Shown here one piece after another: positions 1 through 64,000 of a DNA stretch of 64,000 nt. How positions within the stretch are numbered: position 1 is the first letter of the stretch; each line of letters opens with the position of its first letter. The notes below the pieces were generated by a model, which was given only the letters and a program-made list of their open reading frames with translations, was not told the origin of the DNA and did no database searches. The translations under genes and the position numbers were made by a program. Source of the DNA: Gemmatimonas phototrophica (GTDB lineage: Bacteria; Gemmatimonadota; Gemmatimonadetes; Gemmatimonadales; Gemmatimonadaceae); the NCBI RefSeq assembly GCF_000695095.2, contig NZ_CP011454.1:3968001-4032000 (forward strand), given 5' to 3'.

Positions 1-980
1 AGTTCGTACATGATGGCGTCGCCCCACGGCCCCTGCGACGCGGAATTCACGGCGTACGAATCGTCGTAGTACGGAGTGGGGTGACGCACTTCCATGAGCA
101 GCACACGCGGGAAGTTCGGCCCCGTCCAGTCCTTGTAGAACTGGTGGTTGAGCTCCTGCTGAATGCGGTTGTACCCGGCGAGATTGAAGCGCGCCGAGAA
201 ATCCGGCTTGAGATTCGGATCGGGGGGTGTCTCGCGAAACCCTTCGAAGGTGGCCGGAAAGTGTCCGTGGTAGACCACCAGCGGATAGCGTGCCGCGGCA
301 TGTTCGTCAAAGCCTGCCGGGAGCAGCACGTTGGCCCCGATATACATGTCGCGTCCCCAGAACTTGGAGAGCCGCTCACTGCGGATGGTGACGTGCTTGA
401 TCCACTTCGTGTCCTGCGGCGGCGCAATGGCCGGGATTTCCTGATCGAGCACCACCGTTGGCAGCATCCGCTGACGCGCATCGAGCGTGACCCAGCGTGG
501 CGTGCTGTACAAATTGCCCGGCTTGCGGCTCCACTGTTGTCCTTCGCCTTTGTCGGGCGGGAGTTTGACTGTGTGTCCGGTGCTCAACGTGAAGGTTTCG
601 TAGCGATTGAGCAGCGCCTGCACCCAGTAGCGCCCGCGCGGCAGATCACGCAGCGAGGCGAGGGGATACGCGTCGGCGCGTTCGGTCACCATGCGAGCGC
701 TCCCTGGCTGCCAGCGCTCGACATCGGTACCGAACACCAATTGCGATTCGGCGCCATCGCTGATCTGGAAGCGTGGCTCGCGGGTGCTGTCGGTGGAGAT
801 GAGAAGCAGCAGCCGTCCATCCAGCGGCGCCGTGGCTTTTCCCGTAGGCAAGGTGACCTGCACCTGTACCGACGGCCGCGGTGGGGTGGGGGTCGGCTGC
901 GCCGGCAGCAGAGGCGCCCCCAATGGCAGCGCCAGCGTTAGGATGGCAGCGCGAACGGCGAACGGGCGGGCAGGCAGCAT
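1..980 (-). CDS. secreted esterase-like protein, 3' part beyond the window
   Basis: The reading frame is open from an ATG at 980 down to base 1, giving at least 326 residues, so the C-terminus lies outside the window. The N-terminus is a signal peptide ending around LLPAQPTP. A beta-rich region follows (about residues 35-150). From about residue 205 the protein resembles the start of an esterase or alpha/beta-hydrolase fold, with YIGANVLLPAGFD and then PLVVYHGHFPATFEGF, where the HGH would be the oxyanion region. The nucleophile elbow is not reached. In other Gemmatimonadota, proteins of this shape are annotated as putative esterases; I infer the class only from the fold-like motifs. The substrate cannot be named. 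Confidence 0.7.
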   Translation of the reverse strand, partial: MLPARPFAVRAAILTLALPLGAPLLPAQPTPTPPRPSVQVQVTLPTGKATAPLDGRLLLLISTDSTREPRFQISDGAESQLVFGTDVERWQPGSARMVTERADAYPLASLRDLPRGRYWVQALLNRYETFTLSTGHTVKLPPDKGEGQQWSRKPGNLYSTPRWVTLDARQRMLPTVVLDQEIPAIAPPQDTKWIKHVTIRSERLSKFWGRDMYIGANVLLPAGFDEHAAARYPLVVYHGHFPATFEGFRETPPDPNLKPDFSARFNLAGYNRIQQELNHQFYKDWTGPNFPRVLLMEVRHPTPYYDDSYAVNSASQGPWGDAIMYE

Positions 981-1062
981 GGCATTTCCCGGAGTCAGGG
1001 GGGGTGGTGTCCCGCCTAACATACGCCCGGGTGGAGTGACCTGCTGCTGCGTGCCCTATCGC

Positions 1063-1530
1063 TCAGCGCTTGGTGGTGATGCCCTGCAGCAAGGCGCCAA
1101 GGGCAATACCGGCAATGGCCCATCCCAGCTCATAGCTGCCGGCGCCGAGGCCCGCGATGGCGGGACCGGGGCACACACCGCACAGCCCCCAGCCAATGCC
1201 GAAGATGGCGGCGCCGACAACAGTAGGGCGATCAAGCGCGGCGGCGCGAATGGCGAACACGCCACCAAGCAGGGGGCGGGTGAGAAAGCGCGGCGCGAGT
1301 TGGTAGGCAATGAGTGATACCACCACCCCGCCGCCCATCACCAGCATGAGGCCCATGTCCTGGAAGCGCAGAAAGCCCAACACGACGTCGGGGCGAATCA
1401 TGGTGGAGAGCGCGAGCCCGAAGCCGAAGAGCACGCCAGCGACCAGCGCGGTCAACAGCAGCGCAGCGGGCTTGACCGACGTGACGCGCTGCCCGTCGCG
1501 TGTGAGGGTGGGGATGACCGTTGATGCCAT
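1063..1530 (-). CDS. YeeE/YedE (DUF6691) sulfur-transport family protein, second half
   Basis: A 155-residue membrane protein with about four hydrophobic helices and the motif GLCGVCPGPAI near residue 118. It matches the C-terminal half-transporter of the YeeE/YedE family, whose conserved cysteine carries thiosulfate or another sulfur species across the inner membrane. The start chosen (ATG at 1530) lies 2 nt after the stop of the first half-gene at 1533, so the two halves are made from one transcript. A much longer in-frame extension upstream overlaps two other genes and is not credible. The exact sulfur substrate is unknown. Confidence 0.85.
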   Translation of the reverse strand: MASTVIPTLTRDGQRVTSVKPAALLLTALVAGVLFGFGLALSTMIRPDVVLGFLRFQDMGLMLVMGGGVVVSLIAYQLAPRFLTRPLLGGVFAIRAAALDRPTVVGAAIFGIGWGLCGVCPGPAIAGLGAGSYELGWAIAGIALGALLQGITTKR

Positions 1531-1532
1531 GA

Positions 1533-2033
1533 TCAGCCGCCGGTGGTGAGGAAGCGCGCCATGACGTTCGCGGTCAGAATCGCGGTGGCCATGAACGTGC
1601 AGACGGCCACGAGTGAGGGCCGCGAAAGGGATGCGAGTCCGCAGATGCCATGTCCGGAGGTGCACCCCTGCGAGAGGCGTGCTCCGTAGCCGACCAGCAG
1701 CCCCCCAATGAAGAGCTGCCACGTAGGAATCGTCACGGCCACGCGTGCAGGTTGTTGAGACAGCATGAACCAGAGCGCGGCACCGGCCACCAGGCCGACG
1801 GCGTACACCAAACGCCACGCCCGGCTCCCCACCAGCGTCGGCTGCTGAAAGAACGGGCGGCGTACCACGAACGACCAGGTGGACGAGAAGACGGTGCTCA
1901 TTCCGCCAATCATGCCGGTGAGCACAAAGAGCAGCGCCACGCCGGTGCCAATGATCAGACCACCCTGCAGATACTGGAGCCAGCCGTGTGGAAATACGCC
2001 GTTGGGAAACACGACAACCTCTGCCGGCGTCAT
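1533..2033 (-). CDS. YeeE/YedE sulfur-transport family protein, first half
   Basis: A 166-residue integral membrane protein with four to five predicted helices and the hallmark GCTSGHGICGLASLSR near the C-terminal end, in which the cysteine of GCTSGHG is the expected sulfur-relay residue. I chose ATG 2033 over the in-frame start at 2069 because it overlaps the upstream stop as ATGA (2030-2033), the arrangement used repeatedly in this window. With the gene at 1063-1530 it makes a split two-part transporter. The association with the upstream flavin-binding-type protein is conserved only by inference. It acts in the inner membrane. Confidence 0.87.
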   Translation of the reverse strand: MTPAEVVVFPNGVFPHGWLQYLQGGLIIGTGVALLFVLTGMIGGMSTVFSSTWSFVVRRPFFQQPTLVGSRAWRLVYAVGLVAGAALWFMLSQQPARVAVTIPTWQLFIGGLLVGYGARLSQGCTSGHGICGLASLSRPSLVAVCTFMATAILTANVMARFLTTGG

Positions 2034-2602
2034 GGCCGGCGCTTGGGAACGAACGATTGCGGACGCCACGTGCGCGGGTCGCTGTTGACGCCGGCCGAAG
2101 GACTGACCAGCTCCACCCGCAGGGGCGTGACCGCGACCAGTACAACACTACTATCGCGATCCGGATAAAACGCGTTCCACGCCGCATCCCAGTGCGCATC
2201 CACTGTGGCGCGGTCGCGCACCAGCCTGGCCCGTCCCGAGATCGCCACATAACTCTGCGTCACGGGGTCGAAGTAGTGGACCGCCACGCGGGGGTTTCGG
2301 CGGATCTCCTGCACTTTTCGGGTGCGCGGATTGGTGGCAAACCAGATCTCCCAGTGCGCATTGGGCGCCAGCGGCTGGACAGTCCGCGCCTGCGGCCGGG
2401 CTGCGCTATCCACCGTAATGAACGTTGCATAGGTGGCCGCACCAATGATCCGGCGCGCGACACTGTCGAGACGAGGCAGGGCCAGGGATGGCGCCGCTGG
2501 CGACTGTGCGCCCAGCGTCGGGAGCGGGTCAGCCGCCGCCAGGGCGACCCCAAGAATCGCGGCCACGCGGGCCGCCAGCGAGCAGTGCCGGGAGAAAGGC
2601 AT
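2030..2602 (-). CDS. exported pyridoxamine 5'-phosphate oxidase-like protein
   Basis: 190 residues. A signal peptide (AAILGVALAAADPLPTLGAQ) is followed by a split-barrel flavin-binding fold of the PNPOx/general stress protein 26 type: FITVDSAARPQARTVQP, then IWFATNPRTRKVQEIRRNP, VAVHYFDPVTQSYVAISG and a tail that packs on the barrel. The family binds FMN, F420 or heme; nothing here decides which. It is the first gene of a three-gene operon with the split YeeE/YedE transporter. ATG 2602 has no clear Shine-Dalgarno, and a -10-like TACCTT lies 6 nt upstream, so the message may be leaderless. Confidence 0.82.
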   Translation of the reverse strand: MPFSRHCSLAARVAAILGVALAAADPLPTLGAQSPAAPSLALPRLDSVARRIIGAATYATFITVDSAARPQARTVQPLAPNAHWEIWFATNPRTRKVQEIRRNPRVAVHYFDPVTQSYVAISGRARLVRDRATVDAHWDAAWNAFYPDRDSSVVLVAVTPLRVELVSPSAGVNSDPRTWRPQSFVPKRRP

Positions 2603-2608
2603 CGGTGA

Positions 2609-2635
2609 AAGGTATCATGCTGACAAATCCGGCAA
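2609..2635 (-). promoter_or_regulatory. candidate leaderless promoter for the flavin protein/YeeE operon
   Basis: On the minus strand, TTGCCG (2635-2630) and TACCTT (2614-2609) resemble -35 and -10 boxes. The 15-nt spacer is short; reading the -35 as GTTGCC makes it 16. The -10 ends 6 nt before the ATG at 2602, which would place the transcription start at the start codon. It is weaker than the other promoters of this kind in the window. Confidence 0.35.
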
Positions 2636-2668
2636 CGGAATGCCGAGGTCGCTCGTTCAAGGAGCCAT

Positions 2669-3937
2669 ATGGGAACTCGCCGTTGGACCATCCCGCTGGG
2701 CGCCATTCTCGTGCATCTGGGCATTGGCTCGGTCTACGCTTGGAGCACCCTCAACCGTCCCATCATGACGGCTCTGCCCACGCTGCCGTGGTGGGCCAGC
2801 CCCCCGTACACCACCTTCACCAGCGCCCTGGTGCTCTTGGGGCTGAGCGCCGCCACATGGGGTCCGTGGGTGGAACGTCGCGGCGCGCGGGCGGCCGGGC
2901 GACTGGCGGCCCTCTGCTTCTCGTGTGGCCTCATTGTCGGCGGCGCCGGACTCCTCCTCCGTCAGCCACTGCTGCTGTTCCTCGGCATGGGGATTCTGTG
3001 CGGGATTGGCTGCGGCATTGGCTACATCGCGCCGGTGAGTACGCTGGTGAAATGGTTCCCCGACCGGCGCGGCATGGCCACGGGGTTTGCCATCATGGGG
3101 TTTGGCGGCGGGGCCTTCCTGGCGGGGTACGCCAACGCGTTCCTCATTGAGCGGGTCGGTGTGGCCAACACCTTGTTCGTGTTGGGGGGCGTGTATCTGC
3201 TCATCATGCTGGCCGGTGCGAGTTTATTGCGACCAGCGCCCGCGTCACCGCGTGTGGAGGCGGTAGCCGCCACGCCGTCCAATCACCCACGCATCGTCTC
3301 CGACGGCATGACCCGCGCGGCAGCCGTGCGCACGCCGCAGTTCGCGTTGCTGTGGGGCATGTTGTGCATCAATGTCACGGCCGGCATTGGCATTCTCGCG
3401 CAGGCCAGTCCCATGATGCAGGATCTGTTTGGCCGGTCACCCAAGGAAGCCGCAGCGGTGGTGGCCATCATCAGCGTGTTCAACGCCGGTGGGCGGTTGC
3501 TCTGGTCGAGCGCCTCCGACCTTATTGGACGACGTACGACGTATCTGGTGTTCTTCGGCGCCCAGATTGGGTTGTTTCTGCTCATACCGGTACTGGCCAA
3601 GCTCGGGGCGTGGTATCCGTTTCTGGCGTGCCTGCTGCTGGTGTTCACCATGTATGGCGGCGGGTTTGCCACCATTCCAGCGTTCCTGGCGGACCTGTTT
3701 GGGACCGCGAATGTCGGAGCCATTCACGGCGCGCTGCTGACGGCATGGAGCGTCGCCGCGGTCCTGGGCCCGGTCATCATTACGGAGCTGTCATCACGGG
3801 CGCGGGCGGCGCTCGCCCCTGGCATGTCGAACGTGGCCATCTACGACCAGCCGCTCCGGCTGCTGGCTGGGTTGCTGGCGGTGGGGCTGGTCCTCACGCT
3901 CCTGGTCAAGCCGGTGCGAGCGAGATCCGGGACGTAA
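2669..3937 (+). CDS. MFS transporter, oxalate/formate antiporter-like (OFA) family
   Basis: 422 residues with twelve predicted transmembrane helices. Hallmarks are the N-terminal HLGIGSVYAWSTLNRP, the GIGCGIGYIAPVSTLVKWFP segment with FPDRRGMATG after it, and the second-half repeat SASDLIGRRTTYLVF. These are typical of the OFA subfamily of the major facilitator superfamily, which exchanges small carboxylates. A good Shine-Dalgarno (AAGGAG, 5 nt upstream) supports ATG 2669. It is divergent from the flavin protein/YeeE operon across 66 bp. The substrate is unproven: family members include oxalate:formate antiporters and monocarboxylate carriers. Confidence 0.9.
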   Translation: MGTRRWTIPLGAILVHLGIGSVYAWSTLNRPIMTALPTLPWWASPPYTTFTSALVLLGLSAATWGPWVERRGARAAGRLAALCFSCGLIVGGAGLLLRQPLLLFLGMGILCGIGCGIGYIAPVSTLVKWFPDRRGMATGFAIMGFGGGAFLAGYANAFLIERVGVANTLFVLGGVYLLIMLAGASLLRPAPASPRVEAVAATPSNHPRIVSDGMTRAAAVRTPQFALLWGMLCINVTAGIGILAQASPMMQDLFGRSPKEAAAVVAIISVFNAGGRLLWSSASDLIGRRTTYLVFFGAQIGLFLLIPVLAKLGAWYPFLACLLLVFTMYGGGFATIPAFLADLFGTANVGAIHGALLTAWSVAAVLGPVIITELSSRARAALAPGMSNVAIYDQPLRLLAGLLAVGLVLTLLVKPVRARSGT

Positions 3938-4158
3938 GACGACCGCACCACGGATAAGAACCGAGGGGTCGCGGAATATGCGCGGATACATCGCGCGCTT
4001 GCGGCAGTAACCTTCCGATACGTCCAGACGATTTCATTGCTGGATCCGTGTGCCATCGGCGACCATTCTGTTCCCTTCCATAGGTGCTGGTTAGGTGTGT
4101 TGCTCCGCCTCAATGGGTGCTACATTCGCGAGCTCAACCCTCTCGCCCGCGAGCCCAT
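3938..4158. other. 221-bp intergenic region with a possible promoter
   Basis: No gene was recognised here. Near its right end, TTGCTC (4100-4105) and TACATT (4121-4126) on the plus strand could form a sigma-70-type promoter with a short spacer (15-16 nt), about 32 nt upstream of the start codon at 4159. No hairpin followed by a T-run is visible after the MFS gene. Confidence 0.35.
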
Positions 4159-4614
4159 ATGCGCCCCATGCTTGCCCTGCTGTTGCTGATGGTGTTGCCC
4201 ACCGTGGCCGCGTCGCAGTCGGCCAACCCGCGCTTTGGGCGGTGGCTGCTCAAGAGTGATGCGCTCGCCCCCATCAGCAACATCATGACGTACGAGCCAT
4301 TTGGTGAGACGGGCATGAAGGTCACCATTCAGGCGGTGAACGCCAAGGGCGACACCACGCGCTGGTGGTACACGACCGCGTTCGACGGCCGCGAAATGCC
4401 GGTTACGGGGAACGCGTCGCAAACGCACGCCGCAGTACGCACGATCTCGCCCTTCGTGAACGAGATTGTCAACCTGAACAACGGCCGGATCACGCAGCGG
4501 CTCACCAATGTGCTGTCCCCCGACCACAACACGATTGCCGTGATCTACATGCGCCAGGATGCGGCCGACAAGACCACAGCGGTCACCTTTGCGACGTACC
4601 TGCGCATTCCTTGA
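4159..4614 (+). CDS. exported hypothetical protein
   Basis: 151 residues. ATG 4159 is chosen because it begins a good signal peptide (MRPMLALLLLMVLPTVAASQ); the frame is open further upstream but that part looks non-coding. The mature part is small, polar and beta-rich (DTTRWWYTTAFDGREMPVTG, then ITQRLTNVLSPDHNTIAVIY), with no catalytic motif I recognise. It lies 8 bp upstream of the amidohydrolase at 4623, so they are probably co-transcribed. Function unknown. Confidence 0.75.
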   Translation: MRPMLALLLLMVLPTVAASQSANPRFGRWLLKSDALAPISNIMTYEPFGETGMKVTIQAVNAKGDTTRWWYTTAFDGREMPVTGNASQTHAAVRTISPFVNEIVNLNNGRITQRLTNVLSPDHNTIAVIYMRQDAADKTTAVTFATYLRIP

Positions 4615-4622
4615 AGCGGAGA

Positions 4623-6458
4623 ATGTCCATGCGCCCCTTGCTCCTGCTTGCGACAACCACGGCCGTTGCCACTGCGCTGCGCGCCCAACCCGCTCCGTAC
4701 GACCTGCTTCTGCGCGGCGGCACCGTTATCGACGGCACCGGACGCCCAGGGGTGGTGGCCGATGTTGCCGTTCGCAACGGTGTGATTGTGCGTGTTGGCG
4801 ACCTCTCCAGGGTCCGTGCCACAACGGAACTGGATGTGCGCGGCCGCATGGTCGCTCCGGGCTTCATCAACGTGCACAGTCATGCCGATGTGCGTGGCCT
4901 GGCAACAGCGGCCAACATGCTCACACAGGGCGTGACCACGGAGTTACTCAACGCCGATGGCGGCGGGCCGTTGGATCTCACTACGCAGGCGGCGCAGGTG
5001 CAGCAGAGTGGACTGGCTGTCAACGTCGCGGCCAGTGTGCCCTTCAACAGCATCTGGGCGGCGGTGAACGGTGCGTCCAATACCCGTCCCGACAGCGCGC
5101 AGCGGGCCCGCATGCGGTCCATGGTACAGCAGGGGCTCGCCGCCGGCGCCTTTGGCATCTCGGCGGGGCTCGACTACAAACCGGCGTACTTCGCCTCCGT
5201 GGCTGAGGTAACGGATGTCCTCGGCGTGGCGGCGCCGTGGCGGACGTTCTTGACCAACCACGATCGGCTCACGCCGGAAAGCGGCTTCAATTCGCTGGTC
5301 GGGATGCACGAAACCATGGCGATTGGCTTTGGCACGTCGCTGGTGCCCGTGTTCACCCACATGAAGCTGCAAGGGCGCACGCAAGGGAACGCGGCCCGAA
5401 TTCTCGACACCATGCATGTCGAATCGCGCCGCAATCGCTGGGTGGCCGGTGATGTGTACCCTTACCTGTCCGGGCAGACAATGCTGGTGTCACTCATCAT
5501 CCCCGGTTGGGCGCAGGATGGTGGGCTCGCCCCCATGCGCGCCCGCTTTGCCGATCCGGTGCAGCGGGCGCGAATTGTGCGCGAATCGGACGACGCCATT
5601 GCCGCCCGGTTCACCGGGGCGGCGGGCATACTGCTGGGCGATGATGGCAGCACGTTGCAGCAGTACATGATGGCGCAGCAGATCACATCACCGGGCGAGG
5701 CGGTGGTGCGCATTCTCGAGACGCGCATGCCGTCGGCCATTCTGGGGTTTGGCGCCGAGGCGGATCTGGCGCAGTTGATTGCCGATCCCGACATCGCCAT
5801 TGCCTGTGATTGCGGAGCGGCCGCGGCGCAGCGCGTTTCGCATCCTCGCTACTTCGGGACCTTCCCGCGTGTGCTGGGCCGCTATGTGCGTGAGCAGCGA
5901 GTGCTGTCCTGGGAAGCGGCCATTCGCAAGATGACCTGGCTGCCGGCCTCCCTCATGGGGCTGCTCGACCGGGGACTTATTGCCCCGGGCATGGCTGCCG
6001 ACCTGGTAGTGTTTGACTCAAGTACCGTCATGGATCACGCCACGTACGCCAACCCCACGGCGCCCTCCACCGGTGTGGTGCATGTGGTGGTGAATGGCAC
6101 GCTGGCGCTGCGTGAGGGTACGCCCACTGGTGCACAGGCAGGGCGCACGCTGCTCCGTCCGACCGAGGGGATCAGCCGGCCAGCCGCGATGCTCACGCAG
6201 ACGGATACCGACCAGCGGGTGCGGAACGCGATTGCCGTGGCCATGGGGACGAACCAGCGATTCACCATCACCGCGACCGGTATTCCGCAGCGCGCTGGTC
6301 AGTGGTGGAGCGTGACCGGGGTGGGAGGCTTCAGCGCCCGCGAAGAGCGCCCGTTTCTCGTGGTCTACGACGACAAGGATCCCCGTCAACCCGGTCGAGC
6401 CACCGTGTCGGTGTGGCTGGACGGGCAGTACAGTACGCAGCCGCTACGCGCGCGGTGA
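4623..6458 (+). CDS. secreted D-aminoacylase-like amidohydrolase
   Basis: 611 residues. A signal peptide (LLLLATTTAVATALRAQ) precedes a metal-dependent amidohydrolase: N-terminal sandwich segment LLRGGTVIDGTGRPGVVADV, the metal motif GFINVHSHAD (HxH), THMK near residue 245, and the C-terminal GLIAPGMAADLVVFD that closes the composite beta-sandwich. The layout matches the N-acyl-D-amino-acid deacylase branch (D-aminoacylase, D-glutamate deacylase), which releases D-amino acids from N-acyl forms. Two starts, ATG 4623 and ATG 4629, are 6 nt apart; a GGAG precedes them. The C-terminus overlaps the convergent gene at 6444 by 15 bp. Likely periplasmic. Confidence 0.85.
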   Translation: MSMRPLLLLATTTAVATALRAQPAPYDLLLRGGTVIDGTGRPGVVADVAVRNGVIVRVGDLSRVRATTELDVRGRMVAPGFINVHSHADVRGLATAANMLTQGVTTELLNADGGGPLDLTTQAAQVQQSGLAVNVAASVPFNSIWAAVNGASNTRPDSAQRARMRSMVQQGLAAGAFGISAGLDYKPAYFASVAEVTDVLGVAAPWRTFLTNHDRLTPESGFNSLVGMHETMAIGFGTSLVPVFTHMKLQGRTQGNAARILDTMHVESRRNRWVAGDVYPYLSGQTMLVSLIIPGWAQDGGLAPMRARFADPVQRARIVRESDDAIAARFTGAAGILLGDDGSTLQQYMMAQQITSPGEAVVRILETRMPSAILGFGAEADLAQLIADPDIAIACDCGAAAAQRVSHPRYFGTFPRVLGRYVREQRVLSWEAAIRKMTWLPASLMGLLDRGLIAPGMAADLVVFDSSTVMDHATYANPTAPSTGVVHVVVNGTLALREGTPTGAQAGRTLLRPTEGISRPAAMLTQTDTDQRVRNAIAVAMGTNQRFTITATGIPQRAGQWWSVTGVGGFSAREERPFLVVYDDKDPRQPGRATVSVWLDGQYSTQPLRAR

Positions 6459-6836
6459 CGATACAAACGCTTCCTGCACAATTTCCCATCCCATCGCGCC
6501 CAACTGCCATTCGGCGGTGTAGCGCCCCTCTTCCACGTGGGCGCGCCCCTTGACCCGCCACCGCCCCACCCAGTGGCCGATTTCGCTGGCGTGGGTGCCA
6601 TCGTCGGCAATGGTGATTTTGTCGGGCGTGCGGACGTAGCCGCCAACGCCGGTCTCAGCCATCTGTTTTTCCCAGGCCTCGCGGTTGGCTGCCTTGCCAC
6701 GCAATTCAGGGCCGCCAGCGACCTGTACCACGATGTCGTCACTCATGAAGGAGATGACGTAGTTGGCATCGAGTGATGCGATGGCGGCGTTGGACTGACG
6801 GCGCAGTGCACGAATATCGGCGGAATGGTCTCGCAT
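6444..6836 (-). CDS. SnoaL-like/DUF4440 (NTF2-fold) protein
   Basis: 130 residues without signal peptide. The pattern is that of the nuclear-transport-factor-2 fold used by DUF4440 proteins: an N-terminal helix (IRALRRQSNAAIASLDA), YVISFMSDDIVVQVAGGPELRG, then beta strands with HWVGRWRVKG and EEGRYTAEWQLGAMGWEIVQE. Members are small cone-shaped enzymes or scaffolds whose individual roles are usually unknown. ATG 6836 is chosen because an extended -10 (TGTGATATT) ends 6 nt upstream, fitting a leaderless message, and because the longer frame runs into a transcription terminator at 6877-6902. Confidence 0.8.
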   Translation of the reverse strand: MRDHSADIRALRRQSNAAIASLDANYVISFMSDDIVVQVAGGPELRGKAANREAWEKQMAETGVGGYVRTPDKITIADDGTHASEIGHWVGRWRVKGRAHVEEGRYTAEWQLGAMGWEIVQEAFVSSPRA

Positions 6837-6842
6837 ACGGGG

Positions 6843-6851
6843 AATATCACA
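6843..6851 (-). promoter_or_regulatory. extended -10 promoter for the NTF2-fold gene
   Basis: On the minus strand TGT followed by GATATT (6851-6843) forms an extended -10 element. Its end lies 6 nt upstream of ATG 6836, and no Shine-Dalgarno is present, so transcription would start at or next to the start codon. Confidence 0.4.
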
Positions 6852-6876
6852 CCGAGCACCCCAGATAAAAACAGAA

Positions 6877-6902
6877 AGCGCCGAGCAGTCATGCTCGGCG
6901 CT
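6877..6902 (-). terminator. strong intrinsic terminator, minus strand
   Basis: A perfect 11-bp inverted repeat (AGCGCCGAGCA / TGCTCGGCGCT) with a 4-nt loop at 6888-6891. Read on the minus strand it is followed by TTTCTGTTTTTATC, a typical U-tract. It ends whatever is transcribed leftward from the 6903-7229 region or from the DUF5916 gene at 7230. Confidence 0.85.
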
Positions 6903-7229
6903 TCCCTGTGCCATCCGCAGAGAACTTGTCGGCCTGAGGCCGCGATGGCGCCTGCTGCCATCTAAGTCCGCGTTGGCACCCGATTGGCAGGAGCTCCAGA
7001 TCCTGCCAACGGTGCGTTCCACACGGAGGTGGAATGAAGCAGCGGGTCAATGCACGCGGTGCCTTCTCGCTTCGCCTCTCAAACCTCGAGGAATCGGGAT
7101 CGATCCCCGACCCGCCGAACCATCGTGGAGGCATCGCCCTCACTCTGCACCACAAACATGGTATTGGCGGAGACGGTGCACCATAGGGAAAACCCGGACA
7201 CTGGGTCTACCACTGCGGCAGCGGCCACC
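6903..7229 (-). ncRNA. hairpin-rich gene-free region, candidate structured RNA
   Basis: This 327-bp stretch between the stop of the DUF5916 gene and the terminator at 6877-6902 has no convincing protein frame. It holds a run of inverted repeats: GGCC-3-GGCC (6931-6941), GATGGC-7-GCCATC (6944-6962), GCACC (6976-6980) pairing with GGTGC (7011-7015) around a 9-bp stem TTGGCAGGA/TCCTGCCAA (6984-7009), TTCCAC-6-GTGGAA (7017-7034), GCAC-3-GTGC (7052-7062) and TCGGG-7-CCCGA (7094-7110). The terminator orientation suggests minus-strand transcription. It could be an independent small RNA or a structured 3' untranslated region. I could not match it to RNase P, tmRNA, SRP, 6S or a known riboswitch. Confidence 0.4.
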
Positions 7230-9548
7230 TCAACCGGTGGTACCGAACTGCCGCGTGAACTTCACAAAGATACTGCGCTGCTGCGGGCGAACCCAATTGA
7301 AGAATCCGGTCGCATCACGGCCATCGTTGAGCACGACGAAGAGGCCGGTGCCGGCCGTATTGAGCCAGCCGAAGCGTACGTTCGCGGACCAGATGCTTTG
7401 CTGATTGTTGTACTGCGTCAGCGTTTGTACGAAGATGCGCGGCGTGAAGAAGTAGTTGAGTCGCACGGCCTGCAGCGTCCGCTTGAAGTTCCCTTCCGGC
7501 AGGCGGACATCGTTGTGGTCCACCGTGAGTGAGCCGGAGAAAGTGGCGCCGCGACGGACCGTGAGGGTGCCGCTCCCCCCGTTGCGTGTGCCCGTCCAGA
7601 AGTTGCCGAAGTCGAAGCGACCAGTGGCCGTGATGTTTTCGCTGGGGTCGGTGGTGTAATCGAAGCCCAACGTGCCCCACTGGTACTGGCCCGCTGGCAA
7701 TACCACTCCTGGCGAGATCTCAAACGGCTGCGTGAGTCCTTCCTGCGAGATGTTCCATTCGGGACCGAAGCGTGAGCTGTTGGCGAACTCGATTTCCGTC
7801 ACGTCGATATGCCAGTATCCCGTTTGGCGAAAGCCATCTTCGATATCGTAGAAGCCGCGATAGCTGACGTGCGGATTCCATTGCCGAAACCATGCCCACT
7901 CCGGCTTGCGCCAGAGATACATCGCCATGGCGTCGAAGGCCCGGTATCCAGCGGGACGACTCATGAAGCCCACTTCCGGATTGAAATCTTCCCCGATCTG
8001 CGCGACCCGCGCGTTTGCGTTGAAGACGTTCGTGGCGAATGCCGCCCGCGCACTGTATGCCATGTCGTCTCCGGCACGCCCCGGCGTGGAGGTCTTCGCG
8101 GCCCACACATCGGTGGTCCACTTCTGCCCCAGTCCCCAGCGACCATCAATGGCAAACGTGCGATTCACATTGCCCGCGTCTTCCGTGGAAAGACGCTGCA
8201 CGGCCATGAGCCCCAGACGCGAGCGCGCGCCAACTTCCCGTATGGCACGCGCGACGGAATAGGATTGGCCGGAGGTTCCAGCTTCCGGTGCGTCGGTCAC
8301 CATCTGCAACAAACCAATGGTCGTATTTCCCACACGTCCCGACAGTCGCCCACCACCGAGAATCGGTTGCGGCGTTCCAGTCTCGGATATCCCAATGCGT
8401 CGCGTGAAAAAGAGATCCACCGCCTGTGGCGTGCCGGCGGAGAACACGCCGGCGTTTTCGAGGAAGAACGGCCGTTTTTCCGGGAAGAAGATCGGGAAGC
8501 GCGTGAGGTTCACCCGTTGATCATCCACTTCGACCTGCGCGAAGTCGGTGTTCACGGTGAGATCGAGCGTCAGCGCCGGGGTAACCCCGTACTTGATCTC
8601 TCCACCAAACTCTGAGGGAGAGGTGGACGACTTGAGACCACTGTTCCAGCGCGCCTGATTTGACGTCAGCACGTAGGGGGTCACCGTCTGAATACGCCGC
8701 ACGGGGAGCGTGAGCTCCGCCAGATTACCGGCCAGCGACAGACGATAGAGGTTGAACTGGCGGGGAATGAACGACCAATACAGCTCTTCGTTCTTGCGAC
8801 GAATCATACGTGCCACATTCAGCCCCCACGTCTGCTCGCCATTCGCCGACTGGTAACGCAACGTGGAGTACGGAATGCGGAACTCCGCACTCCACCCCAG
8901 AGAGTCCACCGTTGTCGCCACCGCCCAGCTGGCGTCCCAGTTCACGTTGAAGCCGCCCATGGCGCCGGCCTGCATACGGTTCTGCCCAGGCACGTTGGTC
9001 CCCCCCCCTTCGCCTTCCCGGATCACCTGCCCATCGTACTCAATGCCCGCCGGCGTGGTCGCAAAGACGAAGCCGTTCTGATGATCGTGGTAGGTGTCGA
9101 AGATGAACGCGACGTAATCGCTGTTCGCGAGCGTCACGTCGCGGATCTTTTCTCCGGGGATGATGAGCGACGGCTGCCGATCATACATGCGGGCGCCGAT
9201 GTACAGATACTTGCCATCGCTGGCGAAGCGTACATCGGTGCGCTCAGACGCGGGCACCCCTTCGTTCAGTTCGCGCTGCACGAATTCGGAGACCGGGGTA
9301 CCCTGTTGCCACAGTGCCTCATCGAGCCGGCCGTCAATCACCGGGGTCGCTCCGTCGGCCATCTTGATCACATTGACCGTGGGACGCGGGCGGGCACGCG
9401 CAGCGCGGGCAAAGGAATCGGCTACCGCGGCGTCAAGGCGCATGCCGCCAGCCGGCGGTGCAGGTTGCGCGGCGGCACCGGAGGCGGTGAGCGCAATGGC
9501 AAGACCGGCCAGAGACAACCGGGAGGTGCGGGAGGGGAGCGTCGGCAT
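7230..9548 (-). CDS. DUF5916 outer-membrane protein with CBM9-like domain
   Basis: 772 residues. A signal peptide (LAIALTASGAAAQPAPP) is followed by a carbohydrate-binding family 9-like domain (about residues 60-240: ATPVIDGRLDEALWQQG, YLYIGARMYD, DSLGWSAEFRIPYSTLRY). The rest is a DUF5916 region rich in alternating beta strands, expected to form an outer-membrane barrel (FPEKRPFFLENAGVFSAG, then repeated aromatic-ended strands). Such proteins are widespread in Gemmatimonadota and Bacteroidetes and are often listed as hydrolases, without proof. ATG 9548 starts the signal peptide. A TTGGGA-17-TACCGC promoter-like pair ends 5 nt upstream of it. The terminator at 6877-6902 may end this transcript. 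Confidence 0.85.
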   Translation of the reverse strand: MPTLPSRTSRLSLAGLAIALTASGAAAQPAPPAGGMRLDAAVADSFARAARARPRPTVNVIKMADGATPVIDGRLDEALWQQGTPVSEFVQRELNEGVPASERTDVRFASDGKYLYIGARMYDRQPSLIIPGEKIRDVTLANSDYVAFIFDTYHDHQNGFVFATTPAGIEYDGQVIREGEGGGTNVPGQNRMQAGAMGGFNVNWDASWAVATTVDSLGWSAEFRIPYSTLRYQSANGEQTWGLNVARMIRRKNEELYWSFIPRQFNLYRLSLAGNLAELTLPVRRIQTVTPYVLTSNQARWNSGLKSSTSPSEFGGEIKYGVTPALTLDLTVNTDFAQVEVDDQRVNLTRFPIFFPEKRPFFLENAGVFSAGTPQAVDLFFTRRIGISETGTPQPILGGGRLSGRVGNTTIGLLQMVTDAPEAGTSGQSYSVARAIREVGARSRLGLMAVQRLSTEDAGNVNRTFAIDGRWGLGQKWTTDVWAAKTSTPGRAGDDMAYSARAAFATNVFNANARVAQIGEDFNPEVGFMSRPAGYRAFDAMAMYLWRKPEWAWFRQWNPHVSYRGFYDIEDGFRQTGYWHIDVTEIEFANSSRFGPEWNISQEGLTQPFEISPGVVLPAGQYQWGTLGFDYTTDPSENITATGRFDFGNFWTGTRNGGSGTLTVRRGATFSGSLTVDHNDVRLPEGNFKRTLQAVRLNYFFTPRIFVQTLTQYNNQQSIWSANVRFGWLNTAGTGLFVVLNDGRDATGFFNWVRPQQRSIFVKFTRQFGTTG

Positions 9549-9706
9549 GTGATGCGGTAGGGTGTGAGGCGGAACCTCCCAATGTACGCTTTCCGGCGGC
9601 CAACCGTTCGGCGGGCATAGCGCCTCCGAAGCCCAGACCACGCCTTGCCGATCGCCGGTGGGAGTCTGCACTGGACAGAACGGCTCCACGGCAGCCGATT
9701 ACCCCT

Positions 9707-11020
9707 ATGTCTTCTGACCCCTCTTCCCGTCGCCAGTTTCTGGCGTTCTTGGCCGCCAGCCCACTCGCGGCGGCGGCTGGCATTGATGGCGAATGGCTGG
9801 CCCGTCTGGGCTACTCCACGGCGGCCAGCGACGCGGTGCTGGGGGCCGCCGATACAATGGCGTCACGCGCGATGGGCACGCACGGCGTGCTGCAGCCGCC
9901 GTTGATCAGCAAAGCGGCGGATGCGCTGGATGTGTTCGACTTTGAAGGCGTGGCCAAACAGAACATTCCGGTGGCGCACTGGGGCTATCTCATGACGGGC
10001 ACCGATGACGACGGCACCATTGCCGCCAATCGGGCCGGCTTTGATCGCTATACGCTCAAACCGCGCCGACTGATCGACGTAAGCAAGGTGGACGCCAGTG
10101 TCTCGTTCTACGGAACCCGATATCCATCCCCCATTGTGATCAATCCCCTGGGGAGTCAGAAGGCGTTTCACAAGGAAGGGGAGGTCGCCGTTGCCAAGGC
10201 GGCGCGGGCCAGAGACCACCTGATGGTACTCTCTACCGTGGCGACCACGTCCATTGAGGACACCATTGCGGCCCGTGGTGGCCCGGTGTGGTTCCAGCTG
10301 TACCATCAGAGCGACTGGTCGGTGACGAAGCAGATGGTGAAGCGCGTGGAGCGTGCGGGTGCGCCCGCCATTGCCTTCACGGTGGACCTGCTGGGCGGCA
10401 GCAACCGCGAAACCATGATTCGCGAGGCGCGCAAGGACACCCGTGATTGCATCAAGTGCCATATGGGTGGCGCGCCGCTGCCGGGGGTAAGCGGACGGGT
10501 GGACGACCGCGACAACCGCCGCAAACCCAATCTGGTGGGCTACGAGAAACTCCCGCCGCAGCTCGAGAAGGGGACTCCCACGTGGGAGTTTGTGGATCGC
10601 CTCAAGCAGAGCACCGGCATGAAGGTGCTGCTCAAGGGCATCGTGACCGCCGAAGATGCCGCTCTTGCCGTTGAACATGGCGTCGACGGACTCTTCGTCT
10701 CCAATCATGGCGGACGCGCCGAAAACTCCCGACGCGCCACCATTGTCTCCTTGCCCGAAGTGGTGATGGGTACCGGCGGCAAGATCCCCGTGATCTGCGA
10801 CGGTGGGTTCCGCCGAGGCACCGACGTGTTCAAGGCCATTGCTCTCGGCGCCACCGCCGCCGGTATTGGCCGGCCCTACATCTGGGGGCTCGGCGCCTTT
10901 GGACAGGAAGGGGTGGAAGCGGTGCTCGCCATTCTGCGCAAGGAGTTTGAACTCACCATGAAGCAGAGTGGCACCACGTCGCTGTCACAGATCAACGTGC
11001 GGCACATCGGGATGGCGTAA
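9707..11020 (+). CDS. Tat-exported FMN-dependent alpha-hydroxyacid oxidase (lactate oxidase/dehydrogenase-like)
   Basis: 437 residues. The N-terminus carries a twin-arginine signal (SRRQFLAFLAASPLAAAAG). The rest is the FMN-dependent alpha-hydroxyacid dehydrogenase TIM barrel: SPIVINPLGSQKAFH, VLSTVATTSIED, WFQLYHQSD, the lysine of KVLLKGIVTAEDA, the catalytic histidine in LFVSNHGGR and phosphate-binding CDGGFRRGTD. The usual RQLD after SNHGGR is replaced by AENS. It oxidises lactate or another 2-hydroxy acid to the 2-oxo acid, here probably in the periplasm. An odd CIKCH motif (C248, C251, H252) sits in the variable loop and matches the heme c attachment pattern. It overlaps the convergent gene at 10985 by 36 bp. 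Confidence 0.85.
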   Translation: MSSDPSSRRQFLAFLAASPLAAAAGIDGEWLARLGYSTAASDAVLGAADTMASRAMGTHGVLQPPLISKAADALDVFDFEGVAKQNIPVAHWGYLMTGTDDDGTIAANRAGFDRYTLKPRRLIDVSKVDASVSFYGTRYPSPIVINPLGSQKAFHKEGEVAVAKAARARDHLMVLSTVATTSIEDTIAARGGPVWFQLYHQSDWSVTKQMVKRVERAGAPAIAFTVDLLGGSNRETMIREARKDTRDCIKCHMGGAPLPGVSGRVDDRDNRRKPNLVGYEKLPPQLEKGTPTWEFVDRLKQSTGMKVLLKGIVTAEDAALAVEHGVDGLFVSNHGGRAENSRRATIVSLPEVVMGTGGKIPVICDGGFRRGTDVFKAIALGATAAGIGRPYIWGLGAFGQEGVEAVLAILRKEFELTMKQSGTTSLSQINVRHIGMA

Positions 11021-11638
11021 CGTCCAGGCGGTCCACAACATCCACACGGACTGCGCCACCACCACGGCCCCGAACCCCTGCACATCCAGGCGCAGATGCC
11101 CGCTGGCCATGCCCAGCCCCTGGGCAGCCGACACGATTATCCCCAGCAACCAGAGCCCACGCGGAAAACGCCCGTGGGCACGCATCGCGAGCGACCAGAA
11201 GAGGAACGCCATGGACGTGAGTCCCACGAACACCTTGGCGAAGGCTTGATTGATCGTGCCGGTATAGTGCAACTGCTGCAGGAAGAGCTCGCGATCGCTT
11301 CCAGCGGCTGACACAAGGCGCTCGGCCACGGCCGAGGCAATGAATCCGCTCGTAGCGGCGGCAATCATGATGGCAACCACTGCCAGCAGGTATGACACCG
11401 TGCCCGTCAGCGATAACACGGCCTGATGTCGCAGACGCCAGGCAACGGCCAGCATACCGGTGGTGAGGAGCGGCATGGCTCCAATGGCCAGCGCGTGCAC
11501 GAAACGCCCAAGTGATGCTTGCAGGTGTGCCGACGGACCTTGCACCATATCGGCGCCCGTGGGATGAAACGCCATGGTGATGAGAATGGCCGCCGATCCG
11601 ACCGCTAACGCAAGGGCTGCCTGTGAATCCCGTGACAT
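10985..11638 (-). CDS. integral membrane protein of unknown function
   Basis: 217 residues with six to seven hydrophobic helices (for example ALALAVGSAAILITMAFHP, FVHALAIGAMPLLTTGML, YLLAVVAIMIAAATSGFIA, and a C-terminal VVVAQSVWMLWTAW). There are no catalytic motifs. It starts at ATG 11638, divergent from the TetR gene at 11759, an arrangement usual for a regulator and its target. By analogy it may handle or sense a small molecule. The gene's 3' end overlaps the hydroxyacid oxidase gene. Confidence 0.7.
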   Translation of the reverse strand: MSRDSQAALALAVGSAAILITMAFHPTGADMVQGPSAHLQASLGRFVHALAIGAMPLLTTGMLAVAWRLRHQAVLSLTGTVSYLLAVVAIMIAAATSGFIASAVAERLVSAAGSDRELFLQQLHYTGTINQAFAKVFVGLTSMAFLFWSLAMRAHGRFPRGLWLLGIIVSAAQGLGMASGHLRLDVQGFGAVVVAQSVWMLWTAWTLRHPDVPHVDL

Positions 11639-11722
11639 GAATACTCCCGTAACTGGTTGCGGAGGCGTAGTGCAGTGCGAAGCTTTGGGGCTGGGCTGTG
11701 TAGCTCCGTGCACCTCGTTCCC

Positions 11723-11738
11723 GCGCAGGGTACTGCGC
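11723..11738. promoter_or_regulatory. palindrome, candidate TetR operator
   Basis: GCGCAG and CTGCGC face each other across GGTA (11729-11732), a 16-bp perfect palindrome 20 bp upstream of the TetR start and between the two divergent genes. Size and place fit an autoregulatory TetR operator; binding is inferred only. Confidence 0.4.
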
Positions 11739-11758
11739 TTTCCATTGCTGCGTCTGCG

Positions 11759-12361
11759 ATGTCGAACAAACCGCGGTCTGCTGTTCAACAACCCGGAGAT
11801 GACGACGCTCGCGTCGAGCGGAGCCTCCGCGCGCTGCGCGTGGCGATTGCGGAGCTGTTGACGGAGCGCGCATTCAGCGACATCACGGTACAACAGATCA
11901 TTGATCGGGCCGGTGTGGCCCGCGCGACGTTCTATGCACATTTCCGCAACAAGGACGATGTGCTGTACAGCAGCTACGAGCGCATGTTTCAGGGGATGGA
12001 AGCCCACCTCGATCGCGCGCCGTCGCGGCCGCCGCGGCTGGCACCCATGGCGGAGTTGCTCACCCACCTTGGTGAGTCCGGCACCGTGTTTGCGTCACTC
12101 AAGGCATCCGATCGGCTGGAGCCTATCTGGAGTCTGGGTACCGATTTCCTGGCCGACATGATTGAACGACGCATGAACCGGTTTGGGGGAATGCCGGTGA
12201 TGGACCCGCGACTGGCGGCGCGCATGCTGGCTGGCGCCTGCATCGAGATGACGAAGTGGTGGCTTGAGCATCCGGGACAACTCACGGCGCAGGAAATGGA
12301 CGCCAACTTTCACACCATGGCCCGTCGCGTGTGTTCGGCGCCTGGCGTCGTGCGGTCATGA
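11759..12361 (+). CDS. TetR/AcrR family transcriptional regulator
   Basis: 200 residues. The N-terminal helix-turn-helix is clear: ALRVAIAELLTERAFSDITV, then IIDRAGVARATFYAHFRNKDD (about residues 25-75), the standard TetR DNA-binding pattern. The C-terminal ligand domain contains ERMFQGMEAHLDRAP and ends with TKWWLEHP, as in many TetR_C domains. ATG 11759 is chosen over in-frame upstream codons because those extend through the divergent promoter region. Its stop overlaps the next gene as ATGA (12358-12361), so it probably controls the downstream barrel gene as well as the divergent membrane protein. Confidence 0.92.
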   Translation: MSNKPRSAVQQPGDDDARVERSLRALRVAIAELLTERAFSDITVQQIIDRAGVARATFYAHFRNKDDVLYSSYERMFQGMEAHLDRAPSRPPRLAPMAELLTHLGESGTVFASLKASDRLEPIWSLGTDFLADMIERRMNRFGGMPVMDPRLAARMLAGACIEMTKWWLEHPGQLTAQEMDANFHTMARRVCSAPGVVRS

Positions 12362-13752
12362 GGCGATGCGTGGGCACCTGGAAGGTGCGACTGCGTAGGC
12401 TGCTGCCCCTTTTTCTTGTGGTCCCGACAGGGCTGCTGGCGCAGTCCGCAACGGGGGCACCAGCACCAGCGCACGATCTGTTCGCTCCGCTGAAGAACAT
12501 CGCCCTTGCCGGTGATCGCCCGCTGGTACTGACCGTGGGAGGACAACTGCGCTGGCGCGAAGAGTTCTTCCGCGGATTCAATACGCTTCCCCTGGCTGAC
12601 GATCATGCGCAAACGCGCGTGCTGCTCACCACCGAACTCGTGGCGGGGCGGCGCACCGGCGCCTTCGCGCGTCTGTACGCCGAAGGGCGTGATGCACAGA
12701 GTTACGGTCGCAACTTGCCGGGTGGGGTGCGCAGCAACGACGCCGACCGTGCGGATTTTCAGACGGCCTACATTGATGCCGGGTATCGCAGCTCTCTGTT
12801 ACGGGTAGGTCGCCAGGAAATTGGACTGGCACGCGAGCGCATGTTCGGAGCGCCGGACTGGTCCAACACGCGGCGCAGCTCCACCGGGGCCCGCTTGCAG
12901 CTGGTGCATAAAGCGTTCGCCCTGGAAGCGGTGGACGCACGTCCCATCATTGTGCGATTGCGTAAACCCAATGTGGCCGACAGCACCCAGCGCTTCCGTA
13001 CCCTGTCCATTGGCAGCAGTGCGGGGGCGCGGCCGTTGGCACGCGGACTGCCTTCGCTGTGGCAGAGCTATTGGTACGAGCAGTCCGTTCGCCCGGCGTC
13101 AGGTCTGGCCAATCGTGCCTATCGCCTGACGAGCGGCGGTCGGGTGCAGTGGCAGTGGCGCACGGCCAAAACGCACGCCGTCAGTCACTCGCTGGAGTTT
13201 GAGGGCGCCCGGCAGTTCGGCACGGTGGGCACACGGGACATTCAGGCTGGCTTCTGGGTTGCCGAAGCGCAGTGGCAATTCAAGCGGGTGCTGGGAGCAC
13301 CAACGCTGGCGTTGGGGGTGGAAGAAGCCTCCAGTGAGCGTCCCGGCACCAGCAATACGCTGGAAGTCTTCTCCGTGATGTATCCCGCGGCGCACCAGCA
13401 CGGTGGTTACGCCGATGTGATTGGGCGCCCCAATGTCCGGGAGTTGCACGCCATCTCGCAGTGGAATCCACATCCTGCCCTGGATCTGCGTGGGGCGCTG
13501 TACTGGTTTGATCGCCTCCGGTTGGACGATGGCGTGTATACCAAACAGAACACCCTGTTCCGTGCCGCGGGCACGTCCCGAGCGCGCCATGTCGCGGAGG
13601 AAATCGACGTGACCGGTACCTGGCGGGCGACCACGCACCTGCGGGTCATCTTTGGCGGCGCGTTGGTGCTGCCTGGCGCGTTCCTGCGCGAAACGTTGGC
13701 CGACACGCAAACAGAGCGGTGGGGGTTCGTTGGCACTACCTTCGTATTCTAG
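12358..13752 (+). CDS. alginate-export-type outer-membrane beta-barrel protein
   Basis: 464 residues. The signal peptide is [15 protein letters not shown]. The mature protein has the signature of the alginate export (AlgE-like) family: [60 protein letters not shown] and, at the C-terminus, [19 protein letters not shown] ending in a terminal phenylalanine ([10 protein letters not shown]), the usual outer-membrane sorting end. It likely forms a channel for an anionic or small organic solute. Translation is coupled to the TetR gene by an ATGA overlap. The real solute is unknown; family members outside Pseudomonas are not tied to alginate. Confidence 0.82.
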
Positions 13753-13780
13753 ACGTGCCATCACCACTTGCTCATTGATC

Positions 13781-14134
13781 ATGTCCGACGACACTGCATT
13801 TCCACCCTGCCCGTCCTGCTCGTCGCCCTACACGTACGAAAGCGGCACGCTGCTGGTGTGCCCGGAGTGCGCGCACGAATGGACGGCCGGTCCGGCGGCG
13901 GCCGTGCCTGCGTCCGAGAGCACCAGCATCCGGGATGCCGTAGGCAATGTGCTGGCCGATGGCGATACGGTGACCGTGATCAAGGATCTCAAGATCAAGG
14001 GCACCTCCTCGGTGGTGAAGGTGGGCACCAAGGTGAAGAACATCCGTCTGGTGGGCGGCGACCATGACATCGATTGCAAAATCGATGGCATTGGCCCCAT
14101 GAAGCTCAAGTCGGAGTTTGTGAAGAAGGCGTGA
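13781..14134 (+). CDS. yjdM: YjdM/PhnA family zinc-ribbon protein
   Basis: 117 residues. The N-terminal zinc ribbon has four cysteines ([13 protein letters not shown] and VCPECAHEW), followed by the compact PhnA domain: [20 protein letters not shown], then [25 protein letters not shown] ending in [11 protein letters not shown]. It is full length for the family. Despite the historic PhnA name, the protein is not part of phosphonate lyase and its role is not known. It overlaps the end of the convergent gene at 14106 by 29 bp. Confidence 0.95.
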
Positions 14135-15317
14135 CGCTCGCGCCATGGGAGGCGTGCCACAAAACGCCTCCCCGGTAGCGCGGAAAACCAGCGTACTTGA
14201 TGCTGGCAATATCACAGTCGGCCGCAGCGCAAGCGCTGCCGGCGTCCAAGGCCTGCTGTGCAGCATCCTCCATGGCACCAACGCAGTGCGCAACGATATC
14301 CTGAGGGCCAGCTGCGACGGGCGATGAGTCATTGACCGTCAGCCCCCAGGCGGCGAGCGTGCCGTATACGGTTTCTCGCGCGTGCCCCTGATGCACCAAC
14401 TGCTCAATGGAAGCGTCCCGTGCGTTTCGGATAATGGCGCCGAGTGCCGCGACATCGACACCTGACTTTTCCGACTTTCGCACATCCCGTTCCGCAAAGA
14501 ATGCGTACACCAACGCCTGCCGCTGGGGACTGGCGAGACACTCCATGAACGCCGCGCTTTCGTACGCGCTCCCGCTCTCAAAGTCGAGCGTCACTGCAGC
14601 CTCAACGCAGTCCACGATGCGGGCGGGTGAATAGAGATTGCGATATGCCGAGGGCAATGTGGCCCGTGCCGCAGCGATCTCAGCCCCCGCCAACGAGGAA
14701 TCCTGCAGCGCCTTTCCCTCTCGCGCGCGGCGCAGCGCACCACCCTCCCGCGCGAATGCGTGGGCGCGCGACATCGCCTCGACCACCGGTTGCTCATGCA
14801 CGACATCCAGCAGACCGGCCTGCACCGCCTCATTGGCCGCCAGGCGGCGGGCAGTCAACATGAGATCGAGGGCCAGTGCAGCACCCGCCAACCGCGGCGC
14901 GCGCTGGGTTCCGCCGGCTCCCGGCAACAGTCCAAGCAATACTTCGGGGAAGGCGATCTCTACGGCGGGTGATGCCACCCGATAGTGGCACGCCAACGCT
15001 ACCTCCAGGCCACCGCCCAGGGCCGGCCCCTGCATGGCCGCGACGATCGGCTTGCGGCACAACTCCATGCTGTTGCAGACCGTGTTCAACATGGGATCAA
15101 GCCGTGGACCGGCAAACTCCCGGATATCCGCGCCGCCAATGAACACCGTGCCGGTACTGCAAAGCACCATAGCACCCAGCGTGGCATCGGCTTCGAGTTG
15201 CTCCAGGGCGTCCATGAGTCCGACCCGAACGGCATGACTCAGCGCGTTGACAGGCGGATGGTCGATGGTCACCACGAGGACATCGCCGTCGCGGACGGTC
15301 TGTACCAGCGCAGTCAT
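14106..15317 (-). CDS. crotonase fused to a remnant of a 3-hydroxyacyl-CoA dehydrogenase (internally shortened FadB/FadJ type)
   Basis: 403 residues. Residues 1 to about 190 are an enoyl-CoA hydratase with both catalytic glutamates (GGGLEVAL and FPEVLLG). They are followed by the linker found in bifunctional FadB/FadJ enzymes ([20 protein letters not shown]). The sequence then passes directly to the last helices of the dehydrogenase C-terminal domain ([19 protein letters not shown]). The NAD-binding domain with GxGxxG and the first C-terminal repeat, some 300 residues, are absent. It should hydrate an enoyl-CoA intermediate of the anthranilate pathway, leaving oxidation to another enzyme such as the SDR at 20412. 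It is the last gene of the island, 6 nt after the RidA gene. Confidence 0.88.
14147..14172. repeat. 9-bp hairpin just after yjdM
   Basis: GGGAGGCGT and ACGCCTCCC flank an 8-nt loop (14156-14163), starting 12 nt after the yjdM stop and inside the 3' end of the convergent crotonase gene. There is no T-run, so it is at best a weak or factor-assisted terminator. Confidence 0.4.
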
Positions 15318-15323
15318 GTGTAC

Positions 15324-15719
15324 TCAGTCCGGAATAACGGCCGTCACTTCAATCTCCACCTTCGCCCGTTCTTCCATGAGGGCCACCACCTGCACGGCCG
15401 TCATGGCAATGTCGTAGTGGCCGATGAGCTCACGAAAGGCCGCACCTATCCCCGGCAGCGCCTCACGATACTCATCGCGATTGGTGACATACCACGTCAT
15501 GCGGACGATGTGGTGCGGTGTCGCCCCGGCTGCCGCCAGCACTTCCACGACATTGGCCAAGGCCTGTCGCGCTTGCAGTGCAAAATCATCCGTGTGAAAG
15601 ATCTCGTGCTCGTCCCAGCCGATCATGCCGGCGACATGGATCTGTTGCCCGCGCGCCGCCACGCCATTGGCGTACCCGCGGGGCCGCTTCCAGCCTACGG
15701 GGAGAAGTGGGGTATTCAT
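15324..15719 (-). CDS. RidA family (YjgF/UK114) protein
   Basis: 131 residues covering the whole RidA fold: QQIHVAGMIGWDEHEIFH, FALQARQALANVVEVLAAAGA, VRMTWYVTNRDEYREALP, and the C-terminal AVQVVALMEERAKVEIEVTA. RidA enzymes hydrolyse enamine and imine intermediates. The arginine that binds the carboxylate in true RidA (near position 105, in a R-x-x-V context) is not evident; a glutamate-rich ALMEERAKVEIE takes its place, as in RidA subfamilies tied to degradation pathways. Being embedded between the thioesterase (4-bp ATGA overlap) and the crotonase suggests it removes the amino group from the enamine product of the anthraniloyl-CoA monooxygenase/reductase. Confidence 0.9.
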   Translation of the reverse strand: MNTPLLPVGWKRPRGYANGVAARGQQIHVAGMIGWDEHEIFHTDDFALQARQALANVVEVLAAAGATPHHIVRMTWYVTNRDEYREALPGIGAAFRELIGHYDIAMTAVQVVALMEERAKVEIEVTAVIPD

Positions 15720-16180
15720 GCAGACTCCGTCGGTGTCGCCATGAACGTTTCGATGGCGTCGCGCAGATCAGTGGGAAAGGCCATGGAGCGATGGGTGTCG
15801 AGATTGGTGCAGACAATGACTTGTCGCGCCTCAACACGCACGCCGTTGGGACCGTGCACCATGAGCTGCAGGGTGAGGGATTTGTTCCCGAGCTGTTCCA
15901 CTTCGAGGCCGAGTGTAATGAGGTCGCCCATGGTGCTGATGGCCCTGAAGTCTGTTTCGAAGCGCACGGTGGGGAGCCCCACCCGTCGGGGGCCCAGCAG
16001 GTCACCGTACGCGATGCCAAGCCCTTCAGTGACCCAGTCATCGACGAGATTCTGAAACATCACGTAATACTGCGCAAAGAACACGATGCCAGCCGGATCG
16101 CAGGCGCTAAAGGGCACCCGCATCTGTTTGGCGAAACGGGGACGCGCTGGAGAGGTCTCAGCCAATGTGAGGACGGTCAT
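15716..16180 (-). CDS. acyl-CoA thioesterase, 4-hydroxybenzoyl-CoA type hot-dog fold
   Basis: 154 residues with the 4HBT signature: FSACDPAGIVFFAQYYVMFQ near the N-terminus (catalytic aspartate in CDPAG), then VDDWVTEGLG and GLPTVRFETDFRAISTMGD. It hydrolyses aryl- or acyl-CoA thioesters in the cytoplasm. In aerobic CoA-dependent aromatic pathways such thioesterases prevent CoA from being trapped in dead-end thioesters, which is the likely role here. It overlaps both neighbours by ATGA (16177-16180 upstream, 15716-15719 downstream), so its translation is tightly coupled to the ligase and RidA genes. Confidence 0.9.
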   Translation of the reverse strand: MTVLTLAETSPARPRFAKQMRVPFSACDPAGIVFFAQYYVMFQNLVDDWVTEGLGIAYGDLLGPRRVGLPTVRFETDFRAISTMGDLITLGLEVEQLGNKSLTLQLMVHGPNGVRVEARQVIVCTNLDTHRSMAFPTDLRDAIETFMATPTESA

Positions 16181-17802
16181 GGCGCATACCCCGACTCAAG
16201 TTCGTGCAGACGGAAGCGCTGCAACTTGCCGGTCGTCGTTCGCGGCAGCTGCGCCACAAACGCCACAGCGCGCGGATACTTGTACGGCGCCACCGACTGT
16301 TTCACGAAATCCTGCAATGCTTTTACCATGGCGCCATTTCCTTCGTAGCCGGGACGCAGTACCACATACGCCTTGACGATCTGCCCGCGCTCCGCGTCGG
16401 GGACGCCGTACACGCCGCATTCGGCCACTGCCGGATGCAGCAGCAGCACATTCTCCACTTCCGGGCCCGCAATGTTGTAGCCGGAAGAGATGATGATGTC
16501 ATCGGTGCGGGCACTGTAGTGAAAGTATCCGTCCACGTCGAGGAAGTACGCGTCGCCGGTATAGTTCCAACCGTCTTTCACATACGACCGCTGCCGTGTA
16601 TCGCGCAGGTAGCGGCATCCGGTGGGTCCTTTCACCCGGAGCTTGCCCACCGTACCCACCGGCACCGGTTGACCGGCATCATCCACCACCTGGGCCACAT
16701 AACCCGGCACGGCCTTGCCGGTGGCGCCAGCCCGCGCCGTGGCTTCGTCGGCAGAAATGAAAATGTGCAGCAGCTCCGTGGCACCAATACCATCAATAAG
16801 CTCAATCCCGGTGATATCACGCCAGAGTGCCCGGGTCGCTGGCGGCAGCGCCTCGCCAGCGGAGACGCATTTGCGCAGCGTGGTCTGGTGGAGGAGCTCC
16901 TGATGCTGCGCCATGGCGCGATACGAGGTGGGCGCCGTGAACAACACGGTGGCCCCGAACTCCCGAATGGCCTCCAACAGATGCGGTGGCGATACCTTCT
17001 CCAGCAGCACGGCAGTAGCACCGATCGTCATGGGGAAGAGCACCAGCCCGCCCAGCCCGAAGGTGAAGCCCAGCGGTGGACTTCCCATGAAGACATCGTG
17101 CTCGGTGGCGCGCAGCACATGCGGAGGCCAACAGCGGCAGATGGCGAGCACATCCCGGTGAAAGTGCATGGTGGCCTTGGGCACACCCGTGGTGCCGGAG
17201 GTGAAGGCCAGCAGGCAGGTATCGTTGGCCGCCGTATCCACATTCACAAACGGCACATCATGACGGGCCATTGCCGCTTCGAGACCGCCCGGCCCGGCGT
17301 CGTGATAGCAGCAGAGTTCCCGCAGCCCGGGCGCCGTACGCTGGGCCTCGCGCAACTCCTCCACCAGCGTGGCGTCACACAAGGCATGCGACACCTCCGC
17401 AATGGCGATCATCGTGGACAGTTCCTTGGCGCGCAGCATGGGCATGGTGGTGACCGCTATCCCTCCAGCTTTGATCACGGCAAACCAGCACGCCACCAGC
17501 ATGGGATGATTGGCGCCGCGCAGCAGCACCCGATTGCCGGACACCAGTCCCATGTCCTGCACCAGAACGTGCGCAATGCGATCGGCCCGCTCCTGCAATT
17601 CGCGATACGTCCAGCGAATGCCTGGCGCCAGCAGACATGCCCGATCGCCCCATCCGCGCTGCACCGCGCGGTCCAGCAACTCCGTCGCGCAGTTGAGCTG
17701 TTCAGGGAACTGCAGCGAGGGGAGCGTGAAGAGAAACTCCGGCTGCTCCTCGACTGGCGGGAGGTGATCGTGGGCGAAGGTATCGACGTGGGCGCTAGGC
17801 AT
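16177..17802 (-). CDS. abmG: 2-aminobenzoate (anthranilate)-CoA ligase
   Basis: 541 residues of the acyl-adenylate-forming family. The N-terminus MPSAHVDTFAHDHLPP and the following PEFLFTLPSLQFPEQLNCA are typical of 2-aminobenzoate-CoA ligases. Core motifs are the P-loop LLAFTSGTTGVPKATMH, the A5 region GIGATELLHIF, the A7 YTGDAYFLD and hinge RTDDIIISSGYNIAG, with the A10 lysine in RTTTGKLQR. It converts anthranilate, ATP and CoA to 2-aminobenzoyl-CoA. ATG 17802 is chosen, 13 nt after the dehydrogenase stop; an earlier in-frame start overlaps that gene and lacks family similarity. The anthranilate assignment rests on family resemblance and on the anthraniloyl-CoA monooxygenase and kynureninase in the same operon. 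Confidence 0.9.
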   Translation of the reverse strand: MPSAHVDTFAHDHLPPVEEQPEFLFTLPSLQFPEQLNCATELLDRAVQRGWGDRACLLAPGIRWTYRELQERADRIAHVLVQDMGLVSGNRVLLRGANHPMLVACWFAVIKAGGIAVTTMPMLRAKELSTMIAIAEVSHALCDATLVEELREAQRTAPGLRELCCYHDAGPGGLEAAMARHDVPFVNVDTAANDTCLLAFTSGTTGVPKATMHFHRDVLAICRCWPPHVLRATEHDVFMGSPPLGFTFGLGGLVLFPMTIGATAVLLEKVSPPHLLEAIREFGATVLFTAPTSYRAMAQHQELLHQTTLRKCVSAGEALPPATRALWRDITGIELIDGIGATELLHIFISADEATARAGATGKAVPGYVAQVVDDAGQPVPVGTVGKLRVKGPTGCRYLRDTRQRSYVKDGWNYTGDAYFLDVDGYFHYSARTDDIIISSGYNIAGPEVENVLLLHPAVAECGVYGVPDAERGQIVKAYVVLRPGYEGNGAMVKALQDFVKQSVAPYKYPRAVAFVAQLPRTTTGKLQRFRLHELESGYAP

Positions 17803-17815
17803 CGGCGGGCGCGTG

Positions 17816-19012
17816 TCAGGTGTGGGAGGCGGACAGCGGCGTAGTCGTCGTTCTGGCATCGCGGAGCAACTCACGGGCGATAATCAGCTGCTGCACTTCA
17901 GAGGCGCCCTCGTAGATGCGCAACGCGCGGATCTCGCGGTACAACCGCTCAACTGGGACTCCCGACCTGACGCCCATGCCACCCCAGAGCTGAAGCGCCG
18001 CGTCGATGACCTCCTGTGCCCCTTCCGTAGCCACGTACTTGGCCATCGCGGCTTCACGCGTAACCGGTTCTCCCTGATCCCGCTGCCAGGCTGCGCGGTA
18101 GGTCAGCAGCGCCGCACTGTCGATGGTGGTCGCCATGCGGGCGAGACTCGCCTGCGTGAGCTGCAGATCGGCCAGCACGCCGCCAAACATCTCACGCGTG
18201 ATGGCGCGCTGCAGCGCTTCATCCAGCGCCCGCCGCGCAAAGCCCAGCGCGGCGGCAGCCACGGACGTGCGGAACACATCCAGCGTGCGCATGGCGATCT
18301 TGAACCCTTCGCCAGCAGCACCGATGCGCTGACCCACCGGCACACGACAGTCGCGGAAAACCAGCCGAGCCAGCGGATGGGGCGCCATCACGTCCATGCG
18401 TTCGGCAATCTCCAGCCCCGGAGCATCGGCATCCACAATGAACGCCGAAATACCGCGGGCACCTGGGGCTTCGCCGGTGCGGGCGAACAGCACATAAAAG
18501 TCGGCGATCCCCCCGTTGGAGATCCACGTCTTTTCGCCGTTCAGTACATAGTGCGCAGCATCCAGTTGTGCCGTGCACTGCAGCGCGGCCGCATCAGAGC
18601 CGGAGGTAGGCTCCGAGAGGGCGAACGCGGCAATGGCCTCGCCCCGCGCCACACGAGGCAGATACGCCGCCTGTTGTGCCGGCGTCCCCGCCAACGAAAT
18701 CGCACCGGATCCCAGCCCCTGCATGGCAAACGCAAAGTCGGCCAGTCCATTGTGCCGCGCCAACGTTTCGCGGGCCAGACAGATGGCGCGTGTATCAATG
18801 GCCTCAGCCGCACCGCCCCATTGCGTGCCGGCAACGACATGCGTGAGCCATCCCGCTTCACCAAGCAGACGCACGAGCGTCCGGCAGTCGCCGTCGGTAT
18901 CGTGGCTATGAATATCAGCCACTTGTTCCGCCGCCCAGCGGTCGAGCGTGTGGGCGAAGGTGGCATGCTCCGGCGCAAAGAACGGCCACGAGAGATAGCG
19001 CGTATCAGCCAT
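17816..19012 (-). CDS. acyl-CoA dehydrogenase
   Basis: 398 residues, full length. FAD-binding and substrate motifs: [39 protein letters not shown] and, near the C-terminus, [20 protein letters not shown] followed by [20 protein letters not shown], where the glutamate of YEGAS is the catalytic base of the short-chain group. It would oxidise an acyl-CoA intermediate, passing electrons to ETF, after the anthraniloyl ring has been reduced or opened. It lies 6 nt downstream of the crotonase at 19019 and 13 nt upstream of the ligase. Which intermediate it takes cannot be read from sequence. Confidence 0.93.
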
Positions 19013-19018
19013 GAACGG

Positions 19019-19867
19019 TCACCGCCCCTGAAAGACCGGTGACTGCTTGGCGGCAAAGGCGTGGTACGCCGTGCGGAAGTCTTCCGTAAGCATGCACAGC
19101 GCCTGCGCCTGCGCTTCGGCCTCAATGGCCTGCTCGATGGTCATGCTCCATTCCTGATGCAGCATGGTCTTGGTGATCCCATTGGCGAAGGTCGGGCCGG
19201 TACGCAGCTGGTGGGCCATGGCCTGCGCTTCACCCAGCAGTGCGTCGGGTGCCACCAGTCGGTTGAAGTAGCCCCAGCGTTCCGCCTCCTCGCCGCTCAT
19301 GGAGCGTCCGGTGTACAGCAATTCGCTGGCGCGCCCCTGCCCAATGATGCGCGGCAACAGCGCGCAGGCACCCATATCGCAACCGGCCAGTCCGACCCGA
19401 TTGAACAGAAACGCCGTCTTGCTGCGGGCGGTGCCATAGCGCAGATCGCTGGCCATGGACAGAATGGCGCCGGCGCCCGCGCACACGCCATCCACGGCCG
19501 CGATAATGGGCTGTGGACAGGCGCGCATGGCCAGCACAAGATCCCCTGTGAGCCGGGTAAAGCGCAGGAGATCCGGTGCGGCGAGCGAGACCAATGGCCC
19601 GATGATCTCGTGCACATCACCGCCGGAACAGAAGTTGTCTCCCGCTCCGGTGAGCACCACCGCATGCACGTCGGTCGCGCTGCGCAGCGCACGGAAGCAG
19701 TCGCGCAACTCGGCGTAGCTCTCAAACGTGAGCGGATTCTTGCGCGCGGGTCGGTTGAGCACCACCGTGGCCACACCGTCGTGCAGCGTCCAGCCGAAAT
19801 GCGTGGCGGTGTAGTCCGCCATCTGGCGGGTCGTGCCAGCGTCGAGTCCTGCCAGATAGGCCGTCAT
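19019..19867 (-). CDS. crotonase-family protein lacking the hydratase glutamates, probable ring-opening or accessory enzyme
   Basis: 282 residues of the crotonase fold: oxyanion segments [19 protein letters not shown] and [20 protein letters not shown]. The two glutamates of enoyl-CoA hydratase are replaced: GGGCEL is GAGAIL here, and the second position in [14 protein letters not shown] is not acidic. So simple hydration is unlikely; decyclising hydrolases and other crotonases use different residues. In this pathway a C-C hydrolase of the cyclic oxo-CoA is needed, and this gene is the natural candidate (inference). ATG 19867 overlaps the MarR stop as ATGA. Confidence 0.85.
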
Positions 19868-20409
19868 GACGCGCGCTCCTTGCGCGGAGTGTTCGTAGAG
19901 GATTGCGGGGCAAGGTGCACCCGCAGCCGACCCAACTGAGAGTACAGCGCCTCGCGATGCGGCGCGTCGAAACCATCCAGGAGTTCCGCTAGCCATCGTT
20001 CATGTTCCACCGCCATGCGCAGAAATCGTTTGCGCCCGTTCGGCGTGAGCCGGACAATGGTGGATCGCCCGTCGCTGGGATCGGGAATCCGCTGCACGAA
20101 GCCGTCGGCAATGAGCTGGGTGGTCAAGGCGGTCACGTTCCCTCCCGTCACCATGAGATATCGCGACAGCGCATTGAGACGCAGGCCATCGCGATGCCGT
20201 TCGAGCTGAGCCAGATAGTCGAAACGTGGCAGCGTGGTCCCAAAATGCTCGCGCAGCCGTGTGCGGATGTGCTGTTCGATTTGGGCACTGCACGACAGCA
20301 ACCGCAGCCACAGTCGCACGGCGGAATGGTCGCTCGACGAGGCGCGGGCCTCCTGACCAATCTGCGCATCATCCACGACATGCACGCGGGCGAATCGTCC
20401 GGTGGCCAT
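19864..20409 (-). CDS. MarR family transcriptional regulator
   Basis: 181 residues. A winged helix-turn-helix is clear: [40 protein letters not shown] and the wing [21 protein letters not shown]. MarR repressors of aromatic degradation often respond to the CoA thioester of the substrate. Its place within the operon between the SDR and a crotonase, with a 2-nt gap and an ATGA overlap, points to autoregulation of this cluster. The inverted repeat TTACTT-8-AAGTAA in the promoter at 23564-23596 is a candidate target. ATG 20409 gives a short N-terminal extension before the domain. Confidence 0.92.
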
Positions 20410-20411
20410 TG

Positions 20412-21170
20412 CTACATCACCTCGCCGCCGCTGATAGGCACGGCCAGGCCGGTCATGGCCGCGGCATCGGGGGCACACAACCAGCTCACCGCAGCGGCCA
20501 CGTCGGCAGGCGAGACAAAGCGCCCCTGGGGATTGAACGCCGACAACGACGCCCGCGCCTCGGCTTCTGAACGCCCCGTACGGGCCACAATATTGGCCAC
20601 ACTGTCGCGCAACATGTCGGTATCCGTGAAGCCGGGGCAGACTGCGTTGACCGTAATGCCTTTGCCGGCCACCTCAAGCGCCAGCGAGCGCGTCAGCCCC
20701 AATACGCCGTGCTTGGCCGCCGCGTAGGCGGCCACGTACGGATATCCGCGCAGCGACGCTGTACTGGCGACCGACACGATCCGCCCCCATCCGGCCGACA
20801 GCATGCTCGGCAACACGGCGCGGCTGCAGTAGAACGTGCCGGTAAGGTTGACCGCGAGCATGCGTGCCCATTGCTCATCGGTCGTGCGCGCCACGGGCGC
20901 ACTCTCGGCTTGTCCGGCGTTGTTGATCAGCAGCTGGACAGGTGGGATTTGCCCAATGGCCTGCGCCACCTGCTCGCTGCTGGTGATGTCACAGACGACC
21001 GTGCCGACCACACCGGCCCCCAATCGTTGGGCGAGTGCCGACAAGGATGCCTGCGTGCGTCCGAGGAGCGTCACCGTGGCCCCATCGGCAATAAGCCGTT
21101 CAGCGATCGCGGCGCCAATGCCACGTGCGGCGCCAGTGACGAGCGCGTGCTTTCCGGCAAGCGGGGTCAT
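20412..21170 (-). CDS. short-chain dehydrogenase/reductase, probable 3-hydroxyacyl-CoA dehydrogenase
   Basis: 252 residues of a classical SDR: cofactor motif [24 protein letters not shown], catalytic serine in [11 protein letters not shown] and YAAAKHG with Y and K, then [12 protein letters not shown](P)-dependent. ATG 21170 overlaps the upstream stop as ATGA. Because the bifunctional-looking crotonase at 14106 has lost its NAD-binding domain, this SDR may supply the 3-hydroxyacyl-CoA oxidation step of the pathway. That role is inferred from context; SDR sequence alone does not give the substrate. Confidence 0.9.
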
Positions 21171-23557
21171 AACGTCCCCCGCGCGCTGGGGAATCCGTCC
21201 GTCGCAGGTGCCGCCACCGGAGCCGCCGCCCTGGCGAAGCCCGCTTCCAGCTGCGCCTTGGCGGTCCGATACTGTTTGGGCCAGACAACATCCCGATAGC
21301 CAATACGCGCCGCTTCGGTGAGCGTCCACGCGGGGTTGGCGAGGTGAGGCCGAGCCACCGCACACAGGTCAGCACGTCCGGCGGCAATGATGGAGTTCAC
21401 GTGATCGGCTTCGCTGATTGCACCAACGGCAATGGTGGCGATCCCGGCCTCCTGCCTGATCCGATCCGCAAACGGCGTCTGAAACATGCGTCCGTACGTG
21501 GGCTTCTCGCGCTTGCTCACCTGCCCTGATGAACAATCGATCAGATCGGCGCCCGAGTTTTTGAAGGCACGGGCAATCTGCACCGCGTCGGCAGGCGTGA
21601 TGCCTCCGTCTACCCAGTCGTGCGCCGAGATACGCACCGACATTGGCAGATGATCCGGCCACACCGCACGCATGGCACTGAAAACCTCGAGCGGATACCG
21701 CAGCCGGTTCTCCAACGAGCCGCCGTATTCGTCATCACGCTGGTTGGTGAGCGGCGAAATGAAGCTCGACAGCAGATAGCCATGCGCACAGTGCAGTTCG
21801 AGCCAGTCAAACCCGATGGCGGCAGCACGCTGCGTGGCGGCCACGAACTCCTCGCGCACCGTCTCCATGTCCGCACGGGACATGGCGTGAGCCCGCGGGC
21901 TGATGCCCGGCAGATACTCCTGGGGCGACGCACTGATGACCGGCCATGCGGGCTCCGGCCCATCAGCTGGCAGCGGCTGGTCGATACCATCCCAGGCCAG
22001 ACGGGTGGAGCCCTTGGCCCCGCTGTGCCCCAGCTGCAGCGCAATTTTTGCGTCAGTGTGACCATGAACCCACTGCACAATGCGCTGCCACGCCTGCTCT
22101 TGCTCGTCGTTCCAGAGTCCGGGGCAACCCGGGGTAATGCGCGCCGTCGGGCTGGGCGCCGTCATTTCGGCGACCACCATGGCCGCACCGCCCATGGCCC
22201 GTGCGCCCAGATGCACCAGGTGATAATCGCCGGCCACACCGTTCACGGCGGAGTACTGCGCCATGGGAGAGACCACCACGCGATTCTTGAGCGTGACTGA
22301 GCGAACCGTGTACGGCGTAAACATGGGAGGCACCGGCCGCGCCTCGCGCGAAGGCGTGTCACCGTCAACAGCCAACGGCGTGCGCGCCGCAAACCACCGC
22401 TCATACCCCTCCAGCCACCCGCGATCACGCAGACGCAGATTCTCATGGCTGATACGCTGACTGCGCGTCAGCAACGAATACATGAACTGCTCCGGCTCCA
22501 ACTGGTCGCAGTAGCGTTCACCGCACACCTCGAACCACTCCATGGCGTTCCACGCAGCGTTCTGAATGCGCAGTGTTTCAATGCGCCGGAGCTCCTGAAA
22601 CGCCGTCAGTACCGCGGGAATGTGCTCGGGCGTATCGCCCTGCTTCTGGAATTGGCGCACCAGCTCAATGGCATCTTCGAGCGCGAGTTTGGTACCGGCG
22701 CCAATGGCGAAATGGGCCGTGTGCACCGCGTCGCCCATGAGCACCACGTGACTGCCGTGTACGTTGCGCAGCCACCACTGCTCACACACGACGCGCTGAA
22801 AGTTGAGCCACGCCGACCCCCGCAGATGACGGGCGTTGGTCATGAGCTTCTCTCCGCCCAGCGAATCGGCGAACAGCTGTTCGCAAAACGCGATCGACGT
22901 GTCCTGATCGGCGGTGTCCAGGCCGTGAGCCCGCCACACATGCTCAGGGCACTCCACGATGAACGTGGTGGTCTTGTCGTCGAACTTGTAGACGTGCGAC
23001 TGGAACCACCCGTGTTCGGTGCGCTGGAACTCGAAAGTGAACGCGTCGAACAGCTTATGGGTCCCCAGCCAGATAAATCGATTGGGACGCACCACGATGT
23101 CCGGCTTGAACGTCTCCGCGTACGCCGCGCGAATCTTCGAGTTGATGCCGTCGCTGGCGATAATCAGGTCGGCGTCGGGAAAATCGAGATCGGAATCGAC
23201 CTCCTGCTCAAAGCGCAGCTCCACGCCGAGCGCCTCACACCGCGCCTGCAGGATATTGAGCAGATGCTTGCGCCCGATGCCCACAAATCCGTGGCCGCCA
23301 GACCGGATGCGCTGTCCCTTGAAGCGCAGCTCAATATCATCCCAGTGACTGAACGACTGCTCGATGGCCTCGCACGTATCGAGGTCCCATTTCCGCATGT
23401 TCTCCACGGTGGCATCGGAGAACACGACCCCCCAGCCAAAGGTGTCGTAGGGCTTGTTGCGTTCGACCACCGTGATCTGATGCCGGGGGTCGAGCTTCTT
23501 CATGAGGAGGGCGAAGTAAAGGCCGGCCGGCCCCCCGCCAATACAGACGATGCGCAT
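21167..23557 (-). CDS. abmA: anthraniloyl-CoA monooxygenase/reductase (fused FAD hydroxylase and old-yellow-enzyme)
   Basis: 796 residues, two modules. Residues 1 to about 390 are a class A FAD monooxygenase ([40 protein letters not shown] for the FAD ribityl site). Residues about 410-775 are an NADH:flavin oxidoreductase of the old yellow enzyme type ([35 protein letters not shown], and [10 protein letters not shown]). This fusion is known as 2-aminobenzoyl-CoA monooxygenase/reductase or, in close relatives, salicylyl-CoA 5-hydroxylase. The former hydroxylates and dearomatises anthraniloyl-CoA to 2-amino-5-oxocyclohex-1-ene-carboxyl-CoA. The anthranilate ligase and kynureninase beside it favour that function. 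ATG 23557 has no Shine-Dalgarno and sits 6 nt below a -10 box. Confidence 0.92.
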
Positions 23558-23563
23558 GGACAG

Positions 23564-23596
23564 AGCATACGGCCACTTACTTCAAACCTCAAGTAA
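23564..23596 (-). promoter_or_regulatory. leaderless promoter of abmA with overlapping inverted repeat
   Basis: On the minus strand TTGAGG (23592-23587), a 17-nt spacer and TATGCT (23569-23564) form a good sigma-70-type promoter. The -10 ends 6 nt before ATG 23557, so the mRNA would begin at about the start codon. TTACTT (23577-23582) and AAGTAA (23591-23596) form an inverted repeat over the -35 and spacer, well placed for a MarR-type repressor. The rest of the 109-bp gap (23558-23666) shows nothing else. Confidence 0.6.
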
Positions 23597-23666
23597 TTAT
23601 CGTCGCCCCGCCGCCGGCGGCTACAACAGACCGGCAAGGGAGGGCGCGGCCCATGTCGCCACGGCG

Positions 23667-24941
23667 TTAGGTGACCGCCTGCCGAACCTGATATTCCGGG
23701 GCACGCCACGACTCGGTGCGCAGCACATCTTCGAGAACATCCACGGCCTGCACCACGTCGGTGAACCGGAGATACAGCGGCGTCAAGCCGAAACGCATGA
23801 TGTCCGGCGCCCGAAAATCACCAATGACCCCGCGTGCAATGAGCGCCTGCATGATGGCGTACCCCTCGGCATGCCGGAATGACACATGACTGCCGCGCGG
23901 CGCGCCCGGTGGTGGCCCCACCAGCGACACGCCGTACGGGGCACAGCGCACCGCCACCTGATCCATGAACAGCTGGGCAAGGGCGCGGGACTTTTGCAGC
24001 ACCACCTGCATGTCCACTTCAAGGTGCAGATCCACTCCGCTCTCGAGGGCGGCGACCGCCAGAATGGGCGGAGTGCCACAGAGAAAGCGCGAGATGCCGG
24101 TCGCGGGTTCGTAGTGATCCACGAAAGCGAATGGACGCGCGTGCCCCATCCAGCCGCCCAACGGCGACACCAGCGTGGCGTGGTGGCGTTCGGCGACGAA
24201 TAGGAACGCCGGCGCTCCCGGTCCTCCGTTGAGAAACTTGTAGCCACACCCCACGGCCAGATCGGCGCCGCAGTCGTTGAGGGCCAATGGCACGGCCCCC
24301 ACCGAGTGACTGAGGTCCCACAACACCAGTGCGCCCTTGGCGTGCGCCGCCGCCGTGATGGCCGCCATGTCGTACACGTCCGCCGTCTTGTAGTGCACGT
24401 GCGTGAGCAGCACGAGTGCCGTGTTGTCCGTGATCTGCTCGGCAAGGGTGTCCCGCGGTGCGAGCTGCAGCTGGCGGGCGCCACCCAGGGTGGCCAGCGC
24501 CGATTCCACCATGTACAGATCAGTGGGGAAGTTGCCCGGTTCCGACAGCACCACCGTGCGATCGGGACGCGCCGTGAGCACCGCCATGATGAGCTTGGAC
24601 AGATTCACCGACGTGGAGTCGGCCACCACTATTTCATGGGGCCGAGCGCCCACCAGGCGGGCGATTTTGCCGCCCACCCGCTGCGGGGCACCAATCCAGT
24701 CGGCGCTGTTCCAACTCCGGATAAGTCCGGTCCCCCATTCGTGCTGCATCACCGCCTGAACACGGTCGGCGGTTTGCCGAGGGAGCGCGCCGAGGGAATT
24801 GCCGTCGAGGTAGATCACCCCCTCCGGCAACTGAAAACGGTCACGGTACGAGGCTAGCGGATCGGCGGCGTCGAGCGCGGCGATGCTGGACGATGAAATG
24901 ACGGCGTGGTCCACCGCAGACTCCGTGCTGGGCTGTGTCAT
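23667..24941 (-). CDS. kynU: kynureninase
   Basis: 424 residues, the usual length of the family. PLP-enzyme hallmarks: YLDGNSLGALPRQTADRVQ, DWIGAPQRVGGKIARLVGA, VVADSTSVNLSKLI, VLWDLSHSVGAVPLALND and the Schiff-base lysine in VGCGYKFLNGGPGAPAF. It cleaves kynurenine to anthranilate and alanine in the cytoplasm. The start overlaps the stop of the upstream dioxygenase gene by one base (TGATG), indicating coupled translation. The anthranilate it releases is the substrate of the CoA ligase encoded downstream. Confidence 0.97.
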   Translation of the reverse strand: MTQPSTESAVDHAVISSSSIAALDAADPLASYRDRFQLPEGVIYLDGNSLGALPRQTADRVQAVMQHEWGTGLIRSWNSADWIGAPQRVGGKIARLVGARPHEIVVADSTSVNLSKLIMAVLTARPDRTVVLSEPGNFPTDLYMVESALATLGGARQLQLAPRDTLAEQITDNTALVLLTHVHYKTADVYDMAAITAAAHAKGALVLWDLSHSVGAVPLALNDCGADLAVGCGYKFLNGGPGAPAFLFVAERHHATLVSPLGGWMGHARPFAFVDHYEPATGISRFLCGTPPILAVAALESGVDLHLEVDMQVVLQKSRALAQLFMDQVAVRCAPYGVSLVGPPPGAPRGSHVSFRHAEGYAIMQALIARGVIGDFRAPDIMRFGLTPLYLRFTDVVQAVDVLEDVLRTESWRAPEYQVRQAVT

Positions 24942-26053
24942 CAGACGTGCGCGTTGCTGGTGGAGCGGTGTGCGCCACGAAGGAATGAATCGAGGGCGGT
25001 GCCACCGGTTCCCGCCATATCGCGCGTGGCGCCCGACGGGGCGACGATGTAGTCGTGGGCAAGGCGCATGTGTGCCTCACGGAAAGTGGCGATCGTGGCG
25101 AGCGCCTCGTTGTACCCCTGCTGCAGCGCCGGCGTCCCCCCGACAACTCGCTCGCGGACCCGGGTATCGCGCTCGGCATCTTCCACGAAGGTCCGATGCG
25201 GCGGCGGCATATAGCCGCGCACGGCGCGCAGATAGGCGCCCGCCGGGGCGTCCGCATGATGAACACCCAACATGGCGTCAAAGAGTTGCAGGAGCGCACT
25301 CTGCGCCGCACTGCCGCCAATGAATCGCCGTGGTTCGTCAGAGACGCCTTCGTACACCACCCCGGGCTGCGGCCAGCCGGCCACAAACGGGCGAACGCGC
25401 AGGTAGTAGGTGGCCGGATCGCACCACGTGCGTACATGCTCCAGCGCGGCCTGCACCCCAGCCATTCCATGCGTGAACTGCTCAAGGGCGCGCGTCAGTT
25501 CGGCATCACTGCCGTCGCGCGAGGCTTGCAGGGCATCGGCCACGACTGGCAGCAGCGGCGCCCCCGCCAGCTCCACGCCCATGGACGCAATGAAGAACCA
25601 GTCTTCATCTACCCCGCCGAGGAACTGGATCTGGGTGCGCGCGTTGTCCACTGACACCGGCTGTGTGGGGTCTACCAGCCGCCAATTGGTCAGGGTGGTG
25701 GTCGCATAGTGCGCGATGGGCTGTCGTCCCATCTCCGCGGCCAGAGCACACAGCGGGACGGCCACGGTGGCCGGCAATTGCAGGTCGGCGCTGTCGCCGC
25801 TCCAGACATAGCCATTGGCAAAGTGCGTGAGCAGCAGCAGTGCCCGTTCGCGATCTCCCTCGAGGACCAGTTCCCCAATATCCAGCATGGGGAGCGCCCG
25901 CAGCGCGGCGCGCAGACGACGGGCGCGGATCAGTGCCGACATCTCCGGGACCAGCGCATCCCAGACGGCGTAGCTGGCCGGCAGGTGGTGCGGGAGGGGG
26001 ACCGGGGGGACAAAGCCGGTGACCGGATGAACATGGTAGTGGGAGAGGTCCAT
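24941..26053 (-). CDS. indoleamine 2,3-dioxygenase-type tryptophan-degrading heme enzyme
   Basis: 370 residues. The sequence follows the indoleamine 2,3-dioxygenase family, not bacterial tryptophan 2,3-dioxygenase: HFANGYVW, SVDNARTQIQFLGGVDEDWFF, VYEGVSDEPRRFIGGSAAQS followed by LLQLFDAMLGVHH, and GYMPPPHRTFVEDAE. The proximal heme histidine is expected in the C-terminal FREAHMRLAHDYI. It opens the indole ring of tryptophan to N-formylkynurenine, feeding kynureninase after deformylation. IDO-type enzymes are uncommon in bacteria. It is the first gene of the island, with a strong promoter at 26061-26090 whose -10 ends 7 nt before the ATG. No formamidase gene is present in the window. Confidence 0.93.
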   Translation of the reverse strand: MDLSHYHVHPVTGFVPPVPLPHHLPASYAVWDALVPEMSALIRARRLRAALRALPMLDIGELVLEGDRERALLLLTHFANGYVWSGDSADLQLPATVAVPLCALAAEMGRQPIAHYATTTLTNWRLVDPTQPVSVDNARTQIQFLGGVDEDWFFIASMGVELAGAPLLPVVADALQASRDGSDAELTRALEQFTHGMAGVQAALEHVRTWCDPATYYLRVRPFVAGWPQPGVVYEGVSDEPRRFIGGSAAQSALLQLFDAMLGVHHADAPAGAYLRAVRGYMPPPHRTFVEDAERDTRVRERVVGGTPALQQGYNEALATIATFREAHMRLAHDYIVAPSGATRDMAGTGGTALDSFLRGAHRSTSNAHV

Positions 26054-26094
26054 CCGAATGATTGTAGGGCGGGACGAGCCGGGATGTCATTCGG
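26054..26094 (-). promoter_or_regulatory. leaderless promoter and 8-bp inverted repeat upstream of the dioxygenase
   Basis: Minus strand: ATGACA (26090-26085), 18-nt spacer, TACAAT (26066-26061), then 7 nt to ATG 26053. Both boxes match consensus at five of six positions. CCGAATGA (26054-26061) and TCATTCGG (26087-26094) form a perfect 8-bp inverted repeat with centres 33 bp apart, one arm over the transcription start and one over the -35, a layout suited to a dimeric or looping repressor. Confidence 0.6.
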
Positions 26095-26173
26095 GGTTTG
26101 TTTGGGGCCATCTTCGATGTGCCGGTCTTTGGCGTGCAGTTCACCAATCCAGCCCCAGCGCTTTTCTTTAGGT

Positions 26174-27697
26174 ATGACCACCATCACCCAATCCGACTTC
26201 ATTCAGTCCATCGCGGACGCCCTCCAGCACATTTCGTATTACCACCCGCTGGATTACATCCACGCGCTGGGAGACGCGTACGAGAAGGAACAGTCGCCCG
26301 CTGCCAAGGATGCGATTGCCCAGATCCTCACCAACTCGCGCATGTGCGCCGAGGGGCATCGCCCGATCTGCCAGGATACCGGCAGTGTGGTGGTGTTCCT
26401 GAAGGTCGGGATGAACGTGCGCTGGGACGCAACGCTCTCCATTCAGGAGATGGTCGACGAAGGGGTGCGCCGTGCGTATCTGTTGCCGGAGAACATCCTG
26501 CGGGCATCGATCGTGGCGGACCCGGCGTTCTCACGCAAGAATACGCGCGACAACACGCCGGCGGTGGTGCACGTGGAGTTGGTGCCGGGTGACACGGTGG
26601 ACGTGAAGCTGGGCGCCAAAGGCGGCGGCTCGGAGAACAAGTCCAAATTTGCGATGCTCAATCCGAGCGACAGCATCGTGGACTGGGTGCTCAAGACCGT
26701 CCCCCTCATGGGCGCCGGCTGGTGCCCGCCGGGTATGCTGGGCATCGGGATTGGCGGCAGCGCCGAGAAGGCGATGCTCATGGCGAAGGAATCGCTCATG
26801 GAGCACATCGACATGGCGCAGCTCAAATTGCGCGGCCCGCAGAACAAGATAGAGGAACTGCGTATCGAACTGCACGACAAGATCAACGCCCTGGGCATCG
26901 GCGCGCAGGGGCTTGGTGGGTTGTCCACCGTGCTCGACGTGAAGGTCTGGGACTATCCCACGCATGCGGCCTCGAAGCCCATTGCGATGATCCCCAACTG
27001 CGCGGCCACTCGGCACGCGCATTTTGTGCTGGATGGCAGTGGGGTAGCGCAGTTGCCGGTTCCGAAGCTGAGCGACTGGCCGGATGTCACATGGCGTCCG
27101 GACGTGAACGCCAAGCGCGTGGATCTCGATTCGCTCACGCCGGCCATTGTGGCTACCTGGAAGGCGGGCGATCGGCTGTTGCTCAACGGCAAGATGTTGA
27201 CGGGCCGCGATGCGGCGCATAAGCGCATCGCGGATTTGTATGCAAGCGGTGAGGGGCTGCCGGCCGGGGTGGATTTCACCAACCGGGTGATCTACTACGT
27301 GGGGCCGGTTGATCCGGTGCGTGATGAAGCCGTGGGCCCTGCTGGCCCAACGACGGCGACGCGCATGGACAAGTTCACCGAGATGATGCTGGCCAGGACC
27401 GGTCTGATTGCGATGATCGGCAAGGCCGAGCGCGGTGTGGCAGGGCTGGAAGCCATCCGCAAGCACAAGGCGGCGTATCTCATGGCGGTGGGCGGCGCGG
27501 CGTATCTCGTGTCCAAGGCCATTCGTGCGTCCAAGGTGGTGGCATTCGAAGACCTTGGCATGGAGGCCATCTACGAGTTCACGGTCGAGGACATGCCGGT
27601 CACGGTGGCTGTGGACTCCGCCGGCGACAACGTGCACGAAACCGGTCCAGCGCTGTGGCAGGACAACATCCGGAAGGGCCTGCCAGTGTTGGCGTGA
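26174..27697 (+). CDS. fumA: class I fumarate hydratase
   Basis: 507 residues, typical of the homodimeric iron-sulfur fumarases (FumA/FumB type). Fe4S4 ligands are expected at C66 in RPICQDTG, in GAGWCPPGMLGIG and in PNCAATRHAHF. Other hallmarks are GAKGGGSENKSKFAML and the C-terminal half MLTGRDAAHKRIADL and NRVIYYVGPVDPV. It interconverts fumarate and malate in the TCA cycle. ATG 26174 is 121 bp from the divergent dioxygenase start. The match to the aerobic class rather than to a tartrate dehydratase rests on the single-chain fusion of alpha and beta parts. Confidence 0.96.
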   Translation: MTTITQSDFIQSIADALQHISYYHPLDYIHALGDAYEKEQSPAAKDAIAQILTNSRMCAEGHRPICQDTGSVVVFLKVGMNVRWDATLSIQEMVDEGVRRAYLLPENILRASIVADPAFSRKNTRDNTPAVVHVELVPGDTVDVKLGAKGGGSENKSKFAMLNPSDSIVDWVLKTVPLMGAGWCPPGMLGIGIGGSAEKAMLMAKESLMEHIDMAQLKLRGPQNKIEELRIELHDKINALGIGAQGLGGLSTVLDVKVWDYPTHAASKPIAMIPNCAATRHAHFVLDGSGVAQLPVPKLSDWPDVTWRPDVNAKRVDLDSLTPAIVATWKAGDRLLLNGKMLTGRDAAHKRIADLYASGEGLPAGVDFTNRVIYYVGPVDPVRDEAVGPAGPTTATRMDKFTEMMLARTGLIAMIGKAERGVAGLEAIRKHKAAYLMAVGGAAYLVSKAIRASKVVAFEDLGMEAIYEFTVEDMPVTVAVDSAGDNVHETGPALWQDNIRKGLPVLA

Positions 27698-27721
27698 TCG
27701 CAACGCGTTCCGCTTTGGGCG

Positions 27722-28036
27722 ATGATGATGAGTACCGATAGAGATCTCAAAGCGCTCGAGGCAGAAAACGAGCGTCTCCGAGCGCACATTGCCGAACTGC
27801 AGGCGAAAGCCTTGGCACCGGTCGCAGCGGCGACGGCAATGTCGAAGGCAGACGCGCAGCCGCTCGCCCCCCTCGCACGGCGTGTCCTTGGCCGTGCCAT
27901 CGGTGTGATCATTTTTCTGGCTGGCATCGGCATAGGCTTCGGCATCGCACTCCGCAATCCTGAATTCCGTCGCGGTATTCAGGACGGTTGGCAGGAATCA
28001 ACACAAGGGGCGCAGACGTCGCCTCCCGCACGATAG
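27722..28036 (+). CDS. small coiled-coil/membrane protein
   Basis: 104 residues. Residues about 6-30 are a charged heptad-like coiled coil (LKALEAENERLRAHIAELQA), and residues about 58-78 are one transmembrane helix (AIGVIIFLAGIGIGFGIAL) with a short basic flank. Three consecutive ATG codons (27722-27730) can each serve as start. It lies 24 bp after fumarase and 42 bp before the peptidase, on the same strand. No family recognised; topology suggests a small inner-membrane adaptor. Confidence 0.7.
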   Translation: MMMSTDRDLKALEAENERLRAHIAELQAKALAPVAAATAMSKADAQPLAPLARRVLGRAIGVIIFLAGIGIGFGIALRNPEFRRGIQDGWQESTQGAQTSPPAR

Positions 28037-28078
28037 ACGCTCGCCGTTTTCCAATTTCACTCCTTTCACGGGATCCCG

Positions 28079-29377
28079 ATGATCACTCGTTTTGCTGTCG
28101 CGGTGGTTGCCTTGTGTGTGGCGATGCCACTCGCAGGACAGCAGGCCCCGCAGTATCCCACCAGCTGGGACCCCAAGCTGATGGAGCGTCCCGACATCAA
28201 GTCGGCGATGGCGCTCATTGAGAAGAACTTTCCGCAGCAGGTGGAAGAGTGGGTACGCATCACGGAGATGCCCGGGAAATCGGGGCTGGAACAGGCGCGT
28301 GGGGCCTTCGTGAAGGCGGAGTTTGAAAAGCAGGGACTCAAGCCCACGGTAGATTCGATCGGCAACATCATTGCGGTACGCAAGGGAACAGGCGGCGGAC
28401 CGACCATTGCCATCATGGCGCACATGGACGTGGTGTTCCCCAACGAAACGAACAAGAAAGTGCGCCGCGCTGGCGACACCCTTTTTGCGCCGGGCGTTGG
28501 CGATAACACGGCCTCGGTGGCGAACATGCTCGCCACCCTGCGGACGATGAACGCCACGAAGTTCTCCAGCAAAGGCGACATCATTTTCATTGGCACCACG
28601 CAGGAAGAAGTGGGCCTCAAGGGCGCTGAATACTGGCTGCGCACCAATCCCCGCCCGGACCTGCTGATCGTTCCGGATGGTTCGTACGGCAGCGTCGCGT
28701 ATGGCGCGCTGGGTATCTACTGGACGAAGTACGTGTTCACCGGCCCCGGCGCCCACACGCTGGCATCGCGCGGCCGCCCTTCTCCGGTCAAGGCACTCGC
28801 CGAGGCCATTGAGCGTCTGTACAAGCTCGAGTTCCCCGCCCTGCCCAATGGAGCGGTCATGAACATTGGCCAGGTGCACGGCGGCAACATCTTCAACGCC
28901 GTACCGCAGGAACTGTACTTCACCGTCGACCTGCGCAGCAGCGACCCGGTGCTGCTCGACTCCCTTGATCGCACCATTACGCGAGTCACCAAGGAAGTGG
29001 CGGACGAATTCAAGGTGGGATTACGCGTGGAAGTGGAGCAGAAGAACCAGGCAGGCGGCACGGAGAAACAGCTGGAAGGTGCCCGCGCTCACCCGCTGGT
29101 GCAGACGGCCGTGGATATCAATCGTGCCTTGGGCATGAGTGCCGGGATGCCGGGGGCGCAGGAAGCCGTCGCCACCGGTGCCACCGATGCGAACCCCGGC
29201 GTGGTCCGCAAGATTCCCAGCATCGCCATTGGTGGGTCCAAGGCGAGCGGGGCCCATCAGCTGACCGAATACGCCATCGCCTCAAGCGCTCTGCCCAGCA
29301 CGAAGCTGCTGTATCTGCTGACGGCGACCTTTGCCGATGGCGTAAAAGTCGTGCTACCGGCCAAGATCGTCCCGTAA
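28079..29377 (+). CDS. secreted M20 family metallopeptidase
   Basis: 432 residues. Signal peptide VAVVALCVAMPLAGQ. Zinc-peptidase motifs in order: metal His and Asp in IAIMAHMDVVFP, bridging Asp in GVGDNTASVANML, catalytic and metal Glu in GTTQEEVGLKG, and a C-terminal His in KASGAHQLTEYA. The central lid domain (GPGAHTLASRGRPSPVKA) is present. Members of this clan remove residues from di- and tripeptides or carboxypeptidase substrates. With its signal peptide it acts in the periplasm. The stop lies 3 bp from the convergent gene at 29381. Confidence 0.9.
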   Translation: MITRFAVAVVALCVAMPLAGQQAPQYPTSWDPKLMERPDIKSAMALIEKNFPQQVEEWVRITEMPGKSGLEQARGAFVKAEFEKQGLKPTVDSIGNIIAVRKGTGGGPTIAIMAHMDVVFPNETNKKVRRAGDTLFAPGVGDNTASVANMLATLRTMNATKFSSKGDIIFIGTTQEEVGLKGAEYWLRTNPRPDLLIVPDGSYGSVAYGALGIYWTKYVFTGPGAHTLASRGRPSPVKALAEAIERLYKLEFPALPNGAVMNIGQVHGGNIFNAVPQELYFTVDLRSSDPVLLDSLDRTITRVTKEVADEFKVGLRVEVEQKNQAGGTEKQLEGARAHPLVQTAVDINRALGMSAGMPGAQEAVATGATDANPGVVRKIPSIAIGGSKASGAHQLTEYAIASSALPSTKLLYLLTATFADGVKVVLPAKIVP

Positions 29378-29380
29378 GAG

Positions 29381-30202
29381 CTACGACTGCACCAGATGCA
29401 CGGCGAACCAGACTGACGGGAGCGCCGCGCTCCACACCAGCAGAAACCGATTGAGCCCGAAGATCAACGCGGTGGTCAGGTGAAAACACCAGGCCACCGC
29501 GCTGTATATCAGGCAGGTCGTGGTGTTGAACAACGCGAGGGGGGCCGCCAGTTCAAAGAGGATTACCATCACCGACACCACGCGCAACAGCGCCGGAGCC
29601 TGCGGCACCCACGTAGGCACACCGTACGCCGGGATGGCCAGAAAGCTCCGTAAGGCCTCGCCTGTCCACCAGCTGGGCTGCCTGGCTTTCACCAGCCCGG
29701 CGCGAAAATAGGACAAGAGCAGCTGAGCCGCGACGAACAGCACGGCGCCCTGCGCCAGCCGCGGGGAGGCCATGGGAGCCGTGGCCACGGCGAGACCCAC
29801 GAGCACCGTAAACAACATGCCGTCGCTCCCGCCGTTCACCGTGCCGCGAAAACGAACCGCGGTGAGCCAGAGAGTCATCGCGAGCGCCGCCGCTGAGAGC
29901 GAACCGCCAAGCGTCGATCGATCAGGCCGCGTGGCGACGAATAACAACGTGACAGCCAGCAGTCCCTGCAGGCGCGGCAACTGAAGGAGCGCCGCCGATT
30001 GCAGGAGTGGGCGCCGCCACCCCCACCAGGGCGCCAGCAGGTCGGCTCGCCATACAGCGTGCATCAGGCCGCGCCGCCACAGCGCCTCCTGCTCAAGCGC
30101 AATCGTACAGCACGCCACGGCCGCCAGCGCTTGCATGATGCGAACCACCGCTGGCCAAGTCGCAGACACCAACGCCGGCGGCATTTCGGCCAGCAGCATC
30201 AT
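29381..30202 (-). CDS. HTTM-like membrane protein
   Basis: 273 residues with about seven to eight transmembrane helices. LRSFLAIPAYGVPTWVP, FELAAPLALFNTTTCLIY and the final WCFHLTTALIFGLNRFLLVW resemble the HTTM (horizontally transferred transmembrane, vitamin K-carboxylase-like) family, in which a conserved histidine follows FH near the C-terminus. ATG 30202 overlaps the stop of the 140-residue protein gene as ATGA, so the two are made together. Assignment to HTTM is by topology and these C-terminal motifs only; function unknown. Confidence 0.65.
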   Translation of the reverse strand: MMLLAEMPPALVSATWPAVVRIMQALAAVACCTIALEQEALWRRGLMHAVWRADLLAPWWGWRRPLLQSAALLQLPRLQGLLAVTLLFVATRPDRSTLGGSLSAAALAMTLWLTAVRFRGTVNGGSDGMLFTVLVGLAVATAPMASPRLAQGAVLFVAAQLLLSYFRAGLVKARQPSWWTGEALRSFLAIPAYGVPTWVPQAPALLRVVSVMVILFELAAPLALFNTTTCLIYSAVAWCFHLTTALIFGLNRFLLVWSAALPSVWFAVHLVQS

Positions 30203-30621
30203 GACGGGAAAGCCTCCGGCCGGCTTTCGTAGATCGTGCGCACCGCGTGCGGGTGCAGTGCATCCACCGCAACAATGCGCCACTGCCATTGGCCGTGCGC
30301 GGCCCCCGTATGGTCGGAGCGTTCATGCGTGCGCTCCTCAAGGCTCCACGCTGCGACGGCTGCCACCAGAGCAACGGTAGTGCCATCGTGCTCTCCCGAC
30401 TCCTGCTCAACCGCCAGACGATCCACGATCGCTTGCATGGCCAGGTGCGCCGTCCCCTCCGGATGGTAAAGCACGGCCCAGCGTCCTCGCGCGGGAGCAG
30501 CCAGCGCTGCACGCCACGGACCGGCGACACCATTCTCGGTGAGCCCGCGAATCTCAAGTCGGGGCACATCGGTAATGGCATCGAAAAAAGCCCACGACGG
30601 AAAGAGCAGGCGCCACAACAT
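30199..30621 (-). CDS. hypothetical protein, partner of the HTTM-like protein
   Basis: 140 residues, no signal peptide. It begins MLWRLLFPSWAFFDAITD, then RLEIRG, WAVLYHPEGTAHLAMQAIVDRLAV and, at the end, WRIVAVDALHPHAVRTIYE. No known domain. It starts at ATG 30621 with an extended -10 promoter 5 nt upstream and is coupled to the membrane protein gene by an ATGA overlap. It may be a soluble cofactor of that protein (inference). Confidence 0.7.
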   Translation of the reverse strand: MLWRLLFPSWAFFDAITDVPRLEIRGLTENGVAGPWRAALAAPARGRWAVLYHPEGTAHLAMQAIVDRLAVEQESGEHDGTTVALVAAVAAWSLEERTHERSDHTGAAHGQWQWRIVAVDALHPHAVRTIYESRPEAFPS

Positions 30622-30626
30622 GCTGG

Positions 30627-30635
30627 ACTATAGCA
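30627..30635 (-). promoter_or_regulatory. extended -10 promoter for the 140-residue protein/HTTM operon
   Basis: Minus strand TGCTATAGT (30635-30627) is an extended -10 box ending 5 nt before ATG 30621, consistent with a leaderless message. No clear -35 is seen, as expected for the extended type. Confidence 0.5.
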
Positions 30636-30697
30636 TAATCTCCGGCCGCCGCCGTTCGCCCATTCGACAGCGGGCGTTCGCCGGTGCATCGTCAGGG

Positions 30698-33600
30698 ATG
30701 CGCTTGCTTGCTCGAATCAGTGCCTGCGTCGCCGCCATTGGGCTGCTGACCGCGGCACAGTCGGCTGATGCCCCCTCGCCACCGTCCGCCACCCAACGGG
30801 CGGGCGCGGGCTCGCGCACCCTGGTGTGGGCCGTGGATGGGCTCAGCTTCGAGGCCTTTACCGAGGCCCGTCGGCGCGGCCTCTTTCGCCAATTCCAGTA
30901 CGCAGGGCGACATGTGGCCCCCTATCCATCCATGAGCCACCCCTCGTGGACGGAGATCACCGGCGCTCGGCGCCTGTTTGGCGCACGGGGAACCATGCGG
31001 TCGATCGAAGCAAACTGGTTTGATCTGGACGCCATGCGCGTGCAGGATGATCCCCGCGAGGTGTTTGTCCGACAGGCCCACCCCTTCAACTACATGCGGG
31101 CCTTCGACTGGTTCTTTGATCCGCTCGTGGAGCCGCTCATGTATTTCGACGGGGGCCGCCTCGTGGAGCGGGAACTGGCCGAGGCCGAGCGGAATGTGCT
31201 GGAGCAATTCACCGGCACGCATCATGTAGCCTTCCTCGGCGCGGCCGATGCGCTGGCCCATACACACCTCAACGGCCTGCACCCGTATTTGCGTCGGCTG
31301 GACGCCATGATGACCCGCGTCCTGGATTCGCTATCCCGCCGTGGTGGTCCCCCGGTGGAGAGCTGGATGCTCTCCGATCATGGAAACGCCGGCGCCTTTG
31401 CCGAGGGGGCACCGGAGCGACGGCTCACCCCTGTGTCGCTGGACGCCGCATTCCGTGCGGCCAGGCTCGTGCGCAAGGACTCCGGACAGTTGACGCGCGC
31501 GAATGAAGCGAGTGTGGTGACCCTCGCGTTGGCCAGTATGATCAACGTCTACTTCGCCGATCTGGAGCGACGGCGTGCCTTTGCCGTGGCGGCCGCCGCA
31601 CATGGCGCAGTGGATCTGGTCACGTGGCTCGAAGTGCGTGGCGATGATCGCTACGTCGTCATCTACAGTGCGGTGAAGGGCGAAGCCACATTGCGCTGGC
31701 GCGAGGACGGCGCCGTCGCATACACCGCCCACACCGGGAACCCGCTGGGAATCGCCGAGGCGCTGTGGTCGGCACCGGGGGCCGCACCTCGCTGGGTGCC
31801 TGATGCCACCATGCGCGCGGCAACCATGAATGGCGCCTACCCTGACGCCCCGTTCCGTCTCATGCGTAGTGCCGGCAAGGAGGTGGAGAATGCCCCAGAT
31901 CTCATTGTGAACCTGCGCGACGGATACTGCTGGGCGGGTCCACTGGGACGCTACGTACAGATGGTTCGCACGCATGGTGCGCTGGGTGCACGCGCGACGC
32001 TTGGCCTGGTGGCGAGTACACACACGGCGGTACCTCACTCCGTGCGCAGTCATGAGGTGCTCGCCCTTACCGGCCTCACCGAGCGTGGGCTCTTCAATCG
32101 GGTGCTGTCGCTGGCGCCGCACGACGCTCGCCAGTTGGCCGAGAGTCTGTCCACCGGTTTGCCAATGCTGGCCACCGGACGCGACGACGACCACACCGAC
32201 GCGGCGTTTTTGCGCCGAGTTCGCCCCCTGACCCTGTCGGCGGCCTTCTTTGACTGGTCTGCGCTCCGCGATCTGTCGGCAGCGGTGCGCGGCCCCCCCT
32301 CAACACGCGCCGCGCAGCAACGACGCGTCTCGCGTTCGCGACAGGCGTTGCAACAGGCACGTCTCGTGGATGGGGTGACCACGCACCTCGATACGCTGCT
32401 AGCGCTTGCCGACGAGATTCCGACCGCTTCGACGGCCACCGACACTGACCTCTCACGACTGGCGGAGCGCACGACGGCACGGCTGCGCGCGATACCCGAA
32501 CTGTCGCCCCTGGCCACGCTCTACGACCTCTGGTTTGGTCGGCGTACAACGGCCGCGACGCTGCCGGGTAACGCCGTCCGGCGCGCGGCAATGGCCGTCT
32601 GGACGATGCCCCATTTTCTCGATGCCGCGCTGTACGCCCCGGAAACCGAATCCATTCCCGACACGCGCGACCGCGTCTTTGCCCTGCACTGGCATCGCGA
32701 CCAGCGTGACAAAGTACGGGCCGGTCCCGGCATGTTGCTCAACGACAGCACGGTGGCCCCTCGTCTGTTTACCCAGATCCTGGCGGAACGGGAACTGACA
32801 CGTCGGGTGGAAGGCGCGAGCGTTCCCTTGCTCTATGACGCGCCCGTCGGTGACATCACGGTGGTCTACGCGCCCGGCATCTTTGGCGAGCTGTTCGACG
32901 ATGAGATCTGGCAGCGGGCGTTGCGCAGCATCCGCGAGCGGCTCGGCGTGCGCGTGCTCCCGGCAGGGACCGATGGGCGATGCCGTGCCAGCGACAACGC
33001 CGGGCGTCTGCTGCAGCAGTTACGCGACGATACGCGCCGCCGCACGGGGCGCGGGTATGCCCGCCCCCGCTATGTCATTGTGGGGTATTCCAAAGGCGGC
33101 GTTGACGCCAGCGAGGCGCTGCTGCGCGACACGGTACTGGCGCGTGAACAAGTCGCGGCGCTGGTGACCATTGCGTCGCCGCACCTCGGCACACCCGTGG
33201 CCGAGCGCGCGGATATTCCCGAGGCCGTCTTCCGGTGGTCCGTCGCCCGACCACGTCCGGCATCATGTGACACCACGCGCGCAGTGGAGTCGCTCTGGCC
33301 CGCCAATCGGGCCGGCTTCTGGGGAGCGGCGGGGCGATCGCTGGGCGACGTTGTGCCGCTGTATTCGCTGTCGCTCGTGTCTGACATGGCCGACGCACAT
33401 CCCTGGATGAAGATCACCAAGCGCATTGCCCGGTTCTCCGAAGAGAATGACGGCGTGGTCGCGCAGTCATCATCGCGCTTCCCGACGGAGATTCCGTCGG
33501 TTCATCTGGGAGCGGTACGTGGTGATCATATTGCCGCGCGCAGTGCGTCGGCATTTCCGCAGGAGAGTGTGTTGGAGAGTGTGCTGCTGACACTCAACGA

Positions 33601-34570
33601 AGTGGGGGCCTTGGAGCCACAGGCGGCAAATGCGTGGCGCCGTGCGGTAGCAGCACGGACGCAAGTCGCGGAGACCTCGAACGCAACGACGTTGGGACCG
33701 CAAGCACAGGGCGAGGGGGCCACCACCCTGCCGTTGACGTCTCGGAGCGTCGCACGCCAGCGGCAAACACTTCCGGGTGGCACCGGTGGGTGGACCGCGC
33801 AGCGCACGTTTCGCATGAACGGGCTGGAGTCACTGGCCGAAGGCACGGTCACTGAAGCCACACCGGCGTTGCTGCCTACGGGCATCCGCCTGTATTGCGA
33901 TCAGGAGTCCATGTCGGCGTTCCGCGAGGAGTACGCGTTTCTTTACGACGCCGGGAATGGCGGCAGCGAGAACAACCGCGCGAACGGATTCTCGATTGTA
34001 GGGGCCGATACCCCCAGCGGTCGCGCCTGTCGGCTGCGGACCCAACGCACGGCCATGAAAATGACAACCGTGGCATTCCGCTTTGCACCGGCCGATTTTC
34101 CGGAGTTCTCGCTCAGAGTGCGCGTGGACAGCGGCGTGGCTGGTGTGGCCCCCGGCAAGGGCGGCCGCGGCCGGAACGATGCCACGATCAAGGTGTGGTA
34201 CGTCCTGCGCGACGAGCGACCGGCGAGCAAGAAGCGTCGCCTGCTCTTTGGCTATACGTGGGGAGCCCGTGACGCCAATGGCAACACTCCCGCGGCGGAT
34301 TCACTCATGGAGGCCGGTGCGTCCAGACGGCGCATTGCGTTCTCCGTACTGCCGGAAGCGTGGGTGATCAACATTGGCGGACCGTCGGCAGAGGGCCGCT
34401 GGACTGAGATCCGTCGCGATTTTGCCGCCGATGTACGACGGGCGTTTCCCGGAGTGCCACTGGACGCTCTGCGGGTCATTGCGATCACCGTGCAAAGCGA
34501 CTCCGACGACTCACGCGGTCTCACCGACGTGCTGCTTGATGCGCTCATCATGCAGCCCCTGTCGCGCTAG
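30698..34570 (+). CDS. three-module exported protein: phosphodiesterase-like, lipase-like and DUF3047-like domains
   Basis: 1290 residues with a signal peptide (LARISACVAAIGLLTAAQSADA). Module 1 (about 45-460) is an alkaline-phosphatase-superfamily type I phosphodiesterase: AVDGLSFEAF, SMSHPSWTEITG with the nucleophile position, FLGAADALAHTHL, MLSDHGNAG and a late histidine cluster. Module 2 (about 715-980) is an alpha/beta hydrolase of lipase type: VVYAPGIFGELF, IVGYSKGGVDASEAL with nucleophile S, ASPHLGTPVAERAD, an acid in ENDGVV and a histidine in GDHIAARS. Module 3 (about 1035-1290) resembles DUF3047 (IKVWYVLRDE, LLFGYTWG, GRWTEIRRDF and VQSDSDD). I know of no described protein combining these. 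An alternative start at 30620 only lengthens the pre-signal region. Confidence 0.85.
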   Translation: MRLLARISACVAAIGLLTAAQSADAPSPPSATQRAGAGSRTLVWAVDGLSFEAFTEARRRGLFRQFQYAGRHVAPYPSMSHPSWTEITGARRLFGARGTMRSIEANWFDLDAMRVQDDPREVFVRQAHPFNYMRAFDWFFDPLVEPLMYFDGGRLVERELAEAERNVLEQFTGTHHVAFLGAADALAHTHLNGLHPYLRRLDAMMTRVLDSLSRRGGPPVESWMLSDHGNAGAFAEGAPERRLTPVSLDAAFRAARLVRKDSGQLTRANEASVVTLALASMINVYFADLERRRAFAVAAAAHGAVDLVTWLEVRGDDRYVVIYSAVKGEATLRWREDGAVAYTAHTGNPLGIAEALWSAPGAAPRWVPDATMRAATMNGAYPDAPFRLMRSAGKEVENAPDLIVNLRDGYCWAGPLGRYVQMVRTHGALGARATLGLVASTHTAVPHSVRSHEVLALTGLTERGLFNRVLSLAPHDARQLAESLSTGLPMLATGRDDDHTDAAFLRRVRPLTLSAAFFDWSALRDLSAAVRGPPSTRAAQQRRVSRSRQALQQARLVDGVTTHLDTLLALADEIPTASTATDTDLSRLAERTTARLRAIPELSPLATLYDLWFGRRTTAATLPGNAVRRAAMAVWTMPHFLDAALYAPETESIPDTRDRVFALHWHRDQRDKVRAGPGMLLNDSTVAPRLFTQILAERELTRRVEGASVPLLYDAPVGDITVVYAPGIFGELFDDEIWQRALRSIRERLGVRVLPAGTDGRCRASDNAGRLLQQLRDDTRRRTGRGYARPRYVIVGYSKGGVDASEALLRDTVLAREQVAALVTIASPHLGTPVAERADIPEAVFRWSVARPRPASCDTTRAVESLWPANRAGFWGAAGRSLGDVVPLYSLSLVSDMADAHPWMKITKRIARFSEENDGVVAQSSSRFPTEIPSVHLGAVRGDHIAARSASAFPQESVLESVLLTLNEVGALEPQAANAWRRAVAARTQVAETSNATTLGPQAQGEGATTLPLTSRSVARQRQTLPGGTGGWTAQRTFRMNGLESLAEGTVTEATPALLPTGIRLYCDQESMSAFREEYAFLYDAGNGGSENNRANGFSIVGADTPSGRACRLRTQRTAMKMTTVAFRFAPADFPEFSLRVRVDSGVAGVAPGKGGRGRNDATIKVWYVLRDERPASKKRRLLFGYTWGARDANGNTPAADSLMEAGASRRRIAFSVLPEAWVINIGGPSAEGRWTEIRRDFAADVRRAFPGVPLDALRVIAITVQSDSDDSRGLTDVLLDALIMQPLSR

Positions 34571-34585
34571 CCACACGGGCTGCGG

Positions 34586-37500
34586 TCAGGTGGCCTGCAC
34601 GCGCCCGGTCCGCTCCAGCTTGCCCCAGCCCGGTGCCCATCCCTTGAGCGCCGCACGCATGGCTTTCAGCAAGGCCACATAGAGCACCTGGCGATACGCA
34701 ACGCGCTGCAGCGGTACCAACAGGGCCTGCGAAAGTTTTTCGCCCGGCTCGAAGGCCACGCCAATCAGCGCCGTGACGGTGTCCACCGCGAGGAAGAACA
34801 GATACAGGAGCGCGACCGGCTCCGCATGCGCCCACGCGGCATGTGCGCCCAGCACGGGGCTCTCCACGAGGAATCGTGCCAGCGTGGCCAGCAAGGCCAC
34901 GTCGGCCGCCGGTGCCAGCAACGGAAACAGCAACTGAAAGAGCCAGATGTTGGGGAGCCCCACGAGACCCAGCGCACCCGAGCGACGACGCCCCAACGCC
35001 GCGCGATGCTTCCACGCGCACTGCAGCGTGCCAAAGCTCCAGCGGAATCGCTGCTTGAGCAGCGCTTCAAACGTTTCCGGCGCCTCGGTCAGTGCCACTG
35101 CCTGATCGGCCAGCGCCACGCGATGGCCGCGCCGCAGCAGTGTCAGCGTGAGGTCCTGATCTTCGGCCAGCGTGTCGGTACGAAATCCGCCCGCGTCCAG
35201 CACCGCGGCGCGCCGCCACGCACCGATGGCGCCAGGCACCACGGTAATGCAATTGAGCATCACGAACGCCCGGCGGTCGAGGTTTTGGCTCGTGACATAC
35301 TCCACGGCCTGCCACCGCGTCACGAGATTGACACGATTGCCAACCTTGGCATTGCCCGCCACGGCACCCACCCGACGATCGGCGAGCGGGCGGACGAGAT
35401 GGCGTATGGCGTCAGGGGCCAACAGCGTATCGGCATCAATCACCACGATGATCTCGCCGGTAGCGACGGTCATGCCGTGGTTGAGCGCGGCGGCTTTCCC
35501 GCCGTTCGGCTTTCGGATGACGCGTACCCGCGGATCATCCGTCGCCAGTTGCGCGGCCGCCGTCGTATCGTCGCTGGAGCCATCATCCACCACGATGATC
35601 TCGAACTGCGGATACACCTGCTGTAGTACCGACCGCACGGTGCGCCCAATGACCCGCCCTTCGTTGTACGCGGGAATCACCACGGACACCAACGGCAGGA
35701 ACTCGGCGTCTTCGGCGCGCCGTCCGTATCGCGGCCGCGCGAAACGCGGCACGAAGCGCTGCAGCCCGGCGAGGCTGCCAATCGCCACCAGGCGCAGCAC
35801 GCCGAGCACCAGCGCGAGCAGAAACGTACCGACCAGCAGCGCTTCGCCAATATTGGCGACATTGATGGCGGCCAGATTGAGCGCACGCTGTGGCGCTTCA
35901 TCACGCGGAGCACTGGGGGTCCCCGCTTGCGGAGTCACGTTCAGCAGCCCCGCAACGGTGGTGAGTTCGAAGCCCCGTGCGCGCAGGGAGTCAATGAGCG
36001 GGCCGAGTGCCGCAATGGTGGAGGCACGATCGCCACCCGCGTCGTGCAGCAGGATGATGCGTCCGTTTTTGCGCTCCAGCGCCGATAGTGCATTCGCGAT
36101 GATCTTCTGCGGGTCACTTTCGAACCAGTCCTTGGTATCGATCTCCAGTGCAGCCACGCGATAGCCCAGCTCATTGGCGATTGCCATGGGGCGCAGCCGT
36201 TCATCAGTAGCGGGACGCGCATCGCCAATGTACGGGGGCCGGAAGAGCAAGGGCCGATGGCCGGTGACGGCCTCAATGGCCCGACCGGTGGCGGCGAGCT
36301 CCATGCGCACCGCTGGCGCGCTCAGGGTGGCGAAATCCGGATGACTCCACGAGTGATTCCCGATCTCATGGCCTTCTGCCACGATGCGACGCGTGAGGTC
36401 AGGCAAGTGTTGCACCTGACGACCCACCACGAAGAAACTCGCCACGGCGTGTCGCGACGCCAGCGTGTCGAGGATGGGGGCGGTGAAGGTGGGATCAGGC
36501 CCATCATCAAAGGTGAGCGCGACCCGGTTGACCGCACTGCCTCCTCGCGATACCAGATAGCCCCCGGCTGGCTTCTCCAGTGACTGTCCTTCCACATACC
36601 CGGCGGAATCGACCGCGACGCTGCGCAGTCCAATGCCTTCGTGACCTTCCACGGCGAGGATCTCGCCCTCGCCAACAATCACCGAGACGCCGTCATTGGG
36701 GAGCGCGCGCAAGGAGTCGAGGTGCCCCTCCAACCCTTCGCGGCCCAGCACACGCCAGAGCGTGACATCTTCCCCACCCAGTCGCCAGAGCGCCATACCG
36801 GCCACGCCCGTAGCACGGGCAGCCCGCAGCTGATTCCACGTGGTGGTGGCATCGAGATACCACACGCTGTGGGTAATCCCCTGAGCATCGCGCCAGGTGG
36901 CATTCGGATTCCGGGTGCGTCCATCAAACCACGGGCCTCCCTTTGCCGCTCGCCCCAGCGCCATGGCTTCGCCCACACTCACCGTGGCCGCCTCCGGGCG
37001 GTCGCTCCGCCAGTGGTAGCCATACTGGCCCAGCCCCACCAGCAGCTTGTGCGCCGGGATGGCGTCGAGCACAACATCGAGTCGGTCGGCAAACCACGAC
37101 GCGCTGGCCACGGGCCCTGGGGTATTCACGCCGGCATGCTCGTCGTACAGCATCGGAATGACGTAATCGAGCGCGTCGCCGTACTGCGCCAACGGATAGT
37201 GATCGTCGGCGCTGACAGGCAGTGCGGCCGAGACCACCGCTTGCAGCGGCCGGAGAGCAGCGCGGAGGTCGGTGATGAACGCCAGTACCTGCGGATGCGC
37301 TGCGGCCGGGACCAATTCAAAGTCTACGGTGACTCCCTGCAATCCATGCTCCTTCACCACATCCACGAGCTGCCGCACCGCGCGCTGACGCGCCGCCGCG
37401 GTGCCAACCACCGACATGACAAGGGAAGAGTCAAACCCCGAGGCGCCGAAGTTGGTCAGCATGAGGTGAATATCCGCCTCATGCTTTCGCGCATCGTCCA

Positions 37501-37927
37501 GGAGATCTTCGTCGAGCGTGACGGTGATCTCGTTGCGCTTGCCTCGGCCCAGGAACGCGCCTTCGATGATGATCCAGTCCAGTCGGTTGCCGTAGCGTTT
37601 TACCGAGGCCCGACTGGCAGCATCCCACTGCACGGCAAAGCCGGCAATAATGGGGTCACCGACCGGCGCCGCCTGATGCCGCGGGCGCGCCATGGCCGGA
37701 CAGCCCTGCGCAGGGCACGCCGGTGCGGGCGCCGCCTGCGTTCGGCTCGCCCGCACCACGGCGGACCCGATGGCCATAGGCAGCGGATCCACCACCGGTG
37801 GATTGAGGACGCCAATGGCAACAGACCCGACCAGCAGCGCGCCAATGGCACTGATGGCAACGAGTACCGAACGGAGCGATTTGCTCCGCTTTCCTGACGG
37901 ATCGTGGAAAACTGGACGAGGAGACAC
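34586..37927 (-). CDS. GH18-like, polysaccharide deacetylase and processive glycosyltransferase 2 fusion
   Basis: 1113 residues, starting at GTG 37927. A membrane anchor (about 20-42) leads into an extracytoplasmic GH18-like domain (about 90-400; GVTVDFELVP holds the D-x-E of the catalytic motif). A NodB deacetylase follows (about 470-640; LTFDDGPD, NHSWSHPD, FRPPY). After another helix comes a family 2 transferase (about 745-975; VSVVIPAYNEG, VVDDGSSDD, VIDADT, EDQDLT, QRFRW) with C-terminal transmembrane helices. Such fusions make and deacetylate a beta-linked N-acetylhexosamine polymer at the inner membrane, like the PNAG system in one chain. Substrate is inferred. It is divergent from the GMC genes by 116 bp. 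Confidence 0.88.
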   Translation of the reverse strand: MSPRPVFHDPSGKRSKSLRSVLVAISAIGALLVGSVAIGVLNPPVVDPLPMAIGSAVVRASRTQAAPAPACPAQGCPAMARPRHQAAPVGDPIIAGFAVQWDAASRASVKRYGNRLDWIIIEGAFLGRGKRNEITVTLDEDLLDDARKHEADIHLMLTNFGASGFDSSLVMSVVGTAAARQRAVRQLVDVVKEHGLQGVTVDFELVPAAAHPQVLAFITDLRAALRPLQAVVSAALPVSADDHYPLAQYGDALDYVIPMLYDEHAGVNTPGPVASASWFADRLDVVLDAIPAHKLLVGLGQYGYHWRSDRPEAATVSVGEAMALGRAAKGGPWFDGRTRNPNATWRDAQGITHSVWYLDATTTWNQLRAARATGVAGMALWRLGGEDVTLWRVLGREGLEGHLDSLRALPNDGVSVIVGEGEILAVEGHEGIGLRSVAVDSAGYVEGQSLEKPAGGYLVSRGGSAVNRVALTFDDGPDPTFTAPILDTLASRHAVASFFVVGRQVQHLPDLTRRIVAEGHEIGNHSWSHPDFATLSAPAVRMELAATGRAIEAVTGHRPLLFRPPYIGDARPATDERLRPMAIANELGYRVAALEIDTKDWFESDPQKIIANALSALERKNGRIILLHDAGGDRASTIAALGPLIDSLRARGFELTTVAGLLNVTPQAGTPSAPRDEAPQRALNLAAINVANIGEALLVGTFLLALVLGVLRLVAIGSLAGLQRFVPRFARPRYGRRAEDAEFLPLVSVVIPAYNEGRVIGRTVRSVLQQVYPQFEIIVVDDGSSDDTTAAAQLATDDPRVRVIRKPNGGKAAALNHGMTVATGEIIVVIDADTLLAPDAIRHLVRPLADRRVGAVAGNAKVGNRVNLVTRWQAVEYVTSQNLDRRAFVMLNCITVVPGAIGAWRRAAVLDAGGFRTDTLAEDQDLTLTLLRRGHRVALADQAVALTEAPETFEALLKQRFRWSFGTLQCAWKHRAALGRRRSGALGLVGLPNIWLFQLLFPLLAPAADVALLATLARFLVESPVLGAHAAWAHAEPVALLYLFFLAVDTVTALIGVAFEPGEKLSQALLVPLQRVAYRQVLYVALLKAMRAALKGWAPGWGKLERTGRVQAT

Positions 37928-38008
37928 CCCAATAGCATCGGCCGCTGTGCGCTCCGCTTGACCCTTTGGCGAAACGACGGTGATTGCCGCGTGGAGTGAG
38001 GCCCCAGC

Positions 38009-38037
38009 TTGTTCGCCGGACGACGAGCCCGTACGTT
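38009..38037 (+). promoter_or_regulatory. leaderless promoter for the GMC dehydrogenase operon
   Basis: TTGTTC (38009-38014), 17-nt spacer, TACGTT (38032-38037), then 6 nt to ATG 38044. No Shine-Dalgarno is present, so the transcript should begin at or next to the start codon. Confidence 0.55.
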
Positions 38038-38043
38038 CGCGGC

Positions 38044-38424
38044 ATGGAACGTCGCGCCTTTGTTCGCACCACGCTGAGCGTCGCCGGTGTCACCGTCCTT
38101 GCGGGCGGCGGCGCGGCCTGTGGCGCGCCATCTATCCCCCCGGACGGGGTGAATACCCCGGGGCTGCTTGCCAGCATGGGGCACGAGCGTATCGTGCGGA
38201 TTGGCCGGGCCTATCTGGCAGCCGTTCCGGCGGAACACACCCCGGACCTGCTGCGAACCGCGATTGGAAAGGACCTGGCACCGTGGCCCTGGAGTGCGCC
38301 GGTGGCCGTTAACGATCGTGTCGTGGACGACTTCGCGCAGGGCCGCACCGTGCAGGCCGACGGATGGATGCTGTCGGTGACTGAAGTGCGGCAGTGCGCC
38401 CTGTACACGCTGATGCACAGCTGA
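38044..38424 (+). CDS. Tat-signal small subunit of a GMC dehydrogenase
   Basis: 126 residues. The twin-arginine signal ERRAFVRTTLSVAGVTVLAG is followed by a cysteine in ACGAP. The mature part (residues about 45-126) is short and helical. The next gene, 6 nt downstream, is a GMC oxidoreductase without signal peptide. Membrane-bound gluconate, sorbitol and fructose dehydrogenases pair a signal-less flavoprotein with a Tat-signal small subunit that carries it across as a folded complex, and this pair fits that model. The small subunit shows only weak resemblance to known ones. Confidence 0.8.
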   Translation: MERRAFVRTTLSVAGVTVLAGGGAACGAPSIPPDGVNTPGLLASMGHERIVRIGRAYLAAVPAEHTPDLLRTAIGKDLAPWPWSAPVAVNDRVVDDFAQGRTVQADGWMLSVTEVRQCALYTLMHS

Positions 38425-38430
38425 CGCGCT

Positions 38431-39978
38431 ATGCATACCGATGCCCGAACCCTACCCAACGGCCACCTGCTGCAGGGAGATCTCTGCATCGTAGGTGCCG
38501 GCGCGGCGGGCATTGCCCTCGCCCAGGAGTTCATCGGCCGATCGGAACGGGTCATCCTGCTCGAAGGCGGCGGTTTCGATCTCGAGGGGCCAGTCCAGGC
38601 ACTGTATAAGGGCGAAATTGTGGGCCGTCCCTACTACCCGCTGGAGGCGGCACGGCTGCACTACTTCGGTGGCACCACCGGGCATTGGGGCGGCTACTGT
38701 GCGCCACTCGACCCCATCGACTTTGAGGTGCGCTCGTGGGTTCCCCACAGCGGGTGGCCCATTACCCGGTCCGACCTCGACCCGTACTACGCGCGGGCAC
38801 ATCCGCTGCTCGATCTCGGGCCATTTGCCTACGACGTACCATTCTGGCAGGCCCGCAATCCGCAACGTGAGCCGCTGCCGTTGGACCGCGCGGTGCTGCA
38901 GGAAAAACTCTGGCAGTTCAGTGCGCCCACGCGCTTCGGCAGCAAGTTTCGCCAAACGCTGATTTCGGCGCCCAACGTACATCTGTACACACATGCCAAC
39001 GTGGTGCAGGTCAATGCCAACGACGACGCCACGGCTGTGACGTCGGTGACCGTCCGGCAGTTTGACGGGCGTGAACTCACGGTCCAGGCGGGGCGCTTCG
39101 TGCTGGCGTGCAGCACGATGCAGAATGTGCGTCTGCTGCTCGCCTCCAACTCGCGCCTATCGGCCGGCCTGGGCAATCAGCACGATCAGGTGGGACGGTG
39201 TTTCATGGAGCATCTTGAGATGCCCGGCGGCAGCGCCATCCTGACCCGTCCGCAATCCATGTATCTGTACACGTATGATTTTGGCGTGACACCGGTGCGA
39301 GCCGAATTGCGGTTGTCCGATACGGTCCAGCGCAGCTCGCAGGTCCTCAACGCCACGGTGGCCATCGAAGCGCCGCCCACCGAGGGGGAAGCCCGCAGCA
39401 CCTTTGAATCCATGCCTCCAGAAGACGTTGAACTGTTCCGTCAGGAAACGCGTGACAGCCTCACCGCCTCCATGCGCGGCGAGGCACGCCGTTATGATGC
39501 GAACAGTGTTCGGCAACAGCCGCTGTTTTCGCTCTATACTCGACAGGAACAAGCGCCCAATCCGAACTCCCGGGTGACCCTGAGTACAGAGCGTGACGCG
39601 CTAGGCGTTCCGCGGGTACGCTTAAACTGGCAGCTCACCCGTCTCGACAAGCAGACCATGCGGAACTTGTACACGACGCTGGGTCGTGAATTTGGCCGCT
39701 GTGGCATTGGACGTGTGCAGATACGTGATTGGTTGCTGGCGGACGACGATACGTGGCCCACGCTGGTGAGTGGCGGATGGCATGATATGGGCGCCACGCG
39801 TATGCACCGGGATCCCAAACAGGGTGTCGTGGACGCCACGTGCCGCGTGCATGGACTCGGCAATCTGTATCTCGCCGGCGCCGGGGTGTTCACCACGGCC
39901 GGCTCGGCGAACCCCACCTTGACCATTGTGGCGCTCGCGCTGCGCCTGGGCGATCACCTCAAGCGCCACACGGCATGA
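38431..39978 (+). CDS. GMC family FAD oxidoreductase
   Basis: 515 residues. FAD motif LCIVGAGAAGIALAQEF at the N-terminus, then HYFGGTTGHWGGYCAPLDP, EMPGGSA and the C-terminal HDMGATRMHRDPKQGVVDAT with TTAGSANPTLTIVALALRLG, where the histidine of GGWHDMG and the asparagine of SANP are the expected active-site residues. It oxidises an alcohol or sugar C-OH. It has no signal peptide and probably travels with the Tat-signal subunit encoded 6 nt upstream. The stop overlaps the MOSC gene as ATGA. No cytochrome subunit follows, so its electron acceptor is unknown. Confidence 0.9.
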   Translation: MHTDARTLPNGHLLQGDLCIVGAGAAGIALAQEFIGRSERVILLEGGGFDLEGPVQALYKGEIVGRPYYPLEAARLHYFGGTTGHWGGYCAPLDPIDFEVRSWVPHSGWPITRSDLDPYYARAHPLLDLGPFAYDVPFWQARNPQREPLPLDRAVLQEKLWQFSAPTRFGSKFRQTLISAPNVHLYTHANVVQVNANDDATAVTSVTVRQFDGRELTVQAGRFVLACSTMQNVRLLLASNSRLSAGLGNQHDQVGRCFMEHLEMPGGSAILTRPQSMYLYTYDFGVTPVRAELRLSDTVQRSSQVLNATVAIEAPPTEGEARSTFESMPPEDVELFRQETRDSLTASMRGEARRYDANSVRQQPLFSLYTRQEQAPNPNSRVTLSTERDALGVPRVRLNWQLTRLDKQTMRNLYTTLGREFGRCGIGRVQIRDWLLADDDTWPTLVSGGWHDMGATRMHRDPKQGVVDATCRVHGLGNLYLAGAGVFTTAGSANPTLTIVALALRLGDHLKRHTA

Positions 39979-40616
39979 CCACCCTGCTGTCGGTGAATGT
40001 GGGGACGCTGGCGGCACTGCATCACGATACGCCACGCAAGCGGACCGGCATCTTCAAACAGCCGGTCACGTTTCCGGTGGAGGTCACGCCGCTGGGACTT
40101 CTGGGAGATCGCGTAGGAAATCTCACGCACCACGGCGGCCCTGATCAGGCGGTGTATCTCTACAGTGCCGAGGATTATGCGTGGTGGGCCGCTCAAGGGA
40201 TCACACCGACCAGCGCCGGCAGCTTTGGAGAGAACCTGACCCTTGATGCGTGGTGGCCCAACGTGCGCGCGGGAGATCAGCTCACCGTCGGCGATGTTAC
40301 GCTGGAGCTCACGGCCCCTCGTATTCCATGTGGCACGCTGGCTACGCGCATGGGCGACCCGCAGTTCGTGAAGCGCTTCCGGCATGCCGAGCGGTGCGGC
40401 GCGTACGCGCGGGTCCTCCGGCGCGGCACGGTACAGGGCGGCCTTTCCGTTACCGTGGAGCGGGCCCCCTCAGACTTTCCCACCATCGTCGAGCTGTTTC
40501 GGTACTGGTACGATCGCCCACACGACCGTGCTGCTTTGACGCACGCATTGCGGACACCCATTGGGGCGCGACTGCGCGCCACTTTTGTGGAGTGGGTCAA
40601 CAGCTCATCCGCCTGA
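39975..40616 (+). CDS. MOSC domain protein (YiiM-like)
   Basis: 213 residues with the MOSC fold of molybdenum-cofactor sulfurases and YiiM: KQPVTFPVEVTPLGLLGDR, LTHHGGPDQAVYLYSAEDY, SFGENLTLDA, RAGDQLTVGDVTLELTAPRI and the conserved cysteine in RIPCGTLATRMGD. YiiM-type proteins use molybdenum cofactor to reduce N-hydroxylated compounds; the exact substrate here is unknown. ATG 39975 overlaps the GMC stop as ATGA, so it is the third gene of that operon. Its 3' end overlaps the convergent sensor kinase gene by 12 bp. Confidence 0.92.
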   Translation: MTTLLSVNVGTLAALHHDTPRKRTGIFKQPVTFPVEVTPLGLLGDRVGNLTHHGGPDQAVYLYSAEDYAWWAAQGITPTSAGSFGENLTLDAWWPNVRAGDQLTVGDVTLELTAPRIPCGTLATRMGDPQFVKRFRHAERCGAYARVLRRGTVQGGLSVTVERAPSDFPTIVELFRYWYDRPHDRAALTHALRTPIGARLRATFVEWVNSSSA

Positions 40617-43004
40617 GCGACCAAGGGCAGACCGCACGGCGCCCGTGAGGCTCGCGGTCGAAAACGGCTTCTCTACCACCGCGTTTACATCCTTCAGCCA
40701 CTCGTCGCTTCCGTCGCCTGCGGCCACGAAACCCGTCACGCAGATGATCGGCAGCGTTGGCCGCAACCCTCGACTGAGGGTCACTAGTTCGCGACCGGAA
40801 ATTCCGGGCATCATCATGTCGGTCAGCAGCAGATCCAGTGGCACAGATTGATCAGCGAGCAACGCCAGAGCGTTGGTGGCGTTCTCCACGTCGATGACCT
40901 GGAAGCCCGCCCGACGGAGAATGCGGGCACTCACCTGACGCACTTCGCGGTCATCATCAACGAGCAGAATGGTGTGCGCGGAGGGCGTTGCCGGTGCAGC
41001 CACCGTTGGCGTGCGACGTTCAGGCGCCGTATCCACCACCTCATCGGCAAGAGGTAGTTGCACAGTGACCCTCGTGCCGACCTCCGGCGTCGAATCAATG
41101 GATACCTGCCCCCCAGCGCGTTGGACCATGGCCGCGACCATGGCCAATCCAAGGCCTGTACCCCGCCCTGTTGGCTTGGTCGTGAAGAACGGATCAAAAA
41201 CGCGCGCTTGTACCTCCGGCGTCATCCCACAGCCCGTGTCCGTCACCTCGAGCCGCGCCATGGGCCCCTCCCGCCTCCACGCGATGCGTACGACGCCACC
41301 GTCAGGCATCGCGTCGCGTGCGTTCGTCACCAAATTGGTGATGACCTGTTCGAACTGACTGACCTCAACGCGCACTAGCGCACCGGTTTCGCGATGGCTG
41401 ACATCCAACGTGATCCCACCGGGGAGCAAGCGCAGCAATACGGGGACGAGGTCAGATAGCACTTGGGCGCCATCCACCAGCACAGTGCGTGCAACGTGCG
41501 CATCACTGAACCCCAGCAATTGCCGCGTAATGGCAGCGCCCTTGGCAGCCGCCGAGTGAATGCTGGTCACATCGTTACGAAGGGGCGAGGTAACGGGGAG
41601 CGCTTCACCCAGCAACTCAGCGCGGCCAATTACCGAGGAGAGCAGGTTGTTGTAAGCATGCGCCACGCGTCCGGCCATGTCGTGCAGCGCCGCCAGCTTT
41701 TCCGAATGCCGTACGCGCTGCTCCAGCGCCAATTCCATGGAGCGATCCCTTCCAACCACCACCCAGCCGCGAATGTGTGGATCATCACGGCGATCCTGCT
41801 TTCGGAGTTCGACGGTATTCCCGGGCGCCGCGCGCAACCGACAGCGCAGCGGTCCTGGTGGGCCGGTGGTACTGTCGAGCCAACTGCGAATCTGCTCGTG
41901 CTCCATATCCTGAAACAGCGAGAGAAAACCATCGCCGATGCGCAGCAGTTGCGCGCGCTCGACGGCAGGCCCCAGGAAGGCAACACGGAACTGTGTATCA
42001 ATCACAAACACGAAGTCGGTGGCCTGCGCCAGGAGCGCCCGGAACCGTCTGAGTTGTGAGGCCGCCTGTTTCGTCAGGTCCTCGGTATAGTGCAACTCCA
42101 TCCGCTGCCGGATGAGCAGCAGTACCGTCATCGTCACGGCCACAAACCCCAGCAGCCGGACACTGTCCGTTCGCCCAAGGACGGCCGCCGCCACCAGGGA
42201 GATGTACGTCCCCGCCACAAAAGCGGCCGGGGTAATCCCGCGGGCCCCTTCGTTACGCGGCTCCATCTCCGTGGATGCGTATTGCGACAGGGCGAGATGT
42301 GCCGCATACCATCGCAATCCCCAGGCGAGGAACCAGGGCGCATCCACCCACGTACCGGGCAAATAGCGCGGGGACAACGCCTCCCACAGATAGTCCGCCG
42401 ACGCCGAGAGCGCAGCGGCCCCCAACCACAAACCAATCGACGCCCGCAGTGCCGCGTTCCCCACGCGCAGGTATACCCAGGCCACAACCATCAACTCCGG
42501 CGCCGTGACGAGCAGCAGGATCCACAGGTCGGCGGGAACCTCGCCGCGGATTTCGCGGATGGGCTGCACAAGAAATAGCCATACCATCGCACTGACGGCC
42601 ACGGCCAGCAGCAGACTATCCAGAATGGCGCGGCGGTCGCGCCACCAGGGCGGCGCGGTGCGCGGAAAGCAGAGGAGTCCGGTCACAACCAGCGCACTCG
42701 ACACCACGTCGAAAGCGCTGTCGAGCGGGAATGGACGATCATTGATCATCGCCCATGTCCAGATCTGCCCGCCAACCCAGAAGCAGGCCTCGCCTGAAGC
42801 CAACAGCTGCCAGGCGAGTCGCTCCCGCATGGATGTTGCCGCCCGTCCGGCGTGCCACATGGTGAAGATCGCCACGAGCCCGATTGGGATAAATCCGATG
42901 GCGAGCACCGGTCCCATTCCCGGAAACACTAGCGAGAGCAGCGTGGCGCCGAGGTATACCAGCAGGTACGCCAGCATGACCGGCACCGGTACGACCGACA
43001 TCAT
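40605..43004 (-). CDS. hybrid sensor histidine kinase/response regulator with 7-helix membrane sensor
   Basis: 799 residues. About eight transmembrane helices (residues 1-280), a PAS-like domain (about 320-420), HisKA (HDMAGRVAHAYNNLLSSV, where VAHAYNN replaces the usual AHDFNN), an intact HATPase (NLVTNARDAM N-box, DTGCGM G1, GTGLGLAM G2) and a C-terminal receiver (LLVDDD, LLTDMMMPG, VEKPF). ATG 43004 overlaps the upstream stop as ATGA and has a strong AGGAGGT Shine-Dalgarno. Paired with the degenerate kinase at 43001, it would supply ATP-dependent phosphorylation for both. It ends over the MOSC gene by 12 bp. Confidence 0.9.
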   Translation of the reverse strand: MMSVVPVPVMLAYLLVYLGATLLSLVFPGMGPVLAIGFIPIGLVAIFTMWHAGRAATSMRERLAWQLLASGEACFWVGGQIWTWAMINDRPFPLDSAFDVVSSALVVTGLLCFPRTAPPWWRDRRAILDSLLLAVAVSAMVWLFLVQPIREIRGEVPADLWILLLVTAPELMVVAWVYLRVGNAALRASIGLWLGAAALSASADYLWEALSPRYLPGTWVDAPWFLAWGLRWYAAHLALSQYASTEMEPRNEGARGITPAAFVAGTYISLVAAAVLGRTDSVRLLGFVAVTMTVLLLIRQRMELHYTEDLTKQAASQLRRFRALLAQATDFVFVIDTQFRVAFLGPAVERAQLLRIGDGFLSLFQDMEHEQIRSWLDSTTGPPGPLRCRLRAAPGNTVELRKQDRRDDPHIRGWVVVGRDRSMELALEQRVRHSEKLAALHDMAGRVAHAYNNLLSSVIGRAELLGEALPVTSPLRNDVTSIHSAAAKGAAITRQLLGFSDAHVARTVLVDGAQVLSDLVPVLLRLLPGGITLDVSHRETGALVRVEVSQFEQVITNLVTNARDAMPDGGVVRIAWRREGPMARLEVTDTGCGMTPEVQARVFDPFFTTKPTGRGTGLGLAMVAAMVQRAGGQVSIDSTPEVGTRVTVQLPLADEVVDTAPERRTPTVAAPATPSAHTILLVDDDREVRQVSARILRRAGFQVIDVENATNALALLADQSVPLDLLLTDMMMPGISGRELVTLSRGLRPTLPIICVTGFVAAGDGSDEWLKDVNAVVEKPFSTASLTGAVRSALGRSGG

Positions 43005-45055
43005 GTGCGACCTCCTACCGGCAGGTAGGTGAAGACGGTTCCATTCTCCACCACGCGCTGCTCTCCGCCCACCTCCCGGGCGGCCGCCCGCGCCAGCAGC
43101 AATGCCAGCTGCGCCGCACTGCCGTCCCACGTTGGCAAGGCTGACTTACCCGCCACGACGGCCTCCGGCAGGCCGGACAACCCGATACGCACATAGCGGC
43201 CTGGCTCCACCTGCAGTTCGTCTGCGTCAGAGCGATCGATGGTCACGGAGTGCACGTGCAGGTCCGTGCGCACTTCCGGTTCCGCTTCCAATACCGCCAG
43301 CAGCAGACTGTCCACGGCCAAATGGCAGGCGCTCTGATCCATCTGCAGCGACGTCACGGTGTCGTCGCACACAAGGGTCAGCCGTTCGTCCAGCCCTGCA
43401 GACGCAAGACGTGTCCGCAGCATGGGTTCCACGTTGATACTGACTTCGCGTGACTGCTTCTGACGAGAGAGTGCGAGCAGGCCCCGCGTAAAGCGCCGGG
43501 CGCGCTGCGAGGCAACCCGGATGGCGGAAACATCCTGCTGCAATTGCAGATTGAGCGGGAGATCCTCCTCCAGCATTTCCGCATGCGCATCAATGACCGT
43601 CAGGATGTTGTTGAGATCGTGCGAGAGCCCGCCGGCAAACACACCGAGGGCCTCCAGTTCCTGGGTCTGCCGCAAGCGGCTGGACAGCTCCGTTTCGCGA
43701 GTGATGTCCTGCGCATGCAGCAGAATGGCGCCCGCCTCGTTGTCCTCACGGCGGTCCACGATGGTCAACGTGAGCTGACGCCAACTGTCCGGCGTATCGC
43801 CGTGCACCCGCAGCGCCAGGCTGGTCGGCCCATCTCGAGCGTCACGCAAGGCACGGCGAAAGGCCAGCTGGTCATCGGGGTGTACCAACTCCATGAGCGC
43901 CCAGCGCGATGCCGGATGCGCCGAGCGGAGAAGGCGGTGCGTTGCCGGACTGATATCCAGACTGTTGCCGTCGGCATCCAGCACCATCACGTAGTCATTG
44001 GAATCGCGAAGAACGGCACCGTACCAGCGTGCTTGCTCATCCTGGGCGCGTTGCACCCGGCTCTGCTCCCGAAGCTCAATGAGCTGACGTACCACCAGCA
44101 GCATGGAGAGCGCCGCCACGCTTACCACGAGCGGCAACTCACGCTGCTGCGGTACGCGGGTGAGCTGCACCATGAGAACGGCGCTCGCCAGCATGACAAA
44201 CGCCGTGGGCACCCACCCGCTCTGATACGATGCGTGGACCTGTATTGCCTCACGAGTGGGATGCCGCAACACCTGCACGGCATAGCGTGCAGCGGCGGCT
44301 TTCAACATCCACACGCTAAACCACAGCACCGCGATGTTGTCACCCGGACGGTACGAATAATTCGTTTTTCCAACCCACAGCAGAATGTCCGGCACGGTCT
44401 GCAACAGCGCCGCGAAGAGCAGAAAGGTGGCCACCCGTCGGAAGTACTGTTGGGAGCGGCGCAGTACGAGGAGAGCGGCGACAACGGCACTCGCCGAGTC
44501 GGCCAGCAAATACAGATAGTCCTCAGCGCGAGGTACTTGCGCGCCGGTCGCCGCGAAAAACGGCCCGAGGGCCGCAAACCAGAGCACGGTGCCACTTCCC
44601 ACCAGCACAATGACACCATCGATGGACCGACGCAGCCGGTCAACCGCCAAGCGGCGTTCCCCGCCAAACGCAAGCAGACCAGCCAGCACCAGCAGCAGCG
44701 AACTCGCACTTGCCAGCAACAGCCACACCGGGCGTGCTTCACCCGGGTGATCGGCAAGCCACAGCGACCACACAACCCCGTTCACCGTCCGCAGGACCGA
44801 AGAGGCCGAAAGCAAACGCCAGGCAACGCGTTCGCGACCGAGCGGGCTGGCCTGTGCCGCCTGAAACTGCAGGAGGCCCACGACCAGTCCAATAACCACG
44901 AAGGCCACGTAGTCGATCGCGTAATCGACCGTGGCCTCCCCGGGGCCTTGCCACACCCACACGAAAAACACGGTCACGACCAGCAGCAGCACCGCATCGA
45001 GTGCTCCTGCCGGCCGCCAGAGTGGCCCGGGACGAGGCTCCACGGTCACCATCAT
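43001..45055 (-). CDS. membrane PAS sensor with HisKA domain but degenerate ATPase domain
   Basis: 684 residues. Seven to eight membrane helices (1-320), a PAS domain (about 345-460: LRDSNDYVMVLDADGN) and a HisKA with an intact phosphoacceptor (GGLSHDLNNILTVIDAHAEML). After it the ATP-binding domain cannot be recognised: no N-box asparagine, no DxGxG, and no GxGLGL, with only a weakly similar LAVDSLLLAVLEAEPEV. It is thus probably a histidine phosphotransfer-like pseudokinase that depends on the adjacent hybrid kinase (ATGA overlap). Start ATG 45055 (or 45052) lies 10 nt after the amidohydrolase stop. Ligand unknown. Confidence 0.85.
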   Translation of the reverse strand: MMVTVEPRPGPLWRPAGALDAVLLLVVTVFFVWVWQGPGEATVDYAIDYVAFVVIGLVVGLLQFQAAQASPLGRERVAWRLLSASSVLRTVNGVVWSLWLADHPGEARPVWLLLASASSLLLVLAGLLAFGGERRLAVDRLRRSIDGVIVLVGSGTVLWFAALGPFFAATGAQVPRAEDYLYLLADSASAVVAALLVLRRSQQYFRRVATFLLFAALLQTVPDILLWVGKTNYSYRPGDNIAVLWFSVWMLKAAAARYAVQVLRHPTREAIQVHASYQSGWVPTAFVMLASAVLMVQLTRVPQQRELPLVVSVAALSMLLVVRQLIELREQSRVQRAQDEQARWYGAVLRDSNDYVMVLDADGNSLDISPATHRLLRSAHPASRWALMELVHPDDQLAFRRALRDARDGPTSLALRVHGDTPDSWRQLTLTIVDRREDNEAGAILLHAQDITRETELSSRLRQTQELEALGVFAGGLSHDLNNILTVIDAHAEMLEEDLPLNLQLQQDVSAIRVASQRARRFTRGLLALSRQKQSREVSINVEPMLRTRLASAGLDERLTLVCDDTVTSLQMDQSACHLAVDSLLLAVLEAEPEVRTDLHVHSVTIDRSDADELQVEPGRYVRIGLSGLPEAVVAGKSALPTWDGSAAQLALLLARAAAREVGGEQRVVENGTVFTYLPVGGRT

Positions 45056-45065
45056 GGCCTGGGCA

Positions 45066-46523
45066 CTATGGTGCCTTGATCACCGGCAGCGTGTAGGCCT
45101 TCCGCAGCGCGTCCTGGTACTCCCCAAAGAGCACCTTGATCGCGTCAAATTCCTGCTTCACGGCGGCGCGAAACGCCGGACGGGTTGCCACATCGAAGAG
45201 GACCGCCGACATGGCCTTGGCCTGCACGATGAACCCGTTGTGTCCCACGGCGGTGAGTGCATCGGCCTCCATTTCGTACGTATGGAAGCCCCCGTTGGAG
45301 GTCCAGGTGCTGATGCCCACCCCGGGGATGGCACTGGACACACTCCCCGTTTCTTCCCACCCCTGTGGTTTCTGCGGCTCGGTCAGCACCTTGCCACCGC
45401 CGTAGCGCTTGACGTGCGCGAAGGCGAGCTCATTGAGTGTGCCCAATGACACGCCATCGCGCATGGATCCGTACGTTTCGATCGTGACCTTCGTACCGGT
45501 GGCCTGCGCGGCAGCACGCGCCGCATCATCAATGAGCGTTCGCATCTGGGCGAGATACACTTCGTCGGGGTAGCGAATGTAGAAATCCGCGACGGCGCGA
45601 TCGGGAACCACGTTGGGGGCTTTCCCCCCCTCGGTGATGATCCCTTGCACCCGGGCTTCGGGGCGGAAGGTGCCACGCAAGGCATCAATGTTGCTGAACA
45701 GATGGCGCACCGCCGTGAGCGCATTGCGCCCATCCCACGGCGTCATCTGATGCGCCGGAGCGCCAGCGAAGGTAAACCGCACGCCGTCAATGTTGAGGCA
45801 GCAGGTACCAAAGCCCGGCGCGGCCCGCTGCGTGTTCAAGCCGGAGTGACTGCGGACAATCACCTCAATGCCGTCGAACACCTTCTGGTTGTGCATCACG
45901 GTCTTTACCGGCGGCGGCATCATCTCTTCGGCCGGTGTGCCAATCACCACAATCTGTCCGGGGCTCTTGGTGGCGATCAGCCATTCGGTCATGGCCTGTG
46001 CAGCTGCCAGTCCTACCGGTCCCTGGGCAGAATGCTGGTCACCGTGAAAGTCCCCCTTCGTTCCACGAAGGGCATCGTACTCCACCACCACGCCGTACAC
46101 CGGCCCTGTGGCGGTCCCGGGATGCCGTGCCACAAAGGCTGTGGCGAAACCGGCGGCGTTGGGGGAAATCACCCACCCGTGTGCAGAGAGCCAATCCGTC
46201 ACCAATTTCATGGATCGCGTTTCGGCGAAGCCGATTTCCGGATGTCTGGTGATATCATCGCTCATCGCCAGCAATTCGCCGCGCATCAGCGCCTCGGCGC
46301 GCTCAGCGACCTTGTCGCGCGTGGCATTCGGTGCGCCCAACCGGTTGGTCCATCCCGCCACATCCACCGACTGCTGCAACGCCGAGAGTTTCTGCACGAC
46401 GCCGCGTGCCGCCTCACGCTCGGTGGGTGTTTCCTGCGCCGACAGCGTACCGACTGCGCCCAGCAGCGCGGCAGTGAAGGACGCCGACATGCGGAAGACC
46501 TGTGAACACCGGGATGTGCACAT
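45066..46523 (-). CDS. secreted M20D amidohydrolase (AbgB-like)
   Basis: 485 residues. Signal peptide region MCTSRCSQVFRMSASFTAAL followed by TLSAQ. Family motifs: RHPEIGFAETRSMKLVTDWL, YGVVVEYDALRGTKGD, FHGDQHSAQGP, VVIGTPAEEMMPPP and GAPAHQMTPWDGRNALTA, matching the aminobenzoyl-glutamate or amidohydrolase branch of the M20 clan. It cleaves an amide bond with two metal ions. The first ATG at 46523 provides the basic n-region; the second at 46490 would leave a signal without positive charge. Same strand as the kinase pair, 10 bp upstream of it. Substrate unproven. Confidence 0.85.
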   Translation of the reverse strand: MCTSRCSQVFRMSASFTAALLGAVGTLSAQETPTEREAARGVVQKLSALQQSVDVAGWTNRLGAPNATRDKVAERAEALMRGELLAMSDDITRHPEIGFAETRSMKLVTDWLSAHGWVISPNAAGFATAFVARHPGTATGPVYGVVVEYDALRGTKGDFHGDQHSAQGPVGLAAAQAMTEWLIATKSPGQIVVIGTPAEEMMPPPVKTVMHNQKVFDGIEVIVRSHSGLNTQRAAPGFGTCCLNIDGVRFTFAGAPAHQMTPWDGRNALTAVRHLFSNIDALRGTFRPEARVQGIITEGGKAPNVVPDRAVADFYIRYPDEVYLAQMRTLIDDAARAAAQATGTKVTIETYGSMRDGVSLGTLNELAFAHVKRYGGGKVLTEPQKPQGWEETGSVSSAIPGVGISTWTSNGGFHTYEMEADALTAVGHNGFIVQAKAMSAVLFDVATRPAFRAAVKQEFDAIKVLFGEYQDALRKAYTLPVIKAP

Positions 46524-46558
46524 GCGCAGGGGATTGAGGGAGAGACACCAGGCAACGC

Positions 46559-46582
46559 GCTACCGCTCTAGTAAACGGTAGC
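46559..46582. repeat. inverted repeat between divergent genes
   Basis: GCTACCG (46559-46565) and CGGTAGC (46576-46582) with a 10-nt centre lie in the 231-bp gap (46524-46754) between the amidohydrolase and the adhesin operon. No T-run follows on either side; it may be an operator. Nothing else stands out in this gap apart from a GAGAGG ribosome site just before ATG 46755. Confidence 0.35.
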
Positions 46583-46754
46583 ATCGGCGGGTCGGCAATC
46601 GCGCCCAAGCGTTTCCGGTTACAGGAATACATGATACACCCTTTGGGTAGGGTCCGCTCCGGTCAAGTTGCGTACGGCACGGCCGACACTCGTAGGCGCG
46701 AGGCGGTATCTGACCGTCGAGCCGTTGAGCAGGTGACATCCCCGAGAGGAAACA

Positions 46755-49700
46755 ATGCGTAATTCAACGCAGCGCAGCCGGTGGCCTTTGGCCCGCTGCG
46801 CTTCGTGGGTTTGGGTGGCGCTGGTAATCGGGCTGGCGCCCGTCAGTGCGCGTGCCCAGAACATCATCAGTGTGCCCTTCACCAAGGGATTCATCGGGAC
46901 ACGCGGTTCGTCGGCCGGTACGGCCAACAACGTGCTGACCTACACCACGCTGGGAATTGCCCGCACGTTTTTCATTCAGAATTCGTCGAGTACGACCTTC
47001 GAATTGCAGGGAAATGACATTCCGGGAACGTTACGGATTGTCCGGACCGATGGCAGCACGCTCGACATTCCCGCGTCGGCCAATTGGCGGAACAGTGGTG
47101 GCACCACCTACCTCATTGGCATTCTGCCGCGCCCGGTTACGCCCATCACGTTCACCTATGGCGGCGGCTCCATCCAGATCACTGATGGGTCAAGCAATGG
47201 CGGCAGCAGCGTGGGCGGTTATTCCGCTGCCTACGCGGGCGCCACCCTCGCTGATGGTGAAAGTACCAGCGGCAATGCTGCCCAGTCACAAGTACTGAAT
47301 GGTTTGAACGCCTACCTCGCCACGGTACTCAGTTCACGCCCCAGCGGCCCCGTCACGGTGGCCACGCTCAGTACGTCCGACAACACGCCAACCCTCACGG
47401 GGACGGCGACGCTGCAAAGCGGCGAGAACCTCACGGTCGTGGTGAATGGCGTACAGTACTCCACCAGCACATCGCCGGCGCTGAGCGTCAGTGGCGGCAC
47501 CTGGTCCCTGACGCTCACCTCCTCGCTGGCCGCCGGCAGCTACGACATTTCGGCCACCATCACCAATGCGGATGGGTTCACGCTCAGCGACGCGACCACC
47601 AACGAGCTGACGATCGCGCCTGCCGTGACCATTGGCGGCAGCTTCACTGCCAACAACAAGGAGTACACGGGCACGACCGCAGCCACCGGCGTTACCACCG
47701 GGCTCACGTTGAGCGGCGTGGCTGGTGGCGACAACGTCACCATTGCCTCCGTCACGTTGGCGTTCGGCACCGCCGGCGTAGAAGACGGGAAAACCGTTTC
47801 CATTGTCAGCGTGACGCTCGGCGGCACCAATGCCGGATCGTATACGGTGGATCTCACCGGCGCTCCGACCGCTACCGCGAACATTACCACACGCGCCCTG
47901 ACCATCAGCGGCGTGAGTGCTCAGAACAAAGTGTATGATCGCAGCAACGCGGCCACCCTGTCGGGCACGGCGGCCTACGTTGGGCTGCAGAATGGGGAAT
48001 CGTTTGTCGTGACCGGCACACCCGCGGCGACTTTTGCTGATCCGAATGTTGCCAACGGTATTGCCGTGTCGGTCAGTGGGTATACCGCGCCCAGTGCGAA
48101 CTACTCGGTGACTCAGCCGGCGTCGTTGACCGCCAATATCACGCAGAAAACGCTCACGGTCTCCGGGACGTTTACCGCACCGGATAAACCGTACGATGGC
48201 ACCACCAGCAGCAGCATTGCCACCAACAACCTGACGGTGGGGACGGTAGAAACGGGAGATGATGTTTCCATTGATGCCGTCGTTGTGGCCTTCGGCAGTG
48301 CCGGCGTCGGCAGCAATAAAACGGTATCCATCACGTCGCTCACCTTGGGTGGCAGTGCCGCTGGCAATTATCAGATCAGCCTGACCGGTGCCCCTACCAC
48401 CACGGCCAGCATCACGTCCAGTGGCCCCACGCTCACGCTGGGCGGCACCTTTACGGCCAGTAACAAGACGTACGATCGGACGCTCGCCGCCACGGGTAAC
48501 ACGACGGGGCTCACCCTCGTCGGCGTGAATGGCGGCGACGAGGTGAACATTGCCTCCGTCACGCTGGCGTTCACGTCGGCCACCGTCGGCACCGGCAAAT
48601 CGGTGGAGATCACTTCCGTGACCCTCGGCGGCGCCCAGGCCGGCACGTACGCGCTGGATCTGACCGGAGCACCATCTGCCACGGCCAACATCACGCCGGC
48701 GGAGCTGACCATTGGCGGCAGCTTTACCGCCAACAACAAGAGCTTTGACGGCAACACCAGTGCCACCATTGCCACCAACAGCCTCACCCTGACGGGCGTG
48801 ATTGCCCCCGACGCCGTGTCGCTGACCGGCGTCACCGCCGCGTTCGGGACGGCATCGGTGGGCAACGGCAAGTCGGTTGGACTCAGCGCGGCCAGTCTCA
48901 CCGGTGCCGCCGCCGGAAACTACACCGTGAGCCTCACCGGTTCGCCCACAACCACCGCGAACATTCTCGGTACCCCAACCGTCACCATTGGCGGTGCGTT
49001 CACGGCCTTCAACAAGGTGTATAGCGGCACGGTTGCCGCCACCGGAAACACAGCGGGGCTCACGCTGTCCGGTGTGAATAGCCCGGATGAAGTCACCATT
49101 AGCACCGTCACGCTGGCCTTCCAGTCAGCGACGGTCGGCACCGGCAAGTCCGTGGTGATCACGGGCGTCACGCTCGCAGGTGCGCAAGGTGCGCTGTACG
49201 CCGTGAATCTCGCCGGTGCCCCAACGACGACGGCAAACATTACTCCGCGCCCCGTCACCATTGGCGGATCGTTCACGGCGCGCGACAAGACGTTTGACGG
49301 CAATACTTCAGCGCAGATGGTCACCAATGCCCTGACCGTAGAGGGCGCGGTGAATGGCGAACAACTGTCGCTGGGGTCCGTCTCCATTGCCTTTGCCACC
49401 GAGGTCGTTGGCCCCGCGCGTCTCGTTTCCATTCAGGGCGCTGACCTGCTGGGTACTACCGCGGGCAACTACGTGCTGTCCCTCGACGACGCACCAACCA
49501 CCACGGCAAGCATTCGCGGCCTTGAGCCCCCAGGCATGCCGCGTACCCTGCTCGTCACTCCGGGTGATGGCAGTCTCAGTGTGACATGGACGCTGCCTTC
49601 GGTGGAAGGCTGTGAGGCCATCACGGGATTTGCGCTGGAGCACAGCAGTGATGATGGCGCCACGTGGACACGGATTGCCGTGAACTCACGAGTACCGGGA

Positions 49701-50567
49701 GCGGTTTCGATTGCGCCGGTGGCGAACAATCTCACGTACCGCGTTCGTGTTGCCGCCATCAACAGCTGCGGGATGAGCGGGTTTGCCGAAGCCACACCCG
49801 TCACGCCCACAGGTCCGGCCCGCGAGGGGAATGGCGGCCCGCGACAGAATGGTCCGGGCACCAACACGGTCACGCGCAATGGCACCGACGTGCCGGTCAC
49901 CACGACGGTGGTCGCCGATACGGTGCTGCTGATTATGGCCCCCGATTTCACGCTGCAGGTGCGATCGGCGGACACTACGGGTGCGCCCGTGCCACCCGAT
50001 AGCCTCACCCTGCAGCTTGAGCACGGTGGCACCGCTTTCACCAGCGGCACCGGGTTCGCACCGTCCAGCTGGGTATCGCTGTATATCTACGGCCTAACCG
50101 GTACGCCTCGCTTCCTTGGCAAGGTTCAGGTAGACGCCGGCGGCAACTTTGCCACCTCGGTACCGATTCCGAGCGACCTCGCCGAGGGCAACTACACCCT
50201 GCAGGTGAATGGAGTGGACACCGCGCGGCGCGCCCGAACGGCCACACTGGGCGTGCAAGTCGTTGAACCGTTGCCCGACCTCGTGCTGGCATCGGTGCCA
50301 GATCGTACGGATATGACGGTTGGAGACACCGTGACCTTTGCCCTTACGGTTACCAACACCGGACGTGGTGCCGCTACGGATGTGGTCATTCCACGCGCGT
50401 TTTCGGAACCGGGCTTCCGCTTCGTCTCCGCGACACCGGTGGACGGCAGCTATGACGCGACCACGGGCAGCTGGACCATTCCCCGGATTGCAGCAGGCGG
50501 CGTAGCCCGCCTTACCCTCCGAGCGGTGGTATTGGCCCCCTCGTCATCCGGGAGCGTCGCGCCGTGA
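46755..50567 (+). CDS. large exported surface protein with seven YDG/MBG-type repeats, fibronectin III and CARDB/DUF11 domains
   Basis: 1270 residues. Signal peptide ALVIGLAPVSARAQ. Residues about 35-190 form an N-terminal beta domain; an Ig-like domain follows (TVATLSTSDNTPTLTGTATL). Seven tandem repeats of about 92 residues (DNA 47620-49520) start with the pattern TIGGSFTANNK-x-YDG and end with TATANIT, as in the YDG/MBG families of adhesins. A fibronectin III domain (PGDGSLSVTWTLP) and a C-terminal DUF11-type domain (LALTVTNTGRGAATD-like) finish it. There is no sorting signal or membrane anchor. GAGAGG 6 nt upstream supports ATG 46755. It overlaps the lipoprotein gene as GTGA. Confidence 0.88.
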   Translation: MRNSTQRSRWPLARCASWVWVALVIGLAPVSARAQNIISVPFTKGFIGTRGSSAGTANNVLTYTTLGIARTFFIQNSSSTTFELQGNDIPGTLRIVRTDGSTLDIPASANWRNSGGTTYLIGILPRPVTPITFTYGGGSIQITDGSSNGGSSVGGYSAAYAGATLADGESTSGNAAQSQVLNGLNAYLATVLSSRPSGPVTVATLSTSDNTPTLTGTATLQSGENLTVVVNGVQYSTSTSPALSVSGGTWSLTLTSSLAAGSYDISATITNADGFTLSDATTNELTIAPAVTIGGSFTANNKEYTGTTAATGVTTGLTLSGVAGGDNVTIASVTLAFGTAGVEDGKTVSIVSVTLGGTNAGSYTVDLTGAPTATANITTRALTISGVSAQNKVYDRSNAATLSGTAAYVGLQNGESFVVTGTPAATFADPNVANGIAVSVSGYTAPSANYSVTQPASLTANITQKTLTVSGTFTAPDKPYDGTTSSSIATNNLTVGTVETGDDVSIDAVVVAFGSAGVGSNKTVSITSLTLGGSAAGNYQISLTGAPTTTASITSSGPTLTLGGTFTASNKTYDRTLAATGNTTGLTLVGVNGGDEVNIASVTLAFTSATVGTGKSVEITSVTLGGAQAGTYALDLTGAPSATANITPAELTIGGSFTANNKSFDGNTSATIATNSLTLTGVIAPDAVSLTGVTAAFGTASVGNGKSVGLSAASLTGAAAGNYTVSLTGSPTTTANILGTPTVTIGGAFTAFNKVYSGTVAATGNTAGLTLSGVNSPDEVTISTVTLAFQSATVGTGKSVVITGVTLAGAQGALYAVNLAGAPTTTANITPRPVTIGGSFTARDKTFDGNTSAQMVTNALTVEGAVNGEQLSLGSVSIAFATEVVGPARLVSIQGADLLGTTAGNYVLSLDDAPTTTASIRGLEPPGMPRTLLVTPGDGSLSVTWTLPSVEGCEAITGFALEHSSDDGATWTRIAVNSRVPGAVSIAPVANNLTYRVRVAAINSCGMSGFAEATPVTPTGPAREGNGGPRQNGPGTNTVTRNGTDVPVTTTVVADTVLLIMAPDFTLQVRSADTTGAPVPPDSLTLQLEHGGTAFTSGTGFAPSSWVSLYIYGLTGTPRFLGKVQVDAGGNFATSVPIPSDLAEGNYTLQVNGVDTARRARTATLGVQVVEPLPDLVLASVPDRTDMTVGDTVTFALTVTNTGRGAATDVVIPRAFSEPGFRFVSATPVDGSYDATTGSWTIPRIAAGGVARLTLRAVVLAPSSSGSVAP
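47620..49520 (+). repeat. seven tandem ~276-bp repeats inside the adhesin gene
   Basis: Units begin near 47622, 47898, 48153, 48432, 48705, 48981 and 49254. Each begins with a TIGGSFTANNK-like block and ends with ATANIT-like residues; unit 2 is shorter and closest to classic MBG. Nucleotide identity between units is high in the start and end blocks, making recombination between units likely. Confidence 0.8.
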
Positions 50568-51358
50568 CCTCCATTCCTCAAACTTCCTCTGTGATGATGG
50601 CTCGCGTACATCACTCCCGTCTCGTACTGGTTCTTGCCAGTACGTTGCTTACGGCCTGCCAGTCTGACCGCGCGCTGGCGCCGTCCGACGCGATTCCCAC
50701 CCGCTTGACGCTGACCGCCAACACGAGTGTCCCGTTGTCGAGCTTTGGGGATAGCACGATCATTCAGCCGCGGGTGGTAGACGCGAACGGGGCGGTCCTC
50801 ACCGACGTCCCGCTGCGTTGGACCCTCCGCACCCCAGGCGTATTGGAGCCACTGGGTAACGGACAGTATCGGGCCGCACGCAATGGGCAGGCCACCATTG
50901 TGGTGCAACTTGATCCCTCGAACACGGGCGCCAAACCGGCCGGCTACTTTGCCGATCTGCTGACCGACAGCGTGATTGTTTCGGTACAGCAGCAGCCCGC
51001 TCGCATTGTGCCGCTGGCAAACGACACGGTCTTTACGCTACTTGGCAGCACACGCACCCTGCGCTTCCACGTCACGGACGCGCGTGGCAACCGTATGACC
51101 GATGGCTGGTCGGCGCAGTGGCAGTCCGCCAATACGGGTATCGCCTCGGTCGACAGCGCAGGCACCGTACGCGTAGCGGCCAACGGGTCGGCACAGCTGT
51201 CGTTGCGTGTTGGCGTTGCCACCTGGTCCACCACGGTCTCGGTCAACGCCACACGCCCGCATGTCTCGTGTATGCGATACCGGCAGCGTCGGTCGGCTCG
51301 CGAACAGTGCGTCACCAATACCGTCACGCTGTTCGCCGCGCCGGAGCGTGCCCCATGA
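50564..51358 (+). CDS. lipoprotein with bacterial Ig-like domains
   Basis: 264 residues. The lipobox is LLTAC at residues 28-32 counting from GTG 50564 (ATG 50594 is a possible alternative). After it come two Ig-like domains: one with DANGAVLTDVPLRWTLRTPG and LGNGQYRAARNGQATIVVQL, and a second of the Big_2 kind (TGIASVDSAGTVRVAANGSA). GTG 50564 overlaps the adhesin stop (GTGA), and its own stop overlaps the barrel gene as ATGA. It is probably an outer-membrane lipoprotein that links the adhesin to the barrel. Function inferred from context only. Confidence 0.8.
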   Translation: MTSIPQTSSVMMARVHHSRLVLVLASTLLTACQSDRALAPSDAIPTRLTLTANTSVPLSSFGDSTIIQPRVVDANGAVLTDVPLRWTLRTPGVLEPLGNGQYRAARNGQATIVVQLDPSNTGAKPAGYFADLLTDSVIVSVQQQPARIVPLANDTVFTLLGSTRTLRFHVTDARGNRMTDGWSAQWQSANTGIASVDSAGTVRVAANGSAQLSLRVGVATWSTTVSVNATRPHVSCMRYRQRRSAREQCVTNTVTLFAAPERAP

Positions 51359-52113
51359 ACCGGCGTCATGGTATTCCGTCGCTGCTGTCGGGACTGCTGC
51401 TGTTGTCCGCAGGAGTCGCCGAGGCACAGACTGCGTCGTCGCCGACCGCCACGACATCGGCCGCCACATGGCCCTCGCGGCTTGGAGTCAGCGTACGCGG
51501 CGGAGAATTCCGACTGGCGGGCAACAGTGAAGCTTTTCGGCTCTTCGATCAGGCGCTCACGGCCGGCACTGCGCAACTGGCGCCGCGCGTGGCGGGGGCA
51601 GAAGTACAGGTGCGTGTCTGGCGTGCACTGAGTGCCGTGGCAGGCGCCGAGACGGGGAACCGAACCGCCGCGTCCATCAGTCGGGTGGCACCGACGGCCA
51701 GCAGCACTCCCGTAGCGCAGCGCACATCGTTCGAACTGTCGTCGGTGCAGCATGCTGGCGTGCAGTGGCAGGCATGGCAGTGGCAGCGGTCGGAACGGTC
51801 CGTCGAGCGGCTCCGCGTCGTGCTTGGCGGTGGCCTCGGACAGGCACGCTACGCCTTGCGCCAGTGGGGCAACTTCGTTGATGCCACGCGACGGGTGGAG
51901 TTCAGTGACGATCTCCAGTCCAACGGCCGCGGTACGTTTCGGTATCTCGCCGCCAAAGTTGAAGTTCCCGTGTCCCGCCGGCTGGCGATGCAGGGCGATG
52001 TGCGGCATCACTCGGGCAGCGCGAGCATGAACGGCGACTTCGCAACGTTTGACCGTCTTGATTTGGGTGGCATGCGTCTGGGCCTTGGGGTCGTGGTGAC
52101 CCCGTGGCGCTAA
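51355..52113 (+). CDS. outer-membrane beta-barrel protein, third gene of the adhesin operon
   Basis: 252 residues. Signal peptide GLLLLSAGVAEAQ. The mature protein consists of alternating strands (RLGVSVRGGEFRLAG, VRVWRALSAVAGAETGN, RLRVVLGGGLGQARYAL, GTFRYLAAKVEVPVSRRLA) ending LGLGVVVTPWR, as in small outer-membrane barrels. There is no close family. Coupled by ATGA to the lipoprotein gene. Its size would allow an 8 to 12-stranded barrel. A role in anchoring or exporting the adhesin is possible but unproven. Confidence 0.72.
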   Translation: MNRRHGIPSLLSGLLLLSAGVAEAQTASSPTATTSAATWPSRLGVSVRGGEFRLAGNSEAFRLFDQALTAGTAQLAPRVAGAEVQVRVWRALSAVAGAETGNRTAASISRVAPTASSTPVAQRTSFELSSVQHAGVQWQAWQWQRSERSVERLRVVLGGGLGQARYALRQWGNFVDATRRVEFSDDLQSNGRGTFRYLAAKVEVPVSRRLAMQGDVRHHSGSASMNGDFATFDRLDLGGMRLGLGVVVTPWR

Positions 52114-52129
52114 TGGGGATGGCGAGCGC

Positions 52130-53083
52130 TTAACGCCATACGTCGCGCAACAGCTCCGGCATCGCGTGGAGATGATCCACGTGGTCCGGTGCGCTGTTGC
52201 CGGCGTATCCCCGTACGACAAACGTGCCTCGGCGGGCCTCGCTGAGCTGCTGCATGCCACGCGGCCCCCACTTGAGGACCGGTTTTCGCAGCACACCGGT
52301 TTCGCGCAGAAGCCAATCCGCCGTTTCTGTCGTGCTGGCGTACGTGCCGGGGAAGATTTCCGAGTGGGAGATCAACATCCTGGCGTCGCCCGCGGCAGCG
52401 CGCCGGGCGTACGCCGTGAGCGCCACCAGATTGGCGCTATCCAATGCTCCGCCGTTGGCGAGCGTGGTACCCTCGGGCACGTACGACGTGTGCATGCCGT
52501 CCAGCAACAGCACCGCCGAGACCTGTGCGGCCAGCGCCGGCGTGCGCAGAATGCGTCGAATGGCGCCGTGCCCCGCCGAGAATCCCGACAGGGTGATGCG
52601 ACGCCATTGCACCGGCTTTCCACGCTGCTGTGCCGCCGCCTGTGCGGCGCTGCTCAAGAGCTGTGCAAAGGCATCGGCCGCGGTAAACGTCCGGTCGTAC
52701 ACCGCGGAGCCACTGCCGAGATTGAGCACGAGCGCCGCCGTGCGGTTTCGTGTGGCCACGGCCTGGTGTACCAGCCATGGCGCGCCATGAAAGTGCACCA
52801 CCAGATCGAGCGTGGCTGCCTCATCGCGGGGCAGGTACAGAGCGGCAGGAGACGCCGCCGCCCACAGGACCCGCACCGTATCTCCCGGAAGCGCCGCAGG
52901 GCTCAACCGTTCATGTCGGCGCGTAGACTCAGCCATCGGTGACGCCTGCTGTGGCGCCATAGGCGGCGCCACGGGCGGCGTTTGTGCCCCGAGGGAGGAA
53001 GCCATGGCAACCGCCAGCAGGACGCAGGCGGGGCAGCCCACCCGAATGGGACGAACGAGTCGTCTGACTAGCGCGGAGTACAT
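52130..53083 (-). CDS. secreted alpha/beta hydrolase
   Basis: 317 residues. Signal peptide ACVLLAVAMASSLGAQ. Alpha/beta hydrolase motifs: DLVVHFHGAPWLVH (oxyanion HG), the nucleophile elbow ITLSGFSAGHGAIRRIL (GxSxG with S), VLLLDGMHTSYVP and the C-terminal SAPDHVDHLHAMPELL (histidine). The Asp of the triad is probably in the LLLDG strand or nearby. Substrate unknown; it is exported. It is convergent with the barrel gene (16 bp apart) and divergent from the plug-domain gene with only 36 bp between starts. Confidence 0.82.
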   Translation of the reverse strand: MYSALVRRLVRPIRVGCPACVLLAVAMASSLGAQTPPVAPPMAPQQASPMAESTRRHERLSPAALPGDTVRVLWAAASPAALYLPRDEAATLDLVVHFHGAPWLVHQAVATRNRTAALVLNLGSGSAVYDRTFTAADAFAQLLSSAAQAAAQQRGKPVQWRRITLSGFSAGHGAIRRILRTPALAAQVSAVLLLDGMHTSYVPEGTTLANGGALDSANLVALTAYARRAAAGDARMLISHSEIFPGTYASTTETADWLLRETGVLRKPVLKWGPRGMQQLSEARRGTFVVRGYAGNSAPDHVDHLHAMPELLRDVWR

Positions 53084-53119
53084 GGCGTGGTAGCTTGGAG
53101 AGAATCTTCGCCGAGAGCA

Positions 53120-54541
53120 ATGTCTATGCGTGCATCAAGCTATTCCGCCCTCCTGGCAGCCCTGTTGCCGCTTTCCGTGGCACCATCTGCGGTAATGGCT
53201 CAGCCAGTCGCGCCGTTCTCGACGGCGGCGGCGGAGCGCCCGAGCGCCCAAGGCATGCGCATCTCCGGCATGGTACACGACAGCACCACCGGCTTTCCAT
53301 TGGTTCGCGCGGTGGTCCAGCTGGTGGACAACGCGGGCAGGACGGGCGGTCGCATGACCGTAACCGATGCGGACGGACGGTACTCGTTCAGCGATGTCCC
53401 CGCCGGTCGCTATCTGCTGGGGTTCCACCACCCAGTGCTCGACTCGCTGGGACTCGACCCGCTGGCGCGCGGTCTCGATGTGTCGCGTGACCTGTCAGAT
53501 GTCTTGCTCAGCGTACCGTCGGCTGTGCGAATCCGCGAAGGCGTGTGTGGTGCACCAGCACCAGGAAATCCTGGCACGCTGATCATGGGGTTTGTGCGCG
53601 ATGCCGAAACGCGTGCCCCGTTGGCGAATGCCACCGTGGCCGTGGAATGGCTGGAGTATGAGTTGGGCGGGCGGCGGATGGTGCCGCGCATTGCCCGCCG
53701 GGTCACCGCGACGGGGGCGAATGGCTGGTATGGCGTGTGCAACATCCCGAGCGACGGATTTGTCCAACTGGCGGCGCGCGCCGGTGAAGACAGCACAGCG
53801 TTGGTGGAAATTCCGATCGTGTCGGATGCGCTGTTGCGGCGCGAACTGTTTGTAGGACGTGCCGCCACCATGCCCATCACGGGAACGGTCCTGCGCGAAG
53901 GGAGTGGCCGACCGCTGGAGAACGCCACAGTGAGTGTGGTGCATGGGCCAACCACCCGCACCAACGCGAAGGGAGAGTTCGTCATCCCCGATGCGCCGGC
54001 GGGCACCCGCCTCCTCGAGGTGCGCGCCGTTGGATATTATCCGCAGCGCACGCCGCTCGATGTGGTGGAGAACGCACCAGCGGTTCTCGCCGAGATGCGC
54101 ACGTTCAAGTCGGTGCTCGACACCGTCAAGGTGCTGGCCAACTACGAGCGCTACAGCACCCTGCAGGAAATGAAACAGCGCGCGCAGTCCGGTATTGGGC
54201 GCTTCTTTTCAGCCGAAACGATTGCGCGTCGGAATATCGTGGTGGTGTCGGAACTCATGTGGACGGTGCCCGGGGTGTATGTGGAGCGTGCCGGTGGTCC
54301 GGAGCAGGAGCTGTCCATGCGCGGATTGTTTTCACCGCGCTGTACTCCGTCCGTTTTCCTCAACGCGTTCCCGGTGCAGCTGGCCTTCAACGGCATCGCC
54401 CCCTTCTCCATTGGCGACATCGACGCGATGGTACGTCCGTCGGACCTGATGGGCGTGGAGATCTATGCCGCCGGACAAGTGCCGCCTGTTTTTGGCGCTG
54501 GCATGACGGGGTGCGGTGTCATCGCCTTCTGGACGAAGTAG
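53120..54541 (+). CDS. barrel-less TonB-plug protein with carboxypeptidase regulatory-like domains
   Basis: 473 residues. Signal peptide LLPLSVAPSAVMAQ. Three carboxypeptidase regulatory-like domains follow (about 55-140, 160-230, 255-330; for example TVTDADGRYSFSDVPAGRYL and RTNAKGEFVIPDAPAGTRLL). The last 100 residues are a plug-like domain (FSAETIARRNIVVVSELM, YVERAGGPEQELSMRG, SVFLNAFPVQLAFNG, VEIYAAGQVPPVFG) ending with the last plug strand. There is no transmembrane barrel. In Gemmatimonadota such short forms occur, and may act as a soluble or surface binding partner. ATG 53120 fits the signal peptide. Confidence 0.82.
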   Translation: MSMRASSYSALLAALLPLSVAPSAVMAQPVAPFSTAAAERPSAQGMRISGMVHDSTTGFPLVRAVVQLVDNAGRTGGRMTVTDADGRYSFSDVPAGRYLLGFHHPVLDSLGLDPLARGLDVSRDLSDVLLSVPSAVRIREGVCGAPAPGNPGTLIMGFVRDAETRAPLANATVAVEWLEYELGGRRMVPRIARRVTATGANGWYGVCNIPSDGFVQLAARAGEDSTALVEIPIVSDALLRRELFVGRAATMPITGTVLREGSGRPLENATVSVVHGPTTRTNAKGEFVIPDAPAGTRLLEVRAVGYYPQRTPLDVVENAPAVLAEMRTFKSVLDTVKVLANYERYSTLQEMKQRAQSGIGRFFSAETIARRNIVVVSELMWTVPGVYVERAGGPEQELSMRGLFSPRCTPSVFLNAFPVQLAFNGIAPFSIGDIDAMVRPSDLMGVEIYAAGQVPPVFGAGMTGCGVIAFWTK

Positions 54542-54550
54542 ACCGCGCGA

Positions 54551-56230
54551 GTGACGGATCGTCGCACGTTTCTGCGGAACGCCTCGGCGCTCCTGCCAGC
54601 GTTATGGGTGGCGCCGGCGTGCGTCCGGGGGCGCCTGACGCCGGCCGCGGAGTCCACTGCCGATCTGGTTATTGTTGGCGGAGGTCTTGGTGGCTGCGCC
54701 GCCGCACTGGCGGCCTTGCAGCGTGGCCTTCGCGTGATCATGACCGAGGAGACCGACTGGATTGGTGGCCAGCTCACACAGCAGGCGGTCCCCCCAGATG
54801 AGAACGCGTGGATTGAATCCATTGGCGGCACCCGGAGTTATCTCGCACTGCGGGACGCGATTCGGAGCTACTATCGCACGCAGACCCCACTGACGGCCGC
54901 CGCCCGCGCCAACCCGCGGCTCAACCCGGGGAACGGCTGGGTGTCGCGACTGTGTTGCGAGCCACGAGTCTCGCTGGGCGTATTGGAAGCGCAGTTCGCG
55001 CCCTATGTGGCATCGGGACAGCTCCGCCTTTTGCTTCAGCATGTGGCGCGTCAGGTGCAGGTGCAGGGTGATCGCATCCTTGGTGTGGAAGTGCGTTCAC
55101 TGCTCGACGGAGAGCGTCGGTGGCTCACCGCCCCCTTCTACGCCGACGCCACGGAGCTGGGGGACCTGCTCCCCATGAGTGGCACGGAGTACGTGACTGG
55201 CGCGGAATCGCGGGCGATGACCGGCGAACCCCATGCCAAGGACGTGGCGGAGCCCGATAACGTGCAGGCCTTCACCGTGTGTTTTGCCATGGAGCATCGC
55301 GATGGTGAGGACCACGTGGGAGATCGCCCGGCGGCGTACGAGACATGGCGCAACACCATGGTGCAGGTGCCAGGTAGTGATACGCCAACCCGCTTGCTCA
55401 GCTTTGATGATCCGGGGTCGGCACGACTGGGCTTCAATCCCGTAGCACGTACCGGTTATTGGTCATACCGGCGGATCATTGACCGCACGCAGTTTGTTCC
55501 GGGAACGCACGCGAGCGATGTAACCATCGTGAACTGGGGGCAGAACGATTATTCCTTTGGCTCACTGATTGACGTGTCACCCCAGGAAGCAGCACAGCAT
55601 GTGTCGCGCGCCAAAGAGCTGGGCGTCTCCCTGCTCTACTGGTTGCAAACGGAATGCCCGCGTCCCGACGGCGGCGCGGGCTGGCGTGGTTTGCGGCTGC
55701 GACATGATGTCATGGGGACGACCGACGGCTTCGCCAAGTACCCGTACATTCGGGAGAGCCGGCGGATCCGCGCGCGCTTCACCGTATGCGAGCAGCATGT
55801 GACCCTCGACGCGCGGCTTCGCGAGACCGGTGCCTCCCGCGAGGCCGTGACCGCGGCACCATTTGCCGACAGCGTTGGCATTGGGCACTACAGCATGGAT
55901 CTGCATCTGACCACCCGCGGTGATCGCGGGCAGTACGGGGCAACGCTGCCGTTTCAGATTCCGCTGGGCGCCCTGCTTCCCGAGCGCATGGAGAATGTGC
56001 TCCCGGTATGCAAGAACATTGGGGTGACACACCTGACCAACGGCTGCTACCGGCTGCATCCGATTGAGTGGAACATTGGCGAAAGCGCCGGTCATCTGGT
56101 GGCGTACTGTCTGGCGCAGCGTACCACCCCACATGCCGTGCATGCGCAGGCCGCGCACATCGAAGCGTTGCAGCGCCAACTCATCACGGCCGGTGTGCCG
56201 TTGGCCTGGCCACATCCGCTCCCGAAGTAA
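54551..56230 (+). CDS. Tat-exported FAD-dependent oxidoreductase (FAD_oxidored family)
   Basis: 559 residues starting with GTG 54551. Twin-arginine signal DRRTFLRNASALLPALW. FAD motif DLVIVGGGLGGCAAALAALQ, then EETDWIGGQLTQQAVPPDE, and later TRLLSFDDPGSAR, FKNPYIRESRRIRARF-like segment YPYIRESRRIRARF, and C-terminal PERMENVLPVCKNIGVTHL followed by GCYRLHPIEWNIGESAGHLV. This is the pattern of the FAD-dependent oxidoreductases of PF12831, whose substrates are mostly unknown. It lies 9 bp after the plug-domain gene, so likely one operon. Exported as a folded flavoprotein. Confidence 0.88.
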   Translation: MTDRRTFLRNASALLPALWVAPACVRGRLTPAAESTADLVIVGGGLGGCAAALAALQRGLRVIMTEETDWIGGQLTQQAVPPDENAWIESIGGTRSYLALRDAIRSYYRTQTPLTAAARANPRLNPGNGWVSRLCCEPRVSLGVLEAQFAPYVASGQLRLLLQHVARQVQVQGDRILGVEVRSLLDGERRWLTAPFYADATELGDLLPMSGTEYVTGAESRAMTGEPHAKDVAEPDNVQAFTVCFAMEHRDGEDHVGDRPAAYETWRNTMVQVPGSDTPTRLLSFDDPGSARLGFNPVARTGYWSYRRIIDRTQFVPGTHASDVTIVNWGQNDYSFGSLIDVSPQEAAQHVSRAKELGVSLLYWLQTECPRPDGGAGWRGLRLRHDVMGTTDGFAKYPYIRESRRIRARFTVCEQHVTLDARLRETGASREAVTAAPFADSVGIGHYSMDLHLTTRGDRGQYGATLPFQIPLGALLPERMENVLPVCKNIGVTHLTNGCYRLHPIEWNIGESAGHLVAYCLAQRTTPHAVHAQAAHIEALQRQLITAGVPLAWPHPLPK

Positions 56231-56248
56231 GTCGGCGCGACTCCCGGG

Positions 56249-56743
56249 TTACCGGCGCAGTGCGCGGGCCATCAGCACGATCTGCCCGGCGTGATACACG
56301 TTATGCTGCACGACCCCATTGAGCATCACGATATACGTGACACCGGTACCCAGGGGCGCATCGTGCATCGCGCCCTGCCCTACATAATCCGAGAGTCTGG
56401 CGGCGGGAAACACCGAGAGGTCGGCATCGAGGGCAGTGGCCGTATGGGCAACGAGTTCGCGAACCGCGTTCCATTCCTCCGCTGTTGCCGTTGTTCCCTC
56501 CGGCCAATCGCCCCGCGTCGGCATCCCCGGTTCGGCGCCCGTGAGACGACGCTGTACTTCCTCCATCCAGGCCACCGCGTGCAGCGCGATATCGCGGATG
56601 CTATGCGCCCCGGGAATCGCAACCGCCGACGCATCGTGCGGACCAATCTCTGCGAGTGCCTCCAGCAGCGACGGGCCATGCCACGCGCCGCCAAAGACCG
56701 AGCGCGACAACTCGCCACGCAGCCAGGAGATGTGATCGTACAT
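56249..56743 (-). CDS. DinB family protein
   Basis: 164 residues of the four-helix DinB/YfiT fold: LRGELSRSVFGGAWHGPSLL at the N-terminus, SIRDIALHAVAWMEEVQRRL in the middle with one metal histidine (ALHAVAW) and QHNVYHAGQIVLM at the end with two more. The family binds a divalent metal and includes thiol-dependent transferases. ATG 56743 is chosen; the longer in-frame reading overlaps the transporter gene. It lies 8 bp downstream of the CitMHS gene on the same strand. Confidence 0.92.
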   Translation of the reverse strand: MYDHISWLRGELSRSVFGGAWHGPSLLEALAEIGPHDASAVAIPGAHSIRDIALHAVAWMEEVQRRLTGAEPGMPTRGDWPEGTTATAEEWNAVRELVAHTATALDADLSVFPAARLSDYVGQGAMHDAPLGTGVTYIVMLNGVVQHNVYHAGQIVLMARALRR

Positions 56744-56751
56744 GGAGGTCC

Positions 56752-58071
56752 TCAGCGACGTCCGATGAGAGGGATGACCAGCAAGGCGAGGCCGGCGAGC
56801 AGGAGCACCAGCGTCGAGAGCAGCGCCCACTTGAGGGTAAAGCGCTGATGATCGTCAAAGTCCACACCCGCCAGGCCAACGAGGAGAAACGTGGACGGCA
56901 CCAGAGGGCTGAGGAGATGCACCGGTTGCCCCACGAGCGACGCACGAGCAATCTCGGCCGCCGTGATGCCGTAGGCCTCACCGGCCTTCGCCAGAATGGG
57001 CAACACGCCAAAGTAGAACGCGTCGTTGGAAATGAAGAACGTGAACGGAACGCTGAGCACGCCCGTGACGATGGCCAGATACGGACCAAGCGCGGGCGGC
57101 ACCAGCGCCACCACGCTGCTCGCCATCGCGTCCACCATTTTGGTGCCCGACAGGATGCCGGTGAAGATGCCCGCCGCAAAGATGAGCCCCACCACTGCCA
57201 GCACATTCCCCGCGTGGCGTGACAGCAGCGCTTTCTGCTGATCGATGCTGGGATAGTTCACCATGACCGCCACCGCAAAGCCCAGCATGAACAACACCGG
57301 CAGCGGCAGGAGCGCCCCGATCAAGGCGGCGAGCAACACGACGGTGAGCACCGCGTTGACCCACAAGCGGTCCGGCCGACGGTGCGCGGTGTCCTCATGG
57401 TACGTGGGGTTGGCCAACTCTTCCTGCAGTACTGCCTCACCCGCCACGGCGCTCGTCCCGGCCAGTCGGCGCCGCTCCGCCACTCCCAGTCGGTAGGCCG
57501 CAAACAGGACCCACGCCACACCGGCCGCCATCACGGGAACCATGGGAATGAACACGTCGCTCACGTCCACACTCAATGCACTGGCGGCGCGCGCGGTGGG
57601 TCCGCCCCAGGGCAGAATGTTCATGATCCCCGATGACAACATCGTCACGCAGGCCAGTATCAGCGGACGCATCCCAAGCGCGCGGTACAGCGGCAGCATG
57701 GCCGCCGTCGTAATCATGTAGGTGGTGGAGCCGTCACCGTCCAGCGACACCACCAGCGCCAGGACAGCCGTCCCCACCACGACCTTGACCGGGTCGCCGT
57801 GCACCAGCGACACCAGGCGCGACACAATGGGCGCAAACAGCCCCGCGTCAATCATGACGGCAAAGAACAGGATCGCGAACAGCAGCATCACCCCCGTGGG
57901 GGCGAGCTTCGTGATCCCCTGGATCATCATTTCACCCAGCGTAGACCCAAAGCCGGCGAGCAAGCCAATGGTGGTGGGGACCAGAATCAGTGCCGTCAGC
58001 GGTGAGAGCCGCTTGGTCATGATGAGGGTCATGAACACGATCACCATACCGTACGCCCAGAACGTCAGCAT
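56752..58071 (-). CDS. CitMHS family citrate-metal symporter
   Basis: 439 residues with about twelve transmembrane helices. Conserved segments: MTLIMTKRLSPLTALILVP, VSLDGDGSTTYMITTAAML, SGIMNILPWGGPTARAASAL, and TFFISNDAFYFGVLPIL with QPVHLLSPLVPSTFLLV. These match the CitMHS family, which imports citrate complexed to Mg2+ or Ca2+, driven by protons. It is the first gene of a two-gene operon with DinB. No dedicated two-component regulator is next to it on this strand; the sensing pair at 58212 is divergent across 140 bp. Confidence 0.93.
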   Translation of the reverse strand: MLTFWAYGMVIVFMTLIMTKRLSPLTALILVPTTIGLLAGFGSTLGEMMIQGITKLAPTGVMLLFAILFFAVMIDAGLFAPIVSRLVSLVHGDPVKVVVGTAVLALVVSLDGDGSTTYMITTAAMLPLYRALGMRPLILACVTMLSSGIMNILPWGGPTARAASALSVDVSDVFIPMVPVMAAGVAWVLFAAYRLGVAERRRLAGTSAVAGEAVLQEELANPTYHEDTAHRRPDRLWVNAVLTVVLLAALIGALLPLPVLFMLGFAVAVMVNYPSIDQQKALLSRHAGNVLAVVGLIFAAGIFTGILSGTKMVDAMASSVVALVPPALGPYLAIVTGVLSVPFTFFISNDAFYFGVLPILAKAGEAYGITAAEIARASLVGQPVHLLSPLVPSTFLLVGLAGVDFDDHQRFTLKWALLSTLVLLLAGLALLVIPLIGRR

Positions 58072-58177
58072 GGGACCCGCGCGGCGATTAGCATTCTCGT
58101 ATCTGGAATGAGTCGGAAGGACATAGCAGGAACATGCGCCGCTTCGCGTCTTTCTGCATCGCGGAGCAATGATCGCA

Positions 58178-58206
58178 TTGCCAACAATTCCTCCGCTCCC
58201 TATCGT
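58178..58206 (+). promoter_or_regulatory. leaderless promoter for the binding-protein/kinase operon
   Basis: TTGCCA (58178-58183), 17-nt spacer and TATCGT (58201-58206). Only five C residues separate the -10 from ATG 58212, and no Shine-Dalgarno exists, so transcription probably starts at the start codon. Confidence 0.6.
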
Positions 58207-58211
58207 CCCCC

Positions 58212-59369
58212 ATGCTTCTTGCTCGCCGACGTTTTTCCTGCCCGTTCATTCTGCTCGCCGCGGCATGCGTTGGCTGCGAGTCGCCGCGGGACCCAGAGCT
58301 GCGCATCGGCCTCATTGGCGTCTTTGAGGGAACGGCCCGCACCTCTTCAGGAATGCCTGCGCGTCTGGGGGCCCGGATGGCGGTGGAGGAACTCAATGCC
58401 ACCGGCGGCGTGGTGATTGGCGGGGTGAGTCATCGCATCACGTTGCTGGACCGGGAAACGGCGAATCGCCCGGATGCCGCTGCCGCCGCTGCGCGGGCGC
58501 TGATCAATCTGGACTCCGTCGACGTGCTGGTTGGCCCCCAGTTCAGCGGTCTCGCTCTTGCCGCGGGCGCGGTGGCTGAAGCGTCCCAGATTCCGCTGGT
58601 GGCGCCAATGGCCTCCAGCCCCGCCGTGACGGAGGGACGAAGCTACATCACGCGACTGGCGTTTCTCGACGCGGATCAGGGCAACGCGCTGGCCCGGTTC
58701 GCCTACGATTCGCTTGGGGTGCGACGCACCGGGGTGCTCTTCAATGCCGCCAGCCAGTACGGCCGGGGCATCATTGAGCTCTTTAGCCGAACCTTCACGG
58801 CGCTCGGCGGGCGCATGGTTGGGATTGAGACGTACAATGTGGATGATCCTGCCGACCAACGGGCGCAGATCATGCGCCTGCTGGCCGGAAACCCGGATGC
58901 CATTTTGCTCCCCAACTTTTCGGTGCGGGACTCCTCGCAGGTGCGCATTCTGCGCGGCGCCGGTTTCCGCGGACGACTGTTGGGCAGTGATGCCTGGGAC
59001 GCCATTGCGTTGCGTGGGCGGGAGCAGGTGAACGGCAGCATCATCGTAGGCAATTGGGATGGCCGCAGTGATCGCGATGGCGTCCGGATGTTCCGTGACC
59101 ATTGGGCGGCGTTGTATTTGGGAGAACGCCCGCGGGCCACCGGCGCCGCCACCTATGACGCCATCCGCCTGATTGCCCGGGCCGCTGAAAAGGCGCGCGC
59201 CAAGTCCGGGGTGTCGTTGGTGCGTGCGTTGCAAACCGGGGCGCCCTTCGACGGCGCCTTTGCGAGCTACCAGTTCAACGGCACCGGAAGCCCGATCCGC
59301 GGCGCCACGCTGCTCGAGATGAGTGGTGATTCACTGGTGTTTCGCGTGACGCTCGATCCGCGTCGTTGA
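58212..59369 (+). CDS. periplasmic binding protein (branched-chain amino-acid type), lipoprotein-like
   Basis: 385 residues. The N-terminus ends in ACVGCESP, a lipobox-like site. The two lobes follow the Leu/Ile/Val-binding family: LRIGLIGVFEGTARTSSGMP, LGARMAVEELNATGGV, VDVLVGPQFSGLALAAGAVA, QIPLVAPMASSPAVTEG and TGVLFNAASQYGRGIIELF. No transporter permease or ATPase genes are nearby; instead a hybrid histidine kinase follows, with its start overlapping the stop by one base (TGATG). It is therefore best read as an extracytoplasmic sensor for the kinase rather than a transport component. The ligand is unknown. Confidence 0.88.
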   Translation: MLLARRRFSCPFILLAAACVGCESPRDPELRIGLIGVFEGTARTSSGMPARLGARMAVEELNATGGVVIGGVSHRITLLDRETANRPDAAAAAARALINLDSVDVLVGPQFSGLALAAGAVAEASQIPLVAPMASSPAVTEGRSYITRLAFLDADQGNALARFAYDSLGVRRTGVLFNAASQYGRGIIELFSRTFTALGGRMVGIETYNVDDPADQRAQIMRLLAGNPDAILLPNFSVRDSSQVRILRGAGFRGRLLGSDAWDAIALRGREQVNGSIIVGNWDGRSDRDGVRMFRDHWAALYLGERPRATGAATYDAIRLIARAAEKARAKSGVSLVRALQTGAPFDGAFASYQFNGTGSPIRGATLLEMSGDSLVFRVTLDPRR

Positions 59370-61996
59370 TGCCGGGCACGCGAAATGGGAGTTTGACCGC
59401 CAGACTGTCAGCGGCTGTCTTTGCGGTCAGCTTCGGCATTGCGGCATTGGGCGGGTGGGCGTCATACCGCACGGCGTCGGCCGCATTACGGGAGCGCGTC
59501 AGTCGACAACTGGAGACCGATGCCACCGAGGAGGCCCAAAGTGCCGCGCAGTGGCTTGCACAGCAGCAGTCACTGATGCAGTTGGAGGCGGCGCGGTGGT
59601 CCGAGAGCGACACCCCGCTCCCCACGGACATTGACCGCAACGCGTTTCGCCCCGCGCTGGCTCCTGTTCTGGATGTTGAGGAAGTCCAACAGATCCTCGT
59701 CCCGGGAGGACTCGTCGTTCGCTCCACCGATAGTACATCGTTGGGGCGCTATGCCGTGGAGGAAGAGTTCTATCTGGAAGGACGCCGAGGCACGTACATC
59801 CAGAAGATCTACCTGAGTGCCACGACCGGTCGGCCGCGACTCACCATTGCGGCCCCGATCCGGCGAAACGGCACCACGGTTGGACTCCTGGCGGGCCATC
59901 TCGATCTCACGCGCATGGAAGCGGTCGTGCGGCACCCGGTCAGTCTGTCGCTCCCCACCGATGCGTATCTGGTCAATCGGTTTGCCGAATTTGTATCGGC
60001 CCAACGATTCGGCCGAGATGGGGTGAGCCGCGGTGTGCATAGTCTGGCAATCGACCTCGCGCTCAAGGGCGGCACCGGCACGGGCATCTACGACGACTAC
60101 GCCGGCCGCGCCGTACTGGGGGCATGGCGCTGGATTCCTGAACTGGAACTCGCGCTGGTCGTGGAGACGCCGCTGGCGGCGGCCTTGGCGCCAGCGCGGA
60201 AACTCCTCACCGAAACGCTGTTGTTGGGGCTCGTGGCCACGGCGTTGCTCGCGCTTGGCGTCACCGCCATCACGCGTCGATTTACGGCGCCGGTACTCAG
60301 CGTTGCCAATGCGGCGTCGAAAGTGGCCGCCGGGAACTTTGGTGTGCGTACGCCAGTCACGGGTGACGATGAGGTGGGACAACTCGCCGACGCCTTCAAC
60401 GTCATGACGGAACAACTGGATTCATTGTACGGTCGCCTGGAGTCGCAGGTACAAGCCACACAGACCGCATTGGTGGAAGCGCAGAGCAGTCGTGCGTTGC
60501 TGCAAGACCTCGTGAACAACACGGCAACGCTCGTACTGGTGGTGGGATTGGATGATCGCATCCTGCTGGCCAATGCGCGTGTCGCGTTGCTGACGGGTGT
60601 GCCGGCCGGGGCCGCGTCGGAGCGGATGTTGCCTGACCTGTTCGGCGAGTCCACGTCTCTCATTGCGTCGCTGCTTGCACGTTCACGGGCAATGGATGGC
60701 GTGGTGGAACAGGAAGTGGAGCTGGAGTTGCTGGGTGGCACCCACGGCTGGCAGATGGTCGCGTTCCCCTTGCTCCGCGACGACGGTACTACCTACGCCA
60801 CAGGGCTTATTGGCACAGACCTCACAGAGCGGGCCCGCGCGGAAGCCGAGCGACGCGCCCGGGATGCCTCGGTGCAACAGGCCCAGAAGTTGGAGAGTCT
60901 GGGCATCATGGCCGGCGGTATTGCCCACGACTTCAACAACATTCTCGGGGCGATCATCGGCAACGCCGATCTGGCACGCGAGACGGTGGCCGATGAGTCG
61001 GAGACGGCGCAGGCGCTCGATCGCATCACGGTGTCCAGTCGGCGGGCGTCCGAACTCACCCGCCAGATGCTGGCGTACGCAGGCCGGGCCAGCTTGCGAC
61101 GGGAAGTCGTCGATGCGCGAGAGATCATCAGGGATATTCTGCCCATGGTGCAGGCGTCGCACTCCAAGAAAGTGGAGCTGGATGTAGCGGCCATGCCCGA
61201 CGCGCTCTGGGTGGAGCTCGATCCGGCGCAGTTGTCTCAAGTGTTCCTCAACCTGCTCACCAACGCCGTCGAGGCCATCGGTGATCATCCGGGGCGTGTA
61301 TCGGTACGCGCCGCAGCCTGCGAAGCGCCCGAGGCGCAGAACCTGGACACGACGGCGCCCCATGGATGGTGGCAGCTGAGTGTGGAAGACACCGGAACTG
61401 GAATTCCCGACGTCGTGCGCGCGCGGATCTTCGATCCGTTCTTCACCACCAAGTCATCGGGGCGCGGACTGGGGCTCAGCGCGGTACGCGGCATTATCGG
61501 TACGCTCGACGGCGTCCTGGCCTTGGCCCATACCGGCGCCGACGGCACCCGCTTCGACATTTTTCTGCGCCAGGCCGCGGCGCCCGCGACGGCGGAAGGC
61601 CGTCACTCGGCCCCCCCGCGTACTGCACTGTCCGGCACCCTGCTGGTGGTGGATGACGAAGCGCCCATTCGCGAGGTGGCCGCTCGGGTAGCCCGACGCA
61701 TGGGGCTCAGTGTGGTGGAGGCAGAGAATGGGGCGCAGGGGCTGGAGCAGTTCCGTCGCCATGCGGCCAAGGTGTCTGTCGTGTTGCTCGACCTCACCAT
61801 GCCGGGCATGGGCGGCGCGGAGGTCCTGGCCACACTGCGCACCTCGCATCCGACATTGCCCGTCATCATTGTCAGTGGTTACGATCGGGATGACGCGCTG
61901 ACGCAGATTAGCGATGATCCCGCAACCCGTTTCCTCGCCAAACCGTTTGGCGTTGGCACGCTGCGGGATCAGATCATTGAAATGATGCAACGGTAG
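59369..61996 (+). CDS. hybrid histidine kinase with dCache-like sensor, HAMP, PAS and receiver
   Basis: 875 residues. One membrane helix (about 10-30) is followed by a large periplasmic dCache-like sensor (35-265), a second helix, HAMP (about 285-345; APVLSVANAASKVAAGNFG), PAS (about 385-490), HisKA (about 515-580; GGIAHDFNNILGAIIGNADLA), an HATPase with intact N-box (NLLTNAVEAI), G1 (EDTGTGIP) and G2 (GRGLGLSAV), and a C-terminal receiver (VVDDEAPIREV, LLDLTMPGMGG, LAKPF). ATG 59369 is chosen over TTG 59366. It pairs with the binding protein gene, and no separate output regulator is seen downstream. Confidence 0.92.
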   Translation: MPGTRNGSLTARLSAAVFAVSFGIAALGGWASYRTASAALRERVSRQLETDATEEAQSAAQWLAQQQSLMQLEAARWSESDTPLPTDIDRNAFRPALAPVLDVEEVQQILVPGGLVVRSTDSTSLGRYAVEEEFYLEGRRGTYIQKIYLSATTGRPRLTIAAPIRRNGTTVGLLAGHLDLTRMEAVVRHPVSLSLPTDAYLVNRFAEFVSAQRFGRDGVSRGVHSLAIDLALKGGTGTGIYDDYAGRAVLGAWRWIPELELALVVETPLAAALAPARKLLTETLLLGLVATALLALGVTAITRRFTAPVLSVANAASKVAAGNFGVRTPVTGDDEVGQLADAFNVMTEQLDSLYGRLESQVQATQTALVEAQSSRALLQDLVNNTATLVLVVGLDDRILLANARVALLTGVPAGAASERMLPDLFGESTSLIASLLARSRAMDGVVEQEVELELLGGTHGWQMVAFPLLRDDGTTYATGLIGTDLTERARAEAERRARDASVQQAQKLESLGIMAGGIAHDFNNILGAIIGNADLARETVADESETAQALDRITVSSRRASELTRQMLAYAGRASLRREVVDAREIIRDILPMVQASHSKKVELDVAAMPDALWVELDPAQLSQVFLNLLTNAVEAIGDHPGRVSVRAAACEAPEAQNLDTTAPHGWWQLSVEDTGTGIPDVVRARIFDPFFTTKSSGRGLGLSAVRGIIGTLDGVLALAHTGADGTRFDIFLRQAAAPATAEGRHSAPPRTALSGTLLVVDDEAPIREVAARVARRMGLSVVEAENGAQGLEQFRRHAAKVSVVLLDLTMPGMGGAEVLATLRTSHPTLPVIIVSGYDRDDALTQISDDPATRFLAKPFGVGTLRDQIIEMMQR

Positions 61997-62003
61997 CGGC
62001 AGA

Positions 62004-62029
62004 CGAGCGGGAGGCCGTGGAGCCGCTCG
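62004..62029. repeat. hairpin between convergent genes
   Basis: CGAGCGG and CCGCTCG form a 7-bp stem with a 12-nt loop in the 46-bp gap between the hybrid kinase and GDSL genes. No T-run is present; it may help terminate both transcripts. Confidence 0.3.
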
Positions 62030-62042
62030 CCTGGCACACGGT

Positions 62043-62993
62043 TCAGCGTCCCAGGGCAGCCAACGCGCGCTGCGACACGATTTTGCCCGCGGCTTCTGTG
62101 GGATGGAAATCATCCCAGAAGAGATACGTGGCCGGTGCACTGCACAGCGCGGCGGGTGACCGGGACAGGCACGCCGCGGATACATTGGTGAATCCGAACG
62201 ACGACGGATTGGCCACAACTTGCGCCGTCAGCGCCCCTTGATCCACCAGATAAATCGTGAGCCCCGGTGATGCGGTGCGCAACGCGGGCAACTGCGCCGA
62301 GAGCGCCGCGTTGAACTGCAATGACAGCGCCGTGGCCGTTGAGGCGGCAAGCAGCCCCTGAGCCGCGACCAGCGGGGTGCGGCCGATGTCTGTGCTGTTG
62401 AGCAGCAGAATGTGACGGGCGCCAGCCGCGTACAGCTTGCTCACCATGGTGGCCACGTTGGTCACCGCGCCCGCAATGACCGTAGCGGGCGCCTGCGGAT
62501 TGGTGCGTCCCAGCAGCAGACCGTCCACGATGTCGTTCCCCACCGTGGCCGCATTGATCACGTAGAGCGTGATATCGCGGTACTTCGTGTCGCCGTTCTC
62601 CGCATAGAGATCCACCTGCTGGATCATGTTGGGGGCGGCCTGTGTGGTGCCCGTAATGGGGCCGGTGCGGGCGCTGGCGAACGCGTAGTTGGTCCCACCG
62701 CCGCGCGCCGGCGCTACGCGGGCGTTCAGCGCCGTGGCCATTTGCTCCACCCAGAGCGGCCCATTTGAGTAGCGGGCATTTGCGTACGGGAACGGTGGGC
62801 ACGCCGTGGGCAGGGTATTGCACGCGTTGCCCGTGTCATCAAGACTCGCGCCGAACACCACCACGGTTTCAAACAGCTCGGGTGCCGGTGGTTCGGTGCT
62901 GCTGTCACCACACGACACCAACAGCGCCGCCGCGGCCGCAGAGAGCAGCGTGCGGGCGAGTCGGAACGGCAACGAAGAAACAGGAGCAGGCAT
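62043..62993 (-). CDS. GDSL/SGNH esterase lipoprotein
   Basis: 316 residues. The lipobox is LLVSC, giving a lipid-anchored protein. GDSL motifs: block I VVVFGASLDDTGNA with the nucleophile serine, block III YVINAATVGND, and block V WDDFHPTEAAGKI with Asp and His. It is similar to the SGNH esterase passenger family found on autotransporters, but here lacks the barrel and is anchored by lipid. It cleaves ester bonds of lipids or acylated sugars. The gene follows the MazG-like gene by 22 bp on the same strand. Confidence 0.88.
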   Translation of the reverse strand: MPAPVSSLPFRLARTLLSAAAAALLVSCGDSSTEPPAPELFETVVVFGASLDDTGNACNTLPTACPPFPYANARYSNGPLWVEQMATALNARVAPARGGGTNYAFASARTGPITGTTQAAPNMIQQVDLYAENGDTKYRDITLYVINAATVGNDIVDGLLLGRTNPQAPATVIAGAVTNVATMVSKLYAAGARHILLLNSTDIGRTPLVAAQGLLAASTATALSLQFNAALSAQLPALRTASPGLTIYLVDQGALTAQVVANPSSFGFTNVSAACLSRSPAALCSAPATYLFWDDFHPTEAAGKIVSQRALAALGR

Positions 62994-63015
62994 TGAACAG
63001 ATCCAGCGTGGAGGG

Positions 63016-63342
63016 TCAGGGCAGCGAAGGCTTGCGGGTCCAGCGATTGGCGTCGCGCGTCTCCACCTTCGTCATCATGCGGGCAAACGCCTCGTCGAGA
63101 TTGATCCCTTCGCGATTGGCCATGCAAATCAGCACGAACATGATGTCCGCCATTTCCATGGCCAAATCGGCGTCAGGCTCATCGGCTTTCTTGGTTTTCT
63201 GGCCGAACCGATGATTCACTTCGCGCGCGAACTCACCGACCTCTTCCGTGAGTCGGGCAAGATTCGTGAGCGGATGGAAGTAACCTTCTTCGAACTGGCT
63301 GATCCAGCGGTCCACCCGCTGCTGATAATCGGTCAGAGGCAT
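63016..63342 (-). CDS. MazG-like nucleotide pyrophosphohydrolase
   Basis: 108 residues of the all-alpha NTP-PPase fold: HPLTNLARLTEEVGEFAREV with E-x-x-E metal ligands and, further on, DLAMEMADIMFVLICMANRE with E-x-x-D. These MazG-like proteins hydrolyse nucleoside triphosphates to monophosphates, often as house-cleaning. ATG 63342 is chosen; it has a -10-like TAGCAT ending 7 nt upstream and no Shine-Dalgarno. The frame is open further upstream but the extra residues look non-coding. Confidence 0.9.
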   Translation of the reverse strand: MPLTDYQQRVDRWISQFEEGYFHPLTNLARLTEEVGEFAREVNHRFGQKTKKADEPDADLAMEMADIMFVLICMANREGINLDEAFARMMTKVETRDANRWTRKPSLP

Positions 63343-63506
63343 GCGACCTATGCTAGTCAAGTCTGGCAACGGACAACAGCGTGTCAATCTGCCACCCTCC
63401 CGCCGTCGGCCCCGGCACACTGGCGAATCCTCTGTCGTCGCCGCCAATTGCGGGGGCACCACGTCACCTGATCGCTGCGCCCCACCTCTGCTGGAGCAAG
63501 TGCCTC

Positions 63507-63923
63507 ATGTCCCGTACTCCTGTGCTGCTGCTCGTACTCGTGCTCAGCGGCTGTGCCAGCGGCGGCGGTTCGGCAGGGACGTCCGCCACCGCCTCCATGA
63601 CGGCGGCGGCTGGCCCCCGCGGCAGCGCCAATGTGATTGTGGCGGCCGAGATTCCCGGCACGGGGGCGCAGAACGCGCTGGAGGTCATTCAGCAATTGCG
63701 CCCATCCATGCTACGCACCCGAAACGGTTCTACGGGCGAGGGTGCGACCGGCACCAACATCGTGATTTACGTAGACGGCGTGCGGGCCGGAGAACGAATG
63801 ACACTCACCGCCGTCCCCGCCGCCAATATCCGGGAGATCCGCTTTCTCAGCGCGTCCGATGCCACGACCCGTTTTGGCACGGGTCACCCGGTGGGCGCCA
63901 TTCTGGTGGCCACCAAGCGATAG
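63507..63923 (+). CDS. lipoprotein with TonB-plug-like domain
   Basis: 138 residues. Lipobox VLSGC after MSRTPVLLLVLV. The mature part (about 45-138) contains the second-half plug pattern: ALEVIQQLRPSMLRTR, IVIYVDGVRAGERMTL, and IREIRFLSASDATTRFG ending in GAILVATKR. This is the signature of small plug-only lipoproteins found in Gemmatimonadota, with no receptor barrel. GGAG about 10 nt upstream supports ATG 63507. Function is unknown; it may interact with a TonB-dependent receptor or act alone. The 77 bases after the gene show nothing recognisable. Confidence 0.82.
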   Translation: MSRTPVLLLVLVLSGCASGGGSAGTSATASMTAAAGPRGSANVIVAAEIPGTGAQNALEVIQQLRPSMLRTRNGSTGEGATGTNIVIYVDGVRAGERMTLTAVPAANIREIRFLSASDATTRFGTGHPVGAILVATKR

Positions 63924-64000
63924 CGCATGGCCACGGCACCTGCTCCTGCCGTAGTCCCGCGAGGGCGTCGTACATGGGGACAGCACTAAGCACGCCAAGG

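Follow-up and report, generated by a model that had tools for sequence, protein, structure and literature searches.

We describe a single chain of 1290 amino acids, encoded in a 64,000-nucleotide stretch of DNA (hereafter, the window), that joins a predicted ENPP-like phosphodiesterase (PDE), an MGS0156-like esterase/lipase and a DUF3047-like beta-sandwich behind a signal-peptide-like N-terminus. Our leading interpretation, to which we assign a probability of about 0.4, is that it is an exported two-enzyme protein dismantling extracellular glycerophospholipid, probably for phosphorus and carbon. At a minimum, sequence comparisons show that the domain order defines a conserved family over two phyla, and not an oddity of one genome.

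A single reading frame encodes three modules

The features of the gene and its product, all on the forward strand of the window, are as follows.

30698-34570, forward: whole gene for the PDE-lipase-DUF3047 protein, putatively exported (1290 codons plus stop; orthologues)
30698-30769, forward: signal-peptide-like N-terminus, residues 1-24, MRLLARISACVAAIGLLTAAQSAD (hydrophobic stretch; sequence reading)
30809-32092, forward: module 1, ENPP-type phosphodiesterase of the alkaline-phosphatase (AP) superfamily, residues 38-465 (AF2, Foldseek, VIA, orthologue Pfam)
30836-30838, forward: Asp47, predicted metal ligand (VDGL; invariant; ENPP6 Asp32 by motif order)
30935-30937, forward: Ser80, predicted nucleophile (PSMSHPSW; Ser/Thr conserved; ENPP6 uses Ser71)
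31247-31261, forward: Asp184 and His188, predicted metal ligands (DALAH; invariant except in L035; aligned to XacNPP DEAGH)
31376-31381, forward: Asp227-His228, predicted metal ligands (SDHG; invariant except in L035; aligned to SDHG of XacNPP and ENPP1)
31973-31975, forward: His426, predicted metal ligand (RTHG; invariant except in L035; ENPP6 His354 by motif order)
32093-32728, forward: helical linker with no family found, residues 466-677 (mostly low-pLDDT helices)
32729-33607, forward: module 2, MGS0156-like alpha/beta-hydrolase esterase/lipase, residues 678-970 (profile, Foldseek, VIA)
33089-33091, forward: Ser798, predicted catalytic serine (GYSKGG; aligned to MGS0156 Ser232; invariant)
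33449-33451, forward: Asp918, predicted catalytic acid (ENDGVV; aligned to MGS0156 Asp350; invariant)
33527-33529, forward: His944, predicted catalytic histidine (GDHIA; aligned to MGS0156 His373; invariant)
33833-34567, forward: module 3, DUF3047-like beta-sandwich, residues 1046-1290 (PF11249 in a relative, hhalign, Foldseek)

Translation of 30698-34570 gives 1290 amino acids with no internal stop, confirming the proposal of an initial annotation that one chain carries all three modules. The frame stays open upstream as far as a GTG at 30539. In the orthologues L002 and L003, however, translation near the N-terminus could begin only at the counterpart of the Met at 30698 (MRLFARI) or 3-5 codons before it, which makes 30698 the probable start. 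The N-termini of homologues also read as signal-like. Full-length orthologues within the genus share 48-69% identity, and dN/dS values of ca. 0.03-0.21 across all three modules indicate purifying selection; these orthologues, codon-position GC and dN/dS rule out a chance open reading frame or a frame artefact. No consensus promoter or terminator was found in 30200-34700.

Every motif quoted in the initial annotation was located in the chain (VDGL at residue 46, SMSHPSW at 78, SDHGN at 226, GYSKGG at 796, ENDGVV at 916 and GDH at 942), and the metal site is completed by two others that it had not listed, DALAH (D184, H188) and RTHG (H426). Curated NCBIfam models gave nothing near a cut-off for the 1290-aa protein or its relatives. 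The Pfam scores of the 1290-aa protein, all below cut-off, are the weak point; we assigned the modules from its orthologues, from profiles and from predicted folds.

Predicted folds and catalytic residues

The AF2 model of module 1 has a mean pLDDT of 71, with much of the core above 85, and matches ENPP-type folds in Foldseek with E values of 8e-7 to 1e-6. In VIA the top solved fold is ENPP6 (Z 19.4, 293 residues aligned), tied with autotaxin and ENPP1, which lie within one Z unit. The superfamily fold is common to the envelope enzymes YejM and BcsG, which appear in the Foldseek list at ranks 45 and 49, far below the ENPP types; by predicted structure, module 1 appears to resemble ENPP/XacNPP more closely than it does the envelope enzymes of the AP superfamily. 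PF01663 had no match in the 1290-aa protein at E 10, and its cut-off of 23 was exceeded in the full-length orthologues L033 (26.0 bits) and L034 (24.6 bits). We chose the name "ENPP-like" because the score of the protein itself lies below the gathering level.

The predicted two-metal ligand set (D47, D184, H188, D227, H228 and H426) is complete and ordered as in ENPP6, a glycerophosphocholine-cleaving glycerophosphodiesterase whose nucleophile is Ser. Position 80 is Ser in Gemmatimonadota and in the Oligoflexia relative L052, and Thr in the Bdellovibrio-type rows; the nearby S83 and T85 vary to Ala among homologues. A Ser/Thr swap between phyla is the behaviour that a nucleophile of the AP superfamily would show. 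By computation, module 1 has an ENPP-type metallo-phosphodiesterase fold, with Ser80 as the likely nucleophile.

Module 2 matches MGS0156 (5d8m) by profile with an E value of 1.1e-12, and this enzyme also ranks first in Foldseek (E 3.7e-9) and in VIA (Z 20.7 over 248 residues, with the next family four units lower). S798, D918 and H944 are in register with the published MGS0156 triad, at offsets in 5d8m of 118 and 141. From fold prediction and alignment, module 2 is an MGS0156-type serine carboxylesterase/lipase with a complete predicted Ser798-Asp918-His944 triad. The 1290-aa protein did not reach the gathering scores of PGAP1 (PF07819, 16.3 vs 24.3 bits) or DUF676 (PF05057, 14.3 vs 20.3 bits). 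L017, at first sight a relative of the lipase module, was rejected because it belongs to a different protein, whose repeats look Ig-like and RCC1-like by eye.

For module 3, the 1290-aa protein did not reach the gathering score of PF11249 (DUF3047; 15.6 bits vs a cut-off of 27), and the full-length relative L052 scored above it, with 29.1 bits, or 34.4 for the module alone. Comparison of module 3 with stand-alone DUF3047 in hhalign was of moderate strength (probability 74.9, E 2.6e-5, 132 columns). Its Foldseek neighbours are GH12-type beta-sandwiches, from a two-module model whose matches we read as those of module 3; the fold is taken from the Foldseek rows only, because lipases took up the second fold list of that model. 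Judged by profiles and predicted fold, module 3 is a divergent DUF3047 beta-sandwich.

These results agree with the initial annotation, which had read the modules as phosphodiesterase-like, serine lipase-like and DUF3047-like. For the first two, the predicted folds match the named families and the key residues are in place, at the level of fold matches and sequence register: an ENPP fold with conserved metal ligands and nucleophile in one, and the MGS0156 fold with its aligned triad in the other. The third finds its correspondence in the Pfam score of L052, the hhalign comparison and the GH12-type matches.

The linker (cut here as 466-715) is the fastest-evolving large part of the protein, with 54-58% identity in the genus and 16-18% to the Bdellovibrio-type rows. 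A second AF2 model had a pTM of 0.47 and low confidence across residues 466-677, so the relative arrangement of the modules is not interpretable.

Distribution and genomic context

Full-length homologues were found in eight of 30 Gemmatimonas genomes (two of them split by contig ends), in a sister genus, in ca. 21 Bdellovibrionia genomes and in other Bdellovibrionota; for instance, the Oligoflexia MAG JACMNQ010000044.1 encodes a homologue with the three modules in the same order. The initial annotation knew of no other protein with this order, but the homologues in Bdellovibrionota rule out a unique fusion and reveal a family conserved in Gemmatimonadota and Bdellovibrionota. Every catalytic and metal residue, allowing Ser/Thr at position 80, is invariant across 20-21 rows from both phyla, except in the PDE-deleted L035. 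This relative has an in-frame loss of ca. residues 96-432, most of the PDE core, but its lipase triad is intact. The modules may thus be separable, with no need for the two reactions to be coupled. Among the open-access titles and abstracts covered, none gave a functional description of the three-module protein.

In the HD100-type Bdellovibrio clade the gene is flanked by ppk/sixA and by ppx/phoU plus a PhoB/PhoR-like pair, conserved to ca. 75% protein identity. The other Bdellovibrio-type genomes examined lack this neighbourhood, nor was it seen in Gemmatimonadota. Regulation through a Pho box was rejected, the E. coli-type pattern occurring no more often than by chance and nowhere near the gene. 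The convergent next gene encodes a GH18-CE4-GT2 glycan enzyme, which adjoins the gene in two Gemmatimonas relatives with flanking sequence. A conserved operon was likewise rejected: the M20 peptidase, HTTM protein and GH18-CE4-GT2 neighbours are common to the genus only.

Proposed function and alternative explanations

The initial annotation suggested that both hydrolases might act on one phospholipid-like or lipoteichoic-type substrate, with the last module serving in binding. In the mechanism that we propose, the lipase would act outside the cytoplasm and strip acyl chains from glycerophospholipids (or lysophospholipids), and the tethered phosphodiesterase would cut the exposed glycerophospho-headgroup diester, as ENPP6 cleaves glycerophosphocholine. 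The products released for uptake would be fatty acids, glycerol and a phosphorylated compound, and module 3 would anchor the enzyme to membranes, envelope debris or glycans. For Gemmatimonas the role would be scavenging of phosphorus and carbon; in Bdellovibrio the protein could serve the digestion of prey lipids. We favour a lipid-directed reading because the folds and catalytic residues of both hydrolases are intact by prediction, because ENPP6, the top VIA fold of module 1, is a glycerophosphodiesterase, and because MGS0156 has lipase activity. The maintenance of the PDE-lipase-DUF3047 unit in two phyla, with all modules under purifying selection, also counts for it, and the Ppk/Ppx/PhoU/PhoB-PhoR-like neighbourhood gives it weak support; the restriction of that neighbourhood to one clade, the lack of an E. 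coli-type Pho box and the PDE loss in L035 count against it. From sequence comparison, the presence of the three-part protein in both Gemmatimonas and Bdellovibrio relatives suggests a putative common way of dismantling extracellular lipid-like material. A stricter version, in which lipase and then ENPP-type phosphodiesterase act on one membrane-derived substrate, DUF3047 is a lipid- or glycan-binding anchor, and Gemmatimonadota and Bdellovibrio predators recover phosphorus and carbon from the membranes of other cells, appears unlikely as a whole.

The hydrolases might instead be exported together but have unrelated substrates, in a general scavenging enzyme whose esterase acts on polyesters or neutral lipids and whose phosphodiesterase acts on nucleotides or soluble phosphodiesters. 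MGS0156, the nearest characterised relative of module 2, acts as a lipase on olive oil and also breaks down long-chain lipids and the polyesters polylactic acid and PCL, and module 1 also matches the nucleotide pyrophosphatases XacNPP and ENPP1/3. Moreover, a stand-alone PDE (a 611-aa frame) occurs in the same Gemmatimonas genome, stand-alone lipases of ca. 400 aa occur in many Bdellovibrionota genomes, and L035 has lost the PDE alone. However, a functional link is favoured by the retention of the same order in two phyla, far apart in evolution, and we consider this explanation somewhat improbable. Editing of the cell envelope, with acyl esters and phosphodiester-linked substituents being removed from own or prey LPS, lipoproteins or glycopolymers and module 3 binding glycans, would fit the GH12-type neighbours of module 3, a fold common in glycan binding, as well as the convergent GH18-CE4-GT2 gene conserved in two Gemmatimonas relatives and the presence of YejM and BcsG lower down the fold list. 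But that gene association is confined to close relatives, the envelope enzymes rank far below the ENPP types and sugar binding by DUF3047 is putative, making this possibility decidedly doubtful. Finally, one module could be catalytically degenerate and serve only in binding or regulation, with the signal-like N-terminus and the motifs being real. All Pfam scores of the 1290-aa protein are under cut-off and L035 dispenses with the PDE core, but the invariance of the catalytic and metal residues outside L035 and the low dN/dS throughout all modules render it very improbable.

If the protein is indeed a single-chain machine for dismantling phospholipid, DUF3047 would gain its first function, and this uncharacterised domain would get a testable setting. 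Should both sites work on one substrate, they would make an unusual natural single-chain pair of lipase and phosphodiesterase, and the conserved Bdellovibrio-type protein would be a candidate for a role in prey digestion, open to testing by gene deletion.

Comparison with known systems

Module 1 shares with ENPP6 and XacNPP (PF01663, AP superfamily) the fold and two-metal ligands, and with ENPP6 the Ser nucleophile, although identity is only 10-15% and module 1 is fused to a lipase. Likewise, module 2 has the alpha/beta-hydrolase fold of the metagenomic carboxylesterase MGS0156, with Ser-Asp-His at the published positions, but identity is 22-25% and the solved MGS0156 chain, of 347 residues, carries neither a PDE nor a DUF3047 module. 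The DUF3047 profile (PF11249) is mostly covered by the C-terminal module in several relatives, and stand-alone copies have similar NDA..KVW and TIQSDSD stretches; the family itself is without known function. The uncharacterised proteins from Bdellovibrionia (e.g. G537, whose genome is presumably that of B. bacteriovorus HD100) and Oligoflexia, of ca. 1320-1465 aa, have the same modules, in the same order and with the same catalytic residues; they differ in their 30-45% identity by module and in genomic context, and the Bdellovibrio-type rows have Thr at the nucleophile.

Gene structure and selection

The 1290 residues are encoded without interruption by window positions 30698-34567 (+), with a stop codon at 34568-34570, and all the motifs quoted in the initial annotation were found in the translation; its observation of one protein with three modules was correct. 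The frame stays open 5' as far as a GTG at 30539, and because the orthologues L002 and L003 offer no start codons near the N-terminus other than the equivalent Met and some lying 3-5 codons upstream of it, 30698 is the likely start codon, as originally set. The source genome is a single 4.717-Mb contig. The protein is present in 8/30 Gemmatimonas genomes with 48-69% identity, a count that includes two (G005 and G022) where the gene is broken by contig ends, and a full-length homologue occurs in two sister-genus genomes. Pairwise dN/dS values are ca. 0.03-0.21 across the three modules and higher (0.20-0.32) in the linkers, while the signal segment is under almost no constraint.

Properties of the three modules

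In the phosphodiesterase module (PDE; residues 38-465), D47, D184, H188, D227, H228 and H426 are invariant in an alignment of orthologues and stand-alone paralogues, and also in the aligned Bdellovibrionota homologues. At position 80, the Gemmatimonadota sequences and the Oligoflexia relative have Ser where the Bdellovibrio-type sequences have Thr, and the nearby S83 and T85 tolerate Ala; as judged from the alignment, this is the pattern of a putative alkaline phosphatase superfamily nucleophile. Profile comparison aligned D184/H188 and D227/H228 to XacNPP and ENPP1, with weak E values (0.01-0.07). The AF2 model of the module has a mean pLDDT of 71, with much of the core above 85, and resembles phosphonoacetate hydrolase, ENPP6 and XacNPP in Foldseek (E about 1e-6); residues 38-463 superimpose on ENPP6 with Z 19.4 and 3.8 Å over 293 residues (VIA). 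A Pfam scan gave no PF01663 match in the protein itself, and full-length orthologues passed the cut-off for this family. The same genome also contains a 611-aa stand-alone relative of this module (L022, G000:C1:2776414-2777625), and similar frames appear in most Gemmatimonas genomes that gave any match.

Modules 1 and 2 are separated by ca. 210 residues, mostly modelled as low-confidence helices, for which no family was matched. The profile of residues 456-1290 matches the lipase MGS0156 (5d8m; E 1.1e-12) in an alignment that pairs the Ser, Asp and His of both, and the predicted fold of module 2 (678-970) is MGS0156-like (Foldseek rank 1; VIA Z 20.7). MGS0156 is active on long-chain lipids and, according to its authors, fitted no known hydrolase family (PMC5341072), which may be the reason for the weak Pfam scores of module 2; it also breaks down polylactide, PCL and PBSA (PMC11236915). 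Many Bdellovibrionota genomes (e.g. G513, G527 and G478) contain a stand-alone frame of ca. 400 aa with only the lipase module, corresponding to residues ca. 690-975 of the full-length relative L052.

For module 3 (1046-1290), PF11249 scored 15.6 bits, under the cut-off, but was detected in 6/6 relatives scanned and was above it in L052 (29.1 bits with the whole protein, 34.4 with the module alone). Two stand-alone DUF3047 proteins matched the module in a profile comparison (probability 75, E 2.6e-5). Foldseek also matched the model of modules 2 and 3 to GH12-type β-sandwiches, which we assign to the predicted C-terminal β-rich part. The literature searched mentions DUF3047 in one paper only and contains no functional role for it; the binding role proposed for this module is a guess from its predicted fold.

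Distribution and ancestry

When the whole collection was scanned, the three-module protein appeared in seven records of Gemmatimonadota type, including one with a Kuenenia bin title, and in one Oligoflexia MAG. The titled record (L049, Candidatus Kuenenia stuttgartiensis) holds a Gemmatimonas-type copy and is probably a mislabelled bin. Searching the phylum of the MAG revealed full-length homologues in frames of ca. 1318-1426 aa: about 21 Bdellovibrionia genomes contain one, split over two contigs in a single case, as do two more genomes (G501 and G520) outside this class. Contrary to the initial claim, the domain order is not unique but widespread in Gemmatimonadota and Bdellovibrionota; the statement that no such protein was described holds only for function, of which we found no description. 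In the tree, the Gemmatimonadota and Bdellovibrio-type sequences form separate clades, each with full support, so the fusion is either old or was passed between phyla, and both fit the data.

Genomic context

In Gemmatimonas, the gene is accompanied by genes for an M20 peptidase, an HTTM protein and a convergent GH18-CE4-GT2 protein, a neighbourhood kept only in close relatives; the last gene is retained beside the homologue in the genus relatives L045 and L046. Features of the window include:

34586-37927 (-), GH18, polysaccharide deacetylase (CE4) and family-2 glycosyltransferase protein, 1113 aa, convergent with the three-module gene
23670-26053 (-), kynureninase beside an indoleamine 2,3-dioxygenase gene, tryptophan-to-kynurenine segment
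46755-50567 (+), large surface-type protein, 1270 aa, its domains being YDG (seven repeats), bacterial Ig-like and DUF11

G537 and three relatives (down to ca. 75% protein identity) have ppk/sixA on one side of the homologue and, on the other, ppx, phoU and a response regulator/histidine kinase pair, a weak hint of phosphate metabolism; in the remaining Bdellovibrio-type genomes examined, the homologue lies elsewhere. No Pho box of the E. coli-type pattern was found. The G537 locus (L074, G537:C1:951000-968000) belongs to the HD100-type Bdellovibrio clade; its regulator pair is PhoB/PhoR-like, and an IS200-like transposase gene adjoins the homologue in 3/4 genomes of this clade.

Possible function

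The initial domain reading was largely right, given the conserved metal ligands and triad, the predicted ENPP6- and MGS0156-like folds and the DUF3047 profile similarity. Conserved residues and fold show that a single chain, probably exported, carries two unrelated hydrolase sites, both apparently intact. The lipase module would deacylate a glycerophospholipid to a glycerophosphodiester or lysophospholipid, which the phosphodiesterase would then cut, and the enzyme would be anchored by module 3. A lipoteichoic acid substrate, also suggested initially, appears less likely because the modelled fold of module 1 is closest to ENPP-type enzymes.

Another genus of the family contains a 979-aa homologue (L035 in G107, L035:1399-4338 (-)) that lacks residues ca. 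96-432, the PDE core past the nucleophile segment, with the frame kept, the lipase triad and module 3 intact, and similar GC-rich sequence on either side of the junction. If this is no assembly collapse, the remainder of the protein can be retained in the absence of the PDE. That the two hydrolases serve unlinked scavenging activities is a possible but doubtful alternative to their sequential action on one lipid, and envelope editing by the protein seems improbable.

Comparison with known enzymes

Individually, the domains of the protein are known; their combination, conserved in order, has no functional description in the literature searched. In ENPP6, the nucleophile is Ser71 and the zinc ligands are Asp32/His241 and Asp193/His197/His354 (PMC4757880), and the putative nucleophile and metal ligands of module 1 follow the same order. 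Likewise, the 5d8m residues aligned to the Ser, Asp and His of module 2 are spaced by 118 and 141 positions, exactly as in the published MGS0156 triad, Ser232/Asp350/His373 (PMC11236915), with which they are in register.
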